This document shows positions 1-64,000 of a stretch of 64,000 nt of DNA, in pieces. Source of the DNA: Lacrimispora xylanolytica (lineage in GTDB: Bacteria; Bacillota; Clostridia; Lachnospirales; Lachnospiraceae); contig NZ_CP113524.1 of NCBI RefSeq assembly GCF_026723765.1, positions 3,767,001-3,831,000 on the forward strand, read 5' to 3'. The first letter of the stretch is position 1. Each line of letters starts with the position of its first letter. The position numbers and the translations under genes are program-made. The notes beneath the pieces are model-generated. The model was not told where the DNA came from and did no database searches. It saw only the letters and a program-made list of their open reading frames with translations.

Positions 1-887
1 TCTTTTATACTTTTTATATCCCCGGCTGAAAAGCTGACTAATTCCAGTAAGTATGGGTCATACCGTAGGTTCATACGGATTTTATCCAGACCGCTGACTT
101 CCTGAGCTTTCATAAGCACGGTGTAACGTTTACCTAACTTTACCGGGTATTTCATAGTGCTATTACGGTAAAATACTGGAATAACAGATATTTGTGCTGT
201 CTCCAAATACTCAGACTCATACCCATTAGAATCAAATGCTTTGATCCGATACATTGCGTTAGACGCACCTATTGGAATAAAATCTGTCATTCCCCGGTGC
301 TCTTTTACCTGATTCCGTGCATCCAGTTCATCAAATGTCAGGTCTTTTTCTTCCCATTCGTTAAATGTCAGCCATCTGGAGTCTATACTATCCCAAGAGA
401 TGCCAGGAAGCGTTATTTTCTCAAGCTTCTCCCATGAGTGCTCTGATTTTTCCAAGCTGCTCCAGGAATTATGAAGCTTGTCCAGCTCAAGCCAGGTCCA
501 GCCCTGCTCAATGCCAGGCCGTTCAAGACCTGGGCCTTTAAATATTTCAAAGCTGATATCCCTGCTTTCTAGCTGCTTCCATGTGCATGCTTGTTGCTCA
601 AGCTGTGACCAGCTTAACTGTTCATATTCCAAGCGTTCCCATTGCTGACCTTTGCCTGTTCTGGTCTCGATTTGATTCCAGTTAAGAGCAGCTTGCTCAT
701 GACTGCTCCAAGGTTCATCAGAACTGTCATAATTATCCCAAGTGTATCCAGATAGGGCCTGTAAAAAGGTTTCATTAAATGCTCTTTCTACCGTATAACT
801 CTTATCTTGTTCCATTTCTTCCCAAGAAATTTCTGCTCGTTCTCCTTCGTATAGGAGGGGGATATGCAAACATTCAGGTCTGTTCAT
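1..887 (-). CDS. Trp-repeat protein, phage/cohesin-like (3' end outside window)
   Basis: The reading frame is open from the ATG at 887 to the window edge, giving 295 residues of an incomplete protein; AAAGGAG lies about 12 nt upstream of the start. There is no signal peptide. Residues about 10-42 look like the first strands of a fibronectin-III-like fold. Residues 50-188 hold a ten-residue repeat of the form [ST]-[W/F]-x-x-[L/I]-[E/D], with aromatic anchors at 50, 60, 70, 83, 93, 103, 113, 132, 142, 152, 165, 175 and 185. Residues about 203-236 (AMYRIKAFDSNGYESEYL) resemble the last Fn3 strands. From about 248 a cohesin-like segment begins (RYDPYLLELVSFSAGD). I recall similar unnamed proteins in Lachnospiraceae but know no function. 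The tail-fibre-like gene at 1599-2033 hints at phage-derived material. The frame is secure; the role is unknown. Confidence 0.75.
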   Translation of the reverse strand, partial: MNRPECLHIPLLYEGERAEISWEEMEQDKSYTVERAFNETFLQALSGYTWDNYDSSDEPWSSHEQAALNWNQIETRTGKGQQWERLEYEQLSWSQLEQQACTWKQLESRDISFEIFKGPGLERPGIEQGWTWLELDKLHNSWSSLEKSEHSWEKLEKITLPGISWDSIDSRWLTFNEWEEKDLTFDELDARNQVKEHRGMTDFIPIGASNAMYRIKAFDSNGYESEYLETAQISVIPVFYRNSTMKYPVKLGKRYTVLMKAQEVSGLDKIRMNLRYDPYLLELVSFSAGDIKSIK

Positions 888-1178
888 AAATCGTAGGTTC
901 TCCTTTCTTTTTTATTTGTTATCTTTGTTCATATTTTATAATTGATTGTATTTGTATCTTCTGCTCTGATTCATTGAATCTGCATTTTACTGTGTACTAT
1001 TATTTTTCGTTTTAGAACGATAAGTTTTTTCTGCTGGATGTAGATTTAGTTAATTCCTAGGGGAGTTATCATTTTTTATTTACTGATTCTCATATTATGC
1101 AATTGTAAATACATAAGTGTTGTTAACTGTTTTTTAACTTAAGCAAAAACAATAAAATGACCTTAATTTCATTTATTA

Positions 1179-1209
1179 TTTACACTCTCAAGATTACATG
1201 TGTTACAAT
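1179..1209 (+). promoter_or_regulatory. Possible promoter of the DGPTS microprotein gene
   Basis: TTTACA (1179-1184) and TACAAT (1204-1209) are 19 bp apart, slightly too wide. They lie in the 353-bp AT-rich gap 888-1240 between the divergent Trp-repeat and microprotein genes. I see nothing else in that gap. Confidence 0.35.
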
Positions 1210-1240
1210 AAAGTAAGTATACTTGAAAGGATATGTTAAA

Positions 1241-1456
1241 ATGAAAAAACTAATAAGTTATTCAATATTAATAGTAGGAGTATTAGGACTTTTACTGTTT
1301 TTTATAAAAAAATGGTATATACGTACAGCAGTTATTGGAAATTCAGATGGTCCCACTTCAGTTTTCGTAGCTGGAAAGTATAGCGATTTTACACCGGTTT
1401 ATTTCATTATAGGAGTACCCATTTTAATTGTACTTTATATTCTTAGAAAAAAATAA
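1241..1456 (+). CDS. 71-residue membrane microprotein with DGPTSVFVAGK motif
   Basis: The ATG at 1241 is preferred over an in-frame TTG at 1223 because GAAAGGA sits just upstream of the ATG. The protein has a transmembrane helix at about residues 4-24, a central soluble segment and a second helix at about 51-67 ending in RKK. The centre reads AVIGNSDGPTSVFVAGK. This resembles the GGADGPT[AS]IF motif of the beta subunit of sodium-translocating carboxylic acid decarboxylases (OadB/GcdB), but the protein is far too short to be that subunit (about 370 residues or more). Many Lachnospiraceae microproteins carry such a motif, from memory, and are often annotated automatically as decarboxylase. No decarboxylase genes are nearby. 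The function is unknown; a membrane microprotein role is an inference. Confidence 0.7.
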   Translation: MKKLISYSILIVGVLGLLLFFIKKWYIRTAVIGNSDGPTSVFVAGKYSDFTPVYFIIGVPILIVLYILRKK

Positions 1457-1492
1457 AAATGCTTATTCATCTCACATCATTAATAGCCATTT

Positions 1493-1528
1493 AAGACTGT
1501 CTTATTGTAAAATAGGACAGTCTTTTTT
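1493..1528 (+). terminator. Rho-independent terminator after the microprotein gene
   Basis: AAGACTGTC pairs with GACAGTCTT across a short A/T-rich loop and is followed by a run of T. Confidence 0.75.
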
Positions 1529-1598
1529 AATTAAAATTCTTTCGTTATTACTTGTTTTTTTCTGTTTATAATAAATTGCATCTGGGGTAAATAGCAAT

Positions 1599-2033
1599 TT
1601 AGATGGTAACTTTTTTACCATTTAAATATAATCCATCAGGTCTAAATTCATATACAACTAAAGTTTCACCTCCTAAATGACCAAAAATTCGAAAAATATT
1701 ATTGTAACAATCTATTACTGTATTATCACCAGTATTTCCACCTAAACCTTTAAAAACTATTTCACTCCCCTCTGGTCCAGACGGGTTCTGCGAATTTAGT
1801 CCAACACTACCATAATTTCCGTAAAAACCTGGAGTTGATTTAATAGTATCTAAATTACTACTTAGCTTATTAATTTTCTCATTAATAACAGTGTTATTAC
1901 TACCAATATCCTGTTTTAGCTTAGTTACCTCATCATCGATAATAACATTATCGTTAACAAAATCTTGTCTTACTGGCTTATCTGAAGCTTCCCACATATT
2001 TAATCCTAATGAAGTTTTATTTGTACTTGACAT
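1599..2033 (-). CDS. Phage tail-fibre-like protein, SOS-type promoter
   Basis: A protein of 144 residues; AGAGGAG precedes the ATG. The N-terminus (LGLNMWEASDKPVRQDFVND) matches the start of many clostridial phage tail-fibre / receptor-binding proteins, where this segment attaches to the tail. Residues about 30-65 form a probable trimeric coiled coil (DDEVTKLKQDI..., INEKINKLSSNLDTI). The C-terminal half is Gly-rich and ends in a short beta-strand unit (YEFRPDGLYLNGKKV). It is short for a full fibre and has no other phage structural gene beside it, so it is either a prophage remnant or a domesticated fibre. A consensus promoter and a LexA box lie upstream, so DNA-damage induction is likely. 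Confidence 0.7.
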   Translation of the reverse strand: MSSTNKTSLGLNMWEASDKPVRQDFVNDNVIIDDEVTKLKQDIGSNNTVINEKINKLSSNLDTIKSTPGFYGNYGSVGLNSQNPSGPEGSEIVFKGLGGNTGDNTVIDCYNNIFRIFGHLGGETLVVYEFRPDGLYLNGKKVTI

Positions 2034-2115
2034 ATTATTTCTCCTCTTTCAACTTTGCTTTTAATTTGTTTCATTCAACCATTAATAAATTACTGTTGCA
2101 TAAAGCATATAAATT

Positions 2116-2129
2116 CGAACATATGTTCT
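2116..2129. promoter_or_regulatory. LexA (SOS) box
   Basis: CGAACATATGTTCT contains the perfect palindrome GAAC-N4-GTTC, the core of the Gram-positive LexA/DinR box. It lies about 10-23 nt downstream of the predicted start of transcription for the tail-fibre-like gene, so bound LexA would block elongation. Confidence 0.65.
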
Positions 2130-2145
2130 ATTTGTCGACAATTAA

Positions 2146-2174
2146 ATTATAGTACTCTCTTATCCCACTGTCAA
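2146..2174 (-). promoter_or_regulatory. Perfect sigma-A promoter for the tail-fibre-like gene
   Basis: On the minus strand TTGACA (2174-2169) and TATAAT (2151-2146) are separated by exactly 17 bp. The predicted leader before the ATG at 2033 is about 105 nt and contains the LexA box. The rest of the 341-bp gap 2034-2374 holds only this promoter and the terminator at 2300-2330. Confidence 0.75.
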
Positions 2175-2299
2175 TGCCACTAAAAAGCATGTGATTTTCT
2201 ACAAAATTTATTGGTAGATGGCTTGCTGAGAAGTAGAGAGCGAAATAATACAACATATGAATTCTATAACTATTAATATTTGAAAAAATAGCATACATA

Positions 2300-2330
2300 A
2301 GGGCGTTGATTTATAGAAAATCAACGCCCT
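2300..2330 (-). terminator. Terminator downstream of the 228-residue hypothetical gene
   Basis: An 11-bp perfect stem, GGGCGTTGATT with AATCAACGCCC, lies between the stop at 2375 and the SOS promoter. The T-rich tail on the minus strand is weak. Confidence 0.6.
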
Positions 2331-2374
2331 CATTCAAACTTACCCCAGTACATGAAGTCTGTCTATTACAAATC

Positions 2375-3061
2375 TTAATTATTAAAATACCCCCAAATTA
2401 CCTCAATCTGCCGATTCACTCTTCCTGGTATAGATTCCCTTAGCTCTTCCCAAGTCATCAATTTATCCCCCTCCAGCAGAAACGGCCGAAATTCCATAGA
2501 AGGTACAAACCCATACACTTCGTTAATATACCTCTCCGTCAAGCTCTGAAGCTCCTCATCAGTATGAATCTCCGTCTCAAACATATCCTGAACCAGAACC
2601 CCATCAAGACCTGCCTTTTCCATACAGCTTTCCTTCCAGTCAGGTATCATGGGAATCACCCTTTTATCCGGAACCAAGGCATGTTTTCCAGGCTGTGCAT
2701 ACACCACAGGATGAGTCACCTCCCACAGATTCGCCTCCCCTGTCTCCAGATCCACCATATTCAAATATTTTCCATGAAAGCTGGCCTCCACCTTCTGTAC
2801 GGCTCCATCATGTCCTACATATACCCACACATGTTCCAGCTCATACAAGTGCTGGATATCATAATCGTACCAGATAGCATATTCAATAGCGAAAGCAGTC
2901 TTTTCTGGTTTAATTTCCACCATACGTTTAGGAAAAGAGCTGCTGCGCTTTGTCTCCTGAAATACGGTATATGCCATGGCATCAATTTCAAATGGCTCTC
3001 TCAAATCCATCATAACAACGGGTATATATTTTTTTATCAGTTCTATATTAATTTCTAACAT
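2375..3061 (-). CDS. Hypothetical protein, 228 residues
   Basis: AGAAGG lies about 7 nt before the ATG. The protein is soluble, acidic and without signal peptide or membrane segment. The middle part (residues about 58-135: AIEYAIWYDYDIQHLYELEHVWVYV-type segment, FHGKYLN, HPVVYAQPGKHAL) is reminiscent of the VPS62/DUF946 beta-rich family, where a Trp/Asp-rich strand pair and a HPV-Y-x-x-x-G-x-H motif are typical. This resemblance is from memory and weak. It lies downstream of a GH105 gene but behind a terminator, so it is probably expressed separately. I cannot assign a function. Confidence 0.6.
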   Translation of the reverse strand: MLEINIELIKKYIPVVMMDLREPFEIDAMAYTVFQETKRSSSFPKRMVEIKPEKTAFAIEYAIWYDYDIQHLYELEHVWVYVGHDGAVQKVEASFHGKYLNMVDLETGEANLWEVTHPVVYAQPGKHALVPDKRVIPMIPDWKESCMEKAGLDGVLVQDMFETEIHTDEELQSLTERYINEVYGFVPSMEFRPFLLEGDKLMTWEELRESIPGRVNRQIEVIWGYFNN

Positions 3062-3125
3062 GCCGATACCTTCTTTCCAATATTCTTATTACTAATCTTT
3101 CCAGAACCCTTCCTAGAAGCCTACT

Positions 3126-3185
3126 TATATTCTTCTTATAAATCTTCTTATTAGCCTTCTTGTTAATCTTCCTAAAAGCCCTCTT
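3126..3185. repeat. Five 12-bp tandem repeats, pyrimidine-rich on plus strand
   Basis: Five consecutive 12-mers with consensus [AG]TWA[AG][TC]CTTCTT start at 3126, 3138, 3150, 3162 and 3174. On the minus (sense) strand they read AAGAAG-rich and lie between the GH105 terminator and the start of the 228-residue gene. Confidence 0.7.
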
Positions 3186-3202
3186 ACAATCCCCACAATC
3201 AC

Positions 3203-3232
3203 AAAAGGACGGAAGCTCACGCCCCGTCCTAA
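3203..3232 (-). terminator. Terminator of the GH105 gene
   Basis: On the minus strand GGACGG pairs with CCGTCC across a nine-base spacer and is followed by TTTTG. It lies directly after the stop at 3237. Confidence 0.6.
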
Positions 3233-3236
3233 GGAT

Positions 3237-4319
3237 TTATTTATTCTTTGATGCCTCCAAAAGATAAAGCATTGCCATGGCCTGTCCGTATGGCATAGGG
3301 CGAAGTTCGATATCTTTGTAGAACTGTACGGATTCTCTTCCCATAGGAGTTCCGTAGGAAACCTGATGGAGTACGCCTTCTGCGTCAATATAGTCCAGAA
3401 TCGGTGCCAAAGCCTTTCTGGCGCACTCTTCATAGGAGGGGTCTACAAGGCCTAAATGAACTGCCTTTAGTATGCCATAGGCAAATCCGCAGGTGGCGCT
3501 GGCTTCCACATAAGAAGTACTATCATTAATCACGGTATGCCACATACCATTTTCATTCTGATACTTCTTAAGGCTTTCAATCTGCTTATCCAGTGCTTCT
3601 GTTAAAAATCTCTTTACCGATTCATCGCAGTCAATGATTTCAAACAGCTCTGGAATTGCCATGGTTGCCCAGCTGTTGCCTCTTCCCCAAAAGGCTTCTG
3701 CAAAGTTGTGGTTTCCGTTAAATGTCCAGCCATGATACCACAGACCGGTCTTTCTGTCTGCAAGATATTTGATGTGAAGCAGGAACTGGTACTGGGCTTC
3801 ATCAATCCATGCCTGATTTCCCTCCAGTTTTCCCATACGTGCCAGGAATAACACGGACATAAATAAGGTATCGTCCCAGAGCTCCTGCTCGTTTAAGGTA
3901 TCGGAGGTCAGATGCTGAAAGCCTCCCTCTTTTGTTCTTGGAAGTCCGTCTACCAGCCAGGCGGCCCATTCACGGCAGATCTGCTTGTAGGTTTCGTTGC
4001 CACTTTTTTCTGCCACGTAAGTCAGTGCAAGAAGAGGTGTTGTGGTGTTTACATTTCTTGCAGGAAGACCGATTTCCATCTGTCTTTCGTAATACTTTAA
4101 AAGCTTGTTCAGGTACTCTTCTTCGCCGGTTTCCTCATATATTTTCCATAAGCCAAAGAGTCCTACTCCCTGCGTCCACTCCCAGTAGCGGTAGCGTTCA
4201 GCATTGTCTCCAGCCAGATTTTTCGTTTCCATATTTTTTAAAAAAATATCATCTTCATCATATAAAATTTTTTCAAAACTGGATACCAATAAGTTAATCT
4301 TTTCCTTCAAAATATCCAT
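3237..4319 (-). CDS. Unsaturated rhamnogalacturonyl hydrolase, GH105 (YteR/YesR type)
   Basis: This cytoplasmic enzyme hydrates the unsaturated galacturonate at the non-reducing end of oligosaccharides made by rhamnogalacturonan lyases and releases it from rhamnose. It has 360 residues, the usual family length, with no signal peptide. Visible family features are YWEWTQGVGLFGLWK (about 45-59), GLPARNVNTTTP (84-95), FQHLTSD, the WDDTLFM block (148-154) carrying the candidate catalytic Asp, HGW (197-199 region), and the FWGRGNSWA substrate-binding stretch. AAAGGAAG precedes the ATG. It is divergent from the AraC regulator at 4489, which is the obvious candidate regulator. A second GH105 gene lies at 22754, only moderately similar, so the two probably take different oligosaccharides. 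Confidence 0.92.
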   Translation of the reverse strand: MDILKEKINLLVSSFEKILYDEDDIFLKNMETKNLAGDNAERYRYWEWTQGVGLFGLWKIYEETGEEEYLNKLLKYYERQMEIGLPARNVNTTTPLLALTYVAEKSGNETYKQICREWAAWLVDGLPRTKEGGFQHLTSDTLNEQELWDDTLFMSVLFLARMGKLEGNQAWIDEAQYQFLLHIKYLADRKTGLWYHGWTFNGNHNFAEAFWGRGNSWATMAIPELFEIIDCDESVKRFLTEALDKQIESLKKYQNENGMWHTVINDSTSYVEASATCGFAYGILKAVHLGLVDPSYEECARKALAPILDYIDAEGVLHQVSYGTPMGRESVQFYKDIELRPMPYGQAMAMLYLLEASKNK

Positions 4320-4411
4320 CCCTATGCCACTTCCTTTCTTTGTGCCTCAATATTCTTTACAGGCACCATTTGCAATCTCTACAATATTTTACTATTTTTT
4401 TACTTAATCCA

Positions 4412-4439
4412 TTGCATATTTTGTTCATTCTGCTATAAT
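4412..4439 (+). promoter_or_regulatory. Promoter of the AraC regulator gene
   Basis: TTGCAT (4412-4417) and TATAAT (4434-4439) have a 16-bp spacer, 50 nt upstream of the chosen ATG at 4489. Confidence 0.55.
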
Positions 4440-4488
4440 AGATATCCGAAACATGACGATTTTCAAGAAAGAATACAGGTGGCTCATT

Positions 4489-5403
4489 ATGACTAATCCC
4501 GATGACACATTGCACTATAAAAAGCAGCACAATCTTACGATTAATGACATTCAGCATTCGCTTTACTACTATTTTGATTATGACGAGCGTTCTTTTGACA
4601 TCAACATGCCATTTCAGCATTTCCATTCCTTTTATGAAATCATGGTTCTAATCAGTCCACAGGCCAGCCATCTGGTGGAAGGAATTCCTTATTCCATTCG
4701 TTCCGGCGACCTGGTACTCTTACGGCCTTCTGTACTTCACCGCTCCGAGTACCCCAAAGGGGCTCCTGGCAAGCGGCTGATCATGAGCTTTTTATATCCC
4801 CCTTCACTCTGGGACAGACCGGAAACGTATCAAAAGCTTTTTGAGCCATTTTACGCTCCTGTTCCCATTTACCGGTTCCCTTCCAAGCAACAGCAGCTGA
4901 TCAATGAAAAGCTGAACCGGATTTACCATTACTCATTCCACGATGAAGATCCGGATTTAAGATCTCTTATGGTTCACGGGATGTTTGTGGATTTTTTATA
5001 TACCTTAAGGAAGCTTGCGCCTTATAACACCTATACCAATGAACCGCTAAAAGATGAGGCTTCCAGAAAGGTTTACTCCATCGCGAACTACATACATAAC
5101 CATTACTCCGAGGAACTTACGTTAGATGCCTTAGCCAAGGAGTTTTTTATCAGTCCCTACTATCTGTCTCATCAGTTTAAAGATGTGACTGGGTACACCC
5201 TGACCCAGTACATACAGATGACGCGAATCAAAAATGTGCAATATCTTCTTCAAAATACGAAAAAGAAGATTTCAGAGCTTGCAGAAGAATGCGGGTTTAC
5301 AAGCTTCTCCCAGTTCAACCGGATTTTCCAGAAATACTGCGGCCAATCCCCCTCAGAATTTAGAAAAGCCAGCAATTCCACCAGCCCTTATTCGCCGATT
5401 TGA
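4489..5403 (+). CDS. AraC-family regulator with N-terminal cupin
   Basis: A 304-residue one-component regulator. The first 45-140 residues form a cupin sugar-sensing domain (FDINMPFQHFHSFYEIM, SGDLVLLRPSVLHRSE). The C-terminal 100 residues hold two helix-turn-helix motifs of the AraC/XylS family (LTLDALAKEFFISPYYLSHQFK; ISELAEECGFTSFSQFNRIF) ending in GQSPSEFRK. The ATG at 4489 is chosen over 4453 because AGGTGG is placed before it and nothing before the upstream ATG. It faces away from the GH105 gene at 3237 and probably controls it and perhaps the transporter genes downstream of 9525. Such regulators usually activate on binding an oligosaccharide; this is inferred here. Confidence 0.88.
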   Translation: MTNPDDTLHYKKQHNLTINDIQHSLYYYFDYDERSFDINMPFQHFHSFYEIMVLISPQASHLVEGIPYSIRSGDLVLLRPSVLHRSEYPKGAPGKRLIMSFLYPPSLWDRPETYQKLFEPFYAPVPIYRFPSKQQQLINEKLNRIYHYSFHDEDPDLRSLMVHGMFVDFLYTLRKLAPYNTYTNEPLKDEASRKVYSIANYIHNHYSEELTLDALAKEFFISPYYLSHQFKDVTGYTLTQYIQMTRIKNVQYLLQNTKKKISELAEECGFTSFSQFNRIFQKYCGQSPSEFRKASNSTSPYSPI

Positions 5404-5425
5404 TGAGAAATGGGCAGAAAAAGCC

Positions 5426-5476
5426 CGTTACAGCTTCCCGGCGCCATCCATACGTGGATGGGAAAGAGCTGTAACG
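5426..5476. terminator. Nested hairpin between convergent araC-like and solute-binding genes
   Basis: CGTTACAGCT (5426-5435) pairs with AGCTGTAACG (5467-5476), with an inner stem CCATCCA/TGGATGG. It can serve both strands; T-runs are weak. Confidence 0.5.
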
Positions 5477-5510
5477 AGCTTCTTATAGCCTGCTGTCCCC
5501 GTAAAAGGAA

Positions 5511-7118
5511 TTACTTTATGCTGTCAAAGTATTCTGCTCTTGCGTCAAGAATCTTCTGAAGTCCTGCATTTACAAGGTTGTTGTATTCTGTCTGCTGTAA
5601 ACTGTCAAACTGGTCTGGAGAGCAGCTGATCAGCTTATAAACATAAGCAAGCATCAGGTTCTCTACATTTTTACCATAGTCTGTTTCAGGCTGAGAAATG
5701 TTAGAGTACACTGGGAAACGGAATTTGCCTTCTGCACGCACATCATAGAAGTTTGAGAACCAGTCATCGCTTTCCCATTTTACAGACTGATCTTTAATCC
5801 ACTTGGAGATGATAGCATCTTTGCTCTTGGTCCATTCCATGGAAAGGTTTACAATATTTAAGTCATCACAAGTTCCCGGGTATCCCTTGCTCTTTAAATC
5901 CGCCTCAGATAATTTGATCGGAACGCCATTTTCGTCTCTCTGATGCTCTGCTGTGAAAACGATATTCTCAGCAACAGCCGGATCTGCCATCCAGTTTAAA
6001 TACTTCATACATGCCTCAACCTTTTTCTCGCTGGTCTTTGGAACCATTACGAACATACCATATCTTGGCTCGAAAGGTGTACGGTAGGAACCATCTGAAA
6101 GCTCAAAGCACTGTACTGGTACGAAGGTTCTTCCGCCAGCACTCTGATTTAAAACAGTTATGTAGTTCCATGGGCTCTCTGTATCATCAAGGAAGAAACC
6201 TACATTGCCTGCAATTACCTGAGCTTTGTAAATATCCTCATTGGTATCTGTAGCAAAGTCTTTTGTGATGAGGCCTTTGTTGTAAAGCTCATTTAACTTT
6301 TTGATACCGTCAATGGCTCCAGGAGCAACGGCTAAGTAGCCTTCGCTGTACATATAAGCTTCTTTATCATCTTTTAAATTCACGTAAGAACCTACAAAGT
6401 TTAAATACCCCTTCTCTGTATCATTACGTCCACTCATTCCCCAAGGAGTTACATTGCTTACGCCGCCAGGATTTTTTTCCTTTACAGCCTCTAAGTATTT
6501 AAATAATTCTTCTTTTGTCTTAGGCATCTGCATCCCTAGTTTATCCAGCCAGTCCTGACGGATATAAGCAGTATGACGAGGAGATTCCACGCCTCTCTGT
6601 TTCATGATTGCGAACTGCTGTCCATCAAGCTGACCCATGTTCTGGGCGTCAGAAACATACTTTTTGATGTCTGGACCATAGCTCTCATATGCCTTTGTTA
6701 AATCAGTCAGACCGCCGTTGGTCGCAAAGTTATAGAAAATACCCTGGTTGTAGGTAAATACGATATCAGGTGCATTGCCGCCGGACATCATAATATTTAA
6801 CTTATCATCCGAAGAAGATCTTGGTACGGAAACGTATTCTACGTTGATGTTGTACTTCTCCTTCATCTGCTTTTTAATCCATTCTGTCTGAGTGTTGTTC
6901 TCAACTGTTGTTCCAGGAGCAGCATCTCCTCTGTCCCAAACCATAACTTTGATGGTCTCTTCTTTTCCTTTGTCAGCTGCTGTTGTTTCACCCCCAGCTG
7001 CTGCAGAGCTGCCTGCTGCTGTGGTAGCGTCTCCGCCTTTGCTGGAACCACAGCCTGTTACCAAAGCTGCTGCGGTAAGAACTGCCAGACAGCATCTTAC
7101 TAAATTTGCTTTTCTCAT
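5511..7118 (-). CDS. Solute-binding lipoprotein, LplA/YtcQ-type sugar ABC transporter
   Basis: A 535-residue extracellular binding protein. The signal peptide ends in lipobox LVTGC with the lipid-attachment Cys23, followed by a Gly/Ala/Thr linker. Its length and the two permeases upstream fit the LplABC / YteP-YtcP-YtcQ group, which imports oligosaccharides, in Bacillus subtilis from rhamnogalacturonan. It is the last gene of the run HAD (9525) - permease - permease - binding protein, 43 nt after the preceding permease, with GGGAGG before the ATG. No ATPase gene is nearby, so a shared MsmX/MsmK-type ATPase elsewhere is expected. The substrate is inferred from the neighbours. Confidence 0.9.
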   Translation of the reverse strand: MRKANLVRCCLAVLTAAALVTGCGSSKGGDATTAAGSSAAAGGETTAADKGKEETIKVMVWDRGDAAPGTTVENNTQTEWIKKQMKEKYNINVEYVSVPRSSSDDKLNIMMSGGNAPDIVFTYNQGIFYNFATNGGLTDLTKAYESYGPDIKKYVSDAQNMGQLDGQQFAIMKQRGVESPRHTAYIRQDWLDKLGMQMPKTKEELFKYLEAVKEKNPGGVSNVTPWGMSGRNDTEKGYLNFVGSYVNLKDDKEAYMYSEGYLAVAPGAIDGIKKLNELYNKGLITKDFATDTNEDIYKAQVIAGNVGFFLDDTESPWNYITVLNQSAGGRTFVPVQCFELSDGSYRTPFEPRYGMFVMVPKTSEKKVEACMKYLNWMADPAVAENIVFTAEHQRDENGVPIKLSEADLKSKGYPGTCDDLNIVNLSMEWTKSKDAIISKWIKDQSVKWESDDWFSNFYDVRAEGKFRFPVYSNISQPETDYGKNVENLMLAYVYKLISCSPDQFDSLQQTEYNNLVNAGLQKILDARAEYFDSIK

Positions 7119-7161
7119 AGAAAAACCTCCCTTTCTCTTTCATAATTATTTAAATAAATAA

Positions 7162-8028
7162 TTAGCCTTTTACTGCACCAAGCATAATGCCCTTTGTAAA
7201 ATATTTCTGGATAAATGGATAGGCAATTACCATTGGTGACATGGATATGACAATACTTGCCGCCTTAATATTATCTGCTACAAGCTGGGTTTGAATTCCT
7301 TCATCATTGGATAGCTTTACAGATTCAATCAGCTGTTTTAACACCATCTGTACGGTATAAAGCTTGGAAGAGTTAACATAATAAAGAACATCGCTTAAAC
7401 GGTTCCATCTGCCTACTGCATAGAACAGGGCGAGCGTTGCAAGGGTTGGATATACCAGTGGAAGTGCAACCTTGAATAAAGTCTGAACTTCGTTACAGCC
7501 ATCAATCTTTGCCGCTTCATAAAGAGAAGAGTCAAGTCCCCGGAATGCAGTACACATGATAATCATATTATAGGCACTTAAGGCTTCGGGGATAATCAAT
7601 GCCCAGAAGGTATCAATTAACTTAAAGTCCTTCACGTTTAAGTATTTGGGAATAATACCTGGATCCAGATACATGGTAAGGACAAATAAGGTCATAATAA
7701 AAGCTCCGCCCTTTAAGTTCTTCTTAGAAAGGGGATAAGCAGCCAGTACGGTCATGACCACGCATACGATGGTAGAGCCCAGCATTAAAAATACGGAAAA
7801 TATAAAAGAAGAAACAAAACTTCCGCTTTGGAAGGATCTTACATACGCCTCGGTGGTAAGCTGAACCGGATAAAGGAATACCTTACCTGCTAAAATGGCA
7901 TCCTTGGAGCTTAAGGACATTGAAAATACCCGAATGATGGGAATCAATGCCACAATACTGATTACGATAAAAAAGGTATTCCAGAAAAGCTGAAACCGCC
8001 TTTCTTCTTTGCTCTTTAATTCACCCAT
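7162..8028 (-). CDS. lplC: ABC permease, LplC/YtcP type
   Basis: A 288-residue inner-membrane subunit with six predicted helices and the CUT1 coupling motif EAAKIDGCNEVQTLFKVALP in the loop that contacts the ATPase. It ends in the common Lpl-type C-terminus (YFTKGIMLGAVKG). The start overlaps the stop of the upstream permease gene (TAATG), so the two are translationally coupled. It pairs with the permease at 8028 and the binding protein at 5511 to import a pectin-derived oligosaccharide (inferred). Confidence 0.92.
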   Translation of the reverse strand: MGELKSKEERRFQLFWNTFFIVISIVALIPIIRVFSMSLSSKDAILAGKVFLYPVQLTTEAYVRSFQSGSFVSSFIFSVFLMLGSTIVCVVMTVLAAYPLSKKNLKGGAFIMTLFVLTMYLDPGIIPKYLNVKDFKLIDTFWALIIPEALSAYNMIIMCTAFRGLDSSLYEAAKIDGCNEVQTLFKVALPLVYPTLATLALFYAVGRWNRLSDVLYYVNSSKLYTVQMVLKQLIESVKLSNDEGIQTQLVADNIKAASIVISMSPMVIAYPFIQKYFTKGIMLGAVKG

Positions 8029-8963
8029 TACATGATTCCCTCCTCTCCCATTTTCTTAGATATCTTATTTACGGACAGAATCAAAATAATTCCGACCACA
8101 GACTGGAAGAGACCTACTGCAGTAGCAAAATCAAACCGGCCTGCCTGAAGACCTACACTGTATACATAAGTACTGATAACGTCGGATGCACTCTTTACAA
8201 GTGTATTTCCCATCATATAAGGGCGATCGAAATCGATGGATACGATCTTACCAAGCTGCATGATAAGCATGATGGAAATGGTTGGTCTGATCTGCGGAAT
8301 GGTTACATGAGCAATTCTCTGAAGTCTGGTGGCACCATCGATATAAGCTGCTTCTCCAAGAGAAGGATCCGTAGCAGATAAAGCTGCCAGATAAATTATC
8401 AGGGAGTAACCAGCAGACTGCCAGATTCCTGAGAACCAATATACAAATCTCCAGATAAAAGGACTGCTTAAGAAGTTAATTTCTTTTAATCCAACACCGC
8501 GAATTAAGTCATTGACAAGTCCGCTGGTAGAAAACAGCTGTGTGATGATGCCTGAAATAATAACCCAGGACAGGAAGTTCGGAAGATATAAAATTGTCTG
8601 AGTTGCTTTTCTGATTCTTAAATTACGTATTTCAAATAAGAAAACAGCAATCAATACAGGTACCGGAAAGCCAAGAATTAAATCTCCGGCATTTAAAATC
8701 AGAGTGTTTGCAAGAGCATTCCAGAAATCACTGGAACCAAATGCTTCTTTAAAGTTTGCAAAACCGACCCAGGGGCTATTCCATATACCGGCAAATACAT
8801 TAAATTTCTTAAACGCAATGATACCGCCCATCATAGGTCTGTAGCGGAACATCAACATGTAGATGACTGGAACCAAAAGCATCAAATACAGCTGCCAGGT
8901 GTTGCGAATGTATACTTTAAACGGTATTTTTTTCGCTCTTTCCTTCACTTTTACATTTTTCAT
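8028..8963 (-). CDS. lplB: ABC permease, LplB/YteP type
   Basis: A 311-residue membrane subunit of a CUT1 sugar transporter. The N-terminal helix follows a basic segment, then YLMLLVPVIYMLMFRYRPM typical of LplB. The EAA loop reads EAAYIDGATRLQRIAHVTIP. It overlaps lplC by one base and lies 20 nt after the HAD gene, so it belongs to one operon with both. Confidence 0.92.
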   Translation of the reverse strand: MKNVKVKERAKKIPFKVYIRNTWQLYLMLLVPVIYMLMFRYRPMMGGIIAFKKFNVFAGIWNSPWVGFANFKEAFGSSDFWNALANTLILNAGDLILGFPVPVLIAVFLFEIRNLRIRKATQTILYLPNFLSWVIISGIITQLFSTSGLVNDLIRGVGLKEINFLSSPFIWRFVYWFSGIWQSAGYSLIIYLAALSATDPSLGEAAYIDGATRLQRIAHVTIPQIRPTISIMLIMQLGKIVSIDFDRPYMMGNTLVKSASDVISTYVYSVGLQAGRFDFATAVGLFQSVVGIILILSVNKISKKMGEEGIM

Positions 8964-8982
8964 CGCTTACTTTCCCTCTTTT

Positions 8983-9525
8983 CTATACATTCCCGTCCTT
9001 TTGAAGCGCTTCCTCCAGACTCTCAATGAGGGCCAGAAGTTCTTTCGGCTCATGTACGATATAATCCGGCGTTTCATCTTCACCAGCCGGGGTCATGTCA
9101 TAACGGGGGGACCAGTCTATCAGTATGGAAGTGATGCCAAAACGGTTTGCACCAGCCACATCCTTGCGGACATTATTGCCGATCATAACGATGCGTTTCT
9201 TATCCTCTTCCGTTAGATGATTTTTTTCCATGGCATCCTGAAACATCAATTCTGATGGCTTTTGGACTCCAACGATTTCGGAAATCGTTCTGGTATGAAA
9301 ACAATATCCCAGCCCATTTTCTTCGTATACATTGGTAAAGGACTGCTCTTCACCGTCGGCCACCATCGCAATAATATAGCCGGCATCATAAAGAGCTTTT
9401 AGGGTTTCACCCGCACCAGGTATCATCTCAGCATGGGTTACAATATCTTCTTCATTGCGAATTTCTGTGCCTTCGTCAATAATTGTGTCTCCGCTGTCTG
9501 TAAAAATGATTAGTTTTTTCTGCAT
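8983..9525 (-). CDS. HAD-family hydrolase with variant motif I
   Basis: A 180-residue cytoplasmic protein of the haloacid-dehalogenase fold. Motif I reads IIFTDSGDTI: the nucleophile Asp10 is present, but the residue two positions on is Gly12 instead of the usual acid/base Asp. The motif III/IV region is VGVQKPSELMF (Lys) and MIGNNVRKDVAGANRFG (Asp). With the general acid missing it may be a weak phosphatase or use another acid, as phosphonatases do. It is the first gene of the run with the lpl-type transporter, so a role on an imported sugar phosphate is possible but only inferred. Its own promoter lies in 9526-9656, where TATAAT is visible without a good -35. Confidence 0.8.
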   Translation of the reverse strand: MQKKLIIFTDSGDTIIDEGTEIRNEEDIVTHAEMIPGAGETLKALYDAGYIIAMVADGEEQSFTNVYEENGLGYCFHTRTISEIVGVQKPSELMFQDAMEKNHLTEEDKKRIVMIGNNVRKDVAGANRFGITSILIDWSPRYDMTPAGEDETPDYIVHEPKELLALIESLEEALQKDGNV

Positions 9526-9647
9526 TTTGTAAACTCCGTAAAATTTATTTTGTTGCTTTTCTCTTAAAGCTGTTGAATGAATTATAATATTTTGTGTAAA
9601 TTGTAGCTATGCGTAATTTGTTTTTATTTCTCCTGTTTAGTATGCAT

Positions 9648-9661
9648 TTTTTGCGTTTACA
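9648..9661 (-). promoter_or_regulatory. Partial CcpA (cre) site upstream of the HAD-lpl operon
   Basis: On the minus strand TGTAAACGCAAAAA matches 12 of 14 positions of TGWAANCGNTNWCA. It overlaps the 3' end of the GH38 gene, about 125 nt upstream of the HAD start. Carbon-catabolite repression would fit this locus. Confidence 0.35.
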
Positions 9662-12600
9662 AAGAAGCTCTGATGGTTTTTATTTCAAATGGCGCAAAAT
9701 CCAGGAGCATTTCGCTCTTTCCGTAAGCCTCTGTTACGGTGACTCTTTGTCCCTCCAAAAGACCTTCTTCCATTGTGGTTTCGTAAGCCTCCTGGACTTT
9801 TAAATGGGCTGTTACCGTGCAGTTTTCATGCCTTCCCTTGGATTCATAAAGCCTCATGATCATATGGCCGGTTCCATCCTCTGATAACTTTATGGTCTCC
9901 AGTACTATACTGTCTGACGACAGGGAAAGGAACTGCCGGTCTCCTGCTCCAAGGCCAAATAGGGATAGCTTGTGGTTTAGCTCCATGCCTTCCTGTATGA
10001 CTCTGCTCTCTGTAAAATCCCTGCCAATGGCATAGAAGGAATAGGTAAACTGGTGAATTTCTTTATCTGCATACATATCCGGCCATACCGGTGCCTTTAA
10101 CAGGGTGAGCTCCATGGAATTTCCGCTGGTACTGATTCCATATTTGCAGTCATTTAATACAGCAGCGGTTCGCCCGGGCTCACTAAGAGCGGTATAACGG
10201 TGATTGCATACCTCGAATCGGTCAGCATCATATCTCCGGTTCTGATGGGTGGGGCGTTTCACGTAACCGAACTGGATCTCCTGTATGGCTTCGCTGGTAC
10301 GGATATTGACCGGGAATTCTGCTTTTAAGAGCTTATGAGTCTCCCTCCAGTCTACCTCTGTAACAAAATCAAGGCGTCTGCTGTGACTGGAAAGCTGAAT
10401 TCTCTGGGTCATGGGAGAATGATGAAGCATCCGCTTCACCTCCAAAGCTGCCATGAGAGGACCTTCTTCCACGACCCTGATTTCCACAGGTTCTAAAAGC
10501 GCTATAGGCTGCTCTTTATAAAAGGAGCTCATCTCCCAGGCATCGTAGTCTATATTTATATCCTGATACATACAGAGCTTGTTTAAGGAACCTTGGACGT
10601 ATTCAATCTCTGTTTCCTTCTCCACGAAGCTTGTAACCTCTCCGCGGGAATTTACCACTACGGTCACATATTGGTTTTCAAGTATGTAAGAATCCTGTTT
10701 TTTAGAAACACTGCAACTGGAATTCGGCTCTATGACTTCTCCGTCATTCCCTTTTACATCTATCTGAATATATGAAAGTGAGGGAACCTTAACCGGAATG
10801 AGGACCTTATCCCCCATTCTTTGGGAGACAAGCGTTTCCCCGCTCCTCTCATATGATTTCCCTTCCTCATATGGCAATTCTATCAGTTCTTCCCGCTCCC
10901 AGGATAAAGAGTTAAAGACCGAGAAGCTTTCTTTTCTGCCGCGAACAAGGGTTTCCTGGAACTCTTTTAATATCTCCCCGGCTCCTTTTATTACATCGTT
11001 CAGCTCTTTTCTGGCATCTTCATTGACTCTTGTTATGGAGGTCCCCGGTAAGATATCATGGAATTGATGAAAGAGAAGCTTTTTCCATAGAATCTCAAGT
11101 TCCTCTCTCCGGTCCTTACCCTCACTTACCAGAAAGCTTAAGGAGCTCCAAAGCTCTGCTTCCCGCAGGGACATTTCCGCCTTACGATTTGCCTTTTTGA
11201 CCTTTGCCTGAGAGGTATAGGTTCCTCTGTGCCACGGAAGATAGAGCTCACCCTGATAGACCTCGTTTACATTACCTGCTTCCTCCAGCCTTTTAAAAAA
11301 TTGAACCGGACTTTCCATGCGGGTGCGGGGAGCGCCTTCTAAATCTTCCACTCTTCTTGCCACTTCAAGCATCTCTCTGGTGGGACCGCCGCCTCCGTCT
11401 CCAAAACCAAAGGGAAATAGAAAGGTATCTATATTTTCCTGCTGAACCCTGTCCTCTTCCCAGCGGGTAATCATGTCTAGAGGGTCCAGTCTGGCATTAT
11501 TCTTCTTAAAGAAATGGGTCAGTACCCGGCTGCCGTCAATTCCTTCCCACCAGAAGATATTGTAGGGAAATACATCACAGCCCTTTAAGGCCCTGGCCAT
11601 TTTCTGGGTGGCAAAATATTTGATGCCGCAGCCTTTCATGATCTGGGGAAGCTGTCCGCTGAATCCAAAGCAGTCGGGAATCCACACCATGAGGGTTTCC
11701 TGATTCAGCTTTTCCCGGAACCATCTTCTTCCGTAAAGGCACTGACGGATAAGGCTTTCTCCAGAAACCAGATTGGTATCCGGTTCCACATACATGCCGC
11801 CTTCCGGGATAAAGGCCCCTTCCTCTACTTTTTTCAGTAAGCGTCCGTAAAGTTCCGGATACAGCTCTTTTATGGTTTCCATAATGGGAGGCTCACATAA
11901 TAGGAATTTATAATCTTCGTATTCCTCTGACAGAGCCAGCTGTGTGGAAATGGTTCTTGCACATTTTCTCTTTGTTTCCTCCCAGGGCCACAGCCAGGCA
12001 AGATCCAGATGGGATTGTCCGAAAATCGTATACTCAGGCGCTGTGGAACCATTCCTGCATTCCAAAAGGGGTCTTAAGACCTCTCTGGCCTTACAAAGAG
12101 TCTCATGAAAAGCTTCCGGTTCCAGCTCAAAATCCACGATCTGAGTAAACCGAAACAGTCCTTCCCTTATCTTCATGGCACGAAGGGATTTGGAATCCAG
12201 CCCTTCATAGAGCTTAGAGAGCGTAAATACATCCATATAAAGCTGAAACGCCTCCTCATTCCATATGCCAATGTCACAGACTCCCACCTTAACCTGATGA
12301 GCAGGGGGCTCCGGCACTGGGATACTGCCAAAAGGACATGGTCCGCCGTTTTCCAGCCTAGGCCCATGCCCTGCATAGCTTTCCGCTACAATATGAAAGC
12401 GTTCTCCCTCTCTCCCGCAGCGAGTTAACGTAATTCCATCGTGTTTTAAATCCCTGGAGCCGGCAGTCTTACCATTGACCCATAAAAGCATCTCTCCCCC
12501 TACATCCGGGCGAAGAAAGATTCTCTTTCCTTCTGCTTCTTTTGGGAGAATGACCTCTGCCTGAAACCAGCCGTATTCCCACTTTGCGCCCCATGGAGTT

Positions 12601-12767
12601 CCAGTGGGCACAGGGGTAAATTCTTTCGTTAATGCTTCCTCCAAAGGGAGCCGTTCCATGGTCATAAAGCCGGAGACTGGGACATCACAAAGCTTATTAA
12701 ACATGTGATGTCTCATTTCCTCCAGCCATATTTTAATTCGTTGCTGCCGTTCCTCCGCCAATACCAT
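9657..12767 (-). CDS. Alpha-mannosidase, GH38
   Basis: This 1036-residue cytoplasmic exo-glycosidase removes alpha-mannosyl residues with retention. An N-terminal beta domain (about 1-240) precedes the catalytic domain, which opens with GQSHLDLAWLWPWEETKRK (His253 and Asp255 bind zinc). The nucleophile is Asp365 in WIPDCFGFSGQLPQI. FGFGDGGGGPT and WHRGTYTS follow, then the C-terminal beta-sandwich domains typical of the family. Length is normal. GGAGGG precedes the ATG. It is one of two tandem GH38 genes on the same strand with a 114-bp gap between them and an lpl-type transporter downstream. Mannosidase activity follows the family; the natural substrate is unknown. Confidence 0.92.
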   Translation of the reverse strand: MVLAEERQQRIKIWLEEMRHHMFNKLCDVPVSGFMTMERLPLEEALTKEFTPVPTGTPWGAKWEYGWFQAEVILPKEAEGKRIFLRPDVGGEMLLWVNGKTAGSRDLKHDGITLTRCGREGERFHIVAESYAGHGPRLENGGPCPFGSIPVPEPPAHQVKVGVCDIGIWNEEAFQLYMDVFTLSKLYEGLDSKSLRAMKIREGLFRFTQIVDFELEPEAFHETLCKAREVLRPLLECRNGSTAPEYTIFGQSHLDLAWLWPWEETKRKCARTISTQLALSEEYEDYKFLLCEPPIMETIKELYPELYGRLLKKVEEGAFIPEGGMYVEPDTNLVSGESLIRQCLYGRRWFREKLNQETLMVWIPDCFGFSGQLPQIMKGCGIKYFATQKMARALKGCDVFPYNIFWWEGIDGSRVLTHFFKKNNARLDPLDMITRWEEDRVQQENIDTFLFPFGFGDGGGGPTREMLEVARRVEDLEGAPRTRMESPVQFFKRLEEAGNVNEVYQGELYLPWHRGTYTSQAKVKKANRKAEMSLREAELWSSLSFLVSEGKDRREELEILWKKLLFHQFHDILPGTSITRVNEDARKELNDVIKGAGEILKEFQETLVRGRKESFSVFNSLSWEREELIELPYEEGKSYERSGETLVSQRMGDKVLIPVKVPSLSYIQIDVKGNDGEVIEPNSSCSVSKKQDSYILENQYVTVVVNSRGEVTSFVEKETEIEYVQGSLNKLCMYQDINIDYDAWEMSSFYKEQPIALLEPVEIRVVEEGPLMAALEVKRMLHHSPMTQRIQLSSHSRRLDFVTEVDWRETHKLLKAEFPVNIRTSEAIQEIQFGYVKRPTHQNRRYDADRFEVCNHRYTALSEPGRTAAVLNDCKYGISTSGNSMELTLLKAPVWPDMYADKEIHQFTYSFYAIGRDFTESRVIQEGMELNHKLSLFGLGAGDRQFLSLSSDSIVLETIKLSEDGTGHMIMRLYESKGRHENCTVTAHLKVQEAYETTMEEGLLEGQRVTVTEAYGKSEMLLDFAPFEIKTIRASL

Positions 12768-12881
12768 TGTTTTCCCTCCACGATATCAAAGTTATGGGTA
12801 CATTATATTGGATAAAAGGAGAACAGGCTATGCATTCTTTGTGAAATCTTTGTACAGTTTGTGCATATTTTGCAGAGATAC

Positions 12882-15800
12882 TTATCGTTTTAGCTTTATG
12901 GTCTTAATCTCGTATGGCTTAAATGTGATTAATAGCTCATTATTCTTACATGGAATGGTCGTAGACTCTTCCTCCAGACAGGTACATGAGGCTGCTTCTA
13001 CTACGTCCATGTCAGCCAATTTCACATGAGCCCTGGTCCGCATTCCATAGGTTTCGTACATACGAATTACGATACCATCTCCATCCTCAGCCAATTTCAC
13101 CGTATCCGCTAAAATATTTTCTTCCTCAATAGAAAGAAGGGAGTATGAAAGGCTTTCCTTTCCTGTCACACTCTTTGCCCTCATAGGGCAATTTAAATCG
13201 TAAGCTTCTCTCACCACACCGCCGGTACGGAAATCACCCTGATGAGGATAGAGAGAATAGGTGAACTCATGCTCTCCCTGGTCTGCATCAGGATTGGGGA
13301 AAATACCTGATTTTAAAAGGGTCAGCCGAATGTTGGAATCATGGATGTCATAACCGTATTTGCAGTCATTTAAAAGAGCTGCTCCGAATCCTGGTTCTGA
13401 AATGTCAGCCCATTTATGAGCGCACACCTCAAATCTTGCCTGATCCCAGGTGGTATTCTCGTGGGTAGGACGGCTTACATTGCCGAACTGAATGTCATAA
13501 TTGGCTTCCTTGGAGAGAATATCCAGAGGAAATGCTGCCTTTAAAAGAAGCTGATGTTCGGTCCAGTTGATCCATGTCTTAAAGTCGATTCTCTTGGTAT
13601 GTTTGTAGAAGCTGATTTTTTGTTCTATGGTGGAATCCATGAATTTCTTCTTCACCAAAATGGTTCCTCTTACCGGACCATTCTCTAAAAGCCGTGCCTC
13701 CAACACCTCATTCACCTTCCATACCTTTTCCCGGTAGGTGGCATCAATGTTCCAGGCATCGAATTCCAGGGGACGGTCCTCGAACACAAGAAGCTCATTT
13801 CCCTGTGCTCCTTCTTTTAAGAGACTTCTGTCCTCTTTCTTATCGTATAGCCTGGTCATGGTACCCTCTGAGCTAAATTCCACTTCATAATGTGGTGTAG
13901 TAAGCTTACATGGACGGCCTTCCTTGTCTGTTTCAAAGTCTGAGATAACAGGAGAATCATCATAAGATGATGTTCTCGTTCCGCTTCCATACACTTCATA
14001 TCCCTTTGATGGTACTTCTTCTGCCAGATAAAGAATCTCTCCATTTTCTGCTTCCTGGGATAACAGGCCAATGTCTTTCACTGGCTGGTTTACGGATACA
14101 ATCCCCGTTCTTCCAAAGCTTAAGGAGTTCCATACGGACAAGGCATCTCCCTTATCCTTTGTCTCTTTAAGGCCAGCCTCAGAAAGAAGACGATTCAGAC
14201 AGGTCTCAATGATCTCATTGCCTGATTTTATAATCTGCTCGTACTGAATCTGGGAATCCTCATAAACCTCCTTAATGGAAGAACCAGGAAGAATGTCGTG
14301 GAACTGGTTTAAGAGAAGGAGCTTCCAGTTTTCCTCCAAAGTCTTTGATGGATACTCTCCGTCTTTTGTCAGGAGCAGGTTCAGCACAGAATAAAACTCG
14401 GTATCAGCGTTTAAGAACTCGCAGGTACGGTTGTATTTCTTATTCTTTGCCATGGAGGTATAGGTTCCCCGGTGGTGCTCTAAATATAACTCTCCATCCC
14501 AGACAGGAAGCTGCTTTTGATCCATGCGCTCCTCCAGGATATGAAAGAAATCTTTGACAAAGGTCTGCTTTGTTTTTGGTGCTCTGGCTACGCTTCGCTC
14601 CAGACGGCGGCTCTGCTCCAGCATCTCTTCGGTAGGACCGCCCCCTCCGTCTCCGTAGCCGTAGCAGGTAAGGACCTCTTTGCTTACGTCCTTGTTCTGG
14701 AATCTCTGCCAGGTTCCCATAATCTGTTTGGCATCCTGTCTTCCGTTATAAGTGGTGCTGAAATTCTTCACCGGTTCCCCGTTCTTTACATAGTCCCTGG
14801 TGGAGATTAAGTAAGTAAGTACCTCACTTCCGTCAATGCCTCTCCAGCGGAACACATCGTTTGGAAACTGATTGAACTCATTCCAGCCAAGCTTTGTTGT
14901 CATGAAATAAGGAAGGCCTGACTGCTTCATGATCTGAGGAATAGCAGCACTGTATCCGAATACATCAGGAAGCCATAACACCTCGTTAACGGCTCCGCCC
15001 AGTTCCTTTTCAAAGAATCTCCGTCCATAAAGAATATGGCGCACCAGGGATTCCCCTGATGCCAGGTTGCAGTCCGGCTCCAGCCACATGGCTCCCTCTG
15101 TCTCCCAGCGGCCTTCCTTAATTCTTTCCTTGATCTCCTCAAATACTCCTGGTGCTTCTTCCTTCACGAATTCGTAAAGCTGAGGCTGACTTGACATGAA
15201 CTTATATTCTGGATAACGCTTCATGAGATTTAATACGGTCTGAAAGCTTCTCACTGTTTTTTGTCTTGTCTGCTTTAAGGGCCATTTCCAGGCTACATCA
15301 ATGTGGGTGTGACCGATGCTGTGAACCGTGATGGGATTTTCCGGCCTGTCCTTATAATAATGCTCCAAAAGCCAGGAGTCAGCTTCCTTTACGGAATCAA
15401 AGAAGGCTTCGGAACCTGGGCGCTTTAAATCAACCAGATTCAGGGCCTCGTTAAGGGCCTTAAAGGTATCAATCCGCTCTAAATCGTCCTCTTCCAGAAG
15501 GTCAGCTGCTTCAAAGGGTACCGTGAAATCATAATAAAATTGAGCCATAAGTTCGGAATACATCCCAATTTCCAGATGAAAGAAGTTGGTAAGACCTGTA
15601 CTGTTTGAATAGGCGTAAAATGCCAGCTCATACGTCTCTCCTGCCTTTGCATCATGGGAAAGAATGATATCCTGATGATTCATATCCATGGTGCCGGACA
15701 ATCTGCCATTCACATAGACCAGGATCTGAGGATTATCTGTGTTCCAGATATCTGTTGCTCCTGTATTTAACGTTGCCCTTACCTGGGTTCCACTCCATGA

Positions 15801-16025
15801 TTCCGGTATGGTGAGAGTTGTCAGAAACCAGTAATGCTTATCCGTTCCACCCCAGGTTTCGTCGGTTTCAAAGGGAGTCCATTCTAGCGTACTGCTGTCA
15901 AAGCTTTCCTCAAAGCTGTAATCTCCGGGACTCATGAACATCTGCTCTACACTTCTTAAATCCTGATAGCATAATGCTTTTAATGAATCTGCTGCTGCCT
16001 TTAATCTGTTTCTCATAGGATTCAT
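12882..16025 (-). CDS. Alpha-mannosidase, GH38 (second copy)
   Basis: A protein of 1047 residues, the same family as its neighbour but clearly diverged. Zinc ligands lie in IGHTHIDVAWKWPLKQTRQK (His241, Asp243). The nucleophile is Asp354 in WLPDVFGYSAAIPQI, and YGYGDGGGGPT and EHHRGTYTS follow. It is the last gene of a run with the MalEFG-like transporter at 16104-19267, behind a hairpin at 16059-16090 that probably lowers its expression relative to the transporter. AAGGCGGA precedes the ATG. It probably acts on the oligosaccharide brought in by that transporter. Confidence 0.92.
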   Translation of the reverse strand: MNPMRNRLKAAADSLKALCYQDLRSVEQMFMSPGDYSFEESFDSSTLEWTPFETDETWGGTDKHYWFLTTLTIPESWSGTQVRATLNTGATDIWNTDNPQILVYVNGRLSGTMDMNHQDIILSHDAKAGETYELAFYAYSNSTGLTNFFHLEIGMYSELMAQFYYDFTVPFEAADLLEEDDLERIDTFKALNEALNLVDLKRPGSEAFFDSVKEADSWLLEHYYKDRPENPITVHSIGHTHIDVAWKWPLKQTRQKTVRSFQTVLNLMKRYPEYKFMSSQPQLYEFVKEEAPGVFEEIKERIKEGRWETEGAMWLEPDCNLASGESLVRHILYGRRFFEKELGGAVNEVLWLPDVFGYSAAIPQIMKQSGLPYFMTTKLGWNEFNQFPNDVFRWRGIDGSEVLTYLISTRDYVKNGEPVKNFSTTYNGRQDAKQIMGTWQRFQNKDVSKEVLTCYGYGDGGGGPTEEMLEQSRRLERSVARAPKTKQTFVKDFFHILEERMDQKQLPVWDGELYLEHHRGTYTSMAKNKKYNRTCEFLNADTEFYSVLNLLLTKDGEYPSKTLEENWKLLLLNQFHDILPGSSIKEVYEDSQIQYEQIIKSGNEIIETCLNRLLSEAGLKETKDKGDALSVWNSLSFGRTGIVSVNQPVKDIGLLSQEAENGEILYLAEEVPSKGYEVYGSGTRTSSYDDSPVISDFETDKEGRPCKLTTPHYEVEFSSEGTMTRLYDKKEDRSLLKEGAQGNELLVFEDRPLEFDAWNIDATYREKVWKVNEVLEARLLENGPVRGTILVKKKFMDSTIEQKISFYKHTKRIDFKTWINWTEHQLLLKAAFPLDILSKEANYDIQFGNVSRPTHENTTWDQARFEVCAHKWADISEPGFGAALLNDCKYGYDIHDSNIRLTLLKSGIFPNPDADQGEHEFTYSLYPHQGDFRTGGVVREAYDLNCPMRAKSVTGKESLSYSLLSIEEENILADTVKLAEDGDGIVIRMYETYGMRTRAHVKLADMDVVEAASCTCLEEESTTIPCKNNELLITFKPYEIKTIKLKR

Positions 16026-16058
16026 AACATCATTCCGCCTTTTTCATAATTTTAAAAA

Positions 16059-16090
16059 GGCGGGAAACCAAAGCATCTTGGTCTCCCGCC
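16059..16090 (-). terminator. Intercistronic hairpin between permease and GH38 genes
   Basis: GGCGGGA/TCCCGCC with an inner ACCAAAG-like stem is followed on the minus strand by TTTTT. It probably acts as a partial terminator or mRNA 3'-end stabiliser. Confidence 0.6.
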
Positions 16091-16103
16091 TGAAAAGCTA
16101 TCA

Positions 16104-16958
16104 TTAGCCCTTAATTCCTGTGGATGCGATTCCTTCTACCAGATATTTCTGCATGGTCAAGAAAATAAGGAAAATCGGTACCAGGGATAAGGTTGCCATT
16201 GCAAACATTGCGCCCCAGTCAGAACCAGCTGTGGGATCTGAGAACATCTTAAGGGCGTAGCTGACCGGATATTTCAACGGATCACTTAAGTAAATCAAAG
16301 CCGCAAGGAAATCATCCCATCTCCACATGAAGGAGAAAATTGCGCTTGTAACCAGTGAAGGTTTGATCAGAGGCAAAATAATCCGGTAGAAGATGGAGTA
16401 AACGGTACAGCCATCCATTCTTGCAGCCTCATCTAAGTCAATGGGAATTCCTTTAATAAACTGTACATTTAAGAAAATGAAAAAGCCCTGTCCAAAAAAC
16501 TGTGGGACGATAATTGGAAGGTAGCTGCCTACCCAGCCCAGTTTATTAAAGATAATATACTGAGGAATCATAATGACCTGGAAAGGAAGCATCATTGCCA
16601 GCAGCATGCAGGCAAACCAGAAGCTTTTAAATTTAAAGTCAATACGGGCAAATCCGTAGCCGATGACTGCTGAGGAAACAACTGCTCCCAATGTGGAGAG
16701 TCCGGCAATGACAAAGGAATTCTTAAAAAATATTGCAAAACTGTAGCCTGCAAATCCCTTCCAGCCTACGGTGTAGTTGGTAAAGGAAAAGTTTTCCGGA
16801 AACAGACTGGCAGCTGTACGAAATATCTCATTGGTGTCTTTAAAGGAGCTCATTACCATCCATACAAGCGGATATATCATAGCACATGCGAAGAAAAAGG
16901 TAAATACATGATATATTACTGTGATGGCTGTTCTTTTTTCTTTATATCCTGTCATCAT
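16104..16958 (-). CDS. ABC sugar permease, MalG/UgpE type
   Basis: A 284-residue CUT1 permease with six predicted helices. The EAA loop reads EAARMDGCTVYSIFYRIILP, and the protein ends in KYLVEGIASTGIKG, the usual C-terminus of the second permease. It lies six bases after the partner permease gene (16965), forming an operon binding protein - permease - permease - GH38. Confidence 0.92.
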   Translation of the reverse strand: MMTGYKEKRTAITVIYHVFTFFFACAMIYPLVWMVMSSFKDTNEIFRTAASLFPENFSFTNYTVGWKGFAGYSFAIFFKNSFVIAGLSTLGAVVSSAVIGYGFARIDFKFKSFWFACMLLAMMLPFQVIMIPQYIIFNKLGWVGSYLPIIVPQFFGQGFFIFLNVQFIKGIPIDLDEAARMDGCTVYSIFYRIILPLIKPSLVTSAIFSFMWRWDDFLAALIYLSDPLKYPVSYALKMFSDPTAGSDWGAMFAMATLSLVPIFLIFLTMQKYLVEGIASTGIKG

Positions 16959-16964
16959 ATTTCA

Positions 16965-17894
16965 TCACCCTTCTGCTTCATAATGTACCCACTTCTTCTG
17001 GGTCTTAAATAGTACCAGAGTCAGAAGCCCTACTACAAACACCATGAACCATGCCATGGCACAGCCGTATCCCAGCTTATTATAAGTAAAGGAGTTCTGA
17101 TACATATAAACCGTATAGAACAGTGTGGTGTCTCTGGGTTTTCCCTGAGTGATAATGTAACTTTGGGTGAATGCCATAAAACCATTGATCAGCTGGTTGA
17201 TCAGGTTAAAGAAAATGGTTGGTGTCAGCATGGGAAGCGTAATTTTAAAGAAACGCTGAAAACCATTGGCACCGTCTACGGTAGCAGCCTCATAAAGACT
17301 GACTGAAATCTGCTTAAGACCTGATAAGAATATAAGCATGGACGAACCAAACTGCCAGATTGCCAATATGATCAGAGTCCAGATTGCGGTATCTGTTCTT
17401 CCAAGCCATGCAATATCAGATGGTAGTCCAATAATTTTCATAAGTGCATTGATAACACCATCACTGGCAAACATTCTCTTCCAAAGAATTGCAACGGCAA
17501 CACTGGAACCAATGATGGAAGGCAGATAGTAAACTGCCCGGTAAAAACCAGATAATTTAGTACTCTTTACTAGCAGCATGGCAACTGCAAGAGCCATGAT
17601 AAGCCGGAGAGGAACCGAAAACAGAACGTAGTACATGGTTACTCCGAATACTTTCCAAAACTTTGGATCTCCAAAAAACATGGTTCTGTAATTTTCCAGA
17701 CCTATAAAAACCGGTGTCTTCAATATGTTGTATCTGGTAAATGAAAACCCTAAGGACAGAATCATTGGAACGGCAAGGAATGCAAGGAATCCTATAATGA
17801 AGGGCAGGATAAATACATATCCTGCAACCTTCGGTTTGTTTAATACCTGAGCCAATGTCTCTTTTCTCTTAGGGGTCATCTGATTGTTCTTCAT
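16965..17894 (-). CDS. ABC sugar permease, MalF/UgpA type
   Basis: A 309-residue CUT1 permease. After a basic N-terminus, GYVFILPFIIGFLAFLAVPM is the typical first helix. The EAA loop is EAATVDGANGFQRFFKITLP. GGAGGGG precedes the ATG, and it lies 26 nt after the binding-protein gene. Confidence 0.92.
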   Translation of the reverse strand: MKNNQMTPKRKETLAQVLNKPKVAGYVFILPFIIGFLAFLAVPMILSLGFSFTRYNILKTPVFIGLENYRTMFFGDPKFWKVFGVTMYYVLFSVPLRLIMALAVAMLLVKSTKLSGFYRAVYYLPSIIGSSVAVAILWKRMFASDGVINALMKIIGLPSDIAWLGRTDTAIWTLIILAIWQFGSSMLIFLSGLKQISVSLYEAATVDGANGFQRFFKITLPMLTPTIFFNLINQLINGFMAFTQSYIITQGKPRDTTLFYTVYMYQNSFTYNKLGYGCAMAWFMVFVVGLLTLVLFKTQKKWVHYEAEG

Positions 17895-17920
17895 GATATC
17901 CCCTCCAGACTTTCTAACTG

Positions 17921-19267
17921 CTATTTCGCTGCTTCTTCCAGAATTCTCTTAGCTTCCGGTACGAACTGAGCAACAGCATCGTCTGCAGTGGCATCGCCGT
18001 AACGAACTGCCTCTACAACTGTCTTTCCTAATGCTTCTACTTCGCCCTTACCAGATGGATCTGGAGCATCAATTGGTGTTGCAACTTCAGAAACCTTTGC
18101 TACGTAGTCAAATACATGCTGTGCGATTTCATCTGCCTTTGGTTTGATTTCATCTGCTACTGCAGAGTTAATGGGAATTCCTCTTTCTGCAAGAAGAATG
18201 TCATTTGCTTCGGTGCTGTTTGTGAACCAGTCAAGGAACTTCGCTGCTTCTTCTTTGTTCTTGGAAGATTCAGCAATTGAGAAGAACATACTTGGCTTTA
18301 AATAAATTGGCTGTGATTTCGCATCGGTTAATGTTGGGAACATGGTAATTCCTAAATCTCTTCCAGCAGTTTTGGATACACTGATATACTGGTTGGATAA
18401 TAAGAAGTCGTTCCATGTGGAAGAATCAATGATTGGCTTTGTTTCAACAACGTCTGGGTTCTTCTCAGCAAGAAGGTCAGCAGAGATGCTGAAATCAGCT
18501 TTTGCGAATTTCTCCATGGTGTTGAAGTAAATCTTCATGGAATCTTCTTTTCCAGCTGTTAATTCATCAAACAGATGAGAACCATTTGCTCTTGCCATGA
18601 TCTGCATCATGTTGATTCCACCATCATAAAGAGTTTTTGTGCCAGTTTTTTCGTATATTGTTTTGGAGATGTCGTATAATTGATCCATAGTCATCTGATC
18701 TGGGATTGTTACGCCAGCCTTCTCAACGATAGCTTTATCATAAAGCATCATAGGAGCGTTGCTTCCAAGGCTGATTGCATAGCATTTTCCGTCGATGGAG
18801 CCACTTTCAATAATGCTCTCTGGAATCTTTGTTGTGTCGATGGCTCCAGTTGAGATGAACTCAGAAAGATCAGCAAGCTGTCCGCTCTTTTGGTACTGGT
18901 TTAAGTAAGAATAGTCCATCTGAACGATATCCGGCAGATTTCCGCCAGCTGCCATTGCTGAAAGCTTATCCCAGTAACCGGACCAGTCAGTAAATTCAAC
19001 CTTGATATCCACGTTTGGATTCTGGCTCATGTAAAGATCAACTGCTTTTTTGGTTACGTCGTTTCTCGTCTGGTTACCCCACCAGCTGAGATTTAATGTT
19101 ACCTTGCCACCTGCTGCTGCGGTTGTGTCAGCTGCTTTTGTGGTTTCTGCTGCAGAAGTAGCTCCGGTTGTCTGTGTGTCCTTGGTCTCTGTCTTGGAAC
19201 CACATGCAGCTAAAGATATTGCTGCTAATAGTGCAGCAAGAGTTGTTGCTAAAAGTCTTTTTTTCAT
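17921..19267 (-). CDS. Sugar-binding lipoprotein of a CUT1 ABC transporter
   Basis: A 448-residue family 1 extracellular solute-binding protein with signal peptide, lipobox SLAAC (Cys22) and a Thr/Ala-rich linker. LNLSWWGNQTRNDVTKKAVD opens the mature fold. It starts the operon with two permeases and a GH38 mannosidase and is transcribed away from the YesM-like kinase at 19451. The 183-bp gap holds a TTGACA (19316-19311) and paired direct repeats (19345-19380), so control by the adjacent YesN-like regulator is likely. GGGAGG precedes the ATG. Confidence 0.92.
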   Translation of the reverse strand: MKKRLLATTLAALLAAISLAACGSKTETKDTQTTGATSAAETTKAADTTAAAGGKVTLNLSWWGNQTRNDVTKKAVDLYMSQNPNVDIKVEFTDWSGYWDKLSAMAAGGNLPDIVQMDYSYLNQYQKSGQLADLSEFISTGAIDTTKIPESIIESGSIDGKCYAISLGSNAPMMLYDKAIVEKAGVTIPDQMTMDQLYDISKTIYEKTGTKTLYDGGINMMQIMARANGSHLFDELTAGKEDSMKIYFNTMEKFAKADFSISADLLAEKNPDVVETKPIIDSSTWNDFLLSNQYISVSKTAGRDLGITMFPTLTDAKSQPIYLKPSMFFSIAESSKNKEEAAKFLDWFTNSTEANDILLAERGIPINSAVADEIKPKADEIAQHVFDYVAKVSEVATPIDAPDPSGKGEVEALGKTVVEAVRYGDATADDAVAQFVPEAKRILEEAAK

Positions 19268-19344
19268 TGTAAAACCTCCCTTTCGATTTAATTATGGTAA
19301 CCACATCATATGTCAAATATGCACAACGGTAAAGTTAAAATATG

Positions 19345-19380
19345 GCTTTTTGTGGTTAAAAAAACAGCTTTTTGTAATTA
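19345..19380. promoter_or_regulatory. Paired direct repeats between divergent transporter and kinase genes
   Basis: GCTTTTTGTGGTTA (19345-19358) and GCTTTTTGTAATTA (19367-19380) match at 12 of 14 positions, with a start-to-start distance of 22 bp (two helical turns). This geometry suits an AraC-type response regulator binding upstream of the solute-binding-protein promoter. Confidence 0.55.
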
Positions 19381-19450
19381 TATGTCGAAATTCAATTTAT
19401 TTTTTTACATTTTTACTATATAATACTGTCAGGAAGAGAGGTCATATTTT

Positions 19451-21211
19451 ATGAATCGGTGTATCCTATGGTTTAACAACCTATCTTTATATAAAAAAAT
19501 ACTGACTGTTTTTTTAATGTCCATGCTGGCACTCTGCATTACTTTCTTTTTTAGTATTAAAATTTTAACGTCCCGTTACAATGAGGAACTTTATCAGACC
19601 AATGCAAATTCCTTAAACCACGTGACCACCTATTTGGAATCAGAGATGCAGATGGTAGAGAATATTACAGACAGCCTCATTGGGGATCAGACCATACAAA
19701 ACAACTTGTCATTTCTCTCTGAAAATCCTTACAGCAACAGGCGGGCCTTAGCCCGCAGGGATATTTACCAGCAGCTTTATACCTATATTTACCGAAGCAG
19801 TTATATCCGTTCCATCAATATTATCCTAAAGGACGGAACAAATATCTGTATGGGAAGCTCTGATGAAATCCTTCAGTTTGATGTAAAAGGGCTCAATCAA
19901 AGACTGGATTCTTTAAAAGGCAGGTCAATCTGGGCCTCCAGCATACAGCCAGGTCCCAATACGGTCTGTGCCAGACAGATTCTAAAGCTGAAATATTTAA
20001 GCTTAAAAAAGATTGGAGAGCTTTACATTACCGTTGATATGGATAAGATGATTGAAGATGGCCTGATGAATTCCGGCAGCTTATCGGAAAACTCCAATTT
20101 TGTCCTTATGTCAGGAAACAAGCGGATCTATCCGGCAAAGCCATTTCATGATGAATTATGTCTCCAGTTGATAGAAGAAAGCAAAAAACTGGAAAATACC
20201 TATACCATAGCTACCATTGACAACAATAAGGAATTTATCATAAACGGTCAAATTCCTTATACCAAATGGGATTATCTGTATTTCCGGGATTATGACCCCT
20301 TGTTTTACGGAATCCGTATGGTCAGCATGCAGATATTCCTGTTCACCTTCTGCATCATAGCAGTGACCGGCGTTTTGGTAAATATTATTTTCCGCCATAT
20401 CTTCCGTCACCTGGATTATCTCATTGAAAAAATCAAATGCTTTGGCAGCGGAGAAGCACCTGCCTGCAACATCAAATGCTACGATTACGACAGCCGTCAG
20501 GATGAGATCGGACAGCTTCATCGGAGCTTTGATGAGATGACCCACAGCGTTAAGGTCCTTCGGGATGAAAATTATGACAAGCAGCTTCTTGTGAGAGATT
20601 CTGCCATTAAGATGCTTCAGCAGCAGATCAATCCTCATTTTTTATACAACACTCTGGACACCATTAACTGGATGGCACAAAAGTACGGTGCCGATGATAT
20701 CTCTGTTATGGTACGTTCCCTTGGTAACTTGTTTCGGGCTTCCATTGCAGATCAAAAGGATATCATTCCATTATCCGAGGAACTAAAAGTGCTGTCCGAC
20801 TATATCAGGATTCAGGAGATACGATTTAAGGACAGGCTTCATTTTGAACTGGATACCCCGGAAAAGACCTCTCAGATATTTGTACCAAAGCTCTGCATCC
20901 AGCCCCTAGTGGAAAATGCCCTAAAGCATGCCATGGAGGATACGGATGAGCTATGCCGGATACGGGTCACCATTCAGGAAATGGAAAAGGACTATCAGAT
21001 TCAGGTTTCAAATACAGGCTCTCAGTTTGAAGAGGACCTGTTACAGAAAATAGAAAACAGGGAAATAACCCCCCAGGGTTCTGGCGTGGGACTCCTCAAT
21101 ATCAATTCCCGGTTAAAACTGCTTTACGGAGACAATTACGGACTGAAATTTTACAACAAGGGTGGAAAGGCGGTTGTCATGCTGTCCATTCCAAAGGAAC
21201 AGGAGGTTTGA
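19451..21211 (+). CDS. Sensor histidine kinase, YesM family
   Basis: A 586-residue membrane kinase. Transmembrane helices at about 17-38 and 290-312 flank an extracellular sensor domain. A HAMP-like linker follows (about 315-370), then the phospho-acceptor block QQQINPHFLYNTLD with His396, and a HATPase domain (VPKLCIQPLVENALKHA; SGVGLLNINSRL). It forms a pair with the regulator that starts one base after its stop. This family senses oligosaccharides or their binding proteins. GAGAGG precedes the ATG. Confidence 0.92.
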   Translation: MNRCILWFNNLSLYKKILTVFLMSMLALCITFFFSIKILTSRYNEELYQTNANSLNHVTTYLESEMQMVENITDSLIGDQTIQNNLSFLSENPYSNRRALARRDIYQQLYTYIYRSSYIRSINIILKDGTNICMGSSDEILQFDVKGLNQRLDSLKGRSIWASSIQPGPNTVCARQILKLKYLSLKKIGELYITVDMDKMIEDGLMNSGSLSENSNFVLMSGNKRIYPAKPFHDELCLQLIEESKKLENTYTIATIDNNKEFIINGQIPYTKWDYLYFRDYDPLFYGIRMVSMQIFLFTFCIIAVTGVLVNIIFRHIFRHLDYLIEKIKCFGSGEAPACNIKCYDYDSRQDEIGQLHRSFDEMTHSVKVLRDENYDKQLLVRDSAIKMLQQQINPHFLYNTLDTINWMAQKYGADDISVMVRSLGNLFRASIADQKDIIPLSEELKVLSDYIRIQEIRFKDRLHFELDTPEKTSQIFVPKLCIQPLVENALKHAMEDTDELCRIRVTIQEMEKDYQIQVSNTGSQFEEDLLQKIENREITPQGSGVGLLNINSRLKLLYGDNYGLKFYNKGGKAVVMLSIPKEQEV

Positions 21212-21212
21212 T

Positions 21213-22751
21213 ATGCTGAGACTGATGATAGTAGATGACGAACAGATTATTCGAGAAGCCCTCTCCCAGATGATCGACTATGAATCCCTGGGCTATCAGC
21301 TGATCGCTACGGCAAAGAACGGCATGGAAGCATACGATATTATTTGCGATGAGTATCCGGATGTAGTGATTACCGATATCCGGATGCCGATTTTAAACGG
21401 ACTTGACCTGATTGACCGCTCCATAAAATCCGATTCCAAAATCACCTTTATCCTCCTTTCCGGATACAATGATTTTGAATACGCAAAGCAGGCCATGAAA
21501 TACGGTGTCCGCTACTATCTGTTAAAGCCTACAGACAAAAATGAATTAATCGAATCTCTTGTTTCTGTGAGAAAGGAACGGCTGATTGAAGAGGAGAACC
21601 GAAAGCTCCAGCAGGATCATTTCTTAAAAAGCCTTCATTTCCCGCTGGAGCAGAGCTTTATTATGGAAGCACTGGAGCATCAGGACTGCTTCTCTCCTGT
21701 TTTTCGCAAATATCAGGGCTTTCTATCCTTTCCAAAGGAATGCCAGTATGCCTGCATCTGCTCTTTTGTGGAGGAAAGCTATTTAAAAAGCTTTGCCTGT
21801 GATATGAAACGGATTTTGGAGGCGGCTAAGATTCCTCTGTTTTTTTCCATACTTTACGTAAAAAATACTGCAGTAATGATCTTCCCTGCTTCCACCCTTG
21901 CCATTCAAGAGGAGATGGAACGCCAGATCACTAAGCTTAAATATCCCGGTCAGTCCGTTACCTTTGAAACGGAATTTATTCATAAGGAATCTGCAGAAAA
22001 ACTGTTCCATGAAATACTTTCTAAGATCTCCCGGTTTGAGCGCATTCTACTGGTAAAGGAGGATGGCTTTTCTCATGAGATCAAAAATCACATAGCTTCC
22101 CCCTGGATGATCAGCCGACTGGAGGACTCTATCACCTCAGCTGAAAATACCTTACAAAAAACAGCACTCCTGGCTTCTGTTTTCATAGATTCCATGCCCT
22201 TAAATACTGCAAGAAATCTTGCCTTAGGTCTGTTTCTACAAAGCGGTGTGGAACAGGAGAAGCTTCCTACGGATGCTGCCTGCGATTTTTTCAGACGCCT
22301 TTATTCCTGCAATTCCGTACAGGGCATCAGAGAACTTCTTTCCGTAGTCATGGTGCAAAAAACGGAAGGTTCCGGCACCCATAAAATCAGCTCCAACATC
22401 TCCATATTAAAAACTTATATCAGGGAACACTTAGATTCTGAGAATTTATCCTTAAAATGGCTGGCTGAGAATTATCTGTTCGTAAGTGTGGGATACTTAA
22501 GCAAGCAGTTTATTAAGGAAGAAGGAATGCGCTTTTCCGACTATCTTAATAAGGAGCGAATGGAAGAAGCCATACGCCTTATGACCTTTTATCATAATGA
22601 CAACGTAAAGCACATTGCCAGACAAGTGGGCTTTGGCAGCAATCCTCAGTACTTCAGTCAGGTATTTAAGCGGTATACCGGCCTTCCGCCGACCGAATAT
22701 ATTGAAACATTAAAGACAAACAGGAATCACACACAAAAAGGAGAATCATAA
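21213..22751 (+). CDS. Response regulator, YesN family (receiver + AraC HTH)
   Basis: A protein of 512 residues from the ATG at 21213, preceded by AGGAGG. An in-frame start at 21162 would lie inside the kinase gene and before the receiver domain, so it is rejected. The receiver has MIVDDE and phospho-acceptor Asp55 (VVITDIRMP). A long middle region follows, then a C-terminal AraC double HTH (LSLKWLAENYLFVSVGYLSKQF; VKHIARQVGFGSNPQYFSQVF). It probably activates the divergent transporter-GH38 operon and its own operon with GH105. Confidence 0.92.
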   Translation: MLRLMIVDDEQIIREALSQMIDYESLGYQLIATAKNGMEAYDIICDEYPDVVITDIRMPILNGLDLIDRSIKSDSKITFILLSGYNDFEYAKQAMKYGVRYYLLKPTDKNELIESLVSVRKERLIEEENRKLQQDHFLKSLHFPLEQSFIMEALEHQDCFSPVFRKYQGFLSFPKECQYACICSFVEESYLKSFACDMKRILEAAKIPLFFSILYVKNTAVMIFPASTLAIQEEMERQITKLKYPGQSVTFETEFIHKESAEKLFHEILSKISRFERILLVKEDGFSHEIKNHIASPWMISRLEDSITSAENTLQKTALLASVFIDSMPLNTARNLALGLFLQSGVEQEKLPTDAACDFFRRLYSCNSVQGIRELLSVVMVQKTEGSGTHKISSNISILKTYIREHLDSENLSLKWLAENYLFVSVGYLSKQFIKEEGMRFSDYLNKERMEEAIRLMTFYHNDNVKHIARQVGFGSNPQYFSQVFKRYTGLPPTEYIETLKTNRNHTQKGES

Positions 22752-22753
22752 CA

Positions 22754-23872
22754 ATGTCAAACGAACAGTTACTAGAAAAAATCCATTTAGTGGTGGAAAA
22801 GCTTATGAACCTGGGAGGCAGTGATTACGACAAGGACCAGACTGTCAGCTCCACAGATACAAGCAAAGGCATTATTCAAAGAGACTTTGGAATCGAGGAG
22901 TGGGACTGGCCTCAGGGTGTTGGACTTTATGGACTGAAAAAACTTCAGGACTTTTATGGAGATGACCGTTATCTGCCCTTTTTTGACCGTTGGTATCATG
23001 GTCATATGGAGCGTGGACTTCCTTCAAAAAATATAAATACGACAGCTCCCTTTCTTCCTCTGTCATATATCAGCGATAAACTGTCAAACTCTCAGGACTT
23101 AAAAAAGCTTCTAATGGAGCGGGCTGACTGGCTGATGAATGAGCTTCCTAAGACTCCGGACAATGGTTTCCAGCACGTCACAAGTGCCATCGGAGACCGG
23201 AATGGAGTTAACTTAAACGAAGGTCAGATTTGGGTGGATACCCTGTTTATGTCTGTCCTGTTTTTAAATCATATGGGACACCAGGAACATAAAAAGGAAT
23301 GGAAAGAGGAGGCCACCCATCAGTTCCTTGTCCATATCAAATACTTATTTGACAAAGGGACCGGCCTCTTCCATCACGGCTTCCGCTTTGATCAGATGGA
23401 TAACTTCGGAGGCATCTTCTGGTGCCGGGGAAACTCATGGTTCACTTACGGAATTATGGAATTTTTAGACGATTGCGGCGAGGAGATGAGCCAGGGAGTC
23501 CGTGACTTTTTCATCGATACCTTTAAAGCTCAGGCAAACGCAATGCTACGTCTTCAGGCACCTTCCGGCCTCTGGTATACGGTTCTTACAGATGAGACAA
23601 GCTATGAGGAGGTTTCCGGTTCTGCTGCCATTGCAGCCGGACTGCTTCGGGGCGTAAAAGCAGGCATCCTTGATGATACCTATAAAAAGGCAGCAGACAA
23701 AGCAATTGAAGCCATCTGTAATAATATATCCGAGGACGGCACCGTTCTTAACGTATCAGCCGGAACAGGAATCGGCATGGATGCAGACCATTATAAGAAT
23801 ATTCTTCTTATGCCAATGGCATATGGCCAGGCGCTTGCCCTGACTGCTTTATGTGAGGCATTGGAGAAATAA
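22754..23872 (+). CDS. Unsaturated rhamnogalacturonyl hydrolase, GH105 (second)
   Basis: A 372-residue cytoplasmic enzyme of the same activity class as the gene at 3237. The catalytic block is WVDTLFM (160-166, Asp162). Also visible are WDWPQGVGLYG, GLPSKNINTTAP, FQHVTS, HHGFRFDQMDN and FWCRGNSWF. AAGGAG precedes the ATG, two bases after the regulator stop, so it is co-transcribed with the two-component system. This placement links the locus to pectin-derived unsaturated oligosaccharides. Confidence 0.92.
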   Translation: MSNEQLLEKIHLVVEKLMNLGGSDYDKDQTVSSTDTSKGIIQRDFGIEEWDWPQGVGLYGLKKLQDFYGDDRYLPFFDRWYHGHMERGLPSKNINTTAPFLPLSYISDKLSNSQDLKKLLMERADWLMNELPKTPDNGFQHVTSAIGDRNGVNLNEGQIWVDTLFMSVLFLNHMGHQEHKKEWKEEATHQFLVHIKYLFDKGTGLFHHGFRFDQMDNFGGIFWCRGNSWFTYGIMEFLDDCGEEMSQGVRDFFIDTFKAQANAMLRLQAPSGLWYTVLTDETSYEEVSGSAAIAAGLLRGVKAGILDDTYKKAADKAIEAICNNISEDGTVLNVSAGTGIGMDADHYKNILLMPMAYGQALALTALCEALEK

Positions 23873-23885
23873 GGAAAAGCTAAAA

Positions 23886-23918
23886 AGAAGGGAGTCCTGA
23901 TTAAAAGGATTCCCTTCT
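23886..23918. terminator. Bidirectional terminator between GH105 and AraC genes
   Basis: AGAAGGGAGTCCT pairs with AGGATTCCCTTCT across TGATTAA. The minus-strand copy is followed by TTTTT, the plus-strand copy by a delayed T6. It overlaps the last codons of the AraC gene. Confidence 0.75.
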
Positions 23919-24779
23919 TCCGGCTTTTTTCCGGTATGCTGATGGAGTTTCATCCCCATGCTTTTTAAAAATCCGCTCAAAGTAAGTCACGCTTTCAAAG
24001 CCAAGAAGCCCTGAGATTTCCGTAATAGAATAATCACTGCTTCCAAGAAGCTCCTTTGCCTTTCTTACTCTAGCCAGATTGCGGTATTCGTTGACGGAAA
24101 ACCCGGTTACCTCCCGAAATATCCGGCTCAAATAGGACTTACTGATGAAAAACCTCATGGCAAGCTCCTCTAAGCTCTCTCCAGTCTCACAATGGGTGGT
24201 CAAATACTCTGCCACCTCATGAACCTTTCCATGCTTGGCTGTCTGAACGGGAGCCGGTATTTCCTTTAACACATTTTTCTTTCCAATCCGGTAAATTTGC
24301 AAAAGGATCTGAGACAGCTTTAAGCGGACCATGGTCTCGTAACGCTCCCCACGCTGCTTAAGCTCATCCCGGATTCCAAGTAAAAGAGCGTTCATCTCCT
24401 GCCACTCCAGCTCCGAGACCTTTAATACGCCATAATAATCTCCAAAGAGACGCCCCAGGGTATAGACGCCAGCACTTTTTAACCAGGGATCCAGAACCTT
24501 TTCGTTCAGCTGCAACAGGATCCGGTCATGTTTTCCGCTTCCTGCCTGGCTTGTTTTATGAACCTGCTCCCGGTTAATCAAGACCACGTCTCCTGCTTTC
24601 ACAAAATAAGTTTCTTTCTCAATAAAATAATACCGCTCTCCTTCCAGGAGAAAATAAAGCTCATAGGTATCATGAAAATGCTTCATGGTCATGGAAAATT
24701 CCTGGTCCCGCACTACCTGATCAATGGCGACCCCTTCCATGCTTTCCGAAAAAATAATTTTATCCACTCTTTCCTCCAT
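23901..24779 (-). CDS. AraC-family regulator with N-terminal cupin (second)
   Basis: A regulator of about 292 residues from the ATG at 24779. The start is uncertain: no good ribosome site precedes it, and a TTG at 24791 and a GTG just inside (after GGAGGA) are possible. The cupin part is visible (MKHFHDTYELYFLLEG, KAGDVVLINREQVH). The C-terminus has two AraC HTH motifs (SLEELAMRFFISKSYLSRIF; ITEISGLLGFESVTYFERIF). It is divergent from the GH4 gene at 24918, with a 28-bp palindrome in the shared gap, and is the likely regulator of that gene. Confidence 0.85.
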   Translation of the reverse strand: MEERVDKIIFSESMEGVAIDQVVRDQEFSMTMKHFHDTYELYFLLEGERYYFIEKETYFVKAGDVVLINREQVHKTSQAGSGKHDRILLQLNEKVLDPWLKSAGVYTLGRLFGDYYGVLKVSELEWQEMNALLLGIRDELKQRGERYETMVRLKLSQILLQIYRIGKKNVLKEIPAPVQTAKHGKVHEVAEYLTTHCETGESLEELAMRFFISKSYLSRIFREVTGFSVNEYRNLARVRKAKELLGSSDYSITEISGLLGFESVTYFERIFKKHGDETPSAYRKKAGRRESF

Positions 24780-24839
24780 ATTAGTAGTCAAAAGTACGAT
24801 TTCTATTAAAAAAGCATCAATTATATAAGATTTATAATA

Positions 24840-24867
24840 CTATATTGTATTATAATATGCAATATAG
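24840..24867. promoter_or_regulatory. 28-bp palindrome in the AraC / GH4 divergent promoter region
   Basis: CTATATTG (24840-24847) and CAATATAG (24860-24867) are perfect inverted arms around TATAAT (24851-24856), a candidate -10 for the GH4 gene. It is a plausible operator. Confidence 0.5.
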
Positions 24868-24917
24868 AGACCAAGAAAATACCCAAACATACAGCCAATC
24901 CACAGGAGGAACTTTTT

Positions 24918-26315
24918 ATGAATTACTCTGATAACAAGATCACGGATTTAAAGATCGCCTACATCGGCGGAGGCTCCAGAGGCTGGGCCTGGACCTTTAT
25001 GACTGACTTATCCATGGATGATTCCTTAAGCGGTACCATCCGGCTATACGATATTGATGAGTCTGCCTCCAAAAATAACGAGATCATCGGCAATCAGTTT
25101 TTAGCCAGAGAGGACACCATTGGGAAATGGAAGTATGAAACTTCCTCTTCCTTAAAGGATGCCTTGACCGGCTGCGATTTTGCAGTGATTTCTATTCTCC
25201 CAGGTACCTTTGATGAAATGGCTTCTGACGTTCATCTGCCGGAAAGACTTGGCATCTATCAGTCCGTAGGCGACACTGCAGGCCCTGGCGGAATGATCCG
25301 TGCTCTTCGCACCATTCCTATGTTTGTTACCATTGCCGAAGCCATAAAAGAATATGCACCTAAGGCATGGGTCATCAACTACACAAACCCAATGTCCTTA
25401 TGCGTAAAAACTCTGTATCATGTATTTCCGGAGATCAAGGCCTTTGGTTGCTGCCATGAGGTGTTCGGCACTCAGAAGGTATTAAAGGGAATTTGTGAAG
25501 AATTTCTCGGTCTTAAGGATGTGGAACGAAAGGATATCCATGTAAATGTTCTTGGTATCAACCACTTTACATGGTTTGACCAGGCTTCCTACAAAGGAAT
25601 CGATTTATTCCCCGTTTATCGCGATTACATCGATTCTCATTACGAAGAAGGCTACAATGAGCCGGATAAGAACTGGGCAAACAGTACCTTTGAATGTGCT
25701 CATCGTCTGAAATTTGATTTATTCCGCCGCTACGGCCTGATTGCAGCAGCCGGTGACCGTCACCTGGCTGAATTCATGCCAGGAGATGAATATTTAAAAA
25801 ATCCGGAAACAACAAAAAGCTGGAAATTCAATCTTACTACCGTTGCATGGAGAAAAGAAGATTTAAAGACACGACTGGAAAAGAGCCACCGCCTGGTCAC
25901 TGGAGAAGAAAAAATAGAATTAAAGCCATCGGGAGAGGAAGGAATTCTTTTAATCAAGTCTCTCTGCGGCCTGGAGCGGACCATCAGCAATGTAAATATT
26001 CCCAATACGTATTTACAGATTCCAAATCTCCCTGCAGATGCCATCGTTGAGACCAACGCTGCCTTTGACCGTGACAGCATTAAGCCTATTGTGGCCGGAG
26101 CTATCCCAGAGAATGTTCTGGAGCTGATTAAGCCTCACGTAGACAATCATGAGCGCATCTTAAACGCTGCCCTTACCTGCGACCGTTCTCTGGTCTACGA
26201 TGCCTTTTTAGCCGATCCTCTGGTAAAGGGAAGAGCCACAGAGGAAGAAATCAAGACTCTCGCCGATGATATGATCGCAAATACCATGGCATATCTGCCA
26301 GATGGCTGGAAATAA
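24918..26315 (+). CDS. lplD: Alpha-galacturonidase, GH4 (LplD type)
   Basis: A 465-residue NAD- and metal-dependent glycosidase. The Rossmann start is LKIAYIGGGSRGWAW (about 11-25). The metal-binding tetrapeptide is CHEV in GCCHEVFGTQ; from memory this variant marks the LplD alpha-galacturonidase clade of GH4, against CHSV or CNVP in other clades. The NYTNPM and GINHFTWF motifs bind substrate and metal. It acts in the cytoplasm, releasing galacturonate from pectin fragments, complementing the GH105 enzymes. CAGGAGG precedes the ATG. It is monocistronic and divergent from an AraC regulator. Confidence 0.88.
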   Translation: MNYSDNKITDLKIAYIGGGSRGWAWTFMTDLSMDDSLSGTIRLYDIDESASKNNEIIGNQFLAREDTIGKWKYETSSSLKDALTGCDFAVISILPGTFDEMASDVHLPERLGIYQSVGDTAGPGGMIRALRTIPMFVTIAEAIKEYAPKAWVINYTNPMSLCVKTLYHVFPEIKAFGCCHEVFGTQKVLKGICEEFLGLKDVERKDIHVNVLGINHFTWFDQASYKGIDLFPVYRDYIDSHYEEGYNEPDKNWANSTFECAHRLKFDLFRRYGLIAAAGDRHLAEFMPGDEYLKNPETTKSWKFNLTTVAWRKEDLKTRLEKSHRLVTGEEKIELKPSGEEGILLIKSLCGLERTISNVNIPNTYLQIPNLPADAIVETNAAFDRDSIKPIVAGAIPENVLELIKPHVDNHERILNAALTCDRSLVYDAFLADPLVKGRATEEEIKTLADDMIANTMAYLPDGWK

Positions 26316-26372
26316 CAGCCAAGCACAACAGGCTGCGTTTATTTTATCTCAGGAGTAACTATATTTAAAACT

Positions 26373-26474
26373 GGGTGTGTTACAAAATGAAATTTTCATA
26401 CAAGGCACGTGTGTTTATTAAACGTCTAAATAGCATGTCTTGTAGGTTCTTTTCATCTTGCAACACCCCCTTTT
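26373..26474 (+). terminator. Long imperfect hairpin after lplD
   Basis: GGGTGTGTTACAAAATGAAA (from 26373) pairs imperfectly with TTTTCATCTTGCAACACCCC, followed by CTTTTATT. Inside, ACAAGGCACGTG pairs with CATGTCTTGT. The ~100-nt stem is much longer than a usual terminator and could be a small palindromic element serving as one. Confidence 0.5.
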
Positions 26475-26494
26475 ATTAACATAAATACATGGGC

Positions 26495-27595
26495 TTATTT
26501 TGTCCAGCACTCAGTCACTTTCACGCTGTCGCCGTCCTCTTTAAAATGCAGGAACTGCATCACATCACCGGCAGTCTTTTCTCCGGTCGTTGAATCCTGT
26601 TTAGTGATTCTATAATGAATGGCCGCCCAATCTCCGCTGATTAGCATATTATCAAAGCGAATACGTTTTACATTCGTCGATTCGGCATTGTTCTTCTCCA
26701 ATGTTTTGTAATCCGATAAGGTCATGGTAGCGTCGTTGGTATGATACTGCAAGTTGCTGTCATAATAGGTGTCTGCCCATGCCGTCCAAGCATCCAAGCC
26801 CTGATTCCAGTTTTCAAAATCATTTAATATAGCATTTTGAATCTTCTTAGCCATATCGGTTTCAATCGGCGTAGGATTGGTGACAGGATACTTGTCTTTA
26901 AGATTTAATGTATCAGGAATCACTGTATTGACGATGGCATTTAATGCCTCCTGCTGTGCCGCTTTCGCATCGTCGGTCTGGAAACCAGTCAAACCATCAA
27001 AGTCCGCGCCCTTGGTTCCAGCCCAGCCTTCCACAACCCTAGTCCCCAGTTCCTCTCCGTAATCCTTGAATTGTACAAACTCCATCACACTCCCATCCGA
27101 AGATTTTCTGGTCTGTCGGTCGGTGGTTGATATATCATATCGAATTGCAGCCCAGTCGCCGCAGATGATCATATTATTGAAATTACCCATCTGAATATCG
27201 CTGGACTTCAGTGTCGCATTCATGGAAGACTGATATTCCTTCAAGGTGAGTCTTACACCGTGGACGTTATAAAAGGAATCATCGGTGTACAGAATGTCGC
27301 CCCATTTTTCCCACGCATCATAGCCTCTGTTCCAGTTTTCAAACCCATTTAATAATCTATTTTGAATGTTTTTTTCCATGTCTGTTTCTATTGGGGTGGG
27401 ATTGACGATTGGAAAAACAGCAGAAAGTTCTTTCGTGTTATCATAGCGATCGGAGATACTGATCACAGATTCATCGGAGCTTATGTTTGTGGCTTCTTTG
27501 GTAACAATCGTATTGGTTTTGGATCCACAGCCAACAGCAGCAGCCCCGATGGCCAAGGTTGTTACACTCATTCTTAATACCTTTTTTATATTCAT
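26495..27595 (-). CDS. Lipoprotein with two SnoaL/NTF2-like domains
   Basis: A protein of 366 residues. The signal peptide ends in AAAVGC with lipid-anchored Cys23. Two copies of one domain follow, at about 70-190 and 245-365. Each carries FENWNxGxDAW, a TL-x-[ED]-Y segment, and [FN]NM[IL]I-x-GDWAAI-x-Y, ending in VMxF-x-F-K-[DE]. The same domain stands alone in the next gene (27640). NTF2/SnoaL folds form a cone-shaped pocket that binds or converts small hydrophobic molecules; no catalytic residues can be assigned. GAGGAG lies 12 nt before the ATG. It probably shares the promoter at 28337 and is thus linked to the two-component system at 28441-30157. Confidence 0.8.
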   Translation of the reverse strand: MNIKKVLRMSVTTLAIGAAAVGCGSKTNTIVTKEATNISSDESVISISDRYDNTKELSAVFPIVNPTPIETDMEKNIQNRLLNGFENWNRGYDAWEKWGDILYTDDSFYNVHGVRLTLKEYQSSMNATLKSSDIQMGNFNNMIICGDWAAIRYDISTTDRQTRKSSDGSVMEFVQFKDYGEELGTRVVEGWAGTKGADFDGLTGFQTDDAKAAQQEALNAIVNTVIPDTLNLKDKYPVTNPTPIETDMAKKIQNAILNDFENWNQGLDAWTAWADTYYDSNLQYHTNDATMTLSDYKTLEKNNAESTNVKRIRFDNMLISGDWAAIHYRITKQDSTTGEKTAGDVMQFLHFKEDGDSVKVTECWTK

Positions 27596-27639
27596 TTTCG
27601 TAATAATTCTCCTCTCATAATCTAAACGAGTCTATTGGC

Positions 27640-28146
27640 TTATTGTTTTATGGATAACGGACTGTCGGACAACGCCCACCCCTCTACAACTCTGACTCCG
27701 CGCTCATCACCATTGTCCTTGAATCTTACGAACTCCATGGTATGCTGGAGGATTTCAGTACCCGTGTCTAAATTTTTCACCTTCACAGTATAGCGAATTG
27801 CACACCAGTTATCTTTAATGATCATGTTGTCAAATTTGCCCAGTTCCATTGTGAAATGTTGAAAAAGCTGTCCCATCATGCTCTTGTACTCTTCCAGTGT
27901 ACAGCGGCGCTGGGTACCATTATAAGGAATGTTGTAATATGCATCCGGCTCATATAAAGTGTTACACCACTCAAGCCAGCCGTCATAGCCACCATTCCAG
28001 TTTTTAAAGCCATTCTCTAAACGGTTGCGGATAGCTTCCTCTAGTGCCGTCTGGTACGTGGTCTGGCTAGTCATTTCATCTATAAGGGCATAGGTATCCA
28101 CAATGCCGGCCTTATCCATCTGATTTTTAACATTGTAATTATTCAT
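27640..28146 (-). CDS. SnoaL/NTF2-like protein, single domain
   Basis: A 168-residue soluble protein from the ATG at 28146, with GAAAGGAAG 8 nt upstream; an in-frame TTG at 28164 lies within that ribosome site and is rejected. It shows the same signature as the lipoprotein downstream: FKNWNGGYDGW, LEEYKSMM, FDNMIIKDNWCAIRY, HTMEFVRFKD. It has no signal peptide, so it acts in the cytoplasm. It lies 44 nt before the lipoprotein gene. The ligand is unknown. Confidence 0.82.
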   Translation of the reverse strand: MNNYNVKNQMDKAGIVDTYALIDEMTSQTTYQTALEEAIRNRLENGFKNWNGGYDGWLEWCNTLYEPDAYYNIPYNGTQRRCTLEEYKSMMGQLFQHFTMELGKFDNMIIKDNWCAIRYTVKVKNLDTGTEILQHTMEFVRFKDNGDERGVRVVEGWALSDSPLSIKQ

Positions 28147-28188
28147 AATTGTACTTCCTTTCAAAATGTTAATCTAAAGTTTGTTTTT

Positions 28189-28284
28189 TCAAATACTTGC
28201 TTTTATATCTGCCGTCATACATAAGGCAAGGACTGGAAATCCATGATTATTGCAGTGGCACATATTTTGCAGCTGAAATGCCAT
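28189..28284 (-). CDS. Candidate 31-residue Cys-rich small protein
   Basis: An ORF starting at ATG 28284, preceded by GGAAGGAG at good spacing (9 nt), stopping at 28189. The peptide holds Cys9, Cys11 and Cys22 and the motif CHCNNHGFPV, which could bind a metal. It lies in the leader between the regulated promoter (28337) and the SnoaL gene, 42 nt upstream of the latter. It could be a true small protein or a leader peptide. The strong ribosome site is the main evidence; no relatives are known to me. Confidence 0.5.
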   Translation of the reverse strand: MAFQLQNMCHCNNHGFPVLALCMTADIKASI

Positions 28285-28336
28285 ATAGTCAATCTCCTTC
28301 CTTGATATTGCTGTTGTGATTTCGTGCTATGAACAT

Positions 28337-28373
28337 ATCTTAATGGGCGAAGGTTGAACGAAAGTAAAAAAAG
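28337..28373 (-). promoter_or_regulatory. Predicted response-regulator-controlled promoter of the SnoaL operon
   Basis: On the minus strand the block TTTACTTTCGTTCAACCTT lies directly upstream of TAAGAT (28342-28337). The same block lies at exactly the same distance from TATAAT in the promoter of the response regulator gene (30186-30222). No -35 consensus exists in either, as expected for activator-dependent promoters. The leader to the SnoaL start is about 185 nt. Confidence 0.6.
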
Positions 28374-28392
28374 CAAAAATTATGAAAGAAAA

Positions 28393-28436
28393 AAAGCGTA
28401 AACCAAACATACGTCTGATTTACGCTTTTTTTTCCA
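28393..28436 (-). terminator. Terminator of the two-component operon
   Basis: AAAGCGTAAA pairs with TTTACGCTTT, with T-runs on both sides; it lies five bases after the kinase stop. Confidence 0.8.
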
Positions 28437-28440
28437 TTCC

Positions 28441-29475
28441 TTAGATGGGTAACGTGATTAAAAAGGTACTTCCCTCTTGAGGTTTACTTTCTACGCAAAT
28501 GCTACCCCCACAAAGAGTAATAATGCGGGAAACAATGGAAAGGCCAATACCGCTGCCTCTTACGGCAGAGGTAGTATCGTGCTGATAATATTTTTCAAAA
28601 ATATGTGCGGCGGTTTCTTCGTCCATACCTATACCGCTGTCGAAAAATTTAAGAGTAATCTCATTAGAGGTACACTTTGCGGCTATTTTAATTTCCCCAT
28701 GTTCAGGGGTGAATTTAATGGCATTAGTAAGAACATTAATCCATACCTGTTCCATCAGCTCCGCATTGCCCACATAACAAATATCGTCTACATCCAGTTC
28801 CAGCTCTATCTTCTTCTGTTCAATTTTCGGCAGCAGCAGGATAGCACACCGCTTTATTTGTTCGGATAAATTGTATGCTTCTTTTTCGGTGATAATTTCG
28901 CAGGCCTCCACCTTGGAAAGCAGAAGTGTGGACTGCGACAAGGTGGACAAACGAAGAGATTCATCGGCAATGATCTGAAGATATTGATTGCGTTCCGTGT
29001 TTTCTATGTCATCTCCTGTGTCAATAAGGTATTGTGCAAATCCTGAAATTGAAGTAATAGGTGTATTGAATTCATGTGAAAAATCATTGATAAAGTTTTG
29101 CATTTCTGTTTTTGTATTTTTAAGCTCTGCTGCCATACGATTAAACCCATCATAGATTGGTGCATATTCATCTGCCTTTTTGCAGTCTAGCTGTACGTCC
29201 AGATTGCCATTGGATACTTCTTTTATACCAATTAACAGATCATCCATTTTTCTGCGAACAGACCGCAGTGTGAAAACCGTTCCCAAACTGACTGCAAGAA
29301 TCATAAGTGGTATGATTGCCAGCATAGAAAGCGCATTTTCCGAATTCATGCCAAGCCAGCATGTAGCAATAAGCCCATAGGCCATCACAGCACCAACAAC
29401 TACGATTGAGTCTGCAACGAAAACCCACTTAAATTGAATCAGTTTAAAGGTTGATTCTTTTTTATACTGTTTCAT
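28441..29475 (-). CDS. Sensor histidine kinase (HAMP, HisKA, HATPase)
   Basis: A 344-residue membrane kinase. Two transmembrane helices (about 18-40 and 50-70) with a very short loop leave almost no extracellular sensor. HAMP follows (about 71-125), then the H-box FSHEFNTPITSI with His134, N-box and G-boxes (GSGIGLSIVSRI). Kinases with such a small loop often sense membrane or partner signals. It overlaps the regulator gene by 14 bp, so the two are coupled. Confidence 0.92.
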   Translation of the reverse strand: MKQYKKESTFKLIQFKWVFVADSIVVVGAVMAYGLIATCWLGMNSENALSMLAIIPLMILAVSLGTVFTLRSVRRKMDDLLIGIKEVSNGNLDVQLDCKKADEYAPIYDGFNRMAAELKNTKTEMQNFINDFSHEFNTPITSISGFAQYLIDTGDDIENTERNQYLQIIADESLRLSTLSQSTLLLSKVEACEIITEKEAYNLSEQIKRCAILLLPKIEQKKIELELDVDDICYVGNAELMEQVWINVLTNAIKFTPEHGEIKIAAKCTSNEITLKFFDSGIGMDEETAAHIFEKYYQHDTTSAVRGSGIGLSIVSRIITLCGGSICVESKPQEGSTFLITLPI

Positions 29476-30157
29476 GGCTGCCTCCTATCTTATGAATGAC
29501 AGCTTTATATCCCAGTCCGCGAATGGATACCAACTCGAATTCTCTGCACATCGAAAGCTTGTTGCGCAGGCGGCTGATGTAGGTTTTAATAGTATCGTAC
29601 TCTGTCTCAGAATCACATCCCCAAATCCCGTCCATTAGCTGCTGTTTGGTGAATACCACATTGGGGTAGGAGAGAAACTTGTACAGCAGGTTGAATTCCT
29701 TGTTTGTCAACGAGATCGTTTCGCCGTTATACTGAGTTGATAAAGTGTTCTGTTCCATAGTAAAACCACCGATAACGATACGGTTTTCGTTAGCAATCTG
29801 TGCTCGCCTCATCAGTGCCTTAATACGCCAAATAAGTTCCTCGTAGTCGATGGGTTTTGTCATGTAATCATCTACGCCGGATGCAAATCCTTCTTTTTTG
29901 TGTGTAAAGGTATTCATCGCCGTCAGCATAATGACTGGTGTCATATCACCCACATCCCGCAGGGCACGTACCAACTCATATCCATTCATGTTTGGCATTT
30001 GAATATCCACAATGAGTAGATCAACATGTACGTGGTCGAGAACTTCTAACGCTTCTTCGCCATCAGCAGCTTCTTTTATTTTATATAGGTGACTAAGTTT
30101 TGTTTTTGTTAAAAGACGTACCATCTGATCATCTTCTACGATAAGAATTGTAACCAT
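29462..30157 (-). CDS. Response regulator, OmpR/PhoB family
   Basis: A 231-residue protein. The receiver has VEDD and phospho-acceptor Asp51 (LLIVDIQMPN), MLTA and Lys (MTKPI). The C-terminal winged helix follows (LTNKEFNLLYKFLSYPNVVFTK; YISRLRNKL). GGAGGG precedes the ATG. It probably binds the sequence block shared by its own promoter and that of the SnoaL operon, which would make it autoregulated. Confidence 0.93.
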   Translation of the reverse strand: MVTILIVEDDQMVRLLTKTKLSHLYKIKEAADGEEALEVLDHVHVDLLIVDIQMPNMNGYELVRALRDVGDMTPVIMLTAMNTFTHKKEGFASGVDDYMTKPIDYEELIWRIKALMRRAQIANENRIVIGGFTMEQNTLSTQYNGETISLTNKEFNLLYKFLSYPNVVFTKQQLMDGIWGCDSETEYDTIKTYISRLRNKLSMCREFELVSIRGLGYKAVIHKIGGSHETV

Positions 30158-30185
30158 ACATGCCCTCCTTTAAAAGTTAATATAC

Positions 30186-30222
30186 ATTATATCTGCAAAA
30201 GGTTGAACGAAAGTAAAAAAAT
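30186..30222 (-). promoter_or_regulatory. Predicted autoregulated promoter of the two-component operon
   Basis: The minus-strand block TTTACTTTCGTTCAACCTT lies upstream of TATAAT (30191-30186), identical in sequence and spacing to the SnoaL operon promoter. Confidence 0.6.
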
Positions 30223-30248
30223 GTGAACCATTTTACACAATTAAAAAA

Positions 30249-30307
30249 GAGACAACCGAAACACTACTATGCCAGATCCGGCAATAAGCGGTATTTCCAG
30301 TTATCTC
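30249..30307 (-). terminator. Terminator of the yfcE-rlmL-rdgB operon
   Basis: On the minus strand GAGATAACTG pairs with CGGTTGTCTC, followed by TTTTTT, just after the stop at 30317. Confidence 0.6.
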
Positions 30308-30316
30308 TCTCCTTTC

Positions 30317-30808
30317 TTAAGCTCCCAGGAAATTTAGGGTAAAATGGGCCTCACCCGTCTCATCCACTTCCATGATCATATAAGATGGCTTACGCCCCTC
30401 CTGTCTTGGATAAGACAGGCTGCCTGGATTTAAAACGATAACTCCGTTATGTACCTCATAAAACGGACGGTGGGTGTGACCATACATAACGATATCAAGA
30501 TTCCTCTCCCTGGCCTCCAGCTCCAGACGTTCCACGCCAAGAGAAACATTGTAATAATGACCGTGAGTTAAAAGAATCCTGTATTTACCGATAGTAATCT
30601 CCTTTTCCCGGTCAAGATCGGAAAAAAAGTCATTGTTCCCAAGAACCATATGGACCTGACAGTTTTCCCCTGCCCAGCCGGTAATCTTCTCCTCACTTCC
30701 TTCCGAGTCACCAAGATGGATAAGCATATCAAAAGGGCCGGATTCTGTAATAATCTTATAGAGGCTGTCATCTTTTCTGTGAGTGTCACTGACGATCAGT
30801 ACTTTCAT
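30317..30808 (-). CDS. Metallophosphoesterase, YfcE/MJ0936 family (first)
   Basis: A 163-residue phosphodiesterase with the dinuclear metal motifs SDTHRK (8-13 region), HLGDSEG, LGNNDF, LTHGHYY and YGHTHRP. The family hydrolyses model phosphodiesters; the cellular substrate is unknown. It starts one base after the rdgB stop with GGAGGAAG before the ATG. A second family member stands at the head of the same operon (33923). Confidence 0.9.
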   Translation of the reverse strand: MKVLIVSDTHRKDDSLYKIITESGPFDMLIHLGDSEGSEEKITGWAGENCQVHMVLGNNDFFSDLDREKEITIGKYRILLTHGHYYNVSLGVERLELEARERNLDIVMYGHTHRPFYEVHNGVIVLNPGSLSYPRQEGRKPSYMIMEVDETGEAHFTLNFLGA

Positions 30809-30809
30809 C

Positions 30810-31418
30810 CTACTTCCTCCCGTAATATTCCATAAGCTTGCATTTCATCGCATCCAGTGCCTTACCCCGGTGGCTGATCTTGTTTTTCTCTTCCATGGTA
30901 AGCTCTGCCGCTGTTTTTTGAAACTCAGGCAGATAAAAAATGGGATCGTATCCAAAGCCCTCTTCTCCTGCAGGGTTGTCCGCCAAAATTCCTTCCATGG
31001 TTTCTTCTGTATGAAGCACATTTCCATCTGGCAGAACTGCCGCTATACTGCAGACAAACCGGGCGCTTCGTTCGTCTCCTCTGGCCTTTGCCGCACGGTT
31101 TAAGAGATTCTGATTCTTAATCTCGTAGGAGGTATCCTCTCCCATGTACCTGGCAGAATAAATTCCCGGCTCTCCGTTTAAACAGTCAATGACAAGACCG
31201 GAATCATCAGCAAGTACGATGCCTCCTGTCTTTTCCCATACAGCTCTGGCTTTAATCTCTGCATTTTCCAAAAAGGTGGAACCATCTTCTACTATGTTAA
31301 GATCAGCTCCTGCCTCTTTCATGGAAAGGATTTTCATACCCAGGTCCTTTAAAATCTCCCGGATCTCCCTCATCTTTCCTTCGTTTCCAGTTGCAAAAAT
31401 TATCTTATCCTCGTTCAT
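30810..31418 (-). CDS. rdgB: XTP/dITP diphosphatase RdgB (Ham1)
   Basis: A 202-residue house-cleaning enzyme that removes ITP, dITP and XTP from the nucleotide pool. Family motifs: FATGNEGKMREI at the start, LADDSGLVID, GEPGIYSAR, EEGFGYDPIFY, and KNKISHRGKALDAM at the end. AAGGAG precedes the ATG. Confidence 0.95.
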   Translation of the reverse strand: MNEDKIIFATGNEGKMREIREILKDLGMKILSMKEAGADLNIVEDGSTFLENAEIKARAVWEKTGGIVLADDSGLVIDCLNGEPGIYSARYMGEDTSYEIKNQNLLNRAAKARGDERSARFVCSIAAVLPDGNVLHTEETMEGILADNPAGEEGFGYDPIFYLPEFQKTAAELTMEEKNKISHRGKALDAMKCKLMEYYGRK

Positions 31419-31442
31419 TGATACTCTCCTTTATCACCAGCC

Positions 31443-32762
31443 CTATCGGTCTGTCGTATACGCTTTTAAGCAAAGATTGCAGTCCTGCTTTTTCTCCACC
31501 CGCTCCCAGTGATTGCCATCGGGGCTTAAATAGCCTTCCCCATCAGATAAGTCCACAAGGGTTCGCCCATCTCCTGTATCATACTCGATGGCTGCAGGGT
31601 GAATGGCATCTGGTGTGGTGATCTTTACCATAACCGCAAATCGTTCTCCCTTATTAAGCTTTTGCTCTTCCTTTAAGCTGCCGGTAACAGGAACCGTATA
31701 ATAACCGGCATTGATAAAGCTCCCCTTTGCTAACAGCACCTTCCGGTCGAAATCCCCGCCGCTTACGATCGCAGCCTCGTCACTTACCTTCCCCACTCCA
31801 TATATTTCATAGGAGGTGTTTTTAGCTGTTGCATAAAAGCCAACTGCAGACAAAGCCTCATCACCTTCTGCTTCGTAAACATTGGAAATCCAGATGGTAT
31901 CTTCTCCATACCCCAGCTGTCCTACCCAGCCTCTTAAATCAGACTGGTAGATATGGCTGTAATTGTCCGTATCTTCCGTCAGGGAATATACCAGATTATT
32001 CATTCCAATATTGGAATCATAATATGACACATAATAATAGCCCTGCTCTCCAAAGCCTTTCCCCCAGCTGTTCAAACAAATAAATGCCCCGTTTCCGTTC
32101 ACCGGCTCATTAAAATTCTCCTTGGGATAATGATCGTCCCAGCCAATGATTACAGAATCGTGGTTTGGAGGCTCAGAGCCAATATAGCAATACGCATATG
32201 CCTTTTCATTGTAGGAGGCGGAACGGCTGTTTTCATCGGTCATGGAGGTATATAGGGAACTCTGTACCCCGCCATAGCGTAGAACCGCCTGTTTTATTTT
32301 TTCATAATCCTTACCGGGAATCATCTGAACTTCCTGGACATGCTTGACCGCTTTTAATCCCTTTGGAGAAACGCCATCTCCATAAGGATCCTGTTCTTCC
32401 AGAACCGGTCCCTTCCAGGAGAGGAGATAAGCTAAAGACATGGTGAATTCACCGCCCTCTTCCTGAGGGATGGAAAAACCATTCCCGAGGGACATATGGT
32501 CTTCGGAAAAATCCTTAGATTCTCCTAGCAGCAGGCTGGCCTCCAGTGCCTGAAGGGAGGCAAAGGCCCAGCAGGTTCCAAGGTTTCCCTGGTTTTTAAC
32601 GGCTGGCACCCTGCCCTTTTTTCTCCCATCATAGGAGGCAGGAAGGGCACCGTTATATTCCGTCACCTTTCCTGCTTCTGGTTGTTCGGGAGTTTTGTAT
32701 TGACATCCCACGATACTACAGACTGCGAAAAAAATGACGGCAATCCATTTTTTAATTTTCAA
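31443..32762 (-). CDS. Papain-like (C1A) cysteine peptidase lipoprotein with lectin-like C-terminus
   Basis: A protein of 439 residues starting at TTG 32762, with AGGAG six bases upstream inside the end of the methyltransferase gene. The signal peptide ends in SIVGC (Cys20). The catalytic triad is visible: oxyanion Gln58 and Cys64 in NQGNLGTCWAFA, His in NHDSVIIGWDDHY, and Asn in CLNSWGKGFG. The C-terminal ~170 residues resemble the lectin-like domain common after bacterial C1A peptidases. It acts at the outer face of the membrane. It is odd in an operon of nucleotide and RNA enzymes, but the 11-bp overlap and 24-bp gap show co-transcription. Confidence 0.9.
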   Translation of the reverse strand: MKIKKWIAVIFFAVCSIVGCQYKTPEQPEAGKVTEYNGALPASYDGRKKGRVPAVKNQGNLGTCWAFASLQALEASLLLGESKDFSEDHMSLGNGFSIPQEEGGEFTMSLAYLLSWKGPVLEEQDPYGDGVSPKGLKAVKHVQEVQMIPGKDYEKIKQAVLRYGGVQSSLYTSMTDENSRSASYNEKAYAYCYIGSEPPNHDSVIIGWDDHYPKENFNEPVNGNGAFICLNSWGKGFGEQGYYYVSYYDSNIGMNNLVYSLTEDTDNYSHIYQSDLRGWVGQLGYGEDTIWISNVYEAEGDEALSAVGFYATAKNTSYEIYGVGKVSDEAAIVSGGDFDRKVLLAKGSFINAGYYTVPVTGSLKEEQKLNKGERFAVMVKITTPDAIHPAAIEYDTGDGRTLVDLSDGEGYLSPDGNHWERVEKKQDCNLCLKAYTTDR

Positions 32763-33921
32763 CCGAATCTCCTGTTTTTCTTTTTGGAGGCTTTGGCCCC
32801 ATAAACTGATAGAAATAGGTCTTCATCATACCGTTATAGATCTTACGGTTCTTATCTGCTTTTCTTCCAATGTATTTTTCCGCGTCTTCATAGGCCGTGA
32901 TCATATACAGGGACCAGGCATCAAGGGCTTTGTAACGCTCGCCGATCTGACGGTAGAGCTCAGGAAGATTCTTTTTCTCTTCAATTCGCTCACCATAAGG
33001 CGGGTTGGTGATGACAAATCCATATTTTTTCGGATGGCTTAATGCATTCACTGGTCTTTGCTGGAAATGGATCATATGCTCTACGCCTGCAGAGGCTGCA
33101 TTGGATTTTGCTGCTTTTATGATCTCAGGATCGATATCATATCCCTGTAAATCTACTTTTACATCCTGATCCACCAGATCATTGGCTTCATCCATAGCAT
33201 CGTACCAGCATTTTCTTGGAATCAGATTCTTCCAGTCTTCGGAAAGGAAGGAACGATTCATGCCAGGAGCCATATTCGCAGCCATCATAGCCGCTTCAAT
33301 TAAAAAGGTACCGCTACCGCAGAACGGGTCCACTAAAATACGATCCTTATTCCATGGAGTCAGCATAATGAGGGCTGCTGCAAGAGTCTCTGTAATAGGA
33401 GCCTTACTGGTAAGGGTTCTGTAGCCTCTCTTATGAAGAGAATCTCCTGTGGTATCGATTCCCACAGTTACCTCATCTTTGTAAAGAAATACTCTGATAG
33501 GATAAGAGCTTCCTTTTTCTTCGAACCATTCCACACCGTAAGACTTTTTCATTCGTTCCACCATTGCCTTTTTCATGATGGACTGAATGTCAGAGGGACT
33601 GAACAGCTTACTCTTTATTGAGGAAGCCTTGGCAACCCAGAATTTACCGTCCTGGGGAATATACTCCTCCCAGGCAATGGATTTTGTTCCCTGAAAAAGA
33701 TCCTCAAAGGATTCCGCATGAAAGGTGCCTGCCTTTAAAAGCACACGCTCTGCGGTACGAAGAAAGATATTTGCCCGGCAGATGGCTTCATCATCACCAA
33801 TAAATGTCACTCTTCCATCTTCAACGGTTGTAATGTCATATCCTAAATCTGTTATTTCTTTTTTTAATACCGCTTCCATGCCAAAATGACAGGGTGCGAT
33901 CAATTCAAATGTTCTTTTCAC
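32752..33921 (-). CDS. rlmL: 23S rRNA (guanine-N2)-methyltransferase, RlmL/YpsC type
   Basis: A 389-residue THUMP-containing methyltransferase. Residues 1-165 hold the ferredoxin-like and THUMP RNA-binding part. The SAM domain shows DPFCGSGTFLIEAA and the N2-guanine motif NPPYGERI. The start is GTG at 33921 with AGGAG upstream. It lies one base after the yfcE-type gene. The protein is single-domain, unlike the enterobacterial RlmKL fusion. Confidence 0.9.
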   Translation of the reverse strand: MKRTFELIAPCHFGMEAVLKKEITDLGYDITTVEDGRVTFIGDDEAICRANIFLRTAERVLLKAGTFHAESFEDLFQGTKSIAWEEYIPQDGKFWVAKASSIKSKLFSPSDIQSIMKKAMVERMKKSYGVEWFEEKGSSYPIRVFLYKDEVTVGIDTTGDSLHKRGYRTLTSKAPITETLAAALIMLTPWNKDRILVDPFCGSGTFLIEAAMMAANMAPGMNRSFLSEDWKNLIPRKCWYDAMDEANDLVDQDVKVDLQGYDIDPEIIKAAKSNAASAGVEHMIHFQQRPVNALSHPKKYGFVITNPPYGERIEEKKNLPELYRQIGERYKALDAWSLYMITAYEDAEKYIGRKADKNRKIYNGMMKTYFYQFMGPKPPKRKTGDSVEN

Positions 33922-33922
33922 C

Positions 33923-34471
33923 TTATTCTCCTAAGTCTATTTCTTTTTGTACATTTCCCTCAAAATCCAGGATACGAAATACCTGTTCTTCCAGTATTCC
34001 ATAGGTTGGCGGATTACCGCCCTTTGGAATGGATACAGAACCGGGATTTAATATGGTAATGTCTCCTTCCCGCTCTGCAGTCAGGATGTGTGTATGGCCA
34101 TGAAGGAGAATATCTCCCTTTTGTACCGGCGGCAGATGATCTTTATGATAGATGTGACCATGTGTGAGATAGATTGTCAGACCGTTTACTACCAACAGTC
34201 CATAATCTGCCAGTACCGGAAATTCCAGTACCATCTGATCTACTTCCGTGTCACAGTTTCCTCTCACACTATAGATCTGGTCCTTTATGCCATTTAACAT
34301 AGAAATGACCGCTTTCGGATCGTAATCCCTTGGAAGGTCATTCCTGGGACCATGATACAAAATATCCCCTAACAAAATCAGCCGGCTGGCACCGGACTTT
34401 CTATATTCATCTAACAGGAGCCCACAGTAGTAGGCTGACCCATGAATGTCAGAAGCAATCATATATTTCAT
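33923..34471 (-). CDS. yfcE: Metallophosphoesterase, YfcE family (second)
   Basis: A 182-residue phosphodiesterase with motifs SDIHGS, LLGDILYHGPRN, VRGNCDTE, LTHGHIYH and HGHTHI. It is closer to E. coli YfcE than the copy at 30317 (184 residues there). It is the first gene of the operon yfcE - rlmL - peptidase - rdgB - yfcE-like, with GAAGGAG before the ATG and its own promoter at 34503-34531. Confidence 0.92.
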   Translation of the reverse strand: MKYMIASDIHGSAYYCGLLLDEYRKSGASRLILLGDILYHGPRNDLPRDYDPKAVISMLNGIKDQIYSVRGNCDTEVDQMVLEFPVLADYGLLVVNGLTIYLTHGHIYHKDHLPPVQKGDILLHGHTHILTAEREGDITILNPGSVSIPKGGNPPTYGILEEQVFRILDFEGNVQKEIDLGE

Positions 34472-34502
34472 AATTTACTCTCCTTCTGTATATAATAGAT
34501 AT

Positions 34503-34531
34503 ATTTTAAAGCTAGGGGATATTTCTGTCAA
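34503..34531 (-). promoter_or_regulatory. Promoter of the yfcE-rlmL-rdgB operon
   Basis: On the minus strand TTGACA (34531-34526), a 17-bp spacer and TAAAAT (34508-34503). Confidence 0.7.
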
Positions 34532-34540
34532 TGAATTTAC

Positions 34541-34849
34541 CTAACCCCATACCATATATTTTCCCCGATAGTAAGCAATTCCATTGGCAATGTTGACCAC
34601 ATGATATCCATATGGCTCCAGATTCCGGCAGACCATCATGCTCTGCCCGCCTCTGGCACAGTAAAAAATTAAAAGTTTATCCTTCGGCAGGGAGCCGATC
34701 CAACGGTCCATTTCTTCGTAGGGATAGTTAACTGCGTTTCGAATATGGGCTTTTTGATAGGACTGCCTGTTTCGAAGATCTATAATCATGATATTATCCT
34801 TATAATCAATATAATTATCAATTTCCCAAATGGGGATGGTCTGGAACAT
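34541..34849 (-). CDS. Single-domain rhodanese-like protein
   Basis: A 102-residue protein of one rhodanese fold. The active-site loop reads FYCARGGQSM, with Cys as the sulfur carrier, preceded by IIDLRNRQSYQKAHIRNAVNYP. A sulfurtransferase or persulfide role follows from the family. The downstream yfcE gene has its own promoter. Confidence 0.9.
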   Translation of the reverse strand: MFQTIPIWEIDNYIDYKDNIMIIDLRNRQSYQKAHIRNAVNYPYEEMDRWIGSLPKDKLLIFYCARGGQSMMVCRNLEPYGYHVVNIANGIAYYRGKYMVWG

Positions 34850-34935
34850 ATTATCACCTGTCCTTTCTATAATAATATATTCCAGATTTTGCGGTTTGCG
34901 AAAATTTTAGAGGATGAGCCTGGATACGAAAAAAA

Positions 34936-34976
34936 CGCAGGAAAGAACACCATGTCTCTTTCCCACGCCTTTTTTC
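34936..34976. terminator. Terminator downstream of the SRDS-repeat gene
   Basis: GC-AGGAAAGA pairs with TCTTTCCCACGC, with T-runs on both strands. Confidence 0.7.
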
Positions 34977-35000
34977 GTTTTTTCTTAAAATCAGAAATAA

Positions 35001-35324
35001 TTACTTGTTGCAGTCACGGCTTGTGTCTCTGTAAGAGTCACGGCTGGAATCTCTGCTGGAGTCTCTGCTGGAGTCACGGCTGGAATCTCTGCTGGAGTCA
35101 CGGCTTGTGTTGTTGTAAGAGTCACGGCTGGAATCTCTGCTAGAATCACGGCTTGTGTTGTTGTAAGAGTCACGGTAAGAATCACGGCTTGTGTTGTTGT
35201 TCATCTTATCCTGCATCTTGTCCTGTGATTTGTTCTGGTTGTTATTCTGGCTCTTGTTCTGGTTGTTGTTCTGGTTGTTGTTTCTTGAAGAGTTGTCCAT
35301 ATCATTGTAGTTATTTCTAGACAT
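35001..35324 (-). CDS. Low-complexity Asn/Gln and SRDS-repeat protein
   Basis: A 107-residue, fully hydrophilic protein. Residues 1-45 are rich in Asn, Gln and Lys; residues 46-104 are built from SRDS and NNTSRDSYRDS units repeated 13 times or so, ending in DCNK with the only Cys. CAGGAGG lies well before the ATG, and a terminator follows, so it is a real gene. The even mix of Arg and Asp makes a neutral disordered chain. It could be a hydrophilin, a spore-associated filler or a phase-separating protein; none can be shown. The near-identical codons indicate recent slippage expansion. Confidence 0.75.
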   Translation of the reverse strand: MSRNNYNDMDNSSRNNNQNNNQNKSQNNNQNKSQDKMQDKMNNNTSRDSYRDSYNNTSRDSSRDSSRDSYNNTSRDSSRDSSRDSSRDSSRDSSRDSYRDTSRDCNK

Positions 35325-35515
35325 TGTATTTACCTCCTGTAGGTGTTGTTTGTTACATGAACTAGTATGGCGGAAACAGGACAGATTATACTTATTTCTA
35401 ATTTAAAAAAATTGTCAAAAATTTAATTATTCTCTGTTTATGAGCATCTCAGAGAGGAGACCCCTATTTTTTTTATAATATAGAAATCCTTATAAATACT
35501 TAATAAAAATTAACT

Positions 35516-35544
35516 TTGCAATTTCATTCTGGCTATATTATAAT
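35516..35544 (+). promoter_or_regulatory. Strong promoter of the candidate small RNA
   Basis: TTGCAA (35516-35521), exactly 17 bp, TATAAT (35539-35544), with no ORF downstream. Confidence 0.6.
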
Positions 35545-35550
35545 TGAATT

Positions 35551-35635
35551 GAGGAGATATATCCTCATCCTTATTAATTATTTATACTCCCCTCGAAAGC
35601 AGCCGGATAGCTCCCCTATCCTGGCTGTTTTCATT
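35551..35635 (+). ncRNA. Candidate small RNA with C-rich loops
   Basis: The predicted transcript is about 85 nt. It opens with a small hairpin GAGGA/TCCTC (35551-35566), has an A/U-rich unpaired stretch with CTCCCCTCG, and ends in a terminator stem CAGCCGGATAG / CTATCCTGGCTG (35600-35627) followed by TTTTCATTT. The terminator loop is CUCCC. UCCC in exposed loops is known from Staphylococcus small RNAs that pair with ribosome binding sites. No ORF with a ribosome site is present. Existence and targets are predictions. Confidence 0.5.
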
Positions 35636-35639
35636 TGGT

Positions 35640-36550
35640 TTAAAGCAAAACAATTATCAATAAAGATTATCAACGTTAGCATATCCCATTCATAGATTTA
35701 TTATTGAAAGATTGCTGGTATCTTCCATCATTTAAAAAAACAATAAAAGATATCTGTTTTATATTTTGTTAACTTGGTGGAAAGATCTATGAAAGGATAA
35801 TAATAAGAATGAACTACAGATATCGTTTAAACAAAAACTATAATAATAGCATGCGTTAACATAAGTAGAGGATTCGCTTCATTTGAAAAAACCGTTATGA
35901 AATATCAGATGCTGTTTCATATTATACTCGCCGCCCCTGCTCTCTTTGTTATTTAACAGTAGAAGAAGGCATATTGCTTAGAGAAAGTATGGATTTTTTT
36001 CTTGAGTCTTTATATTTCTGCAATTTGCCAGAGCCTATGAAATTGAATTATTGATAAAATACTTTAACGTTATTTCAGCTAATATCATTTTTATAATGAA
36101 TGGAAAGCCCTGTATTTTTTGTTCCATATATAATTTTTTTATTATATTATATCTAAAAAAAATAATAATTCAAAAATTGTTTTAAACAAAGCAGATTTAA
36201 TATCCTATTACTGCTTATAATGCTGCCATTTCTTCGAATCATAAACTTTTTTATTAATAGGTATGTTGCAGAAGATTAACAGAACAATCGGTTCATTATA
36301 ATAACTCAATTCATTTCTTCAGAAGATATCTATATTGATATTCTTTCCTCCATTATTATTGATAGGAGATCTATTATAATTGGTTTTTCTTATATGAGAG
36401 AAGATAATCACCAAAAATATCTGGCATTGGTAAGAGCCTTTATATTGATCTAATATCAGGATATATTAAATTTTGACCGGATGCTTAACTTCATAGTTCC
36501 CTTAATAATATCTTTGATGAAAAAATAAACAACCTTTTAATTAATGATAC
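35640..36550. other. AT-rich stretch without recognisable genes
   Basis: About 900 bp very rich in A and T with many stops in all frames. Short open stretches exist (one of about 50 codons before 36060, one of similar length before 36455, and a 16-codon ORF at 35809-35859), but none has both a start with a ribosome site and recognisable content. I take it as decayed or regulatory sequence. Confidence 0.5.
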
Positions 36551-36558
36551 AAAACAAA

Positions 36559-36590
36559 GACCTTCGGCAATCCCATGCCGAAGGTCCTAT
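36559..36590 (-). terminator. Terminator of the first NlpC/P60 gene
   Basis: GACCTTCGGC pairs with GCCGAAGGTC across an 8-base loop; TTTGTTTTG follows on the minus strand. Confidence 0.8.
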
Positions 36591-36623
36591 ACCCTTATCT
36601 AAAATCCGTTATCCGCTTATTCA

Positions 36624-37355
36624 TTAATCGCCGATTACATTGACGATTTTCACAGGTGTCCGATAATTCCATGGGGAAGTCTTAATACCTGTGCTGTATG
36701 TGGAAGAATGTACAACCTGTCCATTGCCGATGTACATGGCAACGTGGTTGATGGATCTGCCGCTTCCGTAGAAAAGCAGATCGCCTGGGCGCATCTGATC
36801 TGCGCTGATGGCTCTTCCCTGAGTGGCCTGTCCGCCTGAGGAACGGCTTAAATTAATTCCTGCCGCATGCTGTAATACATATCTTGTGAAACCGGAGCAA
36901 TCAACTCCCGTTCTTGGGTCAGTTCCGCCATAAGCGTAACGTCCGCCTACAAACTGTAAACCGTAATTTGCAATGCTCTGTCTGAAATCAACAGCTACAT
37001 CTTCCTTATTCTTAACTTCCAGTGCTGCCAGAGTGCTTTCATCTGTCTGAGTAACGGTTGCATTGCCATCTACCGGCAAATAGCCGTATGTATCATTAAC
37101 CTTAACTTTGACTGTTCCATCGCCCATGTCTTCCATCACCTGAAAGGAAGCGCCCTTGGTTGCGGTCATCAAAGCTTCTTGTCCATCTTCATCTTTGCTG
37201 ATTGTAACTTTATCTGAATCAACAGTTACTAAATAATTTCCATAACTAAGTCCTGGACCGGATATCTCATCTGCTCTTACATCTGAAGGTCTAGCAATTA
37301 CAATTGCACTGCAGAAAGCCATAAGGCCTAACGTTTTCCATGTTTTTTTCATCAT
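36624..37355 (-). CDS. Secreted NlpC/P60 peptidoglycan hydrolase (first)
   Basis: A 243-residue protein from the ATG at 37355. A longer frame to 37433 is rejected because a promoter (TTGACG-17-TATAAT) overlaps that upstream ATG, whereas AGGAG lies before 37355 and a normal signal peptide follows. After the signal peptide comes an SH3b-like region (about 35-105) and a C40 endopeptidase domain: GVDCSGFTRYV (Cys), INHVAMYIG (His) and a third polar residue near HSSTYS. It cuts D-Glu to diamino acid links in wall peptides. It is paralogous to the next gene and probably under the WalRK system. Confidence 0.92.
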   Translation of the reverse strand: MMKKTWKTLGLMAFCSAIVIARPSDVRADEISGPGLSYGNYLVTVDSDKVTISKDEDGQEALMTATKGASFQVMEDMGDGTVKVKVNDTYGYLPVDGNATVTQTDESTLAALEVKNKEDVAVDFRQSIANYGLQFVGGRYAYGGTDPRTGVDCSGFTRYVLQHAAGINLSRSSGGQATQGRAISADQMRPGDLLFYGSGRSINHVAMYIGNGQVVHSSTYSTGIKTSPWNYRTPVKIVNVIGD

Positions 37356-37395
37356 CGGGAAATTTGCTCCTGTTTTTACTTTTTGGTTTTCAAAT

Positions 37396-37453
37396 GTTAC
37401 GTAATTATTAAATTCATTACGGTTATTATACATTTATTTTATCTTTTCGTCAA
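37396..37453 (-). promoter_or_regulatory. Promoter with degenerate WalR-like box, first NlpC/P60 gene
   Basis: TTGACG (37453-37448), 17 bp, TATAAT (37430-37425). Downstream, TTTAAT-AATTA-CGTAAC (37412-37396) resembles the WalR box and shares AATTA[CT]GTAACATTTG with the neighbouring gene. Confidence 0.6.
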
Positions 37454-37488
37454 GTATTATTTAAAACTGCACCAAATACCTTAATTTT

Positions 37489-38181
37489 TTAGTTCAAAAC
37501 ACTAACAAATTTCACAGGCTTGCGATACATGACGTTTGTTACGATAATTCCTGTCTTTTCTGTAGAAGCGTGGACCACACGGCCGTCTCCCATATATAGG
37601 GCGACGTGGTTAATCGACCCATTTTTACCATAAAATACCAGATCTCCTGCACGGGCATTCTCGTAGCTGACCGTCCGTCCTTCCGCGGACTGGGATCTGG
37701 AGCTGCGACTGATACTAACACCGCCAGCCTTCCCAAGTACGTATCTGGTAAAGCCGGAACAATCCACTCCGGTATTGGGATTGACTCCGCCGTATACGTA
37801 GCGGCCTCCAACGAACTGAAGTGCGTAATCTACTACCTCCTGGCGCTTTAGGGCGGACTTGTCCACCTTTTCCTGAGCCTTTTCAATCAAGGTAGCAGAG
37901 CTGCTTTTTATGTAGCCCTCTCCCTGGGGAACCTTGATTCTCACCCAGCCATCCTTTGGTGCTTCCATGACCTCATAAGTCTTTCCTTCCTCCGCATTGG
38001 AAAGTATGCTTCCTGAGGGATTGGCAGTATTTAAAACTGAAACAGGCACATCGATCTTTGCATAAAGTGTTGTGCTGGTTTCCACTGCAATCTCTGCTCC
38101 TTGAACCTTAGCCGGAGTAGCCAGACCAAGTCCACAAAGCAGCCCTAAGAGCCCAAACGCCTTCCACATTTTATTCTTCAT
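37489..38181 (-). CDS. Secreted NlpC/P60 peptidoglycan hydrolase (second)
   Basis: A 230-residue paralogue of the gene at 36624. The signal peptide is at 1-29, an SH3b domain at about 40-100, and the catalytic block has GVDCSGFTRYVL, INHVALYMG and VVHAST. CAGGAG precedes the ATG. A consensus promoter and a perfect WalR-type box lie upstream, so the wall-stress regulator WalR is the likely controller. Confidence 0.93.
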   Translation of the reverse strand: MKNKMWKAFGLLGLLCGLGLATPAKVQGAEIAVETSTTLYAKIDVPVSVLNTANPSGSILSNAEEGKTYEVMEAPKDGWVRIKVPQGEGYIKSSSATLIEKAQEKVDKSALKRQEVVDYALQFVGGRYVYGGVNPNTGVDCSGFTRYVLGKAGGVSISRSSRSQSAEGRTVSYENARAGDLVFYGKNGSINHVALYMGDGRVVHASTEKTGIIVTNVMYRKPVKFVSVLN

Positions 38182-38235
38182 ATAGATTCTCCTGTAGTTC
38201 CTTTCCTGACTCCAAAAAACAGCCGAAAAACAAAT

Positions 38236-38287
38236 GTTACATAATTGTTACATTTTCGATTATATATTTAACTCTCGGTTTTGTCAA
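38236..38287 (-). promoter_or_regulatory. Consensus promoter with WalR (YycF) box
   Basis: TTGACA (38287-38282), 17 bp, TATAAT (38264-38259). From six bases further on, TGTAAC-AATTA-TGTAAC (38252-38236) fits TGTWAH-N5-TGTWAH exactly. Its position over the transcription start suggests repression. Confidence 0.7.
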
Positions 38288-38292
38288 GCAAA

Positions 38293-38330
38293 AACGGCAG
38301 TTGTGACGTTTTCACGTCGCAACTGCCGTT
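38293..38330 (-). terminator. Terminator of the DUF1700 gene
   Basis: A 17-bp stem from AACGGCAGTT to AACTGCCGTT with one wobble, followed on the minus strand by TTTTGCTT. Confidence 0.85.
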
Positions 38331-38374
38331 ACACTTTTGTAATATTTCATTGGAATTGTTAACAATATTTGACA

Positions 38375-38842
38375 TTATCGTTTCATTCCTCTGAAAAACC
38401 AGAGTATTAAAAGAACCAGGAACAACGGTCCTAAAAGAGGCATTAAAAGGCTGAAAATTCCAGTCAGTATGGTCGCTGTCAGAAAGAATACAAGGATCAA
38501 AGCTCCCAAAGCAAGGGCCTTCCAGTACCATTTACTAAGATCAATGTAATGCATACCATGTCCAGTATCTTCCTGATCTTCATAAACGTTACGTGTGGAC
38601 CCAGTGTAGGATTCGTAATAAGACTTTCCTGAAGCTGATGCATTCTCATTGGCTTCCATGATGGTCTTGGCAATCAGCCTTGGATCTCCGATGGATGCAA
38701 TTACCTCATCTTCCATGGAACCTTTATTTACTTCCGTACTGATATATTCGTCATAAAATCTGATATTGTCCTCAATTACGTTTCCAGGGACCTCACCGGT
38801 TAGAGTTTCCCTTAGGCGCTGTAAAAATTCCTGTTTGCTCAT
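38375..38842 (-). CDS. DUF1700 (HAAS) membrane protein
   Basis: A 155-residue protein. The helical N-terminal domain (MSKQEFLQRLRETL..., about 1-65, with NIRFYDEYI and EVIASIGDP) is the DUF1700 signature. Two close membrane helices follow (about 112-150). Members usually sit beside PadR regulators or bactofilin-like genes; none is here. AAGGAGG precedes the ATG. Function is unknown. Confidence 0.88.
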   Translation of the reverse strand: MSKQEFLQRLRETLTGEVPGNVIEDNIRFYDEYISTEVNKGSMEDEVIASIGDPRLIAKTIMEANENASASGKSYYESYTGSTRNVYEDQEDTGHGMHYIDLSKWYWKALALGALILVFFLTATILTGIFSLLMPLLGPLFLVLLILWFFRGMKR

Positions 38843-38948
38843 CTGAGCCTCCTTCTTATAAGTAAATCACTCTGACCATTGTACCATCCGGGGGAAGCTT
38901 CGTAAATAAACCTTATCTGAAATAATTATTAAAAAATTCGTTGGAATG

Positions 38949-40886
38949 CTATTCTACATTTTCCTTGAGAATGCCTTCCCGGTATGCTGCCACCAGTTCT
39001 TTTAAATCTGATATCCGTCCGGCAAGCTCTGCTCCCTTATCTGTATCAGCCACCATGACCCGGTGTTTTACGTGTTCTACGACGGATACTTTTGGAGTGC
39101 TTTCCTGTTCTCTGTTAAATGGTTTATGCTCTGCTAAAGCCAAGTGATTGGAATTATAAATAAGTGTATAACCGGCAATGCCAGTCTTTGACTGATAGGC
39201 TTTGGAAAGTCCACCGTCAATTAAAAACAGTTTTCCACCTGCCTTCACCGGGGATTCCCCTTCCTTAATTTTAACTGGAACGTGACCGTTGATGATATGA
39301 GAGCCCTCTATGGACAGTCCAAATTCCTCCAGAATCTTATCGCAGTACTCCTCTTTCACGCTTAGACGGTAATATGGATTCATGGGTTCCTTATAGGTCT
39401 GGGGATCATCGATGAAATAATGCTCAAAGGTAGTCATCTTACCTTTTCCATAGACCGGTGACTTGGCACCGCACCATAGATACCACATAAAGTCTCTGGC
39501 ATCGGCTCCTTCCGGCGAGTCCTCAGGCATGAAATAGGCGTTTTGTACCTTTTGGTCTAAGTAATCCATAAGAGCTTTCCCACAGTAGGCCTTACCATCT
39601 ACCATCAGTTCCTCAAAGGAACCGTCTTCCTTCATGGGGATGCAGCCATGATAAAGAAGGTTTGAATTGGAGCACTTGTACATGCTTCCATGGGAATAAA
39701 GGAAGCGCACATGCTTATGAAGCAGTCCGTTATGAAGAAAGGACAGTTGTAAGACCCGAAGAAGCTCTTCCTCTTCTTTATTAAGCTCCAGTGGATGCTC
39801 CGGGTCCACCGTAGGGAAGAAGGTATCCACCATGGGATACTCCTTCCCTTCAACGGTTACCGTTCCCTGTTTAAAATCAATGGCTTCCATTAATATTCTG
39901 TCATTCATCTCATATTCCGGGTGGCGCTTTATGATTTGCCCCTCCACCTTGAACTGAATGACTGTTATGGCCTTGTGCATCTTAGCTGCCAGAATGGGAT
40001 CTACTGCGTCATATATGTTTTCATCAAGCGTCATAGGGAAGAACCGCTCACAGGGATCTTCCTTATAAACTCTGGCTGCAAACATGGATAAAGGCCTTAA
40101 ATTAATTCCATATCCATCCTCTAAGACATCAAAGCTGTTGTAGCTGATGGCAATCCTAAGCACATTGCAGATGCAGGCCAGATTGCCGGTAGCGGCTCCC
40201 ATCCAGGAGATATCGTGGTTTCCCCACTGGATATCCACATCGTGGAAATGAAGAAGTTCATTCATTATAATATCCGCCCTTGGTCCCCGGTCGAAGATAT
40301 CCCCGATGATGTGAAGGCTGTCAATGGTTAAATTCTTAATCAGTTCACACAGGGCGACAATGAACTTGTCTCCCACCTCAATATCTATGATGGAACGTAT
40401 GATTTCACTATAGTATACACGTTTATTATCATCATTATAATCCACATGAAGGAGTTCATCGATGACATAGGCAAATTCCGCAGGCATCTTCTTTCTTACC
40501 TTGGATCTTGTATATTTGGATGATACCATCTTACATATCTGTACCAGACGGTATATGGTCACTCTCTGCCACTCATCGTCTGCCGCTTCCAGACATTCCA
40601 GCTGATTAAGCACCTTCTCCGGATAATAAATTAAGTTTGCCAGTTCCACTTCCTCTTTTTCCGGCATGATGTGGCTAAAAGTCTCTGTAATCTTCTCCCG
40701 GATGATTCCGGATGCACTTCGTAACAAATGGATAAAAGCTTCATGCTCACCATGTAAATCACTGAAAAAATATTCCGTACCCTTAGGCAGGCCCTGAATA
40801 GCTGTCAGGTTAATGATCTCACTGGATGCCGCTTTAATCGTCGGGTATTCCCTTGACATCAGTTTCAGATATGCCAAATCTCTCAT
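38949..40886 (-). CDS. fbp: Fructose-1,6-bisphosphatase, class III
   Basis: A 645-residue gluconeogenic enzyme typical of Firmicutes, unrelated to class I FBPases. The metallophosphoesterase core is visible: FFSDLHGEHEAF, IIGDIFDRGPRAD, WGNHDISWMG. It starts at ATG 40886 after GGAGAGG; the in-frame upstream ATG at 40919 has no site. Divergent from the hydrolase gene at 40987. Confidence 0.95.
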   Translation of the reverse strand: MRDLAYLKLMSREYPTIKAASSEIINLTAIQGLPKGTEYFFSDLHGEHEAFIHLLRSASGIIREKITETFSHIMPEKEEVELANLIYYPEKVLNQLECLEAADDEWQRVTIYRLVQICKMVSSKYTRSKVRKKMPAEFAYVIDELLHVDYNDDNKRVYYSEIIRSIIDIEVGDKFIVALCELIKNLTIDSLHIIGDIFDRGPRADIIMNELLHFHDVDIQWGNHDISWMGAATGNLACICNVLRIAISYNSFDVLEDGYGINLRPLSMFAARVYKEDPCERFFPMTLDENIYDAVDPILAAKMHKAITVIQFKVEGQIIKRHPEYEMNDRILMEAIDFKQGTVTVEGKEYPMVDTFFPTVDPEHPLELNKEEEELLRVLQLSFLHNGLLHKHVRFLYSHGSMYKCSNSNLLYHGCIPMKEDGSFEELMVDGKAYCGKALMDYLDQKVQNAYFMPEDSPEGADARDFMWYLWCGAKSPVYGKGKMTTFEHYFIDDPQTYKEPMNPYYRLSVKEEYCDKILEEFGLSIEGSHIINGHVPVKIKEGESPVKAGGKLFLIDGGLSKAYQSKTGIAGYTLIYNSNHLALAEHKPFNREQESTPKVSVVEHVKHRVMVADTDKGAELAGRISDLKELVAAYREGILKENVE

Positions 40887-40986
40887 AATACGCTTTCCTC
40901 TCCTGAAACACTGTTGCATTTGTATGAATCATATAGTACCATATTTTACGACAACAGAAAACCCCCGTGTGAAAAAGGAGCAAAAG

Positions 40987-41796
40987 ATGGAACAATTATA
41001 TATTTTCGGTACAGGTAATGCTGCCGTGTCTAAGTGCTATAATACGTGTTTTGCCATAAAAAAAGAGGATGAGTACTTTATGATCGATGCCGGAGGCGGC
41101 AACGGTATCCTTGGAATCTTAAATAGTATGAATGTAGAACTCTCCCATATCCACCATTTGTTTGTGAGCCACGAGCACACAGACCACATTCTTGGCGTGG
41201 TCTGGATGGTTCGTTTTATCGGCACCCGAATGAAGTCCAATCAGTACGAAGGGGACTTTATGATCTATTGCCATAAACGTCTGGTATCTGTAATTGATAC
41301 CCTATGCCGTTTGACCTTACAGGGGAAATTTTATGAACTGATCGGAAAAAGAATCCACCTCACAGGGGTTGATGATGGGGAAACAAGAACGATTCTTGGA
41401 AACCAGGTGACCTTTTTTGATATCCATTCAACAAAGGCAGAGCAATACGGATTTTCCACTGTCCTACAAAATGGAAAGACTCTCACCTTCTGCGGGGACG
41501 AGCCTTTAAATAGCGCCTGCCTCCCTTATGCAAAAAACTGCGGCTGGCTCTTACATGAGGCATTTTGCTTATATGAAGAAAGGGAACGTTTTAAGCCTTA
41601 TGAAAAGCATCACAGCACGGTAAAGGATGCCTGTGAACTGGCTCAGGAATTAAATGCAGAAAATTTAATTTTATGGCATACGGAGGACTCTGATATTTTA
41701 CATCGGAAGGAACGATACGGAAAAGAAGGGGCGCCTCATTATAATGGCAGGCTTTTTATTCCAGATGATAAGGAAATCCTTCCTCTGACGCCTTAA
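40987..41796 (+). CDS. Metallo-beta-lactamase-fold hydrolase (RNase Z-like)
   Basis: A 269-residue protein from the ATG at 40987 with AAGGAGC upstream; the longer frame to 40813 overlaps fbp and is rejected. Motifs are FGTGNAA at the start, MIDAGGGNGIL, and the zinc site SHEHTDH. FCGDEPLN and LWHTED provide later ligands. It resembles the RNase Z / AttM-like branch, but the specific substrate is not evident. Confidence 0.85.
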   Translation: MEQLYIFGTGNAAVSKCYNTCFAIKKEDEYFMIDAGGGNGILGILNSMNVELSHIHHLFVSHEHTDHILGVVWMVRFIGTRMKSNQYEGDFMIYCHKRLVSVIDTLCRLTLQGKFYELIGKRIHLTGVDDGETRTILGNQVTFFDIHSTKAEQYGFSTVLQNGKTLTFCGDEPLNSACLPYAKNCGWLLHEAFCLYEERERFKPYEKHHSTVKDACELAQELNAENLILWHTEDSDILHRKERYGKEGAPHYNGRLFIPDDKEILPLTP

Positions 41797-41872
41797 AAAG
41801 CCTATCTATGTGGCTCTCGTCCCCGGCAGTGCATATCATATAACATAAAAACACGCAAAGGAGTTTCGTCGT

Positions 41873-42169
41873 ATGGGCTGCCAGGGCTATACCTTCTACC
41901 GTGACGTTAACTGCAAAGACCTGGTGATTTTTCATGAAGCGACCAGGGACCTAAGAGGCACCACCTATAAGCCTTATCTGGTATCCACTCAGGAATCCTG
42001 CGGAATCAACTTTCGATTCATCTGCAATTCCACCTTCATGACCAGGCCGCCGCAGAATGCGATTACCATGGTATCTATTTTCAAACCCTTTTGCAAGGAT
42101 AAGGAAAAAGATAAGGAAAAATCAAGACCTTACGTAACCAACATCTGCAAAATGGGGTGCTACAAATAA
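41873..42169 (+). CDS. Cys-rich 98-residue hypothetical protein
   Basis: AAAGGAG lies before the ATG. The protein has about seven Cys (near 3, 14, 43, 51, 73, 92 and 96), no signal peptide, and a lysine-rich stretch KDKEKDKEK before the last pair. Cys spacing suggests metal binding or disulfides. I do not recognise the family. Confidence 0.6.
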   Translation: MGCQGYTFYRDVNCKDLVIFHEATRDLRGTTYKPYLVSTQESCGINFRFICNSTFMTRPPQNAITMVSIFKPFCKDKEKDKEKSRPYVTNICKMGCYK

Positions 42170-42207
42170 AAGATTGGATGCGGTAACATTTATCTATCAA
42201 TAGAAAA

Positions 42208-42226
42208 GGGGGGCATCAAGCCCCCC
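42208..42226 (-). terminator. Terminator of the alcohol dehydrogenase gene
   Basis: GGGGGG pairs with CCCCCC across CATCAAG; TTTTC follows on the minus strand. Confidence 0.75.
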
Positions 42227-42239
42227 CTGGCAATCAGTA

Positions 42240-43427
42240 TTAATATGCCTTTCGGTATATCTCCATCATTTCCTGTTTTCCAAGAGTCATGATTCCAGGT
42301 AAACTCCTGGTTCCGTAAAAGGAACATTTTTCTGCCATCAATTCAAAATCATCTTCCCTTACAGCATCATCAAGCTCTCTTAAGCTGACCGGCATCCCAA
42401 GGCTTACAAAGAACTCTTCCAGACGGTCGATTCCTTTTAATGCCGTTTTTAAAGGTGCCTCAAAATCCATCTCAACCTTCATCACCCGGACAGCCAGCTG
42501 AGCAAATCTCATGGGATCCTTTTCACATACGTATCTGGCCCAGGAACAGAATAAGGCAGATAATCCAGCCCCATGAGCGATACAGGGATACAGGCCGGAG
42601 AGCTCATGCTCTAATTGATGGACCTGCATCATATATTCTCTGCCAAGGCCGGTAAGGTCATTGTGCGAAAGGCTTCCTGCCCACATAAGAGTGGCTCTTG
42701 CCTCATAATCCTGTGGATATTTATCTGCAACAGCTCCTGCCTCCATGACAGAAATAAGAAGTCCTTCTGCAATCCGGTCCGTCAATGGAGTATCCTTTGT
42801 ATTGCCGCCCAGATACCGTTCCAAAGTATGCATCATAATATCTACGGTACCACATCCGGTCTGGAACTTATTCACGGAATATGTCAGCTCCGGATTTAAA
42901 ATAGCAAAGAGAGGGCGGTGTGTCGGACTGTTAAAGCCTCTCTTATAATTTCCATCTTCATTGGTAATGACGCAGGATAAGCTTGTCTCACTTCCAGAAG
43001 CAGAAAGGGTCAGTATATTTCCATGAGGAAGGGCCTTTTTAGGCGCTGCTTCCTTTAAGAAGTATTTCCATGGGTCTGTTTCAGGATTTAAGGCACCGTC
43101 AGCGATGCACTTGGCAGAATCCAGTACACTTCCGCCTCCAATGGCGAGTATAAAGTCGATTCCTTCTTTTCTGCAAAGCTCCATACCTTCCATAGCCAGG
43201 GAGAGGGTGGGATTTGGTTTCACTCCACCAAACAAAACAAAGTCAATTCCCTGTTCCTTTAAGGAGTCTGTCACCTGATCAAGAAGACCGCTCTTTTTCA
43301 CACTTCCGCCGCCGAAATGGACCAGTACTTTTTTATAACCATATTCTTTTATGACCGTTCCTACCTGCCTATGGGTATCCCGGCCAAACAGCACTCTTGT
43401 GGGTACGCAATATTCAAAATTATTCAT
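42240..43427 (-). CDS. Iron-containing alcohol dehydrogenase, BdhA/YugJ type
   Basis: A 395-residue type III NAD(P)H-dependent dehydrogenase, the butanol-dehydrogenase-like group. The nucleotide site shows FGGGSVKKSG and GGGSVLDSAKCIADGA; metal ligands lie in DIMMHTLERY and HQLEHELSG...CIAHGAG. In fermenters it reduces aldehydes to alcohols to reoxidise cofactor. It is monocistronic with promoter at 43487-43515. Confidence 0.93.
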   Translation of the reverse strand: MNNFEYCVPTRVLFGRDTHRQVGTVIKEYGYKKVLVHFGGGSVKKSGLLDQVTDSLKEQGIDFVLFGGVKPNPTLSLAMEGMELCRKEGIDFILAIGGGSVLDSAKCIADGALNPETDPWKYFLKEAAPKKALPHGNILTLSASGSETSLSCVITNEDGNYKRGFNSPTHRPLFAILNPELTYSVNKFQTGCGTVDIMMHTLERYLGGNTKDTPLTDRIAEGLLISVMEAGAVADKYPQDYEARATLMWAGSLSHNDLTGLGREYMMQVHQLEHELSGLYPCIAHGAGLSALFCSWARYVCEKDPMRFAQLAVRVMKVEMDFEAPLKTALKGIDRLEEFFVSLGMPVSLRELDDAVREDDFELMAEKCSFYGTRSLPGIMTLGKQEMMEIYRKAY

Positions 43428-43486
43428 GTCTTAACCTCTCTTTCCGGTACGGTATTCCCCCTCCCGCACCTTTTTATCATACTTCC

Positions 43487-43515
43487 ATTATAACATGAAC
43501 AGACTTCAAATCCAA
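43487..43515 (-). promoter_or_regulatory. Promoter of the alcohol dehydrogenase gene
   Basis: TTGGAT (43515-43510), 17 bp, TATAAT (43492-43487). An imperfect dyad ACCTTACAG...TTTGAAGT overlaps the -35 and recalls MerR-family sites. Confidence 0.55.
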
Positions 43516-43638
43516 CTGTAAGGTGTCTTATGATTTTCGTCATATAATTCCCTGTCTTCGCATATCTTATATGGGAAAGGCTTAAAGCTTCTTTCCCTTT
43601 TCACTTGTACCTCTTATGGAATGACAAGGAGAACATTT

Positions 43639-44808
43639 ATGAACCCATTCAAAAAATTCTTAACCTATTCCCAGATAACAAAGCATCATATGATTATATA
43701 CATAGAAGTCATAATTCTGACCTTTCTTTTAGTATCTCTTTTTTTCATCTCTCCTGTAAGAAGTCTTTCCTTTCCCGTAATCAATCAGGACGGAAAAGCA
43801 ACTGCTTCAGAACCGAAAAAATATATTAAGTGGGTGGATTTTGGTGTCACGGCAAGAGCCATGCAGGAAGCCTTCCGCTATGACGTTAACACCTGTCAGT
43901 CTGAGATTCATTTAAACTGGGTGGATCTTCTCGCTTATCTGGGTGGAAAGTACGGTGGGGACTTTTCAAAGTATTCCACCAAGGACTTAGATGCACTGGC
44001 GGAACAGCTTTTAGCTGGAAAGACCATGGCGGAGCTGACAGAGAAGATGAAGTATTATAATTATTATAGAGAAGCTTATGGCGCTGTTTTAGATGGCCTT
44101 GTAGGGGTTTATGAGATTCAGATTCCTTCTGCCAATGCACCCCTATATGCGACTCCTGCTCTTTTACCTGACGGATCCGTTGACCCGGATAAGGTTTGGG
44201 TGAAAAAATATGGACTCAAAGGCTTTTCGCCCATTGCCAAAGGATATCCTTATAATGACTTTGATGACTTTGGCGTTGCCAGATCCTATGGATTTAAAAG
44301 GCAGCATCTGGGCCATGATCTAATGGGTCAGGTAGGGACTCCTGTGATTGCCGTGGAAAGCGGATATGTGGAGGCCATTGGCTGGAACCAATACGGGGGC
44401 TGGCGTCTTGGCATCCGAAGCTTTGACGGGAAACGGTATTATTATTACGCTCATTTGAGAAAAAATTATCCTTATCATAAATCATTAAAACAGGGAAGTA
44501 TTGTAACTGCCGGTGATGTCATTGGATATCTGGGGCGTACCGGCTACAGCCGGACAGAAAACACCAATAACATCAATCAGTCCCACCTTCATTTTGGCCT
44601 TCAGCTTATTTTTGATGAGTCACAGAAGGAAGGGAACAATGAAATCTGGATCAGCTGCTATGAACTGACCAAGTTTTTATCCATGAACCGGTCAGAGGCA
44701 CTGAAAGATCAGGCGACCAAAGAATATGACAGAATTTATGATATGAAAGACCCCGGGATCCCAGATCATTTTGTACCGCCGGAGCCGGTGGCTGAGGAAA
44801 AAGAATAA
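43639..44808 (+). CDS. Membrane-anchored M23 (LytM) peptidase
   Basis: A 389-residue protein from the ATG at 43639, which has AAGGAG in front; the ATG at 43621 contains that site and is rejected. One membrane helix (about 20-43) leads to an extracellular part. Residues about 45-190 are a family-specific domain; the LytM domain (about 205-345) shows GHDLMGQVGTPV (zinc His, Asp) and SHLHFGLQL. The protein may be a wall hydrolase or spore-engulfment-type factor; the known SpoIIQ lacks part of the metal site, this one keeps it. Confidence 0.88.
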   Translation: MNPFKKFLTYSQITKHHMIIYIEVIILTFLLVSLFFISPVRSLSFPVINQDGKATASEPKKYIKWVDFGVTARAMQEAFRYDVNTCQSEIHLNWVDLLAYLGGKYGGDFSKYSTKDLDALAEQLLAGKTMAELTEKMKYYNYYREAYGAVLDGLVGVYEIQIPSANAPLYATPALLPDGSVDPDKVWVKKYGLKGFSPIAKGYPYNDFDDFGVARSYGFKRQHLGHDLMGQVGTPVIAVESGYVEAIGWNQYGGWRLGIRSFDGKRYYYYAHLRKNYPYHKSLKQGSIVTAGDVIGYLGRTGYSRTENTNNINQSHLHFGLQLIFDESQKEGNNEIWISCYELTKFLSMNRSEALKDQATKEYDRIYDMKDPGIPDHFVPPEPVAEEKE

Positions 44809-44828
44809 CAGGAAAAATATCATATGAA

Positions 44829-44863
44829 AAGGCGTTGGTCACTTAACATGTAGCCAACGCCTT
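44829..44863. terminator. Bidirectional terminator between M23 and TetR genes
   Basis: AAGGCGTTGG pairs with CCAACGCCTT; short T-runs on both strands. Confidence 0.7.
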
Positions 44864-44937
44864 CTTTTACCTTGTCCTTGACAGAGGGTACCGTTTCCCT
44901 TATTACATCAGACATTATTATTGAATTATCAATCATG

Positions 44938-45546
44938 CTACAATAGACTCTGCATGAAAGTAGTTGCAACAAATTCTTTATGTCTTTGTAGAAAACCCTC
45001 TGAAAAAGGATTAATGTTAAGTGACTTTGCAATCAAATCTTTCTGCAAAAAAGGAAACCAGGTAATGGAAAGAGAATACATTAAAATGCTTTCACTATCT
45101 TGGCCGACGATAATTCCTCGATTCCGTGCAAGCTCTATCAGTTCTTTCCCCTGTTCTACTACCGCTATAAAATTATGTGTGGATAAAAGAAAGCCGTTGT
45201 TATCAAGGGCTTCTCTGCAAATCAATGGAACATAGGTCGGCCTTTTAAATATAAAATCTATATGGGTACAGAGTAAATCCTTGATACGCCCCTCGATATC
45301 ATCACTTTCTAATAAATCCCTGCGCTTAACAAATTCTCTTTCATCATCAATCAACCGTAACAACACCGCTTTATATAACGTAGCTTTATTCTTAAAATAA
45401 TAAGTAGGCGTAGCTCTTGATAATTCGGAATATTCACCGATTTCTACAAGGCTGGTATTGTTATATCCTTTTGTTGCAAACAACTGTTCCGCGGAGTCTA
45501 ATATCTTGTTTTTGGAACGTTCGGCATCTCGCATGGCCTCTTTCAT
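44938..45546 (-). CDS. TetR/AcrR-family repressor
   Basis: A 202-residue regulator. The N-terminal HTH (ILDSAEQLFATKGYNNTSLVEIGEYS, RATPTYYFKNKATLYKAV) is typical. The ligand-binding half is all-helical and not assignable. Its ATG overlaps the stop of the DUF2834 gene (ATGA). The likely operator is the 44-bp palindrome at 45866-45909, so it is probably autoregulated. Confidence 0.92.
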   Translation of the reverse strand: MKEAMRDAERSKNKILDSAEQLFATKGYNNTSLVEIGEYSELSRATPTYYFKNKATLYKAVLLRLIDDEREFVKRRDLLESDDIEGRIKDLLCTHIDFIFKRPTYVPLICREALDNNGFLLSTHNFIAVVEQGKELIELARNRGIIVGQDSESILMYSLSITWFPFLQKDLIAKSLNINPFSEGFLQRHKEFVATTFMQSLL

Positions 45547-45851
45547 CGTCTTTTGTCCTCGCGCAAAAACAGATAAAATGGTACCGAAAATGATAACCCT
45601 ATGCAGAAGTTACCCACGAAAGGAATCCACCATAATTTAATGTCATTTTTCTTATGGTCAGCTAATAGGAACAGTAACCAGGCCAACCATGTAATAATAA
45701 AATCCGCAGCAAAGAATTTTGAGATTGGTGTGGAGAACCATTCGCGAACAAAGAGTGATACATCTAAACCATTGGTAAGCAACCACGGAACAAAGATAGT
45801 AAATGGAATGATTGTGCCAAGAACTGAGAATCCTATAAAAACTTTTTTCAT
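45543..45851 (-). CDS. DUF2834-like membrane protein
   Basis: A 102-residue protein with about three transmembrane helices. It contains WLLTNGLDVSLFVREWFSTPISKFFAADFI, the typical DUF2834 arrangement. AAAGGATGG precedes the ATG. It is first in a two-gene operon with the TetR regulator. The role is unknown; an induced membrane stress protein is possible. Confidence 0.82.
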   Translation of the reverse strand: MKKVFIGFSVLGTIIPFTIFVPWLLTNGLDVSLFVREWFSTPISKFFAADFIITWLAWLLFLLADHKKNDIKLWWIPFVGNFCIGLSFSVPFYLFLREDKRR

Positions 45852-45865
45852 ATCGTACCATCCTT

Positions 45866-45932
45866 TACAATGAATATAACTTGTTGTTCAACAAGTTATA
45901 TTCATTGTACGTCTCCCAGAGACCAAAGTCAA
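45866..45932 (-). promoter_or_regulatory. Promoter and 44-bp perfect palindromic operator, DUF2834-tetR
   Basis: TTGACT (45932-45927), 17 bp, TACAAT (45909-45904). The palindrome 45866-45909 has perfect 21-bp arms around TT and starts with the -10 itself, so a bound repressor would block both -10 and start. Confidence 0.75.
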
Positions 45933-46019
45933 TCGATTCACGGTATAACGAATCATTGATGGTACAGGTTATTGTAAACAGATAAATTTCGTAGTGAGCT
46001 ACTTATCCTTGGAAGGCTC

Positions 46020-49000
46020 TTAATTCAACTGAATCTCTATTACTAGTGATCTCACTTTGCCAGCCCTTAGCTCTTTTGCATCATCACCAGTGATTAAGGC
46101 ATCATTCGTCTCTTTCATCTGTCCATTTAAGAACTCGATCCGGATCTTTTTAATCTGATAAGATCCGGGTGTGATATCTTTCTTTTTGTCAAAGCGATAG
46201 ACCACCACGGTCTTACCTAAAAATCTGGCTTCTATGCGTTTGATCTCAGGAATTAAATACTGCGGGATTGTCGGTTCCAGCTTACAGATAAGCGTTTCTT
46301 TTTCCATGCGAAACGGCTGTTCTCCAAACATCATAATTTGCCACATCTGCAAAAATTCAGCCGTGGAACCGCTTAACCTGGCTACAAACCCTTTTCCGTG
46401 AATTTTTTCATCTGCATTGGCACTGCTCGCCAGGAAGGAGGAATTCTCTAAAAGGCTTCTTCCATACATTTCTTCTGACAAAAAAGGAATACAGGCATTG
46501 TGGAAATCCTCAAAGAATTCATGATACAGCTTTAATCTCAACAGCTCCAGCAGATATTTGTATTCCATATGAAGCCAGATGGACTCATTCTCCAGCCACC
46601 CAGGGGAGAATGCTTTGGCTCTTCCTATCTCAAAGGAAGCCTCCTGAAGGGATTCGTTGACCTTATACATCTTAAGCTTTGAATCATACAGTCCTGATTT
46701 TTTTACCTTGTGGTATAAAGCGGTCTTATCTTCTCTGGCAACAGGAAGCTTAAAATACCGAACGTATCCCTCTAAGAATAATGGAAGGGGTACCGCCTTT
46801 ACATTGACAGGAATTATATGTTTCCCCTCGTACTCATAGTGGTCAAATTCATAGGAAAAATAAGTAGGAATCCGATCATTGCCGTCACAGACTTCATGTA
46901 TGCCCTCTTCTACATAGGAAATCCAGACTTTCAGCATTTTCTCCAGGTTCTGAAATGGTATTACAATCTCATCTCCAAGGATTCCAAATACGGTTTGCTC
47001 CCTGTAATCTTCCTTAAGCCGGTTGCACTCGTTCCAGACCCACAGCTTGCTTTTATGATTCTCTTGATAGCTTTCAAAGGTATTTTGAAGGCCATTCATA
47101 AAATCATGCAGCTCCACTGGTACCACAACAGGGTGACAATATCGGTTCTGTACATTTTGAATCCATAGGAGCAAGCGGTATAATTCAAAGGTTTCCGGCA
47201 TGGAGGAACCAAACAGTCCCGGAAGACCATTTAGGGCATCGTACCAGCCTGGCTTTCCGCCCTCCATCTCAATTCCATACCCCATCATATCAAGAGTTGC
47301 CACTTTATTCACTGCCAGCAATATGAGTTTTGAGATTAAATTGGTCCTATACTCCATTCCGGTCCCATAAGCCGTATGTACCGTATGAGTGGAGACACCC
47401 TTTTTCCGTTCCTCGTCAAGGGCATGATATTGTCTTACACCATGTTCTGTCTGGACATACCTTTTATAACGGGGATTTACCACTGCCCTTGACTCATAAA
47501 ACGTATAGCTTTTATCCAGATATAAAAGTTCCTCTTCCATTTCCGGGTAAACACTCAGATAAGATTCTATGAGATCAAGGTTGTAGGTCCAGTGGTCCGT
47601 CCAGTAGCCTTCGGTAAATTCAGCCGGGAATTTTGGAATACTCATTTTTACTGCCCGATACAAGAATTCTTCCCTGCTGCAAGCCAGAGTGATATTCTGC
47701 TGGTCCAGCAATGTATATAAGCTGCCTGGGGAATATTCTTTCTGGAAAAATTCCTTCACCACCAATTGACTGTCTCCCTGAACCAGCTCCAGAACCTCTT
47801 TCACTTGATTCATTTCATAGGCAGCCTGCTTTATGACCAAAGGATTATATCCGTCCAATTGAATCAGATTATAAAACAGTTTTATGTTATGATCCTTTAC
47901 ATAAGGGGCAAATAAAACATCGCTTCTCCGGTTTTGATTCAAGTCCCTGAAATTTCCATTTCCCTGAGAATAGTACTCGGGCAACATGGAAAAATCATTG
48001 TAATCCCGCTCGATATCTCCATGTTTTCTGGAATAGATATAAAAGACGGAATCCTCCCCAAGAAGGATAGGAAAGCCGCCCCGTAAAACATTATCTATGA
48101 ACGTCTGCCTGCAATAAGCATCAAAGACGGGATCGGCTGTTTTTGTTTCGATGGAATCCCCAAGCTGTCTGGTCATTTTTATTGCTGTCTCATACTTTCC
48201 ATCAAAATAGCTTCGGTCAAGCGTCTGGTCTGCATAGGTATCTCGTATCTGCTTTGAAGCTGCCTGACCAATCACACTGTTCCACTCCAGCTCATTTCCG
48301 GGTGAGAGGCATTGTTCCACACAGGAAAAACCGGATGGAACTGTATTCTGCCCAATCTGCTTTTTCTCTAACAGGGTTCTTAAACGATGCTTCAAAAATC
48401 CAATGGGGTGCTCCAATGCAGTATCATATTCAAATATCAACTCCGGGTCACCGATGATTGGCAGAAGGTCTCCGGACTTCGAGAATGACAGCATGAAATT
48501 GCCTCTTTCCACCTTGGAAACCATGGCATGGTCTCCTGTGCTGTACCGCACCCGGTAATATGGCATTCTTTTCTCTAAATCTTCCACCTGCATCCATGCT
48601 TTCATGGTCTGAGCCATATCCTTCATTGCCCTTAAATCTATTCCATAGGGAAGGATTCCTGGAAGTCCATCAAGGATTTCCAAATCCATAGGCTTACCTG
48701 ATATATTTTTAACGACCACTCTTCTTACAAAGCCAGCCAGGGGTTCCTCCGGAAGGGTAAAATACCGGATATTGATTTTAAGGCCAATCTGGTCATTGAT
48801 TTCCTCCAATTCCAGCTCATTCATTCCCACGTACATCCGTGTTTGGAGAGAATCGGAACGGAATGGCTCATATACTTCTTCCCCTATCTTTATAAAGGTG
48901 CGAAATCCCAGATTTCTCACAAGCTGGTATGCCTGATGAGCCGGGTAAAACTCCAGAATGGAATTATTTTTATTCTCCACGCCAAAGCTTGCAATGGCCT

Positions 49001-49127
49001 GCCCGCGGTTTACATAAAAACTCCAGAGAGGAATGCCATGGATTCCATTGATCCCAGGCAGAAAACTGGAACATGTGGTTTTCCGGTTATAATCTTCTAT
49101 AATAAATCTTCCTCTATCATCAAACAT
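46020..49127 (-). CDS. Phosphorylase-like enzyme (GH161/GH94 superfamily)
   Basis: A 1035-residue cytoplasmic protein annotated generally as cellobiose-phosphorylase-like. The N-terminal beta domain reads GIPLWSFYVNRGQAIASFGV (31-50), EFYPAHQAYQLV and GFRTFIK. The (alpha/alpha)6 domain shows GNGNFRDLNQNRRSD (389-403), which corresponds to the GRGWRDLWQD block of GH94, and GKPGWYDALNGLPG (624-637) with Asp630 as candidate general acid. From memory the N-terminus fits the beta-1,3-glucan phosphorylase family GH161; GH94/GH149 remain possible. It follows the transporter permeases by six bases, so it acts on the imported sugar. Product would be glucose 1-phosphate. Confidence 0.75.
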   Translation of the reverse strand: MFDDRGRFIIEDYNRKTTCSSFLPGINGIHGIPLWSFYVNRGQAIASFGVENKNNSILEFYPAHQAYQLVRNLGFRTFIKIGEEVYEPFRSDSLQTRMYVGMNELELEEINDQIGLKINIRYFTLPEEPLAGFVRRVVVKNISGKPMDLEILDGLPGILPYGIDLRAMKDMAQTMKAWMQVEDLEKRMPYYRVRYSTGDHAMVSKVERGNFMLSFSKSGDLLPIIGDPELIFEYDTALEHPIGFLKHRLRTLLEKKQIGQNTVPSGFSCVEQCLSPGNELEWNSVIGQAASKQIRDTYADQTLDRSYFDGKYETAIKMTRQLGDSIETKTADPVFDAYCRQTFIDNVLRGGFPILLGEDSVFYIYSRKHGDIERDYNDFSMLPEYYSQGNGNFRDLNQNRRSDVLFAPYVKDHNIKLFYNLIQLDGYNPLVIKQAAYEMNQVKEVLELVQGDSQLVVKEFFQKEYSPGSLYTLLDQQNITLACSREEFLYRAVKMSIPKFPAEFTEGYWTDHWTYNLDLIESYLSVYPEMEEELLYLDKSYTFYESRAVVNPRYKRYVQTEHGVRQYHALDEERKKGVSTHTVHTAYGTGMEYRTNLISKLILLAVNKVATLDMMGYGIEMEGGKPGWYDALNGLPGLFGSSMPETFELYRLLLWIQNVQNRYCHPVVVPVELHDFMNGLQNTFESYQENHKSKLWVWNECNRLKEDYREQTVFGILGDEIVIPFQNLEKMLKVWISYVEEGIHEVCDGNDRIPTYFSYEFDHYEYEGKHIIPVNVKAVPLPLFLEGYVRYFKLPVAREDKTALYHKVKKSGLYDSKLKMYKVNESLQEASFEIGRAKAFSPGWLENESIWLHMEYKYLLELLRLKLYHEFFEDFHNACIPFLSEEMYGRSLLENSSFLASSANADEKIHGKGFVARLSGSTAEFLQMWQIMMFGEQPFRMEKETLICKLEPTIPQYLIPEIKRIEARFLGKTVVVYRFDKKKDITPGSYQIKKIRIEFLNGQMKETNDALITGDDAKELRAGKVRSLVIEIQLN

Positions 49128-49133
49128 CGCTTC

Positions 49134-49955
49134 TTATCCTTTCACCGCGCCTGCTACCAGACTATCCTGAATCTGATTGCTCAGCATAAAGTAAATGACA
49201 ATGGTTGGCAACGTTGCAATCACCATACCAGCACCAATGAGTCCCCAATCCGTGGAATACTGTCCGGCAAAGGACATGATACCTACCGGCAGGGTCCGGT
49301 AACGGTCGCTGTCTACAAAGGTGTTGGCCAGCATCAGTTCATTCCAGGTTCCTAAAAAGGTAAAAACAGATGCCGTTGCAAGAGCAGGCTTTATAATGGG
49401 AAGGATTATGGTTGCAAAGCAGCGGATAATCCCACAGCCATCAATGCAGGCCGCCTCCTCAATCTCCATTGGAATGCTTTTATAAAATCCGGTCAGAATC
49501 ATAATGCTCATGGGAAGAGCACCAGAGATATAAGGAATCAAAAGCCCAAGATAACCTCCCTTTAGTCCCGTCTTATCCAGAAGCTGAAACAGGGGAAGCA
49601 GTGCGGCCTGGGCCGGAATCATGATTCCCAGGGCAAACACACCGAATACCAGGGCTTTTAACTTCCATTTCATTCTGGCAATGGCATAGGCGGCCATGGC
49701 TGACAACAGACCGGCAATGATGACGGTGACCATGGAATAGAACACGGAATTTAAGAAATACTGGATCAGTTTGGTCTGAGTCAAGGCGGACTGGTAATTT
49801 TCCCACCTCCAGTACCTTGGAAGTCCGATGATATTTTCTCCAAAAATCTCTCCGTTTGTCTTTAAAGAGAAAGTAATCAGCCAGTACAAAGGGAAAATCT
49901 GAGAGACCGCAATCAGGCTCAGCACCAAAAATTTAATTTTTTTTCTGATTTTCAT
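49134..49955 (-). CDS. ABC sugar permease, MalG type
   Basis: A 273-residue CUT1 permease. The EAA loop is EAACIDGCGIIRCFATIILP, with a C-terminal QDSLVAGAVKG. It lies between the partner permease (15 bp) and the phosphorylase-like gene (6 bp). Confidence 0.92.
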   Translation of the reverse strand: MKIRKKIKFLVLSLIAVSQIFPLYWLITFSLKTNGEIFGENIIGLPRYWRWENYQSALTQTKLIQYFLNSVFYSMVTVIIAGLLSAMAAYAIARMKWKLKALVFGVFALGIMIPAQAALLPLFQLLDKTGLKGGYLGLLIPYISGALPMSIMILTGFYKSIPMEIEEAACIDGCGIIRCFATIILPIIKPALATASVFTFLGTWNELMLANTFVDSDRYRTLPVGIMSFAGQYSTDWGLIGAGMVIATLPTIVIYFMLSNQIQDSLVAGAVKG

Positions 49956-49970
49956 AGTATCATCCCCCTC

Positions 49971-50864
49971 TTATATGGCTGAAGCATTTTCTTCTGCTTT
50001 TTTAAACAGCCGGCTCACAATAAAGGTGAAAATAAGGCACTCCACTACGATGAAAAATGCCTGGGCACTTCCATAGCCATACAGCCCTTTTCGGAATAAA
50101 TTGTTGTACATAAGGGTTGCCGGCACTTCACTTGCATGGTTTGGACCGCCTCCTGTCATAACATAGATTAAATCAAAGGCACGTAAGGAACCGGTAATGG
50201 AAAAGATGACACAGGTCTTTACCACCGGAGCCAGAAGGGGAAGGGTGATTTTTGTATTCACCTGCCATTTGCTGGCGCCGTCGATCTGGGCCGCCTCATA
50301 ATAGTCCGGAGAGATGGATTTGATTCCTGCGTAGAAAATAAGCATATGGTAGCCGATGTATTGCCACACTGCCGGGACCACGGTGGAAAGAAAGGCAGTC
50401 TCCGGGTTTGAGAGCCAGGAATAATTAAATTTAGAATATCCCATGGCACGAATGAGTCCATTTAAAAGTCCGTAATCGCTGTTGAACATCTTCATCCAAA
50501 GCTGACCGATGACCATACTGGATATTACCACCGGGAGAAAATAGACCGTTCGGAAAAATTGTTCGCCCTTCACTCCTCTTGCCAAAACCATTGCAAGAAT
50601 CAGGGAAATGGGAAGCTGTATCAGCAGGGACGCTCCTACTAAGATAAGGGAGTTGGTCACTGCTTTGATGAAATGACGGTCCTCTAAAAACATCCTGATA
50701 TAATTTCCAAGTCCAATGAAATTCATCTTGCCGATCCCATCGTATTGAAAGAAGCTGTAGATCCCGGAAATAATCAGGGGAATGATACTGAAACTGACAA
50801 ATAAAATAAGGGCAGGCAGCACAAAGCAGGCTACATTTCTTTTTTTCCCTAACATGTTGTTCAT
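49971..50864 (-). CDS. ABC sugar permease, MalF type
   Basis: A 297-residue CUT1 permease starting at ATG 50864 (AAAAGGAGG upstream). An upstream TTG at 50885 lies inside that ribosome site and is rejected. The EAA loop reads EAAQIDGASKWQVNTKITLP. A hairpin separates it from the binding-protein gene. Confidence 0.92.
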   Translation of the reverse strand: MNNMLGKKRNVACFVLPALILFVSFSIIPLIISGIYSFFQYDGIGKMNFIGLGNYIRMFLEDRHFIKAVTNSLILVGASLLIQLPISLILAMVLARGVKGEQFFRTVYFLPVVISSMVIGQLWMKMFNSDYGLLNGLIRAMGYSKFNYSWLSNPETAFLSTVVPAVWQYIGYHMLIFYAGIKSISPDYYEAAQIDGASKWQVNTKITLPLLAPVVKTCVIFSITGSLRAFDLIYVMTGGGPNHASEVPATLMYNNLFRKGLYGYGSAQAFFIVVECLIFTFIVSRLFKKAEENASAI

Positions 50865-50890
50865 AAAAGACCTCCTTTTTGGCAAAAAAA

Positions 50891-50920
50891 GGGCATCGCC
50901 TCAGTCTGTAAGCGATACCC
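50891..50920 (-). terminator. Intercistronic hairpin after the binding-protein gene
   Basis: GGGTATCGC pairs with GCGATGCCC, followed by TTTTTTT on the minus strand. It is probably a partial terminator that keeps binding protein in excess over permeases. Confidence 0.7.
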
Positions 50921-50933
50921 CCTTTGCTCTTAC

Positions 50934-52256
50934 TTACTTGTTAATAGCCGCCTCATGTTCTTTTATGAATTCACCCGTATCCGCATTGGGTGCAAACAAG
51001 GTCTGGACCTGTTCATTGTGAATGGTGGCTGGCTCTGCATCTAAGGAAGTATCCCAGGCAAGAACGGCTGTGGTTCCCTGAGAAAGAAGATCCTTGATCT
51101 GTATGAACAGCGGATTTAACCCCTTCTCATCGATCTCTGTTTTCCAGCCGCTGAAACCGCTTCCTGTTTCATAGGCTGCTTCCCCCATCTTTTCATTGAT
51201 GTAGATTGCAAACTTGGCTGCCTGGTCGGGATTCTTTGTGTTTTTATTGACCCAGAAGGATTCTACGAATCCACCGCAGTAATCTCCTTCATTTCCTTTG
51301 CCTGGAATCATGGGAATCTTCATGGCAACTACATCCTCCGGTTTAATGGTAACCGTCTTATCGGAATAAATGCTGTTTGCAAACCAGCTTCCCATAAGTC
51401 TCATGGCTGCTTTCCCGTTTCCAAAGGCTGCATTGGCATCGTCATTGCTCTGCTCTAAGGGATTGGCACCAAAAGCGCCCATCTTGTATAATTCTTGTAC
51501 CTTATCTGCAGCGTCCTTATATCCTTCCCCTTCAAAGGGAGCTTTTCCAGACAGCATCTTGTTGATATCTTCCGCACCCACTGACCGTAAGGCCAATGCC
51601 TGATAGATAAAAGCTGCGTTCCATCCGTCCTTTGCACCGGAAGCCATGGGCGTTACCCCATCAAGCTTTGAAAGCTTCTCTACCGCAGTAACCAGCTGGT
51701 CATACGTCTTAGGAAGTTCTGCTCCTGCCTGCTCAAACAGGTCCTTATTGCAGTACAAGGTCATATACCAGGAAAACATGGGAAGGGAATAGGTTTTATC
51801 ATTGTATTCAAAGGCTGCCGTAGATCCCTCCAGCAATTTACCCTTTACCTCATCGGTGATATAAGGATCCAGAGGAAGTAATTTATCTGCATTTACCATC
51901 TTTCTGGCGGTTCCTGCCCCCCAGTAGTAAAACAAATCGATTCCTTTGGCATCTCCTGCAAACTCTGCGGAGATTTTCGTCTTATAAGCTTCTGTATCCA
52001 GCGTCTGCGTATTGATTTCCACATCTGGATTGTCTTTTATGTAAGCGGCTACTGCTTCATCATATTTCTTCTTTAACTCGTTGGTATCATTGGACCACTG
52101 GTGCCAGACATTTAACACCACCTTATCTTTTCCAGATCCTGATGATCCCGCTGCTGCTGGCGGCGTACTGCTCTTGCCTGCACAGCCTGCCAATCCCACT
52201 GCCAGGGCGGCAGTCAGTATAACGGCTGAAACCCTTTTTCCCATTCCTTTTTTCAT
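50934..52256 (-). CDS. Sugar-binding lipoprotein of a CUT1 ABC transporter
   Basis: A 440-residue solute-binding protein with lipobox GLAGC (Cys25) and a Gly/Ser linker. LNVWHQWSNDTNELKKKYDE opens the mature fold. It heads the operon with two permeases and a phosphorylase-like enzyme. CAGGAGGAGG precedes the ATG. No ATPase is encoded nearby. The direct repeats at 52323-52349 upstream suggest control by the YesN-like regulator next door. Confidence 0.93.
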   Translation of the reverse strand: MKKGMGKRVSAVILTAALAVGLAGCAGKSSTPPAAAGSSGSGKDKVVLNVWHQWSNDTNELKKKYDEAVAAYIKDNPDVEINTQTLDTEAYKTKISAEFAGDAKGIDLFYYWGAGTARKMVNADKLLPLDPYITDEVKGKLLEGSTAAFEYNDKTYSLPMFSWYMTLYCNKDLFEQAGAELPKTYDQLVTAVEKLSKLDGVTPMASGAKDGWNAAFIYQALALRSVGAEDINKMLSGKAPFEGEGYKDAADKVQELYKMGAFGANPLEQSNDDANAAFGNGKAAMRLMGSWFANSIYSDKTVTIKPEDVVAMKIPMIPGKGNEGDYCGGFVESFWVNKNTKNPDQAAKFAIYINEKMGEAAYETGSGFSGWKTEIDEKGLNPLFIQIKDLLSQGTTAVLAWDTSLDAEPATIHNEQVQTLFAPNADTGEFIKEHEAAINK

Positions 52257-52322
52257 TACAAATTCCTCCTCCTGGATTTTGTGTAACCATATGATACTAT
52301 CAGTATACGGAAAACTGCTTTC

Positions 52323-52349
52323 TGACTCAATTTAATATTTTGACTCAAT
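52323..52349 (-). promoter_or_regulatory. Direct-repeat operator upstream of the beta-glucan transporter operon
   Basis: ATTGAGTCA occurs twice on the minus strand (52349-52341 and 52331-52323), start to start 18 bp. It lies upstream of a TATCAT-like -10 and 67-93 nt from the binding-protein start. Confidence 0.6.
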
Positions 52350-52364
52350 AGGTAAGAAATTTTA

Positions 52365-53921
52365 CTACCTTTGTTTAAATTCCTTCACCGTGACGCCCAC
52401 ATGCTTTTTAAAGCAAATGCTAAAGTAATGGGAATCCCGAAAGCCAACTTTTTCCGCAATTTCATACACTTTCAAATCCGTGGAATTGAGAAGGAGAATG
52501 CTTTCCTCGATCCGCTTTTTCATCACATATTCAATCAGACTTAAGCCAACCTCTTTTTTAAAGACCCTGCTTAAATAGCTCTCATTGGAATAGACGTTAG
52601 CTGCTGCGGTCTTTAAGGACAGGTTGGGATCACAGAAATTCTCATTGATATAAGAAAGGGCTTCTCTCACCACCTTATTTCCCTGCTTCGTCTTTTTTCC
52701 ATTGTGATAATCTAAAATGAGATTCATCCAGTCTTTTAGGAACCTGCGGCAATCATCCAGAGACTGAATTCCCCGTATTCCTTCATAAAGAGCCTCTTCT
52801 CCAATGAGCTGCTCCAGACTGTCCCCATATTTATGTAGGGTGCTTCCTGCCTTGGAAGTTAAGTCCATGGTCATAAGCCTTAGATATTCCACCTCTGTCA
52901 CTTTGGAATTTCTGATTCCACTAATATAATCTTCTATGAAGGTCCATACCCGTTCCGATATTCCATTGGTCAGAGAAAAGAGAAAATCGTCCCAGTCAAA
53001 CATCAGTTTCCCTGGATTTTTCTCCTTCACGCGCAGATAATCTTCATAGGTAATGACCTGGTTACCTCCTAAGAGAACCGATGCACTCAGGGCATGTTCC
53101 GCCTCAGTAAAGGCCGTTCCGATTCCCTTAAAGCCATGTTTTATTCCGCTGATCCCGATGGTTGCACTTAACCTGTTATCAGAAAGTATGTGGTGAAATT
53201 CCTGGGCAATCTCCTTTCCTTTCATTACACTGCTTCCCACGCAGAATATTATCATGTGTTTCATATAATGAAGAAAGGATATGGTCTGGGGAATCTCATG
53301 TTCTCTAAAAAGTTCCATTGCTTTTTTATGAGGCTCCGTGTCAGAGTTCTCATCTTTTATATGGATACTAAGGCAGCAGCAGGAATCAAGGAGGGCTTCA
53401 CAGCTATAAGCATAGAGTTTTTTCTCTGCTTCCTCTTTGGTGATGCGCTGCTCTACCAGCCGCTGAAAGAAGCTTTCCATTAATATATCCTGGTCTGCGG
53501 ATACATTCTGTTTTAGCATCTCCACTTCCTGCTCGTGGGCCTTTTCCTTCCCAATTTTCATTTTAATCCGGGCTGCAATGTCTGACAGCTCATTCATATC
53601 CACCGGCTTTAAAAGAAAATCTTCTACCCCCAGCTTAACAGCCTGCCTTGCGTATTCAAATTCCCGGTATCCTGTTATAATGATGACATGCACCTTCTCA
53701 TAAAGAGAATAGATATGTTCCGCCAGCTTAAGCCCGTCCATATGAGGCATGTTGATATCTGTTATAATCAGCTCCGGCCTTCTGTGTTTAATAAATTCCA
53801 GGGCTTCCATACCAGAAGAAGCTTCCCCTATAATCTGAAAGCCATGCTCTTCCCAGGGAAACCCCTTGCTGATTAATACACGTTCCAGTTTTTCATCGTC
53901 AACGATCAGTACCTTAATCAA
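52365..53921 (-). CDS. Response regulator, YesN family
   Basis: A 518-residue protein from TTG at 53921, with AGGGGGG upstream; it overlaps the kinase stop by 8 bp. The receiver shows VLIVDDE and Asp55 (LIITDINMPHMDG). The C-terminal AraC HTH pair is LSLKTAAANVYSNESYLSRVF and VYEIAEKVGFRDSHYFSICF. It probably drives the transporter operon. Confidence 0.92.
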   Translation of the reverse strand: MIKVLIVDDEKLERVLISKGFPWEEHGFQIIGEASSGMEALEFIKHRRPELIITDINMPHMDGLKLAEHIYSLYEKVHVIIITGYREFEYARQAVKLGVEDFLLKPVDMNELSDIAARIKMKIGKEKAHEQEVEMLKQNVSADQDILMESFFQRLVEQRITKEEAEKKLYAYSCEALLDSCCCLSIHIKDENSDTEPHKKAMELFREHEIPQTISFLHYMKHMIIFCVGSSVMKGKEIAQEFHHILSDNRLSATIGISGIKHGFKGIGTAFTEAEHALSASVLLGGNQVITYEDYLRVKEKNPGKLMFDWDDFLFSLTNGISERVWTFIEDYISGIRNSKVTEVEYLRLMTMDLTSKAGSTLHKYGDSLEQLIGEEALYEGIRGIQSLDDCRRFLKDWMNLILDYHNGKKTKQGNKVVREALSYINENFCDPNLSLKTAAANVYSNESYLSRVFKKEVGLSLIEYVMKKRIEESILLLNSTDLKVYEIAEKVGFRDSHYFSICFKKHVGVTVKEFKQR

Positions 53922-55632
53922 CCCAATAATCCCCCCTTGTATCCAAACGTTTGACCCTCACTGCCACTTCTGTTCCATTGCCCATTTCACTGTGTATGAG
54001 AACCGGCTGTTTAATTCCGTGATAGAGAGTGATCCGCTGCATCAGATTATAGAGTCCAAAACCGGATTTCCCCGTTGCAGACCTTCCTTCCATGATTTCC
54101 GCAATCTTCTCTTCCGACATTCCAATTCCATCATCGGATACGATGAAAATAATCTCATCCTCATCAGAAAATACCCGAATGGATATGGTGCCTTTCCCAT
54201 CCTTTGGCTTGATTCCATGGTGCACAGCATTCTCCACCAGGGGCTGAAGTAAAAGCTTTAATATCTCACATTCCTTTACCTCTTCCTCCACATCAATCTC
54301 TGTCCTTATTTCATTGTCATAACGGATATTTAATATGGTCAGATAACTCTCAATGCAGCTGATTTCATCCTTTACCTTTATGAAATCAAGGCCACTGTTT
54401 AGGCTGTTTCGGTAAAACCTTCCAAGCGCCTGGGTCATCTTAAAGCAGTTATCGTAATCCTTCATCAGTGCCAGAGCGGATACTGCATCCAGGGTGTTGT
54501 ATAAGAAATGAGGATTGATCTGGGCCTGAAGCAGGTTCAGTTCTGTCTTTGCAATGATCTGCTCCTCCTCCTTCACCTTATGAATCAGGTTCTTTATGGA
54601 GGTGGTCATGTGATTGAATCCTTTTTTTAAGTTGTTGATCTCATTTTTTTGCTGGCTTACCTCCATCTCAACAAACTGCCCCTGTTCCACCAGCATCATA
54701 TGAGATTCCACTTTCTTTAGGGGGTGGAAAATAAAACGGGTCAGCATGACAGAGCAGAAAAAGACGAAAATCACATTGATACAGATGATTAAAATAACGA
54801 CAGTGGAATAGTATGGGGCAAGAACCGTGATATCATCAAACTGAAACAGTCCCGCCAGCTTCCAGTCTTCAATGCCAATATCCTGGGTAATCACAAGCCG
54901 GTTATCTTCCCGTCCTAAGTCTTTTTTCGGCGCCACAATATACTCGCCCTTACCGTCAATGATATAAAAATCATTTTTCTGGGCATCACTGACCTGATTG
55001 AAGTAATTGCGGATGGTTTCCTCATTGACAGTGACCAGTAAAATAGCCAGGGGCTTATAATTATTGACATCCCGAATCTCCCGGACATAGGTGATATATG
55101 GAGTATCCCCGTAAAATTCAATGACCCCTTCGCTTCCTTTCATGAAGAAACCGTTTCCCCTGTGGTCTGCAATTTTCTGATACCACTCTGCCTCCAGGAG
55201 CTTATCCATTGACACAGTCTTGGGAGCCATTTTATAAGAGCTGTAGGAGTTGTGATAGGAATCAATGATCATGACGCTGGATATGTACTCTCCGGACAGT
55301 ATCATGTTGACCAAACTCTGCTTGATGGTCTTTTGAATGGAGGGATCAATGGAGGCATTGTCCACGTGCCTTAATACCTCCTGAACATTTTTATCAAAGT
55401 AGAGGAGATTAGAAAACTGGGTCACATTTTCAAAAATCAGGGACAGGTTTCCTTTCAGGGCGCTGACAGTCTGGGTTCCCGCATTTGTAATCTCATTTTT
55501 CGTATAGGAGCTGTTAATGACCGAGATGACAGAAAATGTGATGACAAATGAAATAAACAGGATGGTCAAATACATGACCAATATCTTAGTCTTAATTCTC
55601 ATGTTGTTCCATAGCTCTCTCAAACCAGTCAT
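53914..55632 (-). CDS. Sensor histidine kinase, YesM family
   Basis: A 572-residue kinase. Helices at about 14-38 and 275-298 flank an extracellular dCache-like sensor. HAMP follows (about 299-350). The phospho-acceptor block is QAQINPHFLYNTLD with His375; ATP site VENAVHHGIKP and GKSGFGLYNLMQRI. AAGGGGAG precedes the ATG. It belongs to a run GH94 - cupin - kinase - regulator. Confidence 0.92.
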   Translation of the reverse strand: MTGLRELWNNMRIKTKILVMYLTILFISFVITFSVISVINSSYTKNEITNAGTQTVSALKGNLSLIFENVTQFSNLLYFDKNVQEVLRHVDNASIDPSIQKTIKQSLVNMILSGEYISSVMIIDSYHNSYSSYKMAPKTVSMDKLLEAEWYQKIADHRGNGFFMKGSEGVIEFYGDTPYITYVREIRDVNNYKPLAILLVTVNEETIRNYFNQVSDAQKNDFYIIDGKGEYIVAPKKDLGREDNRLVITQDIGIEDWKLAGLFQFDDITVLAPYYSTVVILIICINVIFVFFCSVMLTRFIFHPLKKVESHMMLVEQGQFVEMEVSQQKNEINNLKKGFNHMTTSIKNLIHKVKEEEQIIAKTELNLLQAQINPHFLYNTLDAVSALALMKDYDNCFKMTQALGRFYRNSLNSGLDFIKVKDEISCIESYLTILNIRYDNEIRTEIDVEEEVKECEILKLLLQPLVENAVHHGIKPKDGKGTISIRVFSDEDEIIFIVSDDGIGMSEEKIAEIMEGRSATGKSGFGLYNLMQRITLYHGIKQPVLIHSEMGNGTEVAVRVKRLDTRGDYWVD

Positions 55633-55666
55633 AGCGCTCTCCCCTTGTATTCATCATACCCTTATT

Positions 55667-56095
55667 CTAATGTTTCTGGCAGAAAATGTCAAAAGAGTCA
55701 CCGGCTTTTCTGATTGCCTCAATCTGCGCTTCCTTCAACGTTTCTGTGGGGGAATTATCATCTGTGGTATCCTGATTTTCTATAATGAGAACGCTTCCTT
55801 CCTCATCTAAGGTGTGGGTATGCCAGACCCCTTTCTTTACATTATAAAGCTGGTTCTTCTCCATCTTTACCCATTGGATTTCTTCCGGGTGCTCCCCATT
55901 TCCTCCAGAGAAAAGGACACAGTTTCCTTCCAATAAAACAAACACCTCATCTGTTTCCAAATGCCTTTGCATGGTGACCAACTGATCCAATCTTACATCA
56001 AGACAGTAACTCAGAACCGCCACTCTCCAGGTTTCGTAATCTATTAGGGGCAAATAACCCTGGTGTTGTATTTTAGTTCTTTCAATTCCATTCAT
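55667..56095 (-). CDS. Small cupin protein
   Basis: A 142-residue single-cupin protein; HLETDEVFVLLEGNCVLF and VKKGVWHTHTL supply the two conserved cupin motifs. It starts five bases after the GH94 stop. It may be a sugar isomerase or mutarotase-like or a sensory partner; unresolved. Confidence 0.8.
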   Translation of the reverse strand: MNGIERTKIQHQGYLPLIDYETWRVAVLSYCLDVRLDQLVTMQRHLETDEVFVLLEGNCVLFSGGNGEHPEEIQWVKMEKNQLYNVKKGVWHTHTLDEEGSVLIIENQDTTDDNSPTETLKEAQIEAIRKAGDSFDIFCQKH

Positions 56096-56099
56096 TCCG

Positions 56100-58811
56100 T
56101 CAGTCCCTCCCCGTTCCGTTTAAGCTTATTTCAATGATATGCAGCTGGTGTTCCGGCAGGCTTATAATATGTTCTCTCTCAATTATGGAATCCTGTCTCC
56201 CTGATTGATAAGAAACGCCATTTATGGTGATGCCATGAACCTGATATGTCTCCGGCTCTAACTGATCTGGGTTTTTATATATGATTTTTAAGCTTCTTCC
56301 TGCAAATTCCAAGGAAGCAGAGGCCTGGTTATTTTCATCAAACTGCTCCTTTAGAAGCTGGGGACGGAACGTTAAGTTCCCATAATATCCTCTGATTCCA
56401 AACATCTGAGTCAGCACCGTAACCAGATACCAGCTTGCTGCTCCGGTGAGGTAGTGGTAGACCCCTCTTCCGCTTGCGTCGATATATTCCGGAATTCCAG
56501 GATAAATCCTGCTCTTTTCAAAATCACTGCAATGGTCGAATAAGGCAAAGAGCGCTCCATATCCTTCCTTAGAAGCTTGCCTCCGGTATAGGGCATTGCC
56601 AAACATAACAGCCATATGAGAAAATACCGCTCCATTTTCCTTATGTCCATAGGCGAATCCGAACATTCTGCCTAAATCCATCTTTACCTCATGAAAATCT
56701 GTATTTAACCGATATCCGCCGACTTCTCTTCGGTACAGGTAAGCATTTGCTGATTTTACAATCTCCCTGACCTGATCATCGGTGGCAGTGCCTGACATAA
56801 GGGTAAATACCTGACTGGTAAGCATCATGCGGACTCCGGTCTCATGATCGCCTTCAACCTTATTTCCTGAATTGTCATAATAGCCGTTGTACCAGCCATG
56901 ACCGTCCTTGGAGGTGACCCATTCCGTTTCTCGAATATGATTATAAATCCATTCAGCTTTCCCCTTTAAGTCTTTTTGCAGCCTGTCTCCTCTTATGGTC
57001 ATCTTTTCTCCAGAGACCTGGTGAATTGATTTTTTACAATACTCAGCCAGGATTTCTTTTTTCCGGTTGATATCATCATATATCGTTTCATCCTCAGTCA
57101 ACAGAACCAAGATTTCTTCTGCCAGCTGAAATTCATTGATTCCTTGTGCCCCAAGGGCTGCAAGAAGGGCTGCAAGACCATCTAAATTAGAGGCGTACAT
57201 GGCGGTAAAGGCTACGCTTTCTCCCCTTTCATTGGCTAAATCCAGGGCATCATTCCAGTCAGCACCTCTGATTCTTATGTGATTGTGCTCTCCCACTTCA
57301 TAAAATGAGGTAAGATTCTGAATCAGTAAATGTTCCAGAATAGTTCCGGTATAAATGTGATTCTCCTTGTCTTTTAACCGTTCTCCTTCTTCTGGCTTCC
57401 ATAGGGTATCCTTTTCCTCTCCCCGCACTGCCTGCATGTCTTTAAAATAGGAATTGCTCTCCAATAAAATTCCCAAATCTCCGGTTTGATGTATGTATAA
57501 TTCCGTGGTCAAAAACGGCCATATTCCATGATCCATCCAGACTCTGGTAATGTTGTTCCTGTCTGCAATGAATTCTCCCTGACCGCTTCCTATGATTGTG
57601 GCATTGGTTCCATCAAACCGCACTCCCCCGAAGTGATCCAGTAACATCTGGCGGACTCCCCCTGGATTCATCATAAGAAGGGCCAGACAATCCTGCCATA
57701 AGTCTCTCCAGCCGCGTCCGCCTTTTCCATAGTCATGATGGGGCAAAAAGGAACAGCCGTAGATTCTTCTAAGCATGGGCTGAAAGCTCACCCACTTCAT
57801 AAAGCGGTCAAACTCGGAATCTCCCGTCTGAAGACTTACATTTACCTTTTCCTTCCAGTACTCTTTTGTCTCATTCCAGCACCTGTCAAAGGCTGCTTCT
57901 GATAAGAAGCCGCAGCAGTTTTCCATTAAATCTTTTTCTGACTTCCCATACCCCATGGCGATCACATAGGTAATGGTTTCCTGAGGGGCTACTCTGCATT
58001 CTGAAAAGCAAAGCCCTCCTAAGGCTTCATATCCACCAGTCTCATAATTAGCTCCCTTTACATCAAGACAGCTTTCAAACAAAGCCCTGGGAGTTTCTAA
58101 ATTACCGCCTTCTCCAATAAAGTCCCCAAGAACCGGATAATACCCCATGGGCTTTTGAGTCTCATTTCCACCAAACACACCATAGGAGCGATCATTTCTC
58201 TTATGCCCCCTTTCATCGAAGGTCATGGTGGGAGTTACCATAACACCGCAATCGGTCGTTTTAATCCGGTGCAAAAGAGCCGTGACATGGCGGTGATCTC
58301 TGATGTTATCGGCAGAGCGGGCATACATAGGAATGGCTGTGATAACCTGTAAGTTCTTATATTCGTTAGAAATGTTTTGTATCTGGATCTTCATTAATTC
58401 CACGGTCTCACCAGTGGCAGGAACCACGCTGCTAAGTTCTGCCTTACATCCAATTTCTTCTGAGATTCTGGTGATCTTATGATGCATGAATCCTGCTTCT
58501 AAAACCACAGGTTCCTTGTATCTGGAAAACTTCTTCGCCTGCTGCCAGGCAGAGCGTCCGGTCAGAGACCATAACTCTTTTCCATTGATTCTGCACCAGA
58601 TGTTTCTGGACGATCTGTCATTGTGAAGATTATCTATGCTCACCGGCGGCAGCAAAAAGGAGTTCTGATCCATCTTACTGTCTCCCCCAAGGTCTGGCGA
58701 TATACTGCTCATGACTCCGGCTTCATTGGCCAGAGGAAAATAAAGACCGCTGACCAGGTCTGGATTTTCCATGATAAAATCTCCCTGTTCCCCTAATAGC
58801 TCATACTTCAT
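56100..58811 (-). CDS. GH94 disaccharide phosphorylase (laminaribiose/cellobiose type)
   Basis: A 903-residue cytoplasmic enzyme that splits a beta-gluco-disaccharide with phosphate to glucose 1-phosphate and glucose. The catalytic domain shows GRGWRDLWQDCLALLM (366-381), DGTNATIIGSGQGEF, WMDHGIWPF and RGADWNDALDL (515-525) with the general-acid Asp. Length exceeds cellobiose phosphorylases (about 810) and is near laminaribiose phosphorylases (about 910); this comparison is from memory. GGAAGGG precedes the ATG, and TATAAT (58854-58849) without good -35 lies upstream. Confidence 0.9.
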   Translation of the reverse strand: MKYELLGEQGDFIMENPDLVSGLYFPLANEAGVMSSISPDLGGDSKMDQNSFLLPPVSIDNLHNDRSSRNIWCRINGKELWSLTGRSAWQQAKKFSRYKEPVVLEAGFMHHKITRISEEIGCKAELSSVVPATGETVELMKIQIQNISNEYKNLQVITAIPMYARSADNIRDHRHVTALLHRIKTTDCGVMVTPTMTFDERGHKRNDRSYGVFGGNETQKPMGYYPVLGDFIGEGGNLETPRALFESCLDVKGANYETGGYEALGGLCFSECRVAPQETITYVIAMGYGKSEKDLMENCCGFLSEAAFDRCWNETKEYWKEKVNVSLQTGDSEFDRFMKWVSFQPMLRRIYGCSFLPHHDYGKGGRGWRDLWQDCLALLMMNPGGVRQMLLDHFGGVRFDGTNATIIGSGQGEFIADRNNITRVWMDHGIWPFLTTELYIHQTGDLGILLESNSYFKDMQAVRGEEKDTLWKPEEGERLKDKENHIYTGTILEHLLIQNLTSFYEVGEHNHIRIRGADWNDALDLANERGESVAFTAMYASNLDGLAALLAALGAQGINEFQLAEEILVLLTEDETIYDDINRKKEILAEYCKKSIHQVSGEKMTIRGDRLQKDLKGKAEWIYNHIRETEWVTSKDGHGWYNGYYDNSGNKVEGDHETGVRMMLTSQVFTLMSGTATDDQVREIVKSANAYLYRREVGGYRLNTDFHEVKMDLGRMFGFAYGHKENGAVFSHMAVMFGNALYRRQASKEGYGALFALFDHCSDFEKSRIYPGIPEYIDASGRGVYHYLTGAASWYLVTVLTQMFGIRGYYGNLTFRPQLLKEQFDENNQASASLEFAGRSLKIIYKNPDQLEPETYQVHGITINGVSYQSGRQDSIIEREHIISLPEHQLHIIEISLNGTGRD

Positions 58812-58926
58812 CCCAGTTCCCTTCCTTTCATCCTCATGGTTTTCTTAAATTATATCCTATGGGGATGGATTACTAAATCAAAATATTTTGGAGAAAAGGT
58901 TATTATTTTTACTTTTAACAAAGAAA

Positions 58927-58959
58927 ATGCAGAGCTATTATTACTGCCAAGCTCTGCAT
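58927..58959 (-). terminator. Terminator of the pectinesterase-pectate lyase gene
   Basis: ATGCAGAGC pairs with GCTCTGCAT; TTTTCTTTG follows on the minus strand, 16 bp after the stop. Confidence 0.8.
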
Positions 58960-58974
58960 CCTTTTATCTAATCT

Positions 58975-61900
58975 TTAATTGCTGCCTTCCATCCAGGCTC
59001 CATTTTCATCCACCTGATAGCCATCCGGCGTTGTCTTGTTCATCAGGCAGTCTCCGTTTACGGTATCCAGGTAATACCACTTTCCGTCTGCCATAACCCA
59101 ACCCGTTGCCATTCCGCCATAAGTCGGATTTAAATAGTACCATTTTCCATCCGCTGCCTGAAGCCAGCCTACCGCCATATATCCGCTCTGGTTGAAATAA
59201 TACCATATTCCATCTGCCAGACACCACTCCTGTACTGCAATGGTACCGTCCTTTTTTATGAGACACCATGCATTTTCACTGTTTTTCAGCCAGGTTCCAG
59301 TGTCAGCTTCTTTTACTTCTACGGCATTTCTCCTGCGGTTTGCTGCCTCTTTTTTATCTGTCTTTAATTCATAAACTGAGGTATCCTCATCGGAATCGGA
59401 GTCCTCCTCCTTCGGATCTGTATTGACATCATCATCATCGTCAGGAATTGTATTGACCGTGTCAAAATATATTCCCTTTTCCCATTGGAGAACTGTCATC
59501 TCAATCGCTCCGGCTCCGCCCTTAGGAATCACAAGCTCCTTTAACCTCTCTGCCGGATACAGCACAGGTGCCTTATATGGAAGCTTACTCTTAAATTTCC
59601 CAGCATCAAGCACTAATATGGAAGAATCCGTAGTGCTGTTGGATTTAGGCTTAAGCTCAGTCTTAATTCCGTCCATATAGTAAACGGAATTAATTGCATT
59701 GATATAGCCTGAGGGACTTTCGCCATTGCCGCTGTTTAAGGCATTAACAATACCGTCAATATAGCAGTTTTCTAAAAGTAGCTCCCCTTTGCAGGTAGAG
59801 CTTGCGCCATTGCTTACAATCTTTGCTGCCGCCTCACTGTTTGCTATGGAATTCTTAACCTGGTATAAATCTGCCGCATCAAGCACGCAGTTATACACAT
59901 GGGCCGCTCCATATCTCAGCCTTGGCATACGGTCCATAGAATCCTTATAATAATTGTTTGCCAGTGTCAGCCTGATATTTGCCGCATTGACAGCATCATC
60001 TGACTGTCCCAAAAGATGGGTCTTCTTCTGACCATACGCATAGTAGTATACCTGTTCCCTGGTCATACGAAGGTCATTGATCAAATGAGTATAATAAGGG
60101 TATTTCTGTGGATTAGATGCAATCTCCTCCATCATATCGTCAAAGAAATCTCCTCTGCTGGCCGGTAAAAAGCTGCACCAGGAAATGGTGATGTTGCTGG
60201 TTTTTGTAGTACTTGGATTTTTAACGTCAATGACACCGTCATATGCCTTATAAAAGGTACAATGATCCACCCAGATGTTGGTGCTTTCATTTTCAATGGT
60301 CATATAATCCCAGTCATTTCGGTCATAGTTACCTTCCGTCTCCTCATCCCACTCCCATAATTCATCAAAGACCAGATTTCTGATAATAATGTTAGAGGAA
60401 TTGCTGATATCAACATTTGCATGAAGCAGTGCGGAACCATTTCTTGAAAAAATCGTCAGATTACTCATATTTTTAAGCATTAATACGGAAACACCAGTCT
60501 CCTTTAATACGGGATGAGTCAGTGCCTGGGCACTGTATGGCTTAATCAGGCTGCTGTACTCCGCGTAATTTTCTATCTCCTTGCTTCCCAGCTTAATATC
60601 CTCTGTAATTTCGATTACCGATTTTTTGCCGCTGTCACTAGCGTACTTTAACGCCTTTAGGAAGGACTCCCCATCTGAAACGGTATAATAATTCTCTGAG
60701 GTTTCCTTTAGTAGACCTCCGCCGGTTACGTTTCCTGCCTGAGCATAGCCTTCTAAATTAAAAGCTCCTAAACCGGTATCATCTCCGTCTTTTATGTTGT
60801 AGGTATCCTGGGAGTATCCGAAAATTACATACTTTGGCGCTTCATTTGTAATTACACTGCCCTTATAATCCGCAGAACGGCTGCTTGACTCCTTTTCAGG
60901 TTCCCAACCAAGAAGGGAGGACCCAAGCATTGCTTCTGCCTTTGCCGGAGAAATCTGTCTGCGATTTTCATTGATTGCATACGATGGACCATAGCTTCCA
61001 AATTCGAAAAATCTTGCCTTCCTATAGGAATTTCCGCTCATATCATCATAGCTTTCTTCCCCGTTTATTACCCCTCCCATATAAGTATTAATAAAGGTTA
61101 AATAGCCGTCAGCACCCCACGGCCTTCCTAGGCGGTATTTACTTCCGCTGCATCCCTCCTCCGAGAGGATGCGGCAGTCATAAAAGGTAAGTCCGTATGC
61201 CGCGGTCTCTGAGGTCTTTGGTGCACTTAGATAGCCACTGTTTTTTACCCCGTTATAACGGAATATTAAATCGCAGTCTTTAAATAAGGCTCTGGGGTCG
61301 TTGCCGTAAATAAAGTCCACATTACCAGTGATCATACATTTATAATAGTACTGCTTGCCTACATTAGCGCACAGAGTATCCTGATAGCCCTTTAAGGAAA
61401 GATTTACATAAACAGCGCCTTCTGCATCATTCCTTAGCGCATCTGCAGACTCATTGCTTCCGGTTCCAAGATACTCGTAATCATTTTCAATGGTGAGATT
61501 CTCTGCTGAAAATCCCTTTGCTTCGCTTGTCACATAAACGGCACACCTGGTTTTCATATCCCCACCTTCCGGACTTTCCAGTCTGTCATAGAAGTGGATA
61601 TTAACCTGGTCTCTGTCTTCCCCTATCAGAGAAAGGTACGGTTTGTTGATAACCAGATGCTCTCTGTAAGAGCCCTCCTTTATAAGAATTACTTTTCTTA
61701 CTTTAGAATCGGAGGGCACGGCACCGACAGCGGCAGTAACTGTTTTATAGACAGGAATCCCATTTACTAAGTCTCCGTCGTTACCGGCATAGGAGCCATC
61801 TACCACCATATCGTAATTCGTAAGATATACGTAGTTAAAGGTCTTTCTGGTAACGGCTCCTTCTGCATCTGTAAATAAAAGATTGACATCATTGCGTCCT

Positions 61901-64000
61901 TCCTTTAATACAAGGTTCAGCTGGAAGCTTCCGCCTGCCTTTATTCCCTTTTCCGTATCCTGTTGGCTTCCGTTTACCATTGCTTTTAATATACAGGCTT
62001 CCTCTGCGATACCTTCTATCACTATCTCCTTTTGATAGGAGGTGTCATAGGATTTCTTGGTAATTACCACTGGAATCGCCTCGTCCTCATAAGCATACTG
62101 GCCCTTCCTGGGTCCGGTGGCAACTGCCCATACCTCCTGTGAGGCATTGCTGCTGTTGGTATTGGAAAATGCTTTGACGTAATAATAGTAGGGCATTTGC
62201 TGTGTTATGGTGCTGTCTGTATATTCAGGAACCTGGGTAGTTCCTATGAGCCTTGCTCCTGCTTTTGTCTCATCATAAGAATAACGGTATATCTCGTATC
62301 TGTCTGCTGTTTCCACAGCCTCCCATGACAGCTTAATATTATCTATATCTGCTGTGGCAGTAACTGCCGGGGCCGGAAGCGCAGCTGTTATTGTTACAGG
62401 CTTTTCTATGGTTACCCACTGGTTCCGATCCTCGATGGACGAAGCATTGCCCAGCGTTCCGCATATTCTAAAGTACCATGAGCCGCTGCCTGTGATTGGA
62501 TAATCATAGGTGTTAACTGTCAAATCATCAGCCACATCTTCCCAGCTTACGCCATCTTGGGATACCTGGAGAACATACTTTTCATCTCCTGTACACACCT
62601 CTCCCGTCCAGGTAACACGGATAAATTCTCTGGAGGCATCAGCCTCAGCCATGACCTTTAGTGCAACAGGAGCGGTTCCCTCCGGCTCATAGCAGTCATT
62701 TTGGTCGTACAGAATGTTGTCATCCTCATCATAGAGCATCATGTTGGTAATCACGGCGGTTCCACTCGCTAAGGCAAAACCATAATAGCACTCTGTATCA
62801 GCCTTATCCTCCTTAAACAGGAAATTTTTTCCGTCGTCATATTTAAATGTATAGCTGCTTTCTCCCGCAGACTTTGTCTTATAAGTAACAAGAAGTCCTC
62901 CATCTGTTTTCCGAGCTGTGAAAGTAACCTTTTCCCCATCTTGTATTGTCTGGTTGGGTCCCCCTGCTCCTACCAGCTCTGAGGTTGTTTTGGATAGAAT
63001 TCCTCTAAGCCCTGTCTTTCCCCTGATGCCCACGGTTGTGAGATACTCTTCATCAAAGGCTCCGAAGAAAACACCGCTGGAGGTGCTAGTGGTCCCTGCC
63101 TTTAAAACAATATCCGCAGATAATACCTGCCAGTCCTTTGTCTTTGGAAATACATAATAGCTGACCGTATGAAGGCCTGCGCTTGTCATAGCACCGCCTG
63201 CCTGAGTCAATACAAGTCTCTGCCCCTCTGGTGAAACGGTCAGATTATCTCCCATTCCAAAGTCAGCGACTGCCGGCATTACGGGCTGTTCCTTATATTG
63301 AACCTCTTTGGGTGGATATACAAGTGTAACAGATTTGATATAAGCAGATCCATCTGACGTGATATCAATGTAACCCTTTTCGCCCTCATACTTGTACACA
63401 AAGGGGCTCTGATCCCTGGCAGACACTCCTTTCACAGAATACAGTGCGTATTGAGGCCCGTATGCCTCCACCGACATGGTACAGTCTCCTGTTACAGGGA
63501 TTCGAATGACAGCTCCAGTAACAAACTGGCTGGAATTGGCTGACTTTACATCTCCGTTTGGCATTACCTTTCCGCTTGTGGCATCAATGATAGCTCCCTT
63601 AAAATATCCCGTTTCATTCTGAATAGCTTTTTGATAGTAATCATTGCTTCCATCGGCGTAAAAGCTCCAGTCTGTCACCGGCTTTAAGTCCACCCTCTGA
63701 GTGATATCCTTATCTTTTATGGTAATGCTCTCTCCATCTGATATTTCATACGCCAGACGATCGGCCTCTCCTCCAAAGGAAAAGATATAGTTTCCTTCTG
63801 TAAGCTCAATTTTTTCACTGGTTTTAAAAGAATACACCTGATTCGTCTCTGTATTTGTATAGGTATACTCCATACCATCCAAATCGATTTTCTCCGAAAA
63901 GCTTATTGATACCGAATGCTTCTCAGAGCTTGTTACTGAGAAATCGCAGTCCTCACTATCTGTACCGCCAGATACCCGAATCTGGTCTATGCCGGAAATC
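58975..64000 (-). CDS. Secreted pectin methylesterase-pectate lyase fusion (5' end outside window)
   Basis: The frame is open to the window edge, giving about 1675 residues without the N-terminus. From N to C: beta-rich carbohydrate-binding-like modules (64000 to about 62750), two fibronectin-III-like regions (about 62700-62100), a CE8 pectin methylesterase (about 61830-60900; GYQDTLCANVGKQYYYKC, NVDFIYG, LGRPWG), a PL1 pectate lyase (about 60700-59500; WVDHCTFYKAYDGVIDVK, MPRLRYGAAHVYNC), an acidic Asp/Glu linker, and four or five Trp/Tyr-rich choline-binding-like repeats (about 59260-58985; WYYFNQSGYMAVGW, GKWYYLN). The esterase removes methyl groups and the lyase cuts the chain, so one chain carries two successive steps. 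The repeats hold it to the cell surface. TTG at 63882 is not the true start, as coding continues upstream. Confidence 0.92.
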   Translation of the reverse strand, partial: ISGIDQIRVSGGTDSEDCDFSVTSSEKHSVSISFSEKIDLDGMEYTYTNTETNQVYSFKTSEKIELTEGNYIFSFGGEADRLAYEISDGESITIKDKDITQRVDLKPVTDWSFYADGSNDYYQKAIQNETGYFKGAIIDATSGKVMPNGDVKSANSSQFVTGAVIRIPVTGDCTMSVEAYGPQYALYSVKGVSARDQSPFVYKYEGEKGYIDITSDGSAYIKSVTLVYPPKEVQYKEQPVMPAVADFGMGDNLTVSPEGQRLVLTQAGGAMTSAGLHTVSYYVFPKTKDWQVLSADIVLKAGTTSTSSGVFFGAFDEEYLTTVGIRGKTGLRGILSKTTSELVGAGGPNQTIQDGEKVTFTARKTDGGLLVTYKTKSAGESSYTFKYDDGKNFLFKEDKADTECYYGFALASGTAVITNMMLYDEDDNILYDQNDCYEPEGTAPVALKVMAEADASREFIRVTWTGEVCTGDEKYVLQVSQDGVSWEDVADDLTVNTYDYPITGSGSWYFRICGTLGNASSIEDRNQWVTIEKPVTITAALPAPAVTATADIDNIKLSWEAVETADRYEIYRYSYDETKAGARLIGTTQVPEYTDSTITQQMPYYYYVKAFSNTNSSNASQEVWAVATGPRKGQYAYEDEAIPVVITKKSYDTSYQKEIVIEGIAEEACILKAMVNGSQQDTEKGIKAGGSFQLNLVLKEGRNDVNLLFTDAEGAVTRKTFNYVYLTNYDMVVDGSYAGNDGDLVNGIPVYKTVTAAVGAVPSDSKVRKVILIKEGSYREHLVINKPYLSLIGEDRDQVNIHFYDRLESPEGGDMKTRCAVYVTSEAKGFSAENLTIENDYEYLGTGSNESADALRNDAEGAVYVNLSLKGYQDTLCANVGKQYYYKCMITGNVDFIYGNDPRALFKDCDLIFRYNGVKNSGYLSAPKTSETAAYGLTFYDCRILSEEGCSGSKYRLGRPWGADGYLTFINTYMGGVINGEESYDDMSGNSYRKARFFEFGSYGPSYAINENRRQISPAKAEAMLGSSLLGWEPEKESSSRSADYKGSVITNEAPKYVIFGYSQDTYNIKDGDDTGLGAFNLEGYAQAGNVTGGGLLKETSENYYTVSDGESFLKALKYASDSGKKSVIEITEDIKLGSKEIENYAEYSSLIKPYSAQALTHPVLKETGVSVLMLKNMSNLTIFSRNGSALLHANVDISNSSNIIIRNLVFDELWEWDEETEGNYDRNDWDYMTIENESTNIWVDHCTFYKAYDGVIDVKNPSTTKTSNITISWCSFLPASRGDFFDDMMEEIASNPQKYPYYTHLINDLRMTREQVYYYAYGQKKTHLLGQSDDAVNAANIRLTLANNYYKDSMDRMPRLRYGAAHVYNCVLDAADLYQVKNSIANSEAAAKIVSNGASSTCKGELLLENCYIDGIVNALNSGNGESPSGYINAINSVYYMDGIKTELKPKSNSTTDSSILVLDAGKFKSKLPYKAPVLYPAERLKELVIPKGGAGAIEMTVLQWEKGIYFDTVNTIPDDDDDVNTDPKEEDSDSDEDTSVYELKTDKKEAANRRRNAVEVKEADTGTWLKNSENAWCLIKKDGTIAVQEWCLADGIWYYFNQSGYMAVGWLQAADGKWYYLNPTYGGMATGWVMADGKWYYLDTVNGDCLMNKTTPDGYQVDENGAWMEGSN

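What the first reader, a model, noticed from the sequence alone, without database searches (positions are those of the whole stretch)
28189..30222. OmpR-type two-component system with a shared operator driving an NTF2-like operon
A 23-nt identical block (sense TTTACTTTCGTTCAACCTT plus flanking T) lies at the same distance from the -10 in two promoters: that of the regulator gene and that of the SnoaL operon. Neither has a -35 consensus. This predicts one small regulon: kinase, regulator, a small Cys peptide, a cytoplasmic NTF2 protein and a tandem NTF2 lipoprotein. I know no described system of this composition.
Basis: partly seen in the sequence, partly recalled or inferred. Interest (0 to 1): 0.7.

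Follow-up and report, generated by a model that had tools for sequence, protein, structure and literature searches.

The report
Mobile self-regulated sensor–NTF2 lipoprotein cassette
A small block of genes that appears to have moved between unrelated bacteria carries its own membrane sensor and switch protein, and that switch appears to turn on both itself and a surface protein of the kind that binds or modifies steroid- or polyketide-like molecules; the pairing is real and we found no description of it, but what it senses is unknown.

Summary
The 23-nt block is present exactly twice and its core ends 7 nt before the -10 in both promoters; no other genomic match has under 3 mismatches. All 6 retrieved loci with a close (79-100% identical) kinase and regulator carry the block in both promoters, while flanks diverge; one distant homologue (L013, 55-58%) lacks it.

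The block reads as a direct repeat, TTTAC-N6-TCAAC-N10-(-10). Regulator promoters of a second lineage paired with the same NTF2 family show this geometry too; in reverse complement it resembles the SaeR box.

The unit, window 26316-30241, is a clean insertion: 4 of 4 fetched sister genomes have an empty site. Its proteins are 76-87% identical to those of organisms whose RdgB is 43-48% identical, so it was probably transferred horizontally. The kinase is of the intramembrane-sensing type; the lipoprotein model has two SnoaL-like folds.

The 'small Cys peptide' is not supported. Best reading: a mobile, autoinduced sense-and-respond cassette, organised like SaePQRS, for a hydrophobic compound or membrane disturbance; ligand and NTF2 activity are inferred.

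The parts
26316..30241 (.). Inserted cassette (3926 bp) holding all parts below
   Evidence: Absent from 4 of 4 fetched sister genomes, whose flanks join directly; lipoprotein in 2 of 25 genus genomes, both same species, while the flanking phosphoesterase is in 24 of 25
29462..30157 (-). OmpR/PhoB-type response regulator, 231 aa (type A)
   Evidence: Response_reg 2.5e-27 and Trans_reg_C 5.8e-18; orthologues 85-87% identical in L006, L007, L008, L010, L016
28441..29475 (-). Histidine kinase, 344 aa, two TM helices with a loop of about 7-15 aa (intramembrane-sensing type), HAMP, HisKA, HATPase
   Evidence: Pfam, hydropathy and conservation by region, orthologues 79-86% identical
30199..30221 (-). 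Operator block of the regulator promoter (autoregulation)
30186..30191 (-). -10 TATAAT of the regulator promoter
28350..28372 (-). Operator block of the output promoter
28337..28342 (-). -10 TAAGAT of the output promoter; identical in the output promoters of all 6 retrieved type-A loci
28389..28432 (.). Terminator-like hairpin between kinase and output operon
   Evidence: 20-nt arms, 90% complementary; -26.3 kcal/mol, z -7.8 on the minus strand; not listed by the rule-based terminator scan
27640..28149 (-). Cytoplasmic NTF2/SnoaL-like protein, 169 aa
   Evidence: SnoaL_2 8.7e-05, below the curated cut-off; 45% identical to domain 1 of the lipoprotein
26495..27595 (-). Tandem NTF2/SnoaL-like lipoprotein, 366 aa, Cys23 lipobox by eye
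   Evidence: SnoaL_2 5.8e-07, above cut-off; alignment A1; model pLDDT 81.5 with two NTF2 folds; PDB matches SnoaL2, ChaU, KSI-like
28189..28284 (-).
   Evidence: translation; no Pfam family; full matches only in same-species loci

Best explanation
A horizontally mobile, self-contained sense-and-respond cassette. Step 1 (inferred from the anatomy): an intramembrane-sensing kinase detects a hydrophobic, membrane-partitioning compound or the membrane disturbance it causes. Step 2 (established for the families): it phosphorylates its OmpR-type regulator. Step 3 (strong footprint, binding not shown): the regulator binds TTTAC-N6-TCAAC, a direct repeat that lies where a -35 would be, 10 nt from the -10, and switches on two promoters, the only ones with the block in this genome: its own and that of the NTF2 operon. 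Step 4 (inferred from fold and company): the NTF2 proteins, one inside and one tethered outside, bind or chemically alter the compound. In relatives a 3beta-HSD/epimerase-like dehydrogenase or an amidohydrolase joins them. Loss of the compound, or contact of the lipoprotein with the kinase, then shuts the loop off, much as SaePQ do for SaeS. Steps 1 and 4 are the weak ones.
For: Two operators, none other under 3 mismatches in the genome. Both present in all 6 retrieved loci with a close system: within a locus (window plus 5) 16-19 of 19 block positions agree between the two promoters against 11-25 of 60 upstream. Repeat geometry (gap 6, distance 10) is the top of 176 combinations tested, both in 8 type-A promoters and in 14 type-B promoters, with 0 of 500 shuffles reaching either value. 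The unit is one insertion. In 344 genomes of the P. oralis family the type-A kinase occurs in 4, each beside the lipoprotein. 11 of 18 NTF2 loci lie next to an OmpR-type system of one of at least three lineages. The TM helices are as conserved as the catalytic parts (19/26 and 17/22 invariant against 48/67 and 75/108). Single domains of the model match polyketide and steroid enzymes and a designed vitamin-D3 binder. A dehydrogenase homologue (55-80% identical) sits in one type-A locus and beside two type-B systems.
Against: No binding, expression or phenotype data. 7 of 18 NTF2 loci have no such system nearby; three of them are close lipoprotein homologues (70-74% identical) without the block and one, in Bacillus haynesii (70%), lies in a genome without any regulator hit at E 1e-50, so the lipoprotein can exist without this kinase. 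The type-A-like pair of L013 (58% and 55%) has no block within 4 mismatches. Pocket and catalytic residues were not tested. An iota-carbonic anhydrase ranks second in the fold search, so the chemistry is open. Type-B output promoters fit the operator geometry poorly (10-11 of 16), and the type-A promoters are orthologous copies, not independent samples.
Confidence: 0.55

Rival explanations
1. The NTF2 lipoprotein is mainly a regulator of the kinase, as SaeP is of SaeS: it is induced by the regulator, binds the short loop or TM helices, and returns the kinase to its phosphatase state; it is not an enzyme or a binder of an outside compound.
For: Kinase without an outside sensor domain; lipoprotein behind the same operator as the regulator; SaePQ precedent (PMC4388633; PMC5083920). 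Type-B loci L009, L013, L014 and L046 add a small membrane protein, homologous among them, which could act like SaeQ.
Against: The lipoprotein or its relatives also occur without a kinase in 7 of 18 loci; a soluble cytoplasmic NTF2 copy in the same operon, and dehydrogenase or amidohydrolase genes in relatives, point to chemistry.
Confidence: 0.25
2. The NTF2 lipoprotein is a co-sensor: it captures the ligand outside the membrane and presents it to the kinase.
For: Intramembrane-sensing kinases are said to need partners (PMC4388633, passage); linkage of the type-A kinase to the lipoprotein, 4 of 4 in the sample.
Against: A sensor made only after induction would be unusual, although basal expression would suffice; no kinase lies nearby in 7 of 18 loci.
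Confidence: 0.15
3. The shared block is a recent duplication of promoter DNA with no regulator bound to it.
For: Identical 23 nt within this genome.
Against: The block is kept in both places in all 6 retrieved type-A loci while neighbouring DNA differs; the geometry recurs with a different regulator lineage.
Confidence: 0.04

Closest known systems
SaePQRS of Staphylococcus aureus
   Same: Intramembrane-sensing kinase with a short outside loop, two-component regulator, autoinduced promoter for a lipoprotein, direct-repeat operator with 5-bp half-sites 6 bp apart (GTTAA-N6-GTTAA; here GTTGA-N6-GTAAA in reverse complement). Source: passages of PMC5083920 and PMC4388633.
   Different: Lipoprotein is a 366-aa tandem NTF2 protein, SaeP is 146 aa; no SaeQ-like gene in type A; only two operators found here against over 20 virulence factors under SaeRS; in Sae the regulator pair also has a constitutive promoter. 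No sequence comparison with SaeP or SaeQ was made.
Bce- and Lia-type intramembrane-sensing systems
   Same: Kinase architecture and probable envelope sensing (PMC4388633 passage).
   Different: No ABC transporter gene seen among the ORFs of the insertion; LiaF was not searched for.
SnoaL / NTF2-like enzymes (SnoaL2, ChaU, AclR, IdmH, ketosteroid isomerase-like)
   Same: Fold of a single domain: TM-score by target length mostly 0.6-0.77 among the listed single-domain matches; Pfam SnoaL_2.
   Different: Listed targets are mostly single domains of 117-169 residues; here two domains, lipid-anchored, under a two-component system; 9-18% identity in the listed rows.
ECF41 sigma factors with SnoaL-like domain
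   Same: SnoaL-like domain linked with gene regulation (PMC8999054 passages).
   Different: There the domain is fused to a sigma factor; here it is a separate exported protein.

Membership tests
OmpR/PhoB-type two-component system | Receiver plus winged-helix regulator; HisKA plus HATPase kinase, adjacent genes | tested here: met
OmpR/PhoB-type two-component system | Direct-repeat operator with a period near one helical turn | tested here: met
   TTTAC-N6-TCAAC, 11-bp period; gap 6 is best of 16 gaps on the + strand and in the 176-cell grid. Binding itself untested.
Intramembrane-sensing histidine kinase | Two TM helices, linker under 25 aa, no outside domain | tested here: met
   Main hydropathy peaks 18-36 and 52-70; definition from PMC4388633
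Intramembrane-sensing histidine kinase | Needs an accessory partner to sense | not testable with these tools
   needs experiment
SaePQRS | Lipoprotein operon behind the regulator's own box | tested here: met
   Same block in front of regulator and lipoprotein operon; induction itself not tested
SaePQRS | SaeP/SaeQ orthologues | not tested
   SaeP and SaeQ were not fetched; lipoprotein lengths differ (146 aa against 366 aa). Not filed as a member.
SnoaL/NTF2-like superfamily | NTF2 fold | tested here: met
   Model and Foldseek; Pfam SnoaL_2 above cut-off for the lipoprotein, below it for the cytoplasmic protein
SnoaL/NTF2-like superfamily | Cyclase/isomerase/hydrolase active site | not tested
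   No residue-level comparison made
Bce-type module | BceAB-like ABC transporter beside the kinase | tested here: not met
   No transporter among the ORFs of the insertion

The most novel reading that the evidence does not exclude
A new class of mobile small-molecule response cassette in Gram-positive bacteria: an intramembrane-sensing kinase that detects a steroid- or polyketide-like lipophile in the membrane and induces, through one shared operator, SnoaL/KSI-fold proteins on both faces of the membrane that destroy or sequester the inducer. At least two kinase/regulator lineages have been paired with this NTF2 family and keep the same operator geometry at their own promoters.
Probability: 0.3. 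Interest if true: 0.75.

Novelty: new variant of a known kind. Interest (0 to 1): 0.55.

Why it matters
It gives a compact, portable regulon with one sensor, one regulator, two operators and one output operon, in which signal and function can be found together. If the NTF2 lipoprotein degrades or binds the inducer, it would be a SnoaL-type protein at the cell surface under two-component control, possibly a new way for Gram-positive bacteria to respond to antimicrobial lipophiles. It also offers a SaePQRS-like loop outside staphylococci in which to test how an intramembrane-sensing kinase talks to a lipoprotein.

Tried and rejected
Small Cys peptide as a part: rejected. Full matches lie only in same-species loci, the other three rows being partial at E 0.66-0.92. 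At its Shine-Dalgarno position relatives start the lipoprotein (L006, L008) or a dehydrogenase (L007). The 53-aa ORF 28215-28376 matches L006, L007 and L008 only within its first 20 codons, which are the promoter itself.

Operator models. An 11-mer half-site model (TTTCGTTCAAC) gave p 0 to 0.136 in 8 type-A promoters (in W_out the best placement was another register) and p below 0.05 in only 2 of 15 type-B promoters. The TTAAC half-site was chosen after reading the type-B promoters and with the SaeR box in mind, so only the spacing and distance comparison is a fair control. Rows dropped: L008 and L016 as near copies; L016 in the column conservation and the kinase conservation; L046_DUF (51 nt) between (15 promoters; 14). 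L048 and L056 are in set B although no NTF2 hit lies beside them. L014 is cut by its contig and was left out of alignment A1. A degenerate block pattern in 398 genomes hit 6 besides the own one, once each, and its reversed control also hit 6; I took these as chance and did not inspect them.

Distribution: no match to the lipoprotein in the phage and plasmid collections; the phylum draw gave 1 of 398 genomes, the own one. Rfam at gathering thresholds: 0 matches in 24000-34000. Base composition does not mark the insertion: 40.8% against 42.6 and 41.8% in the flanks. No target-site duplication was seen by eye. Sequence search of the PDB with the lipoprotein profile gave nothing credible (best E 0.097). 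Literature: 10 searches. Those aimed at SnoaL/NTF2 or ketosteroid-isomerase proteins with two-component systems listed no paper that I could recognise as describing this pairing. I saw passages of PMC11237479, PMC8999054, PMC5481530, PMC4388633 and PMC5083920 and only listings of the rest.

Full report
What is there. The minus strand of window 26495-30157 encodes, in order of transcription, an OmpR-type regulator, a histidine kinase, a strong hairpin, a second promoter, a cytoplasmic NTF2-like protein and a 366-aa NTF2-like lipoprotein. The hairpin looks like a terminator but the rule-based scan did not list it. The 23-nt block TTTTTTTACTTTCGTTCAACCTT is present twice, 28350-28372 and 30199-30221. 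Its core has 0.02 expected chance matches in the window. In the 4.5-Mb genome the next matches need 3 mismatches, the level at which the reversed control also matches. The repeat followed by 10 nt and a -10 of the form TANNNT occurs only at these two places in the window.

Conservation of the block. A search for relatives of the lipoprotein found 12 loci. Six of them (L005, the same species as the window, recorded as Clostridium sp. 12(A); L006 Paenibacillus oralis; L007 a Bacillota MAG; L008 P. macerans; L010 and L016 P. massiliensis) carry a close regulator and kinase (regulator 85-87%, kinase 79-86% outside the own species). All six have the block in both places with 0-2 mismatches. A seventh, L013, has a more distant type-A-like regulator (58%) and kinase (55%) and no block within 4 mismatches. 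Within a locus (window, L006, L007, L008, L010, L016) the two promoters agree at 16-19 of 19 block positions, but at only 11-25 of the 60 positions upstream and 12-21 of the 60 downstream. The -10 is TAAGAT in every one of these output promoters and TATAAT, TATACT or TATGCT in the regulator promoters. Among the 72 loci held, the pattern TTTAC-N6-TCAAC-N10-TANNNT occurs in 24, all of them stretches of the genomes of these type-A loci, and at most twice in each.

Geometry. The block reads as two half-sites 11 bp apart, TTTAC-N6-TCAAC. Four other loci from the same search (L009, L012, L013, L014) and a second place in P. oralis (L046) pair NTF2 proteins with a different OmpR-type system, 39-42% identical to type A in its regulator. 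I scored two TTAAC-like half-sites and a -10 over 176 combinations of gap and distance. Gap 6 with distance 10 came first in 8 type-A promoters (12.5; next 11.75) and, separately, in 14 type-B promoters (11.86; next 11.36), with 0 of 500 shuffles as high in either set. The type-A promoters are orthologous copies, so they are not independent. All 7 type-B regulator promoters scored 12-14 of 16; the 7 type-B output promoters scored only 10-11 and several placements look unconvincing, so the type-B signal comes from the regulators' own promoters. An earlier 11-mer model was mostly not significant in type B. In reverse complement the repeat resembles the SaeR box GTTAA-N6-GTTAA (PMC5083920, passages).

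A mobile unit. Window 26316-30241 is missing from the four sister genomes that I fetched (G398, G407, G399, G409, the nearest other species by phosphoesterase identity), in which the flanking genes lie side by side. In the genus the lipoprotein is in 2 of 25 genomes, both of the same species, while the neighbouring phosphoesterase is in 24 of 25. The cassette proteins (lipoprotein 76-82%, regulator 85-87%, kinase 79-86% in the type-A loci) are far more alike than RdgB, which is 43-48% identical between the window and six of the other genomes. This is best explained by horizontal transfer of the regulon; the direction is not known. I recognised no integrase among its ORFs and no target duplication.

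Linkage. In 344 genomes sampled from the family of P. oralis the lipoprotein profile hits 7 (E 1e-7, best 5 candidates scored per genome) and the type-A kinase profile hits 4 (E 1e-90, best 6 scored), each beside the lipoprotein. Pooling all loci found through NTF2 queries and merging same-species copies gives 18 loci: 11 lie beside an OmpR-type system (L005 standing for the window, L006, L007, L008, L010, L009, L012, L013, L014, L032, L046) and 7 do not (L011, L015, L030, L031, L066, L067, L068). L015 has only 0.5 kb upstream and L014 ends at its contig edge. With an assumed chance rate of 5% or 15% the binomial tail is 1e-10 or 1e-5; the rate is my assumption and the loci are related by descent. 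Against my reading, L066-L068 are close homologues (70-74%) with neither system nor block.

What the proteins say. The kinase has two hydrophobic helices, peaks at residues 18-36 and 52-70, with little between them, which is the intramembrane-sensing design (definition from PMC4388633). Its helices are as conserved as its catalytic parts; from general knowledge, sensor regions usually diverge faster. The lipoprotein model (pLDDT 81.5, pTM 0.79; residues 1-49 below 50) has two NTF2 folds. Foldseek lists first the lasalocid epoxide hydrolase and iota-carbonic anhydrase over the whole chain (poor superposition, rmsd 17-19), then single-domain matches to ChaU, SnoaL2, AclR, IdmH, ketosteroid isomerase-like proteins and designed vitamin-D3 binders. 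In relatives the output includes a dehydrogenase with Pfam 3Beta_HSD and Epimerase matches: L007 inside the type-A output operon, L009 (80% identical) near its type-B system, L056 (55%) beside a type-B system that has no NTF2 hit nearby. L046 has an amidohydrolase between two NTF2-like genes that match the window's proteins at 24-31% but lie below the Pfam cut-offs.

Mechanism. I judge the regulatory half (autoregulation plus activation of the NTF2 operon through a repeat in place of the -35) likely, about 0.85, though binding is not shown. The functional half, response to a hydrophobic compound or membrane disturbance by proteins that bind or alter it, rests on fold, membrane sensing and gene company, about 0.45. 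SaePQRS is the closest working model: SaePQ, induced by phosphorylated SaeR, turn SaeS into a phosphatase (PMC4388633). The lipoprotein here may do the same, so feedback and chemistry are not exclusive.

Novelty. All parts belong to known families; the combination, the shared operator and the mobility as one unit I did not find described in the searches listed under Tried and rejected. I call it a new variant of a known kind.

Noticed in passing
26377-26477: A roughly 100-nt palindromic element (GTGTT...AACACCCC; -35.1 kcal/mol for 26365-26480 on the minus strand) just inside the left end of the insertion; two other copies in the genome at 71-73% identity. Possibly a small mobile repeat.
   Followed up: partly
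L013:4952-9851: A Pseudobutyrivibrio MAG carries both system types at one place: type-B system, small membrane protein and NTF2 lipoprotein lie between a type-A-like regulator (58%) and a type-A-like kinase (55%, contig end).
   Followed up: partly
L067:4438-5343 and L068:7520-8422: Two kinase-less NTF2 lipoprotein loci share a similar divergent gene, in L067 matching DAGK_cat and YegS_C (L068 judged by eye), hinting at a lipid connection.
   Followed up: no
L009:7107-8010 and L011:7500-8010: Short ORFs of about 28-32 aa that look by eye like membrane peptides, behind good ribosome sites upstream of the NTF2 genes; not similar to the window's 31-aa ORF by eye (sequence).
   Followed up: no
L013:7598-7975, L014:7303-7680, L046:9041-9427, L009:12480-12851: A family of small (123-128 aa) membrane proteins next to type-B systems; no Pfam match for the L013 copy and no NCBIfam match for the L009 and L046 copies. 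A candidate SaeQ-like partner.
   Followed up: partly
L031:7022-8005: Tandem NTF2 gene without a signal peptide by eye, interrupted by one TAG, next to genes that look by eye like alcohol dehydrogenases and a carboxylesterase.
   Followed up: no
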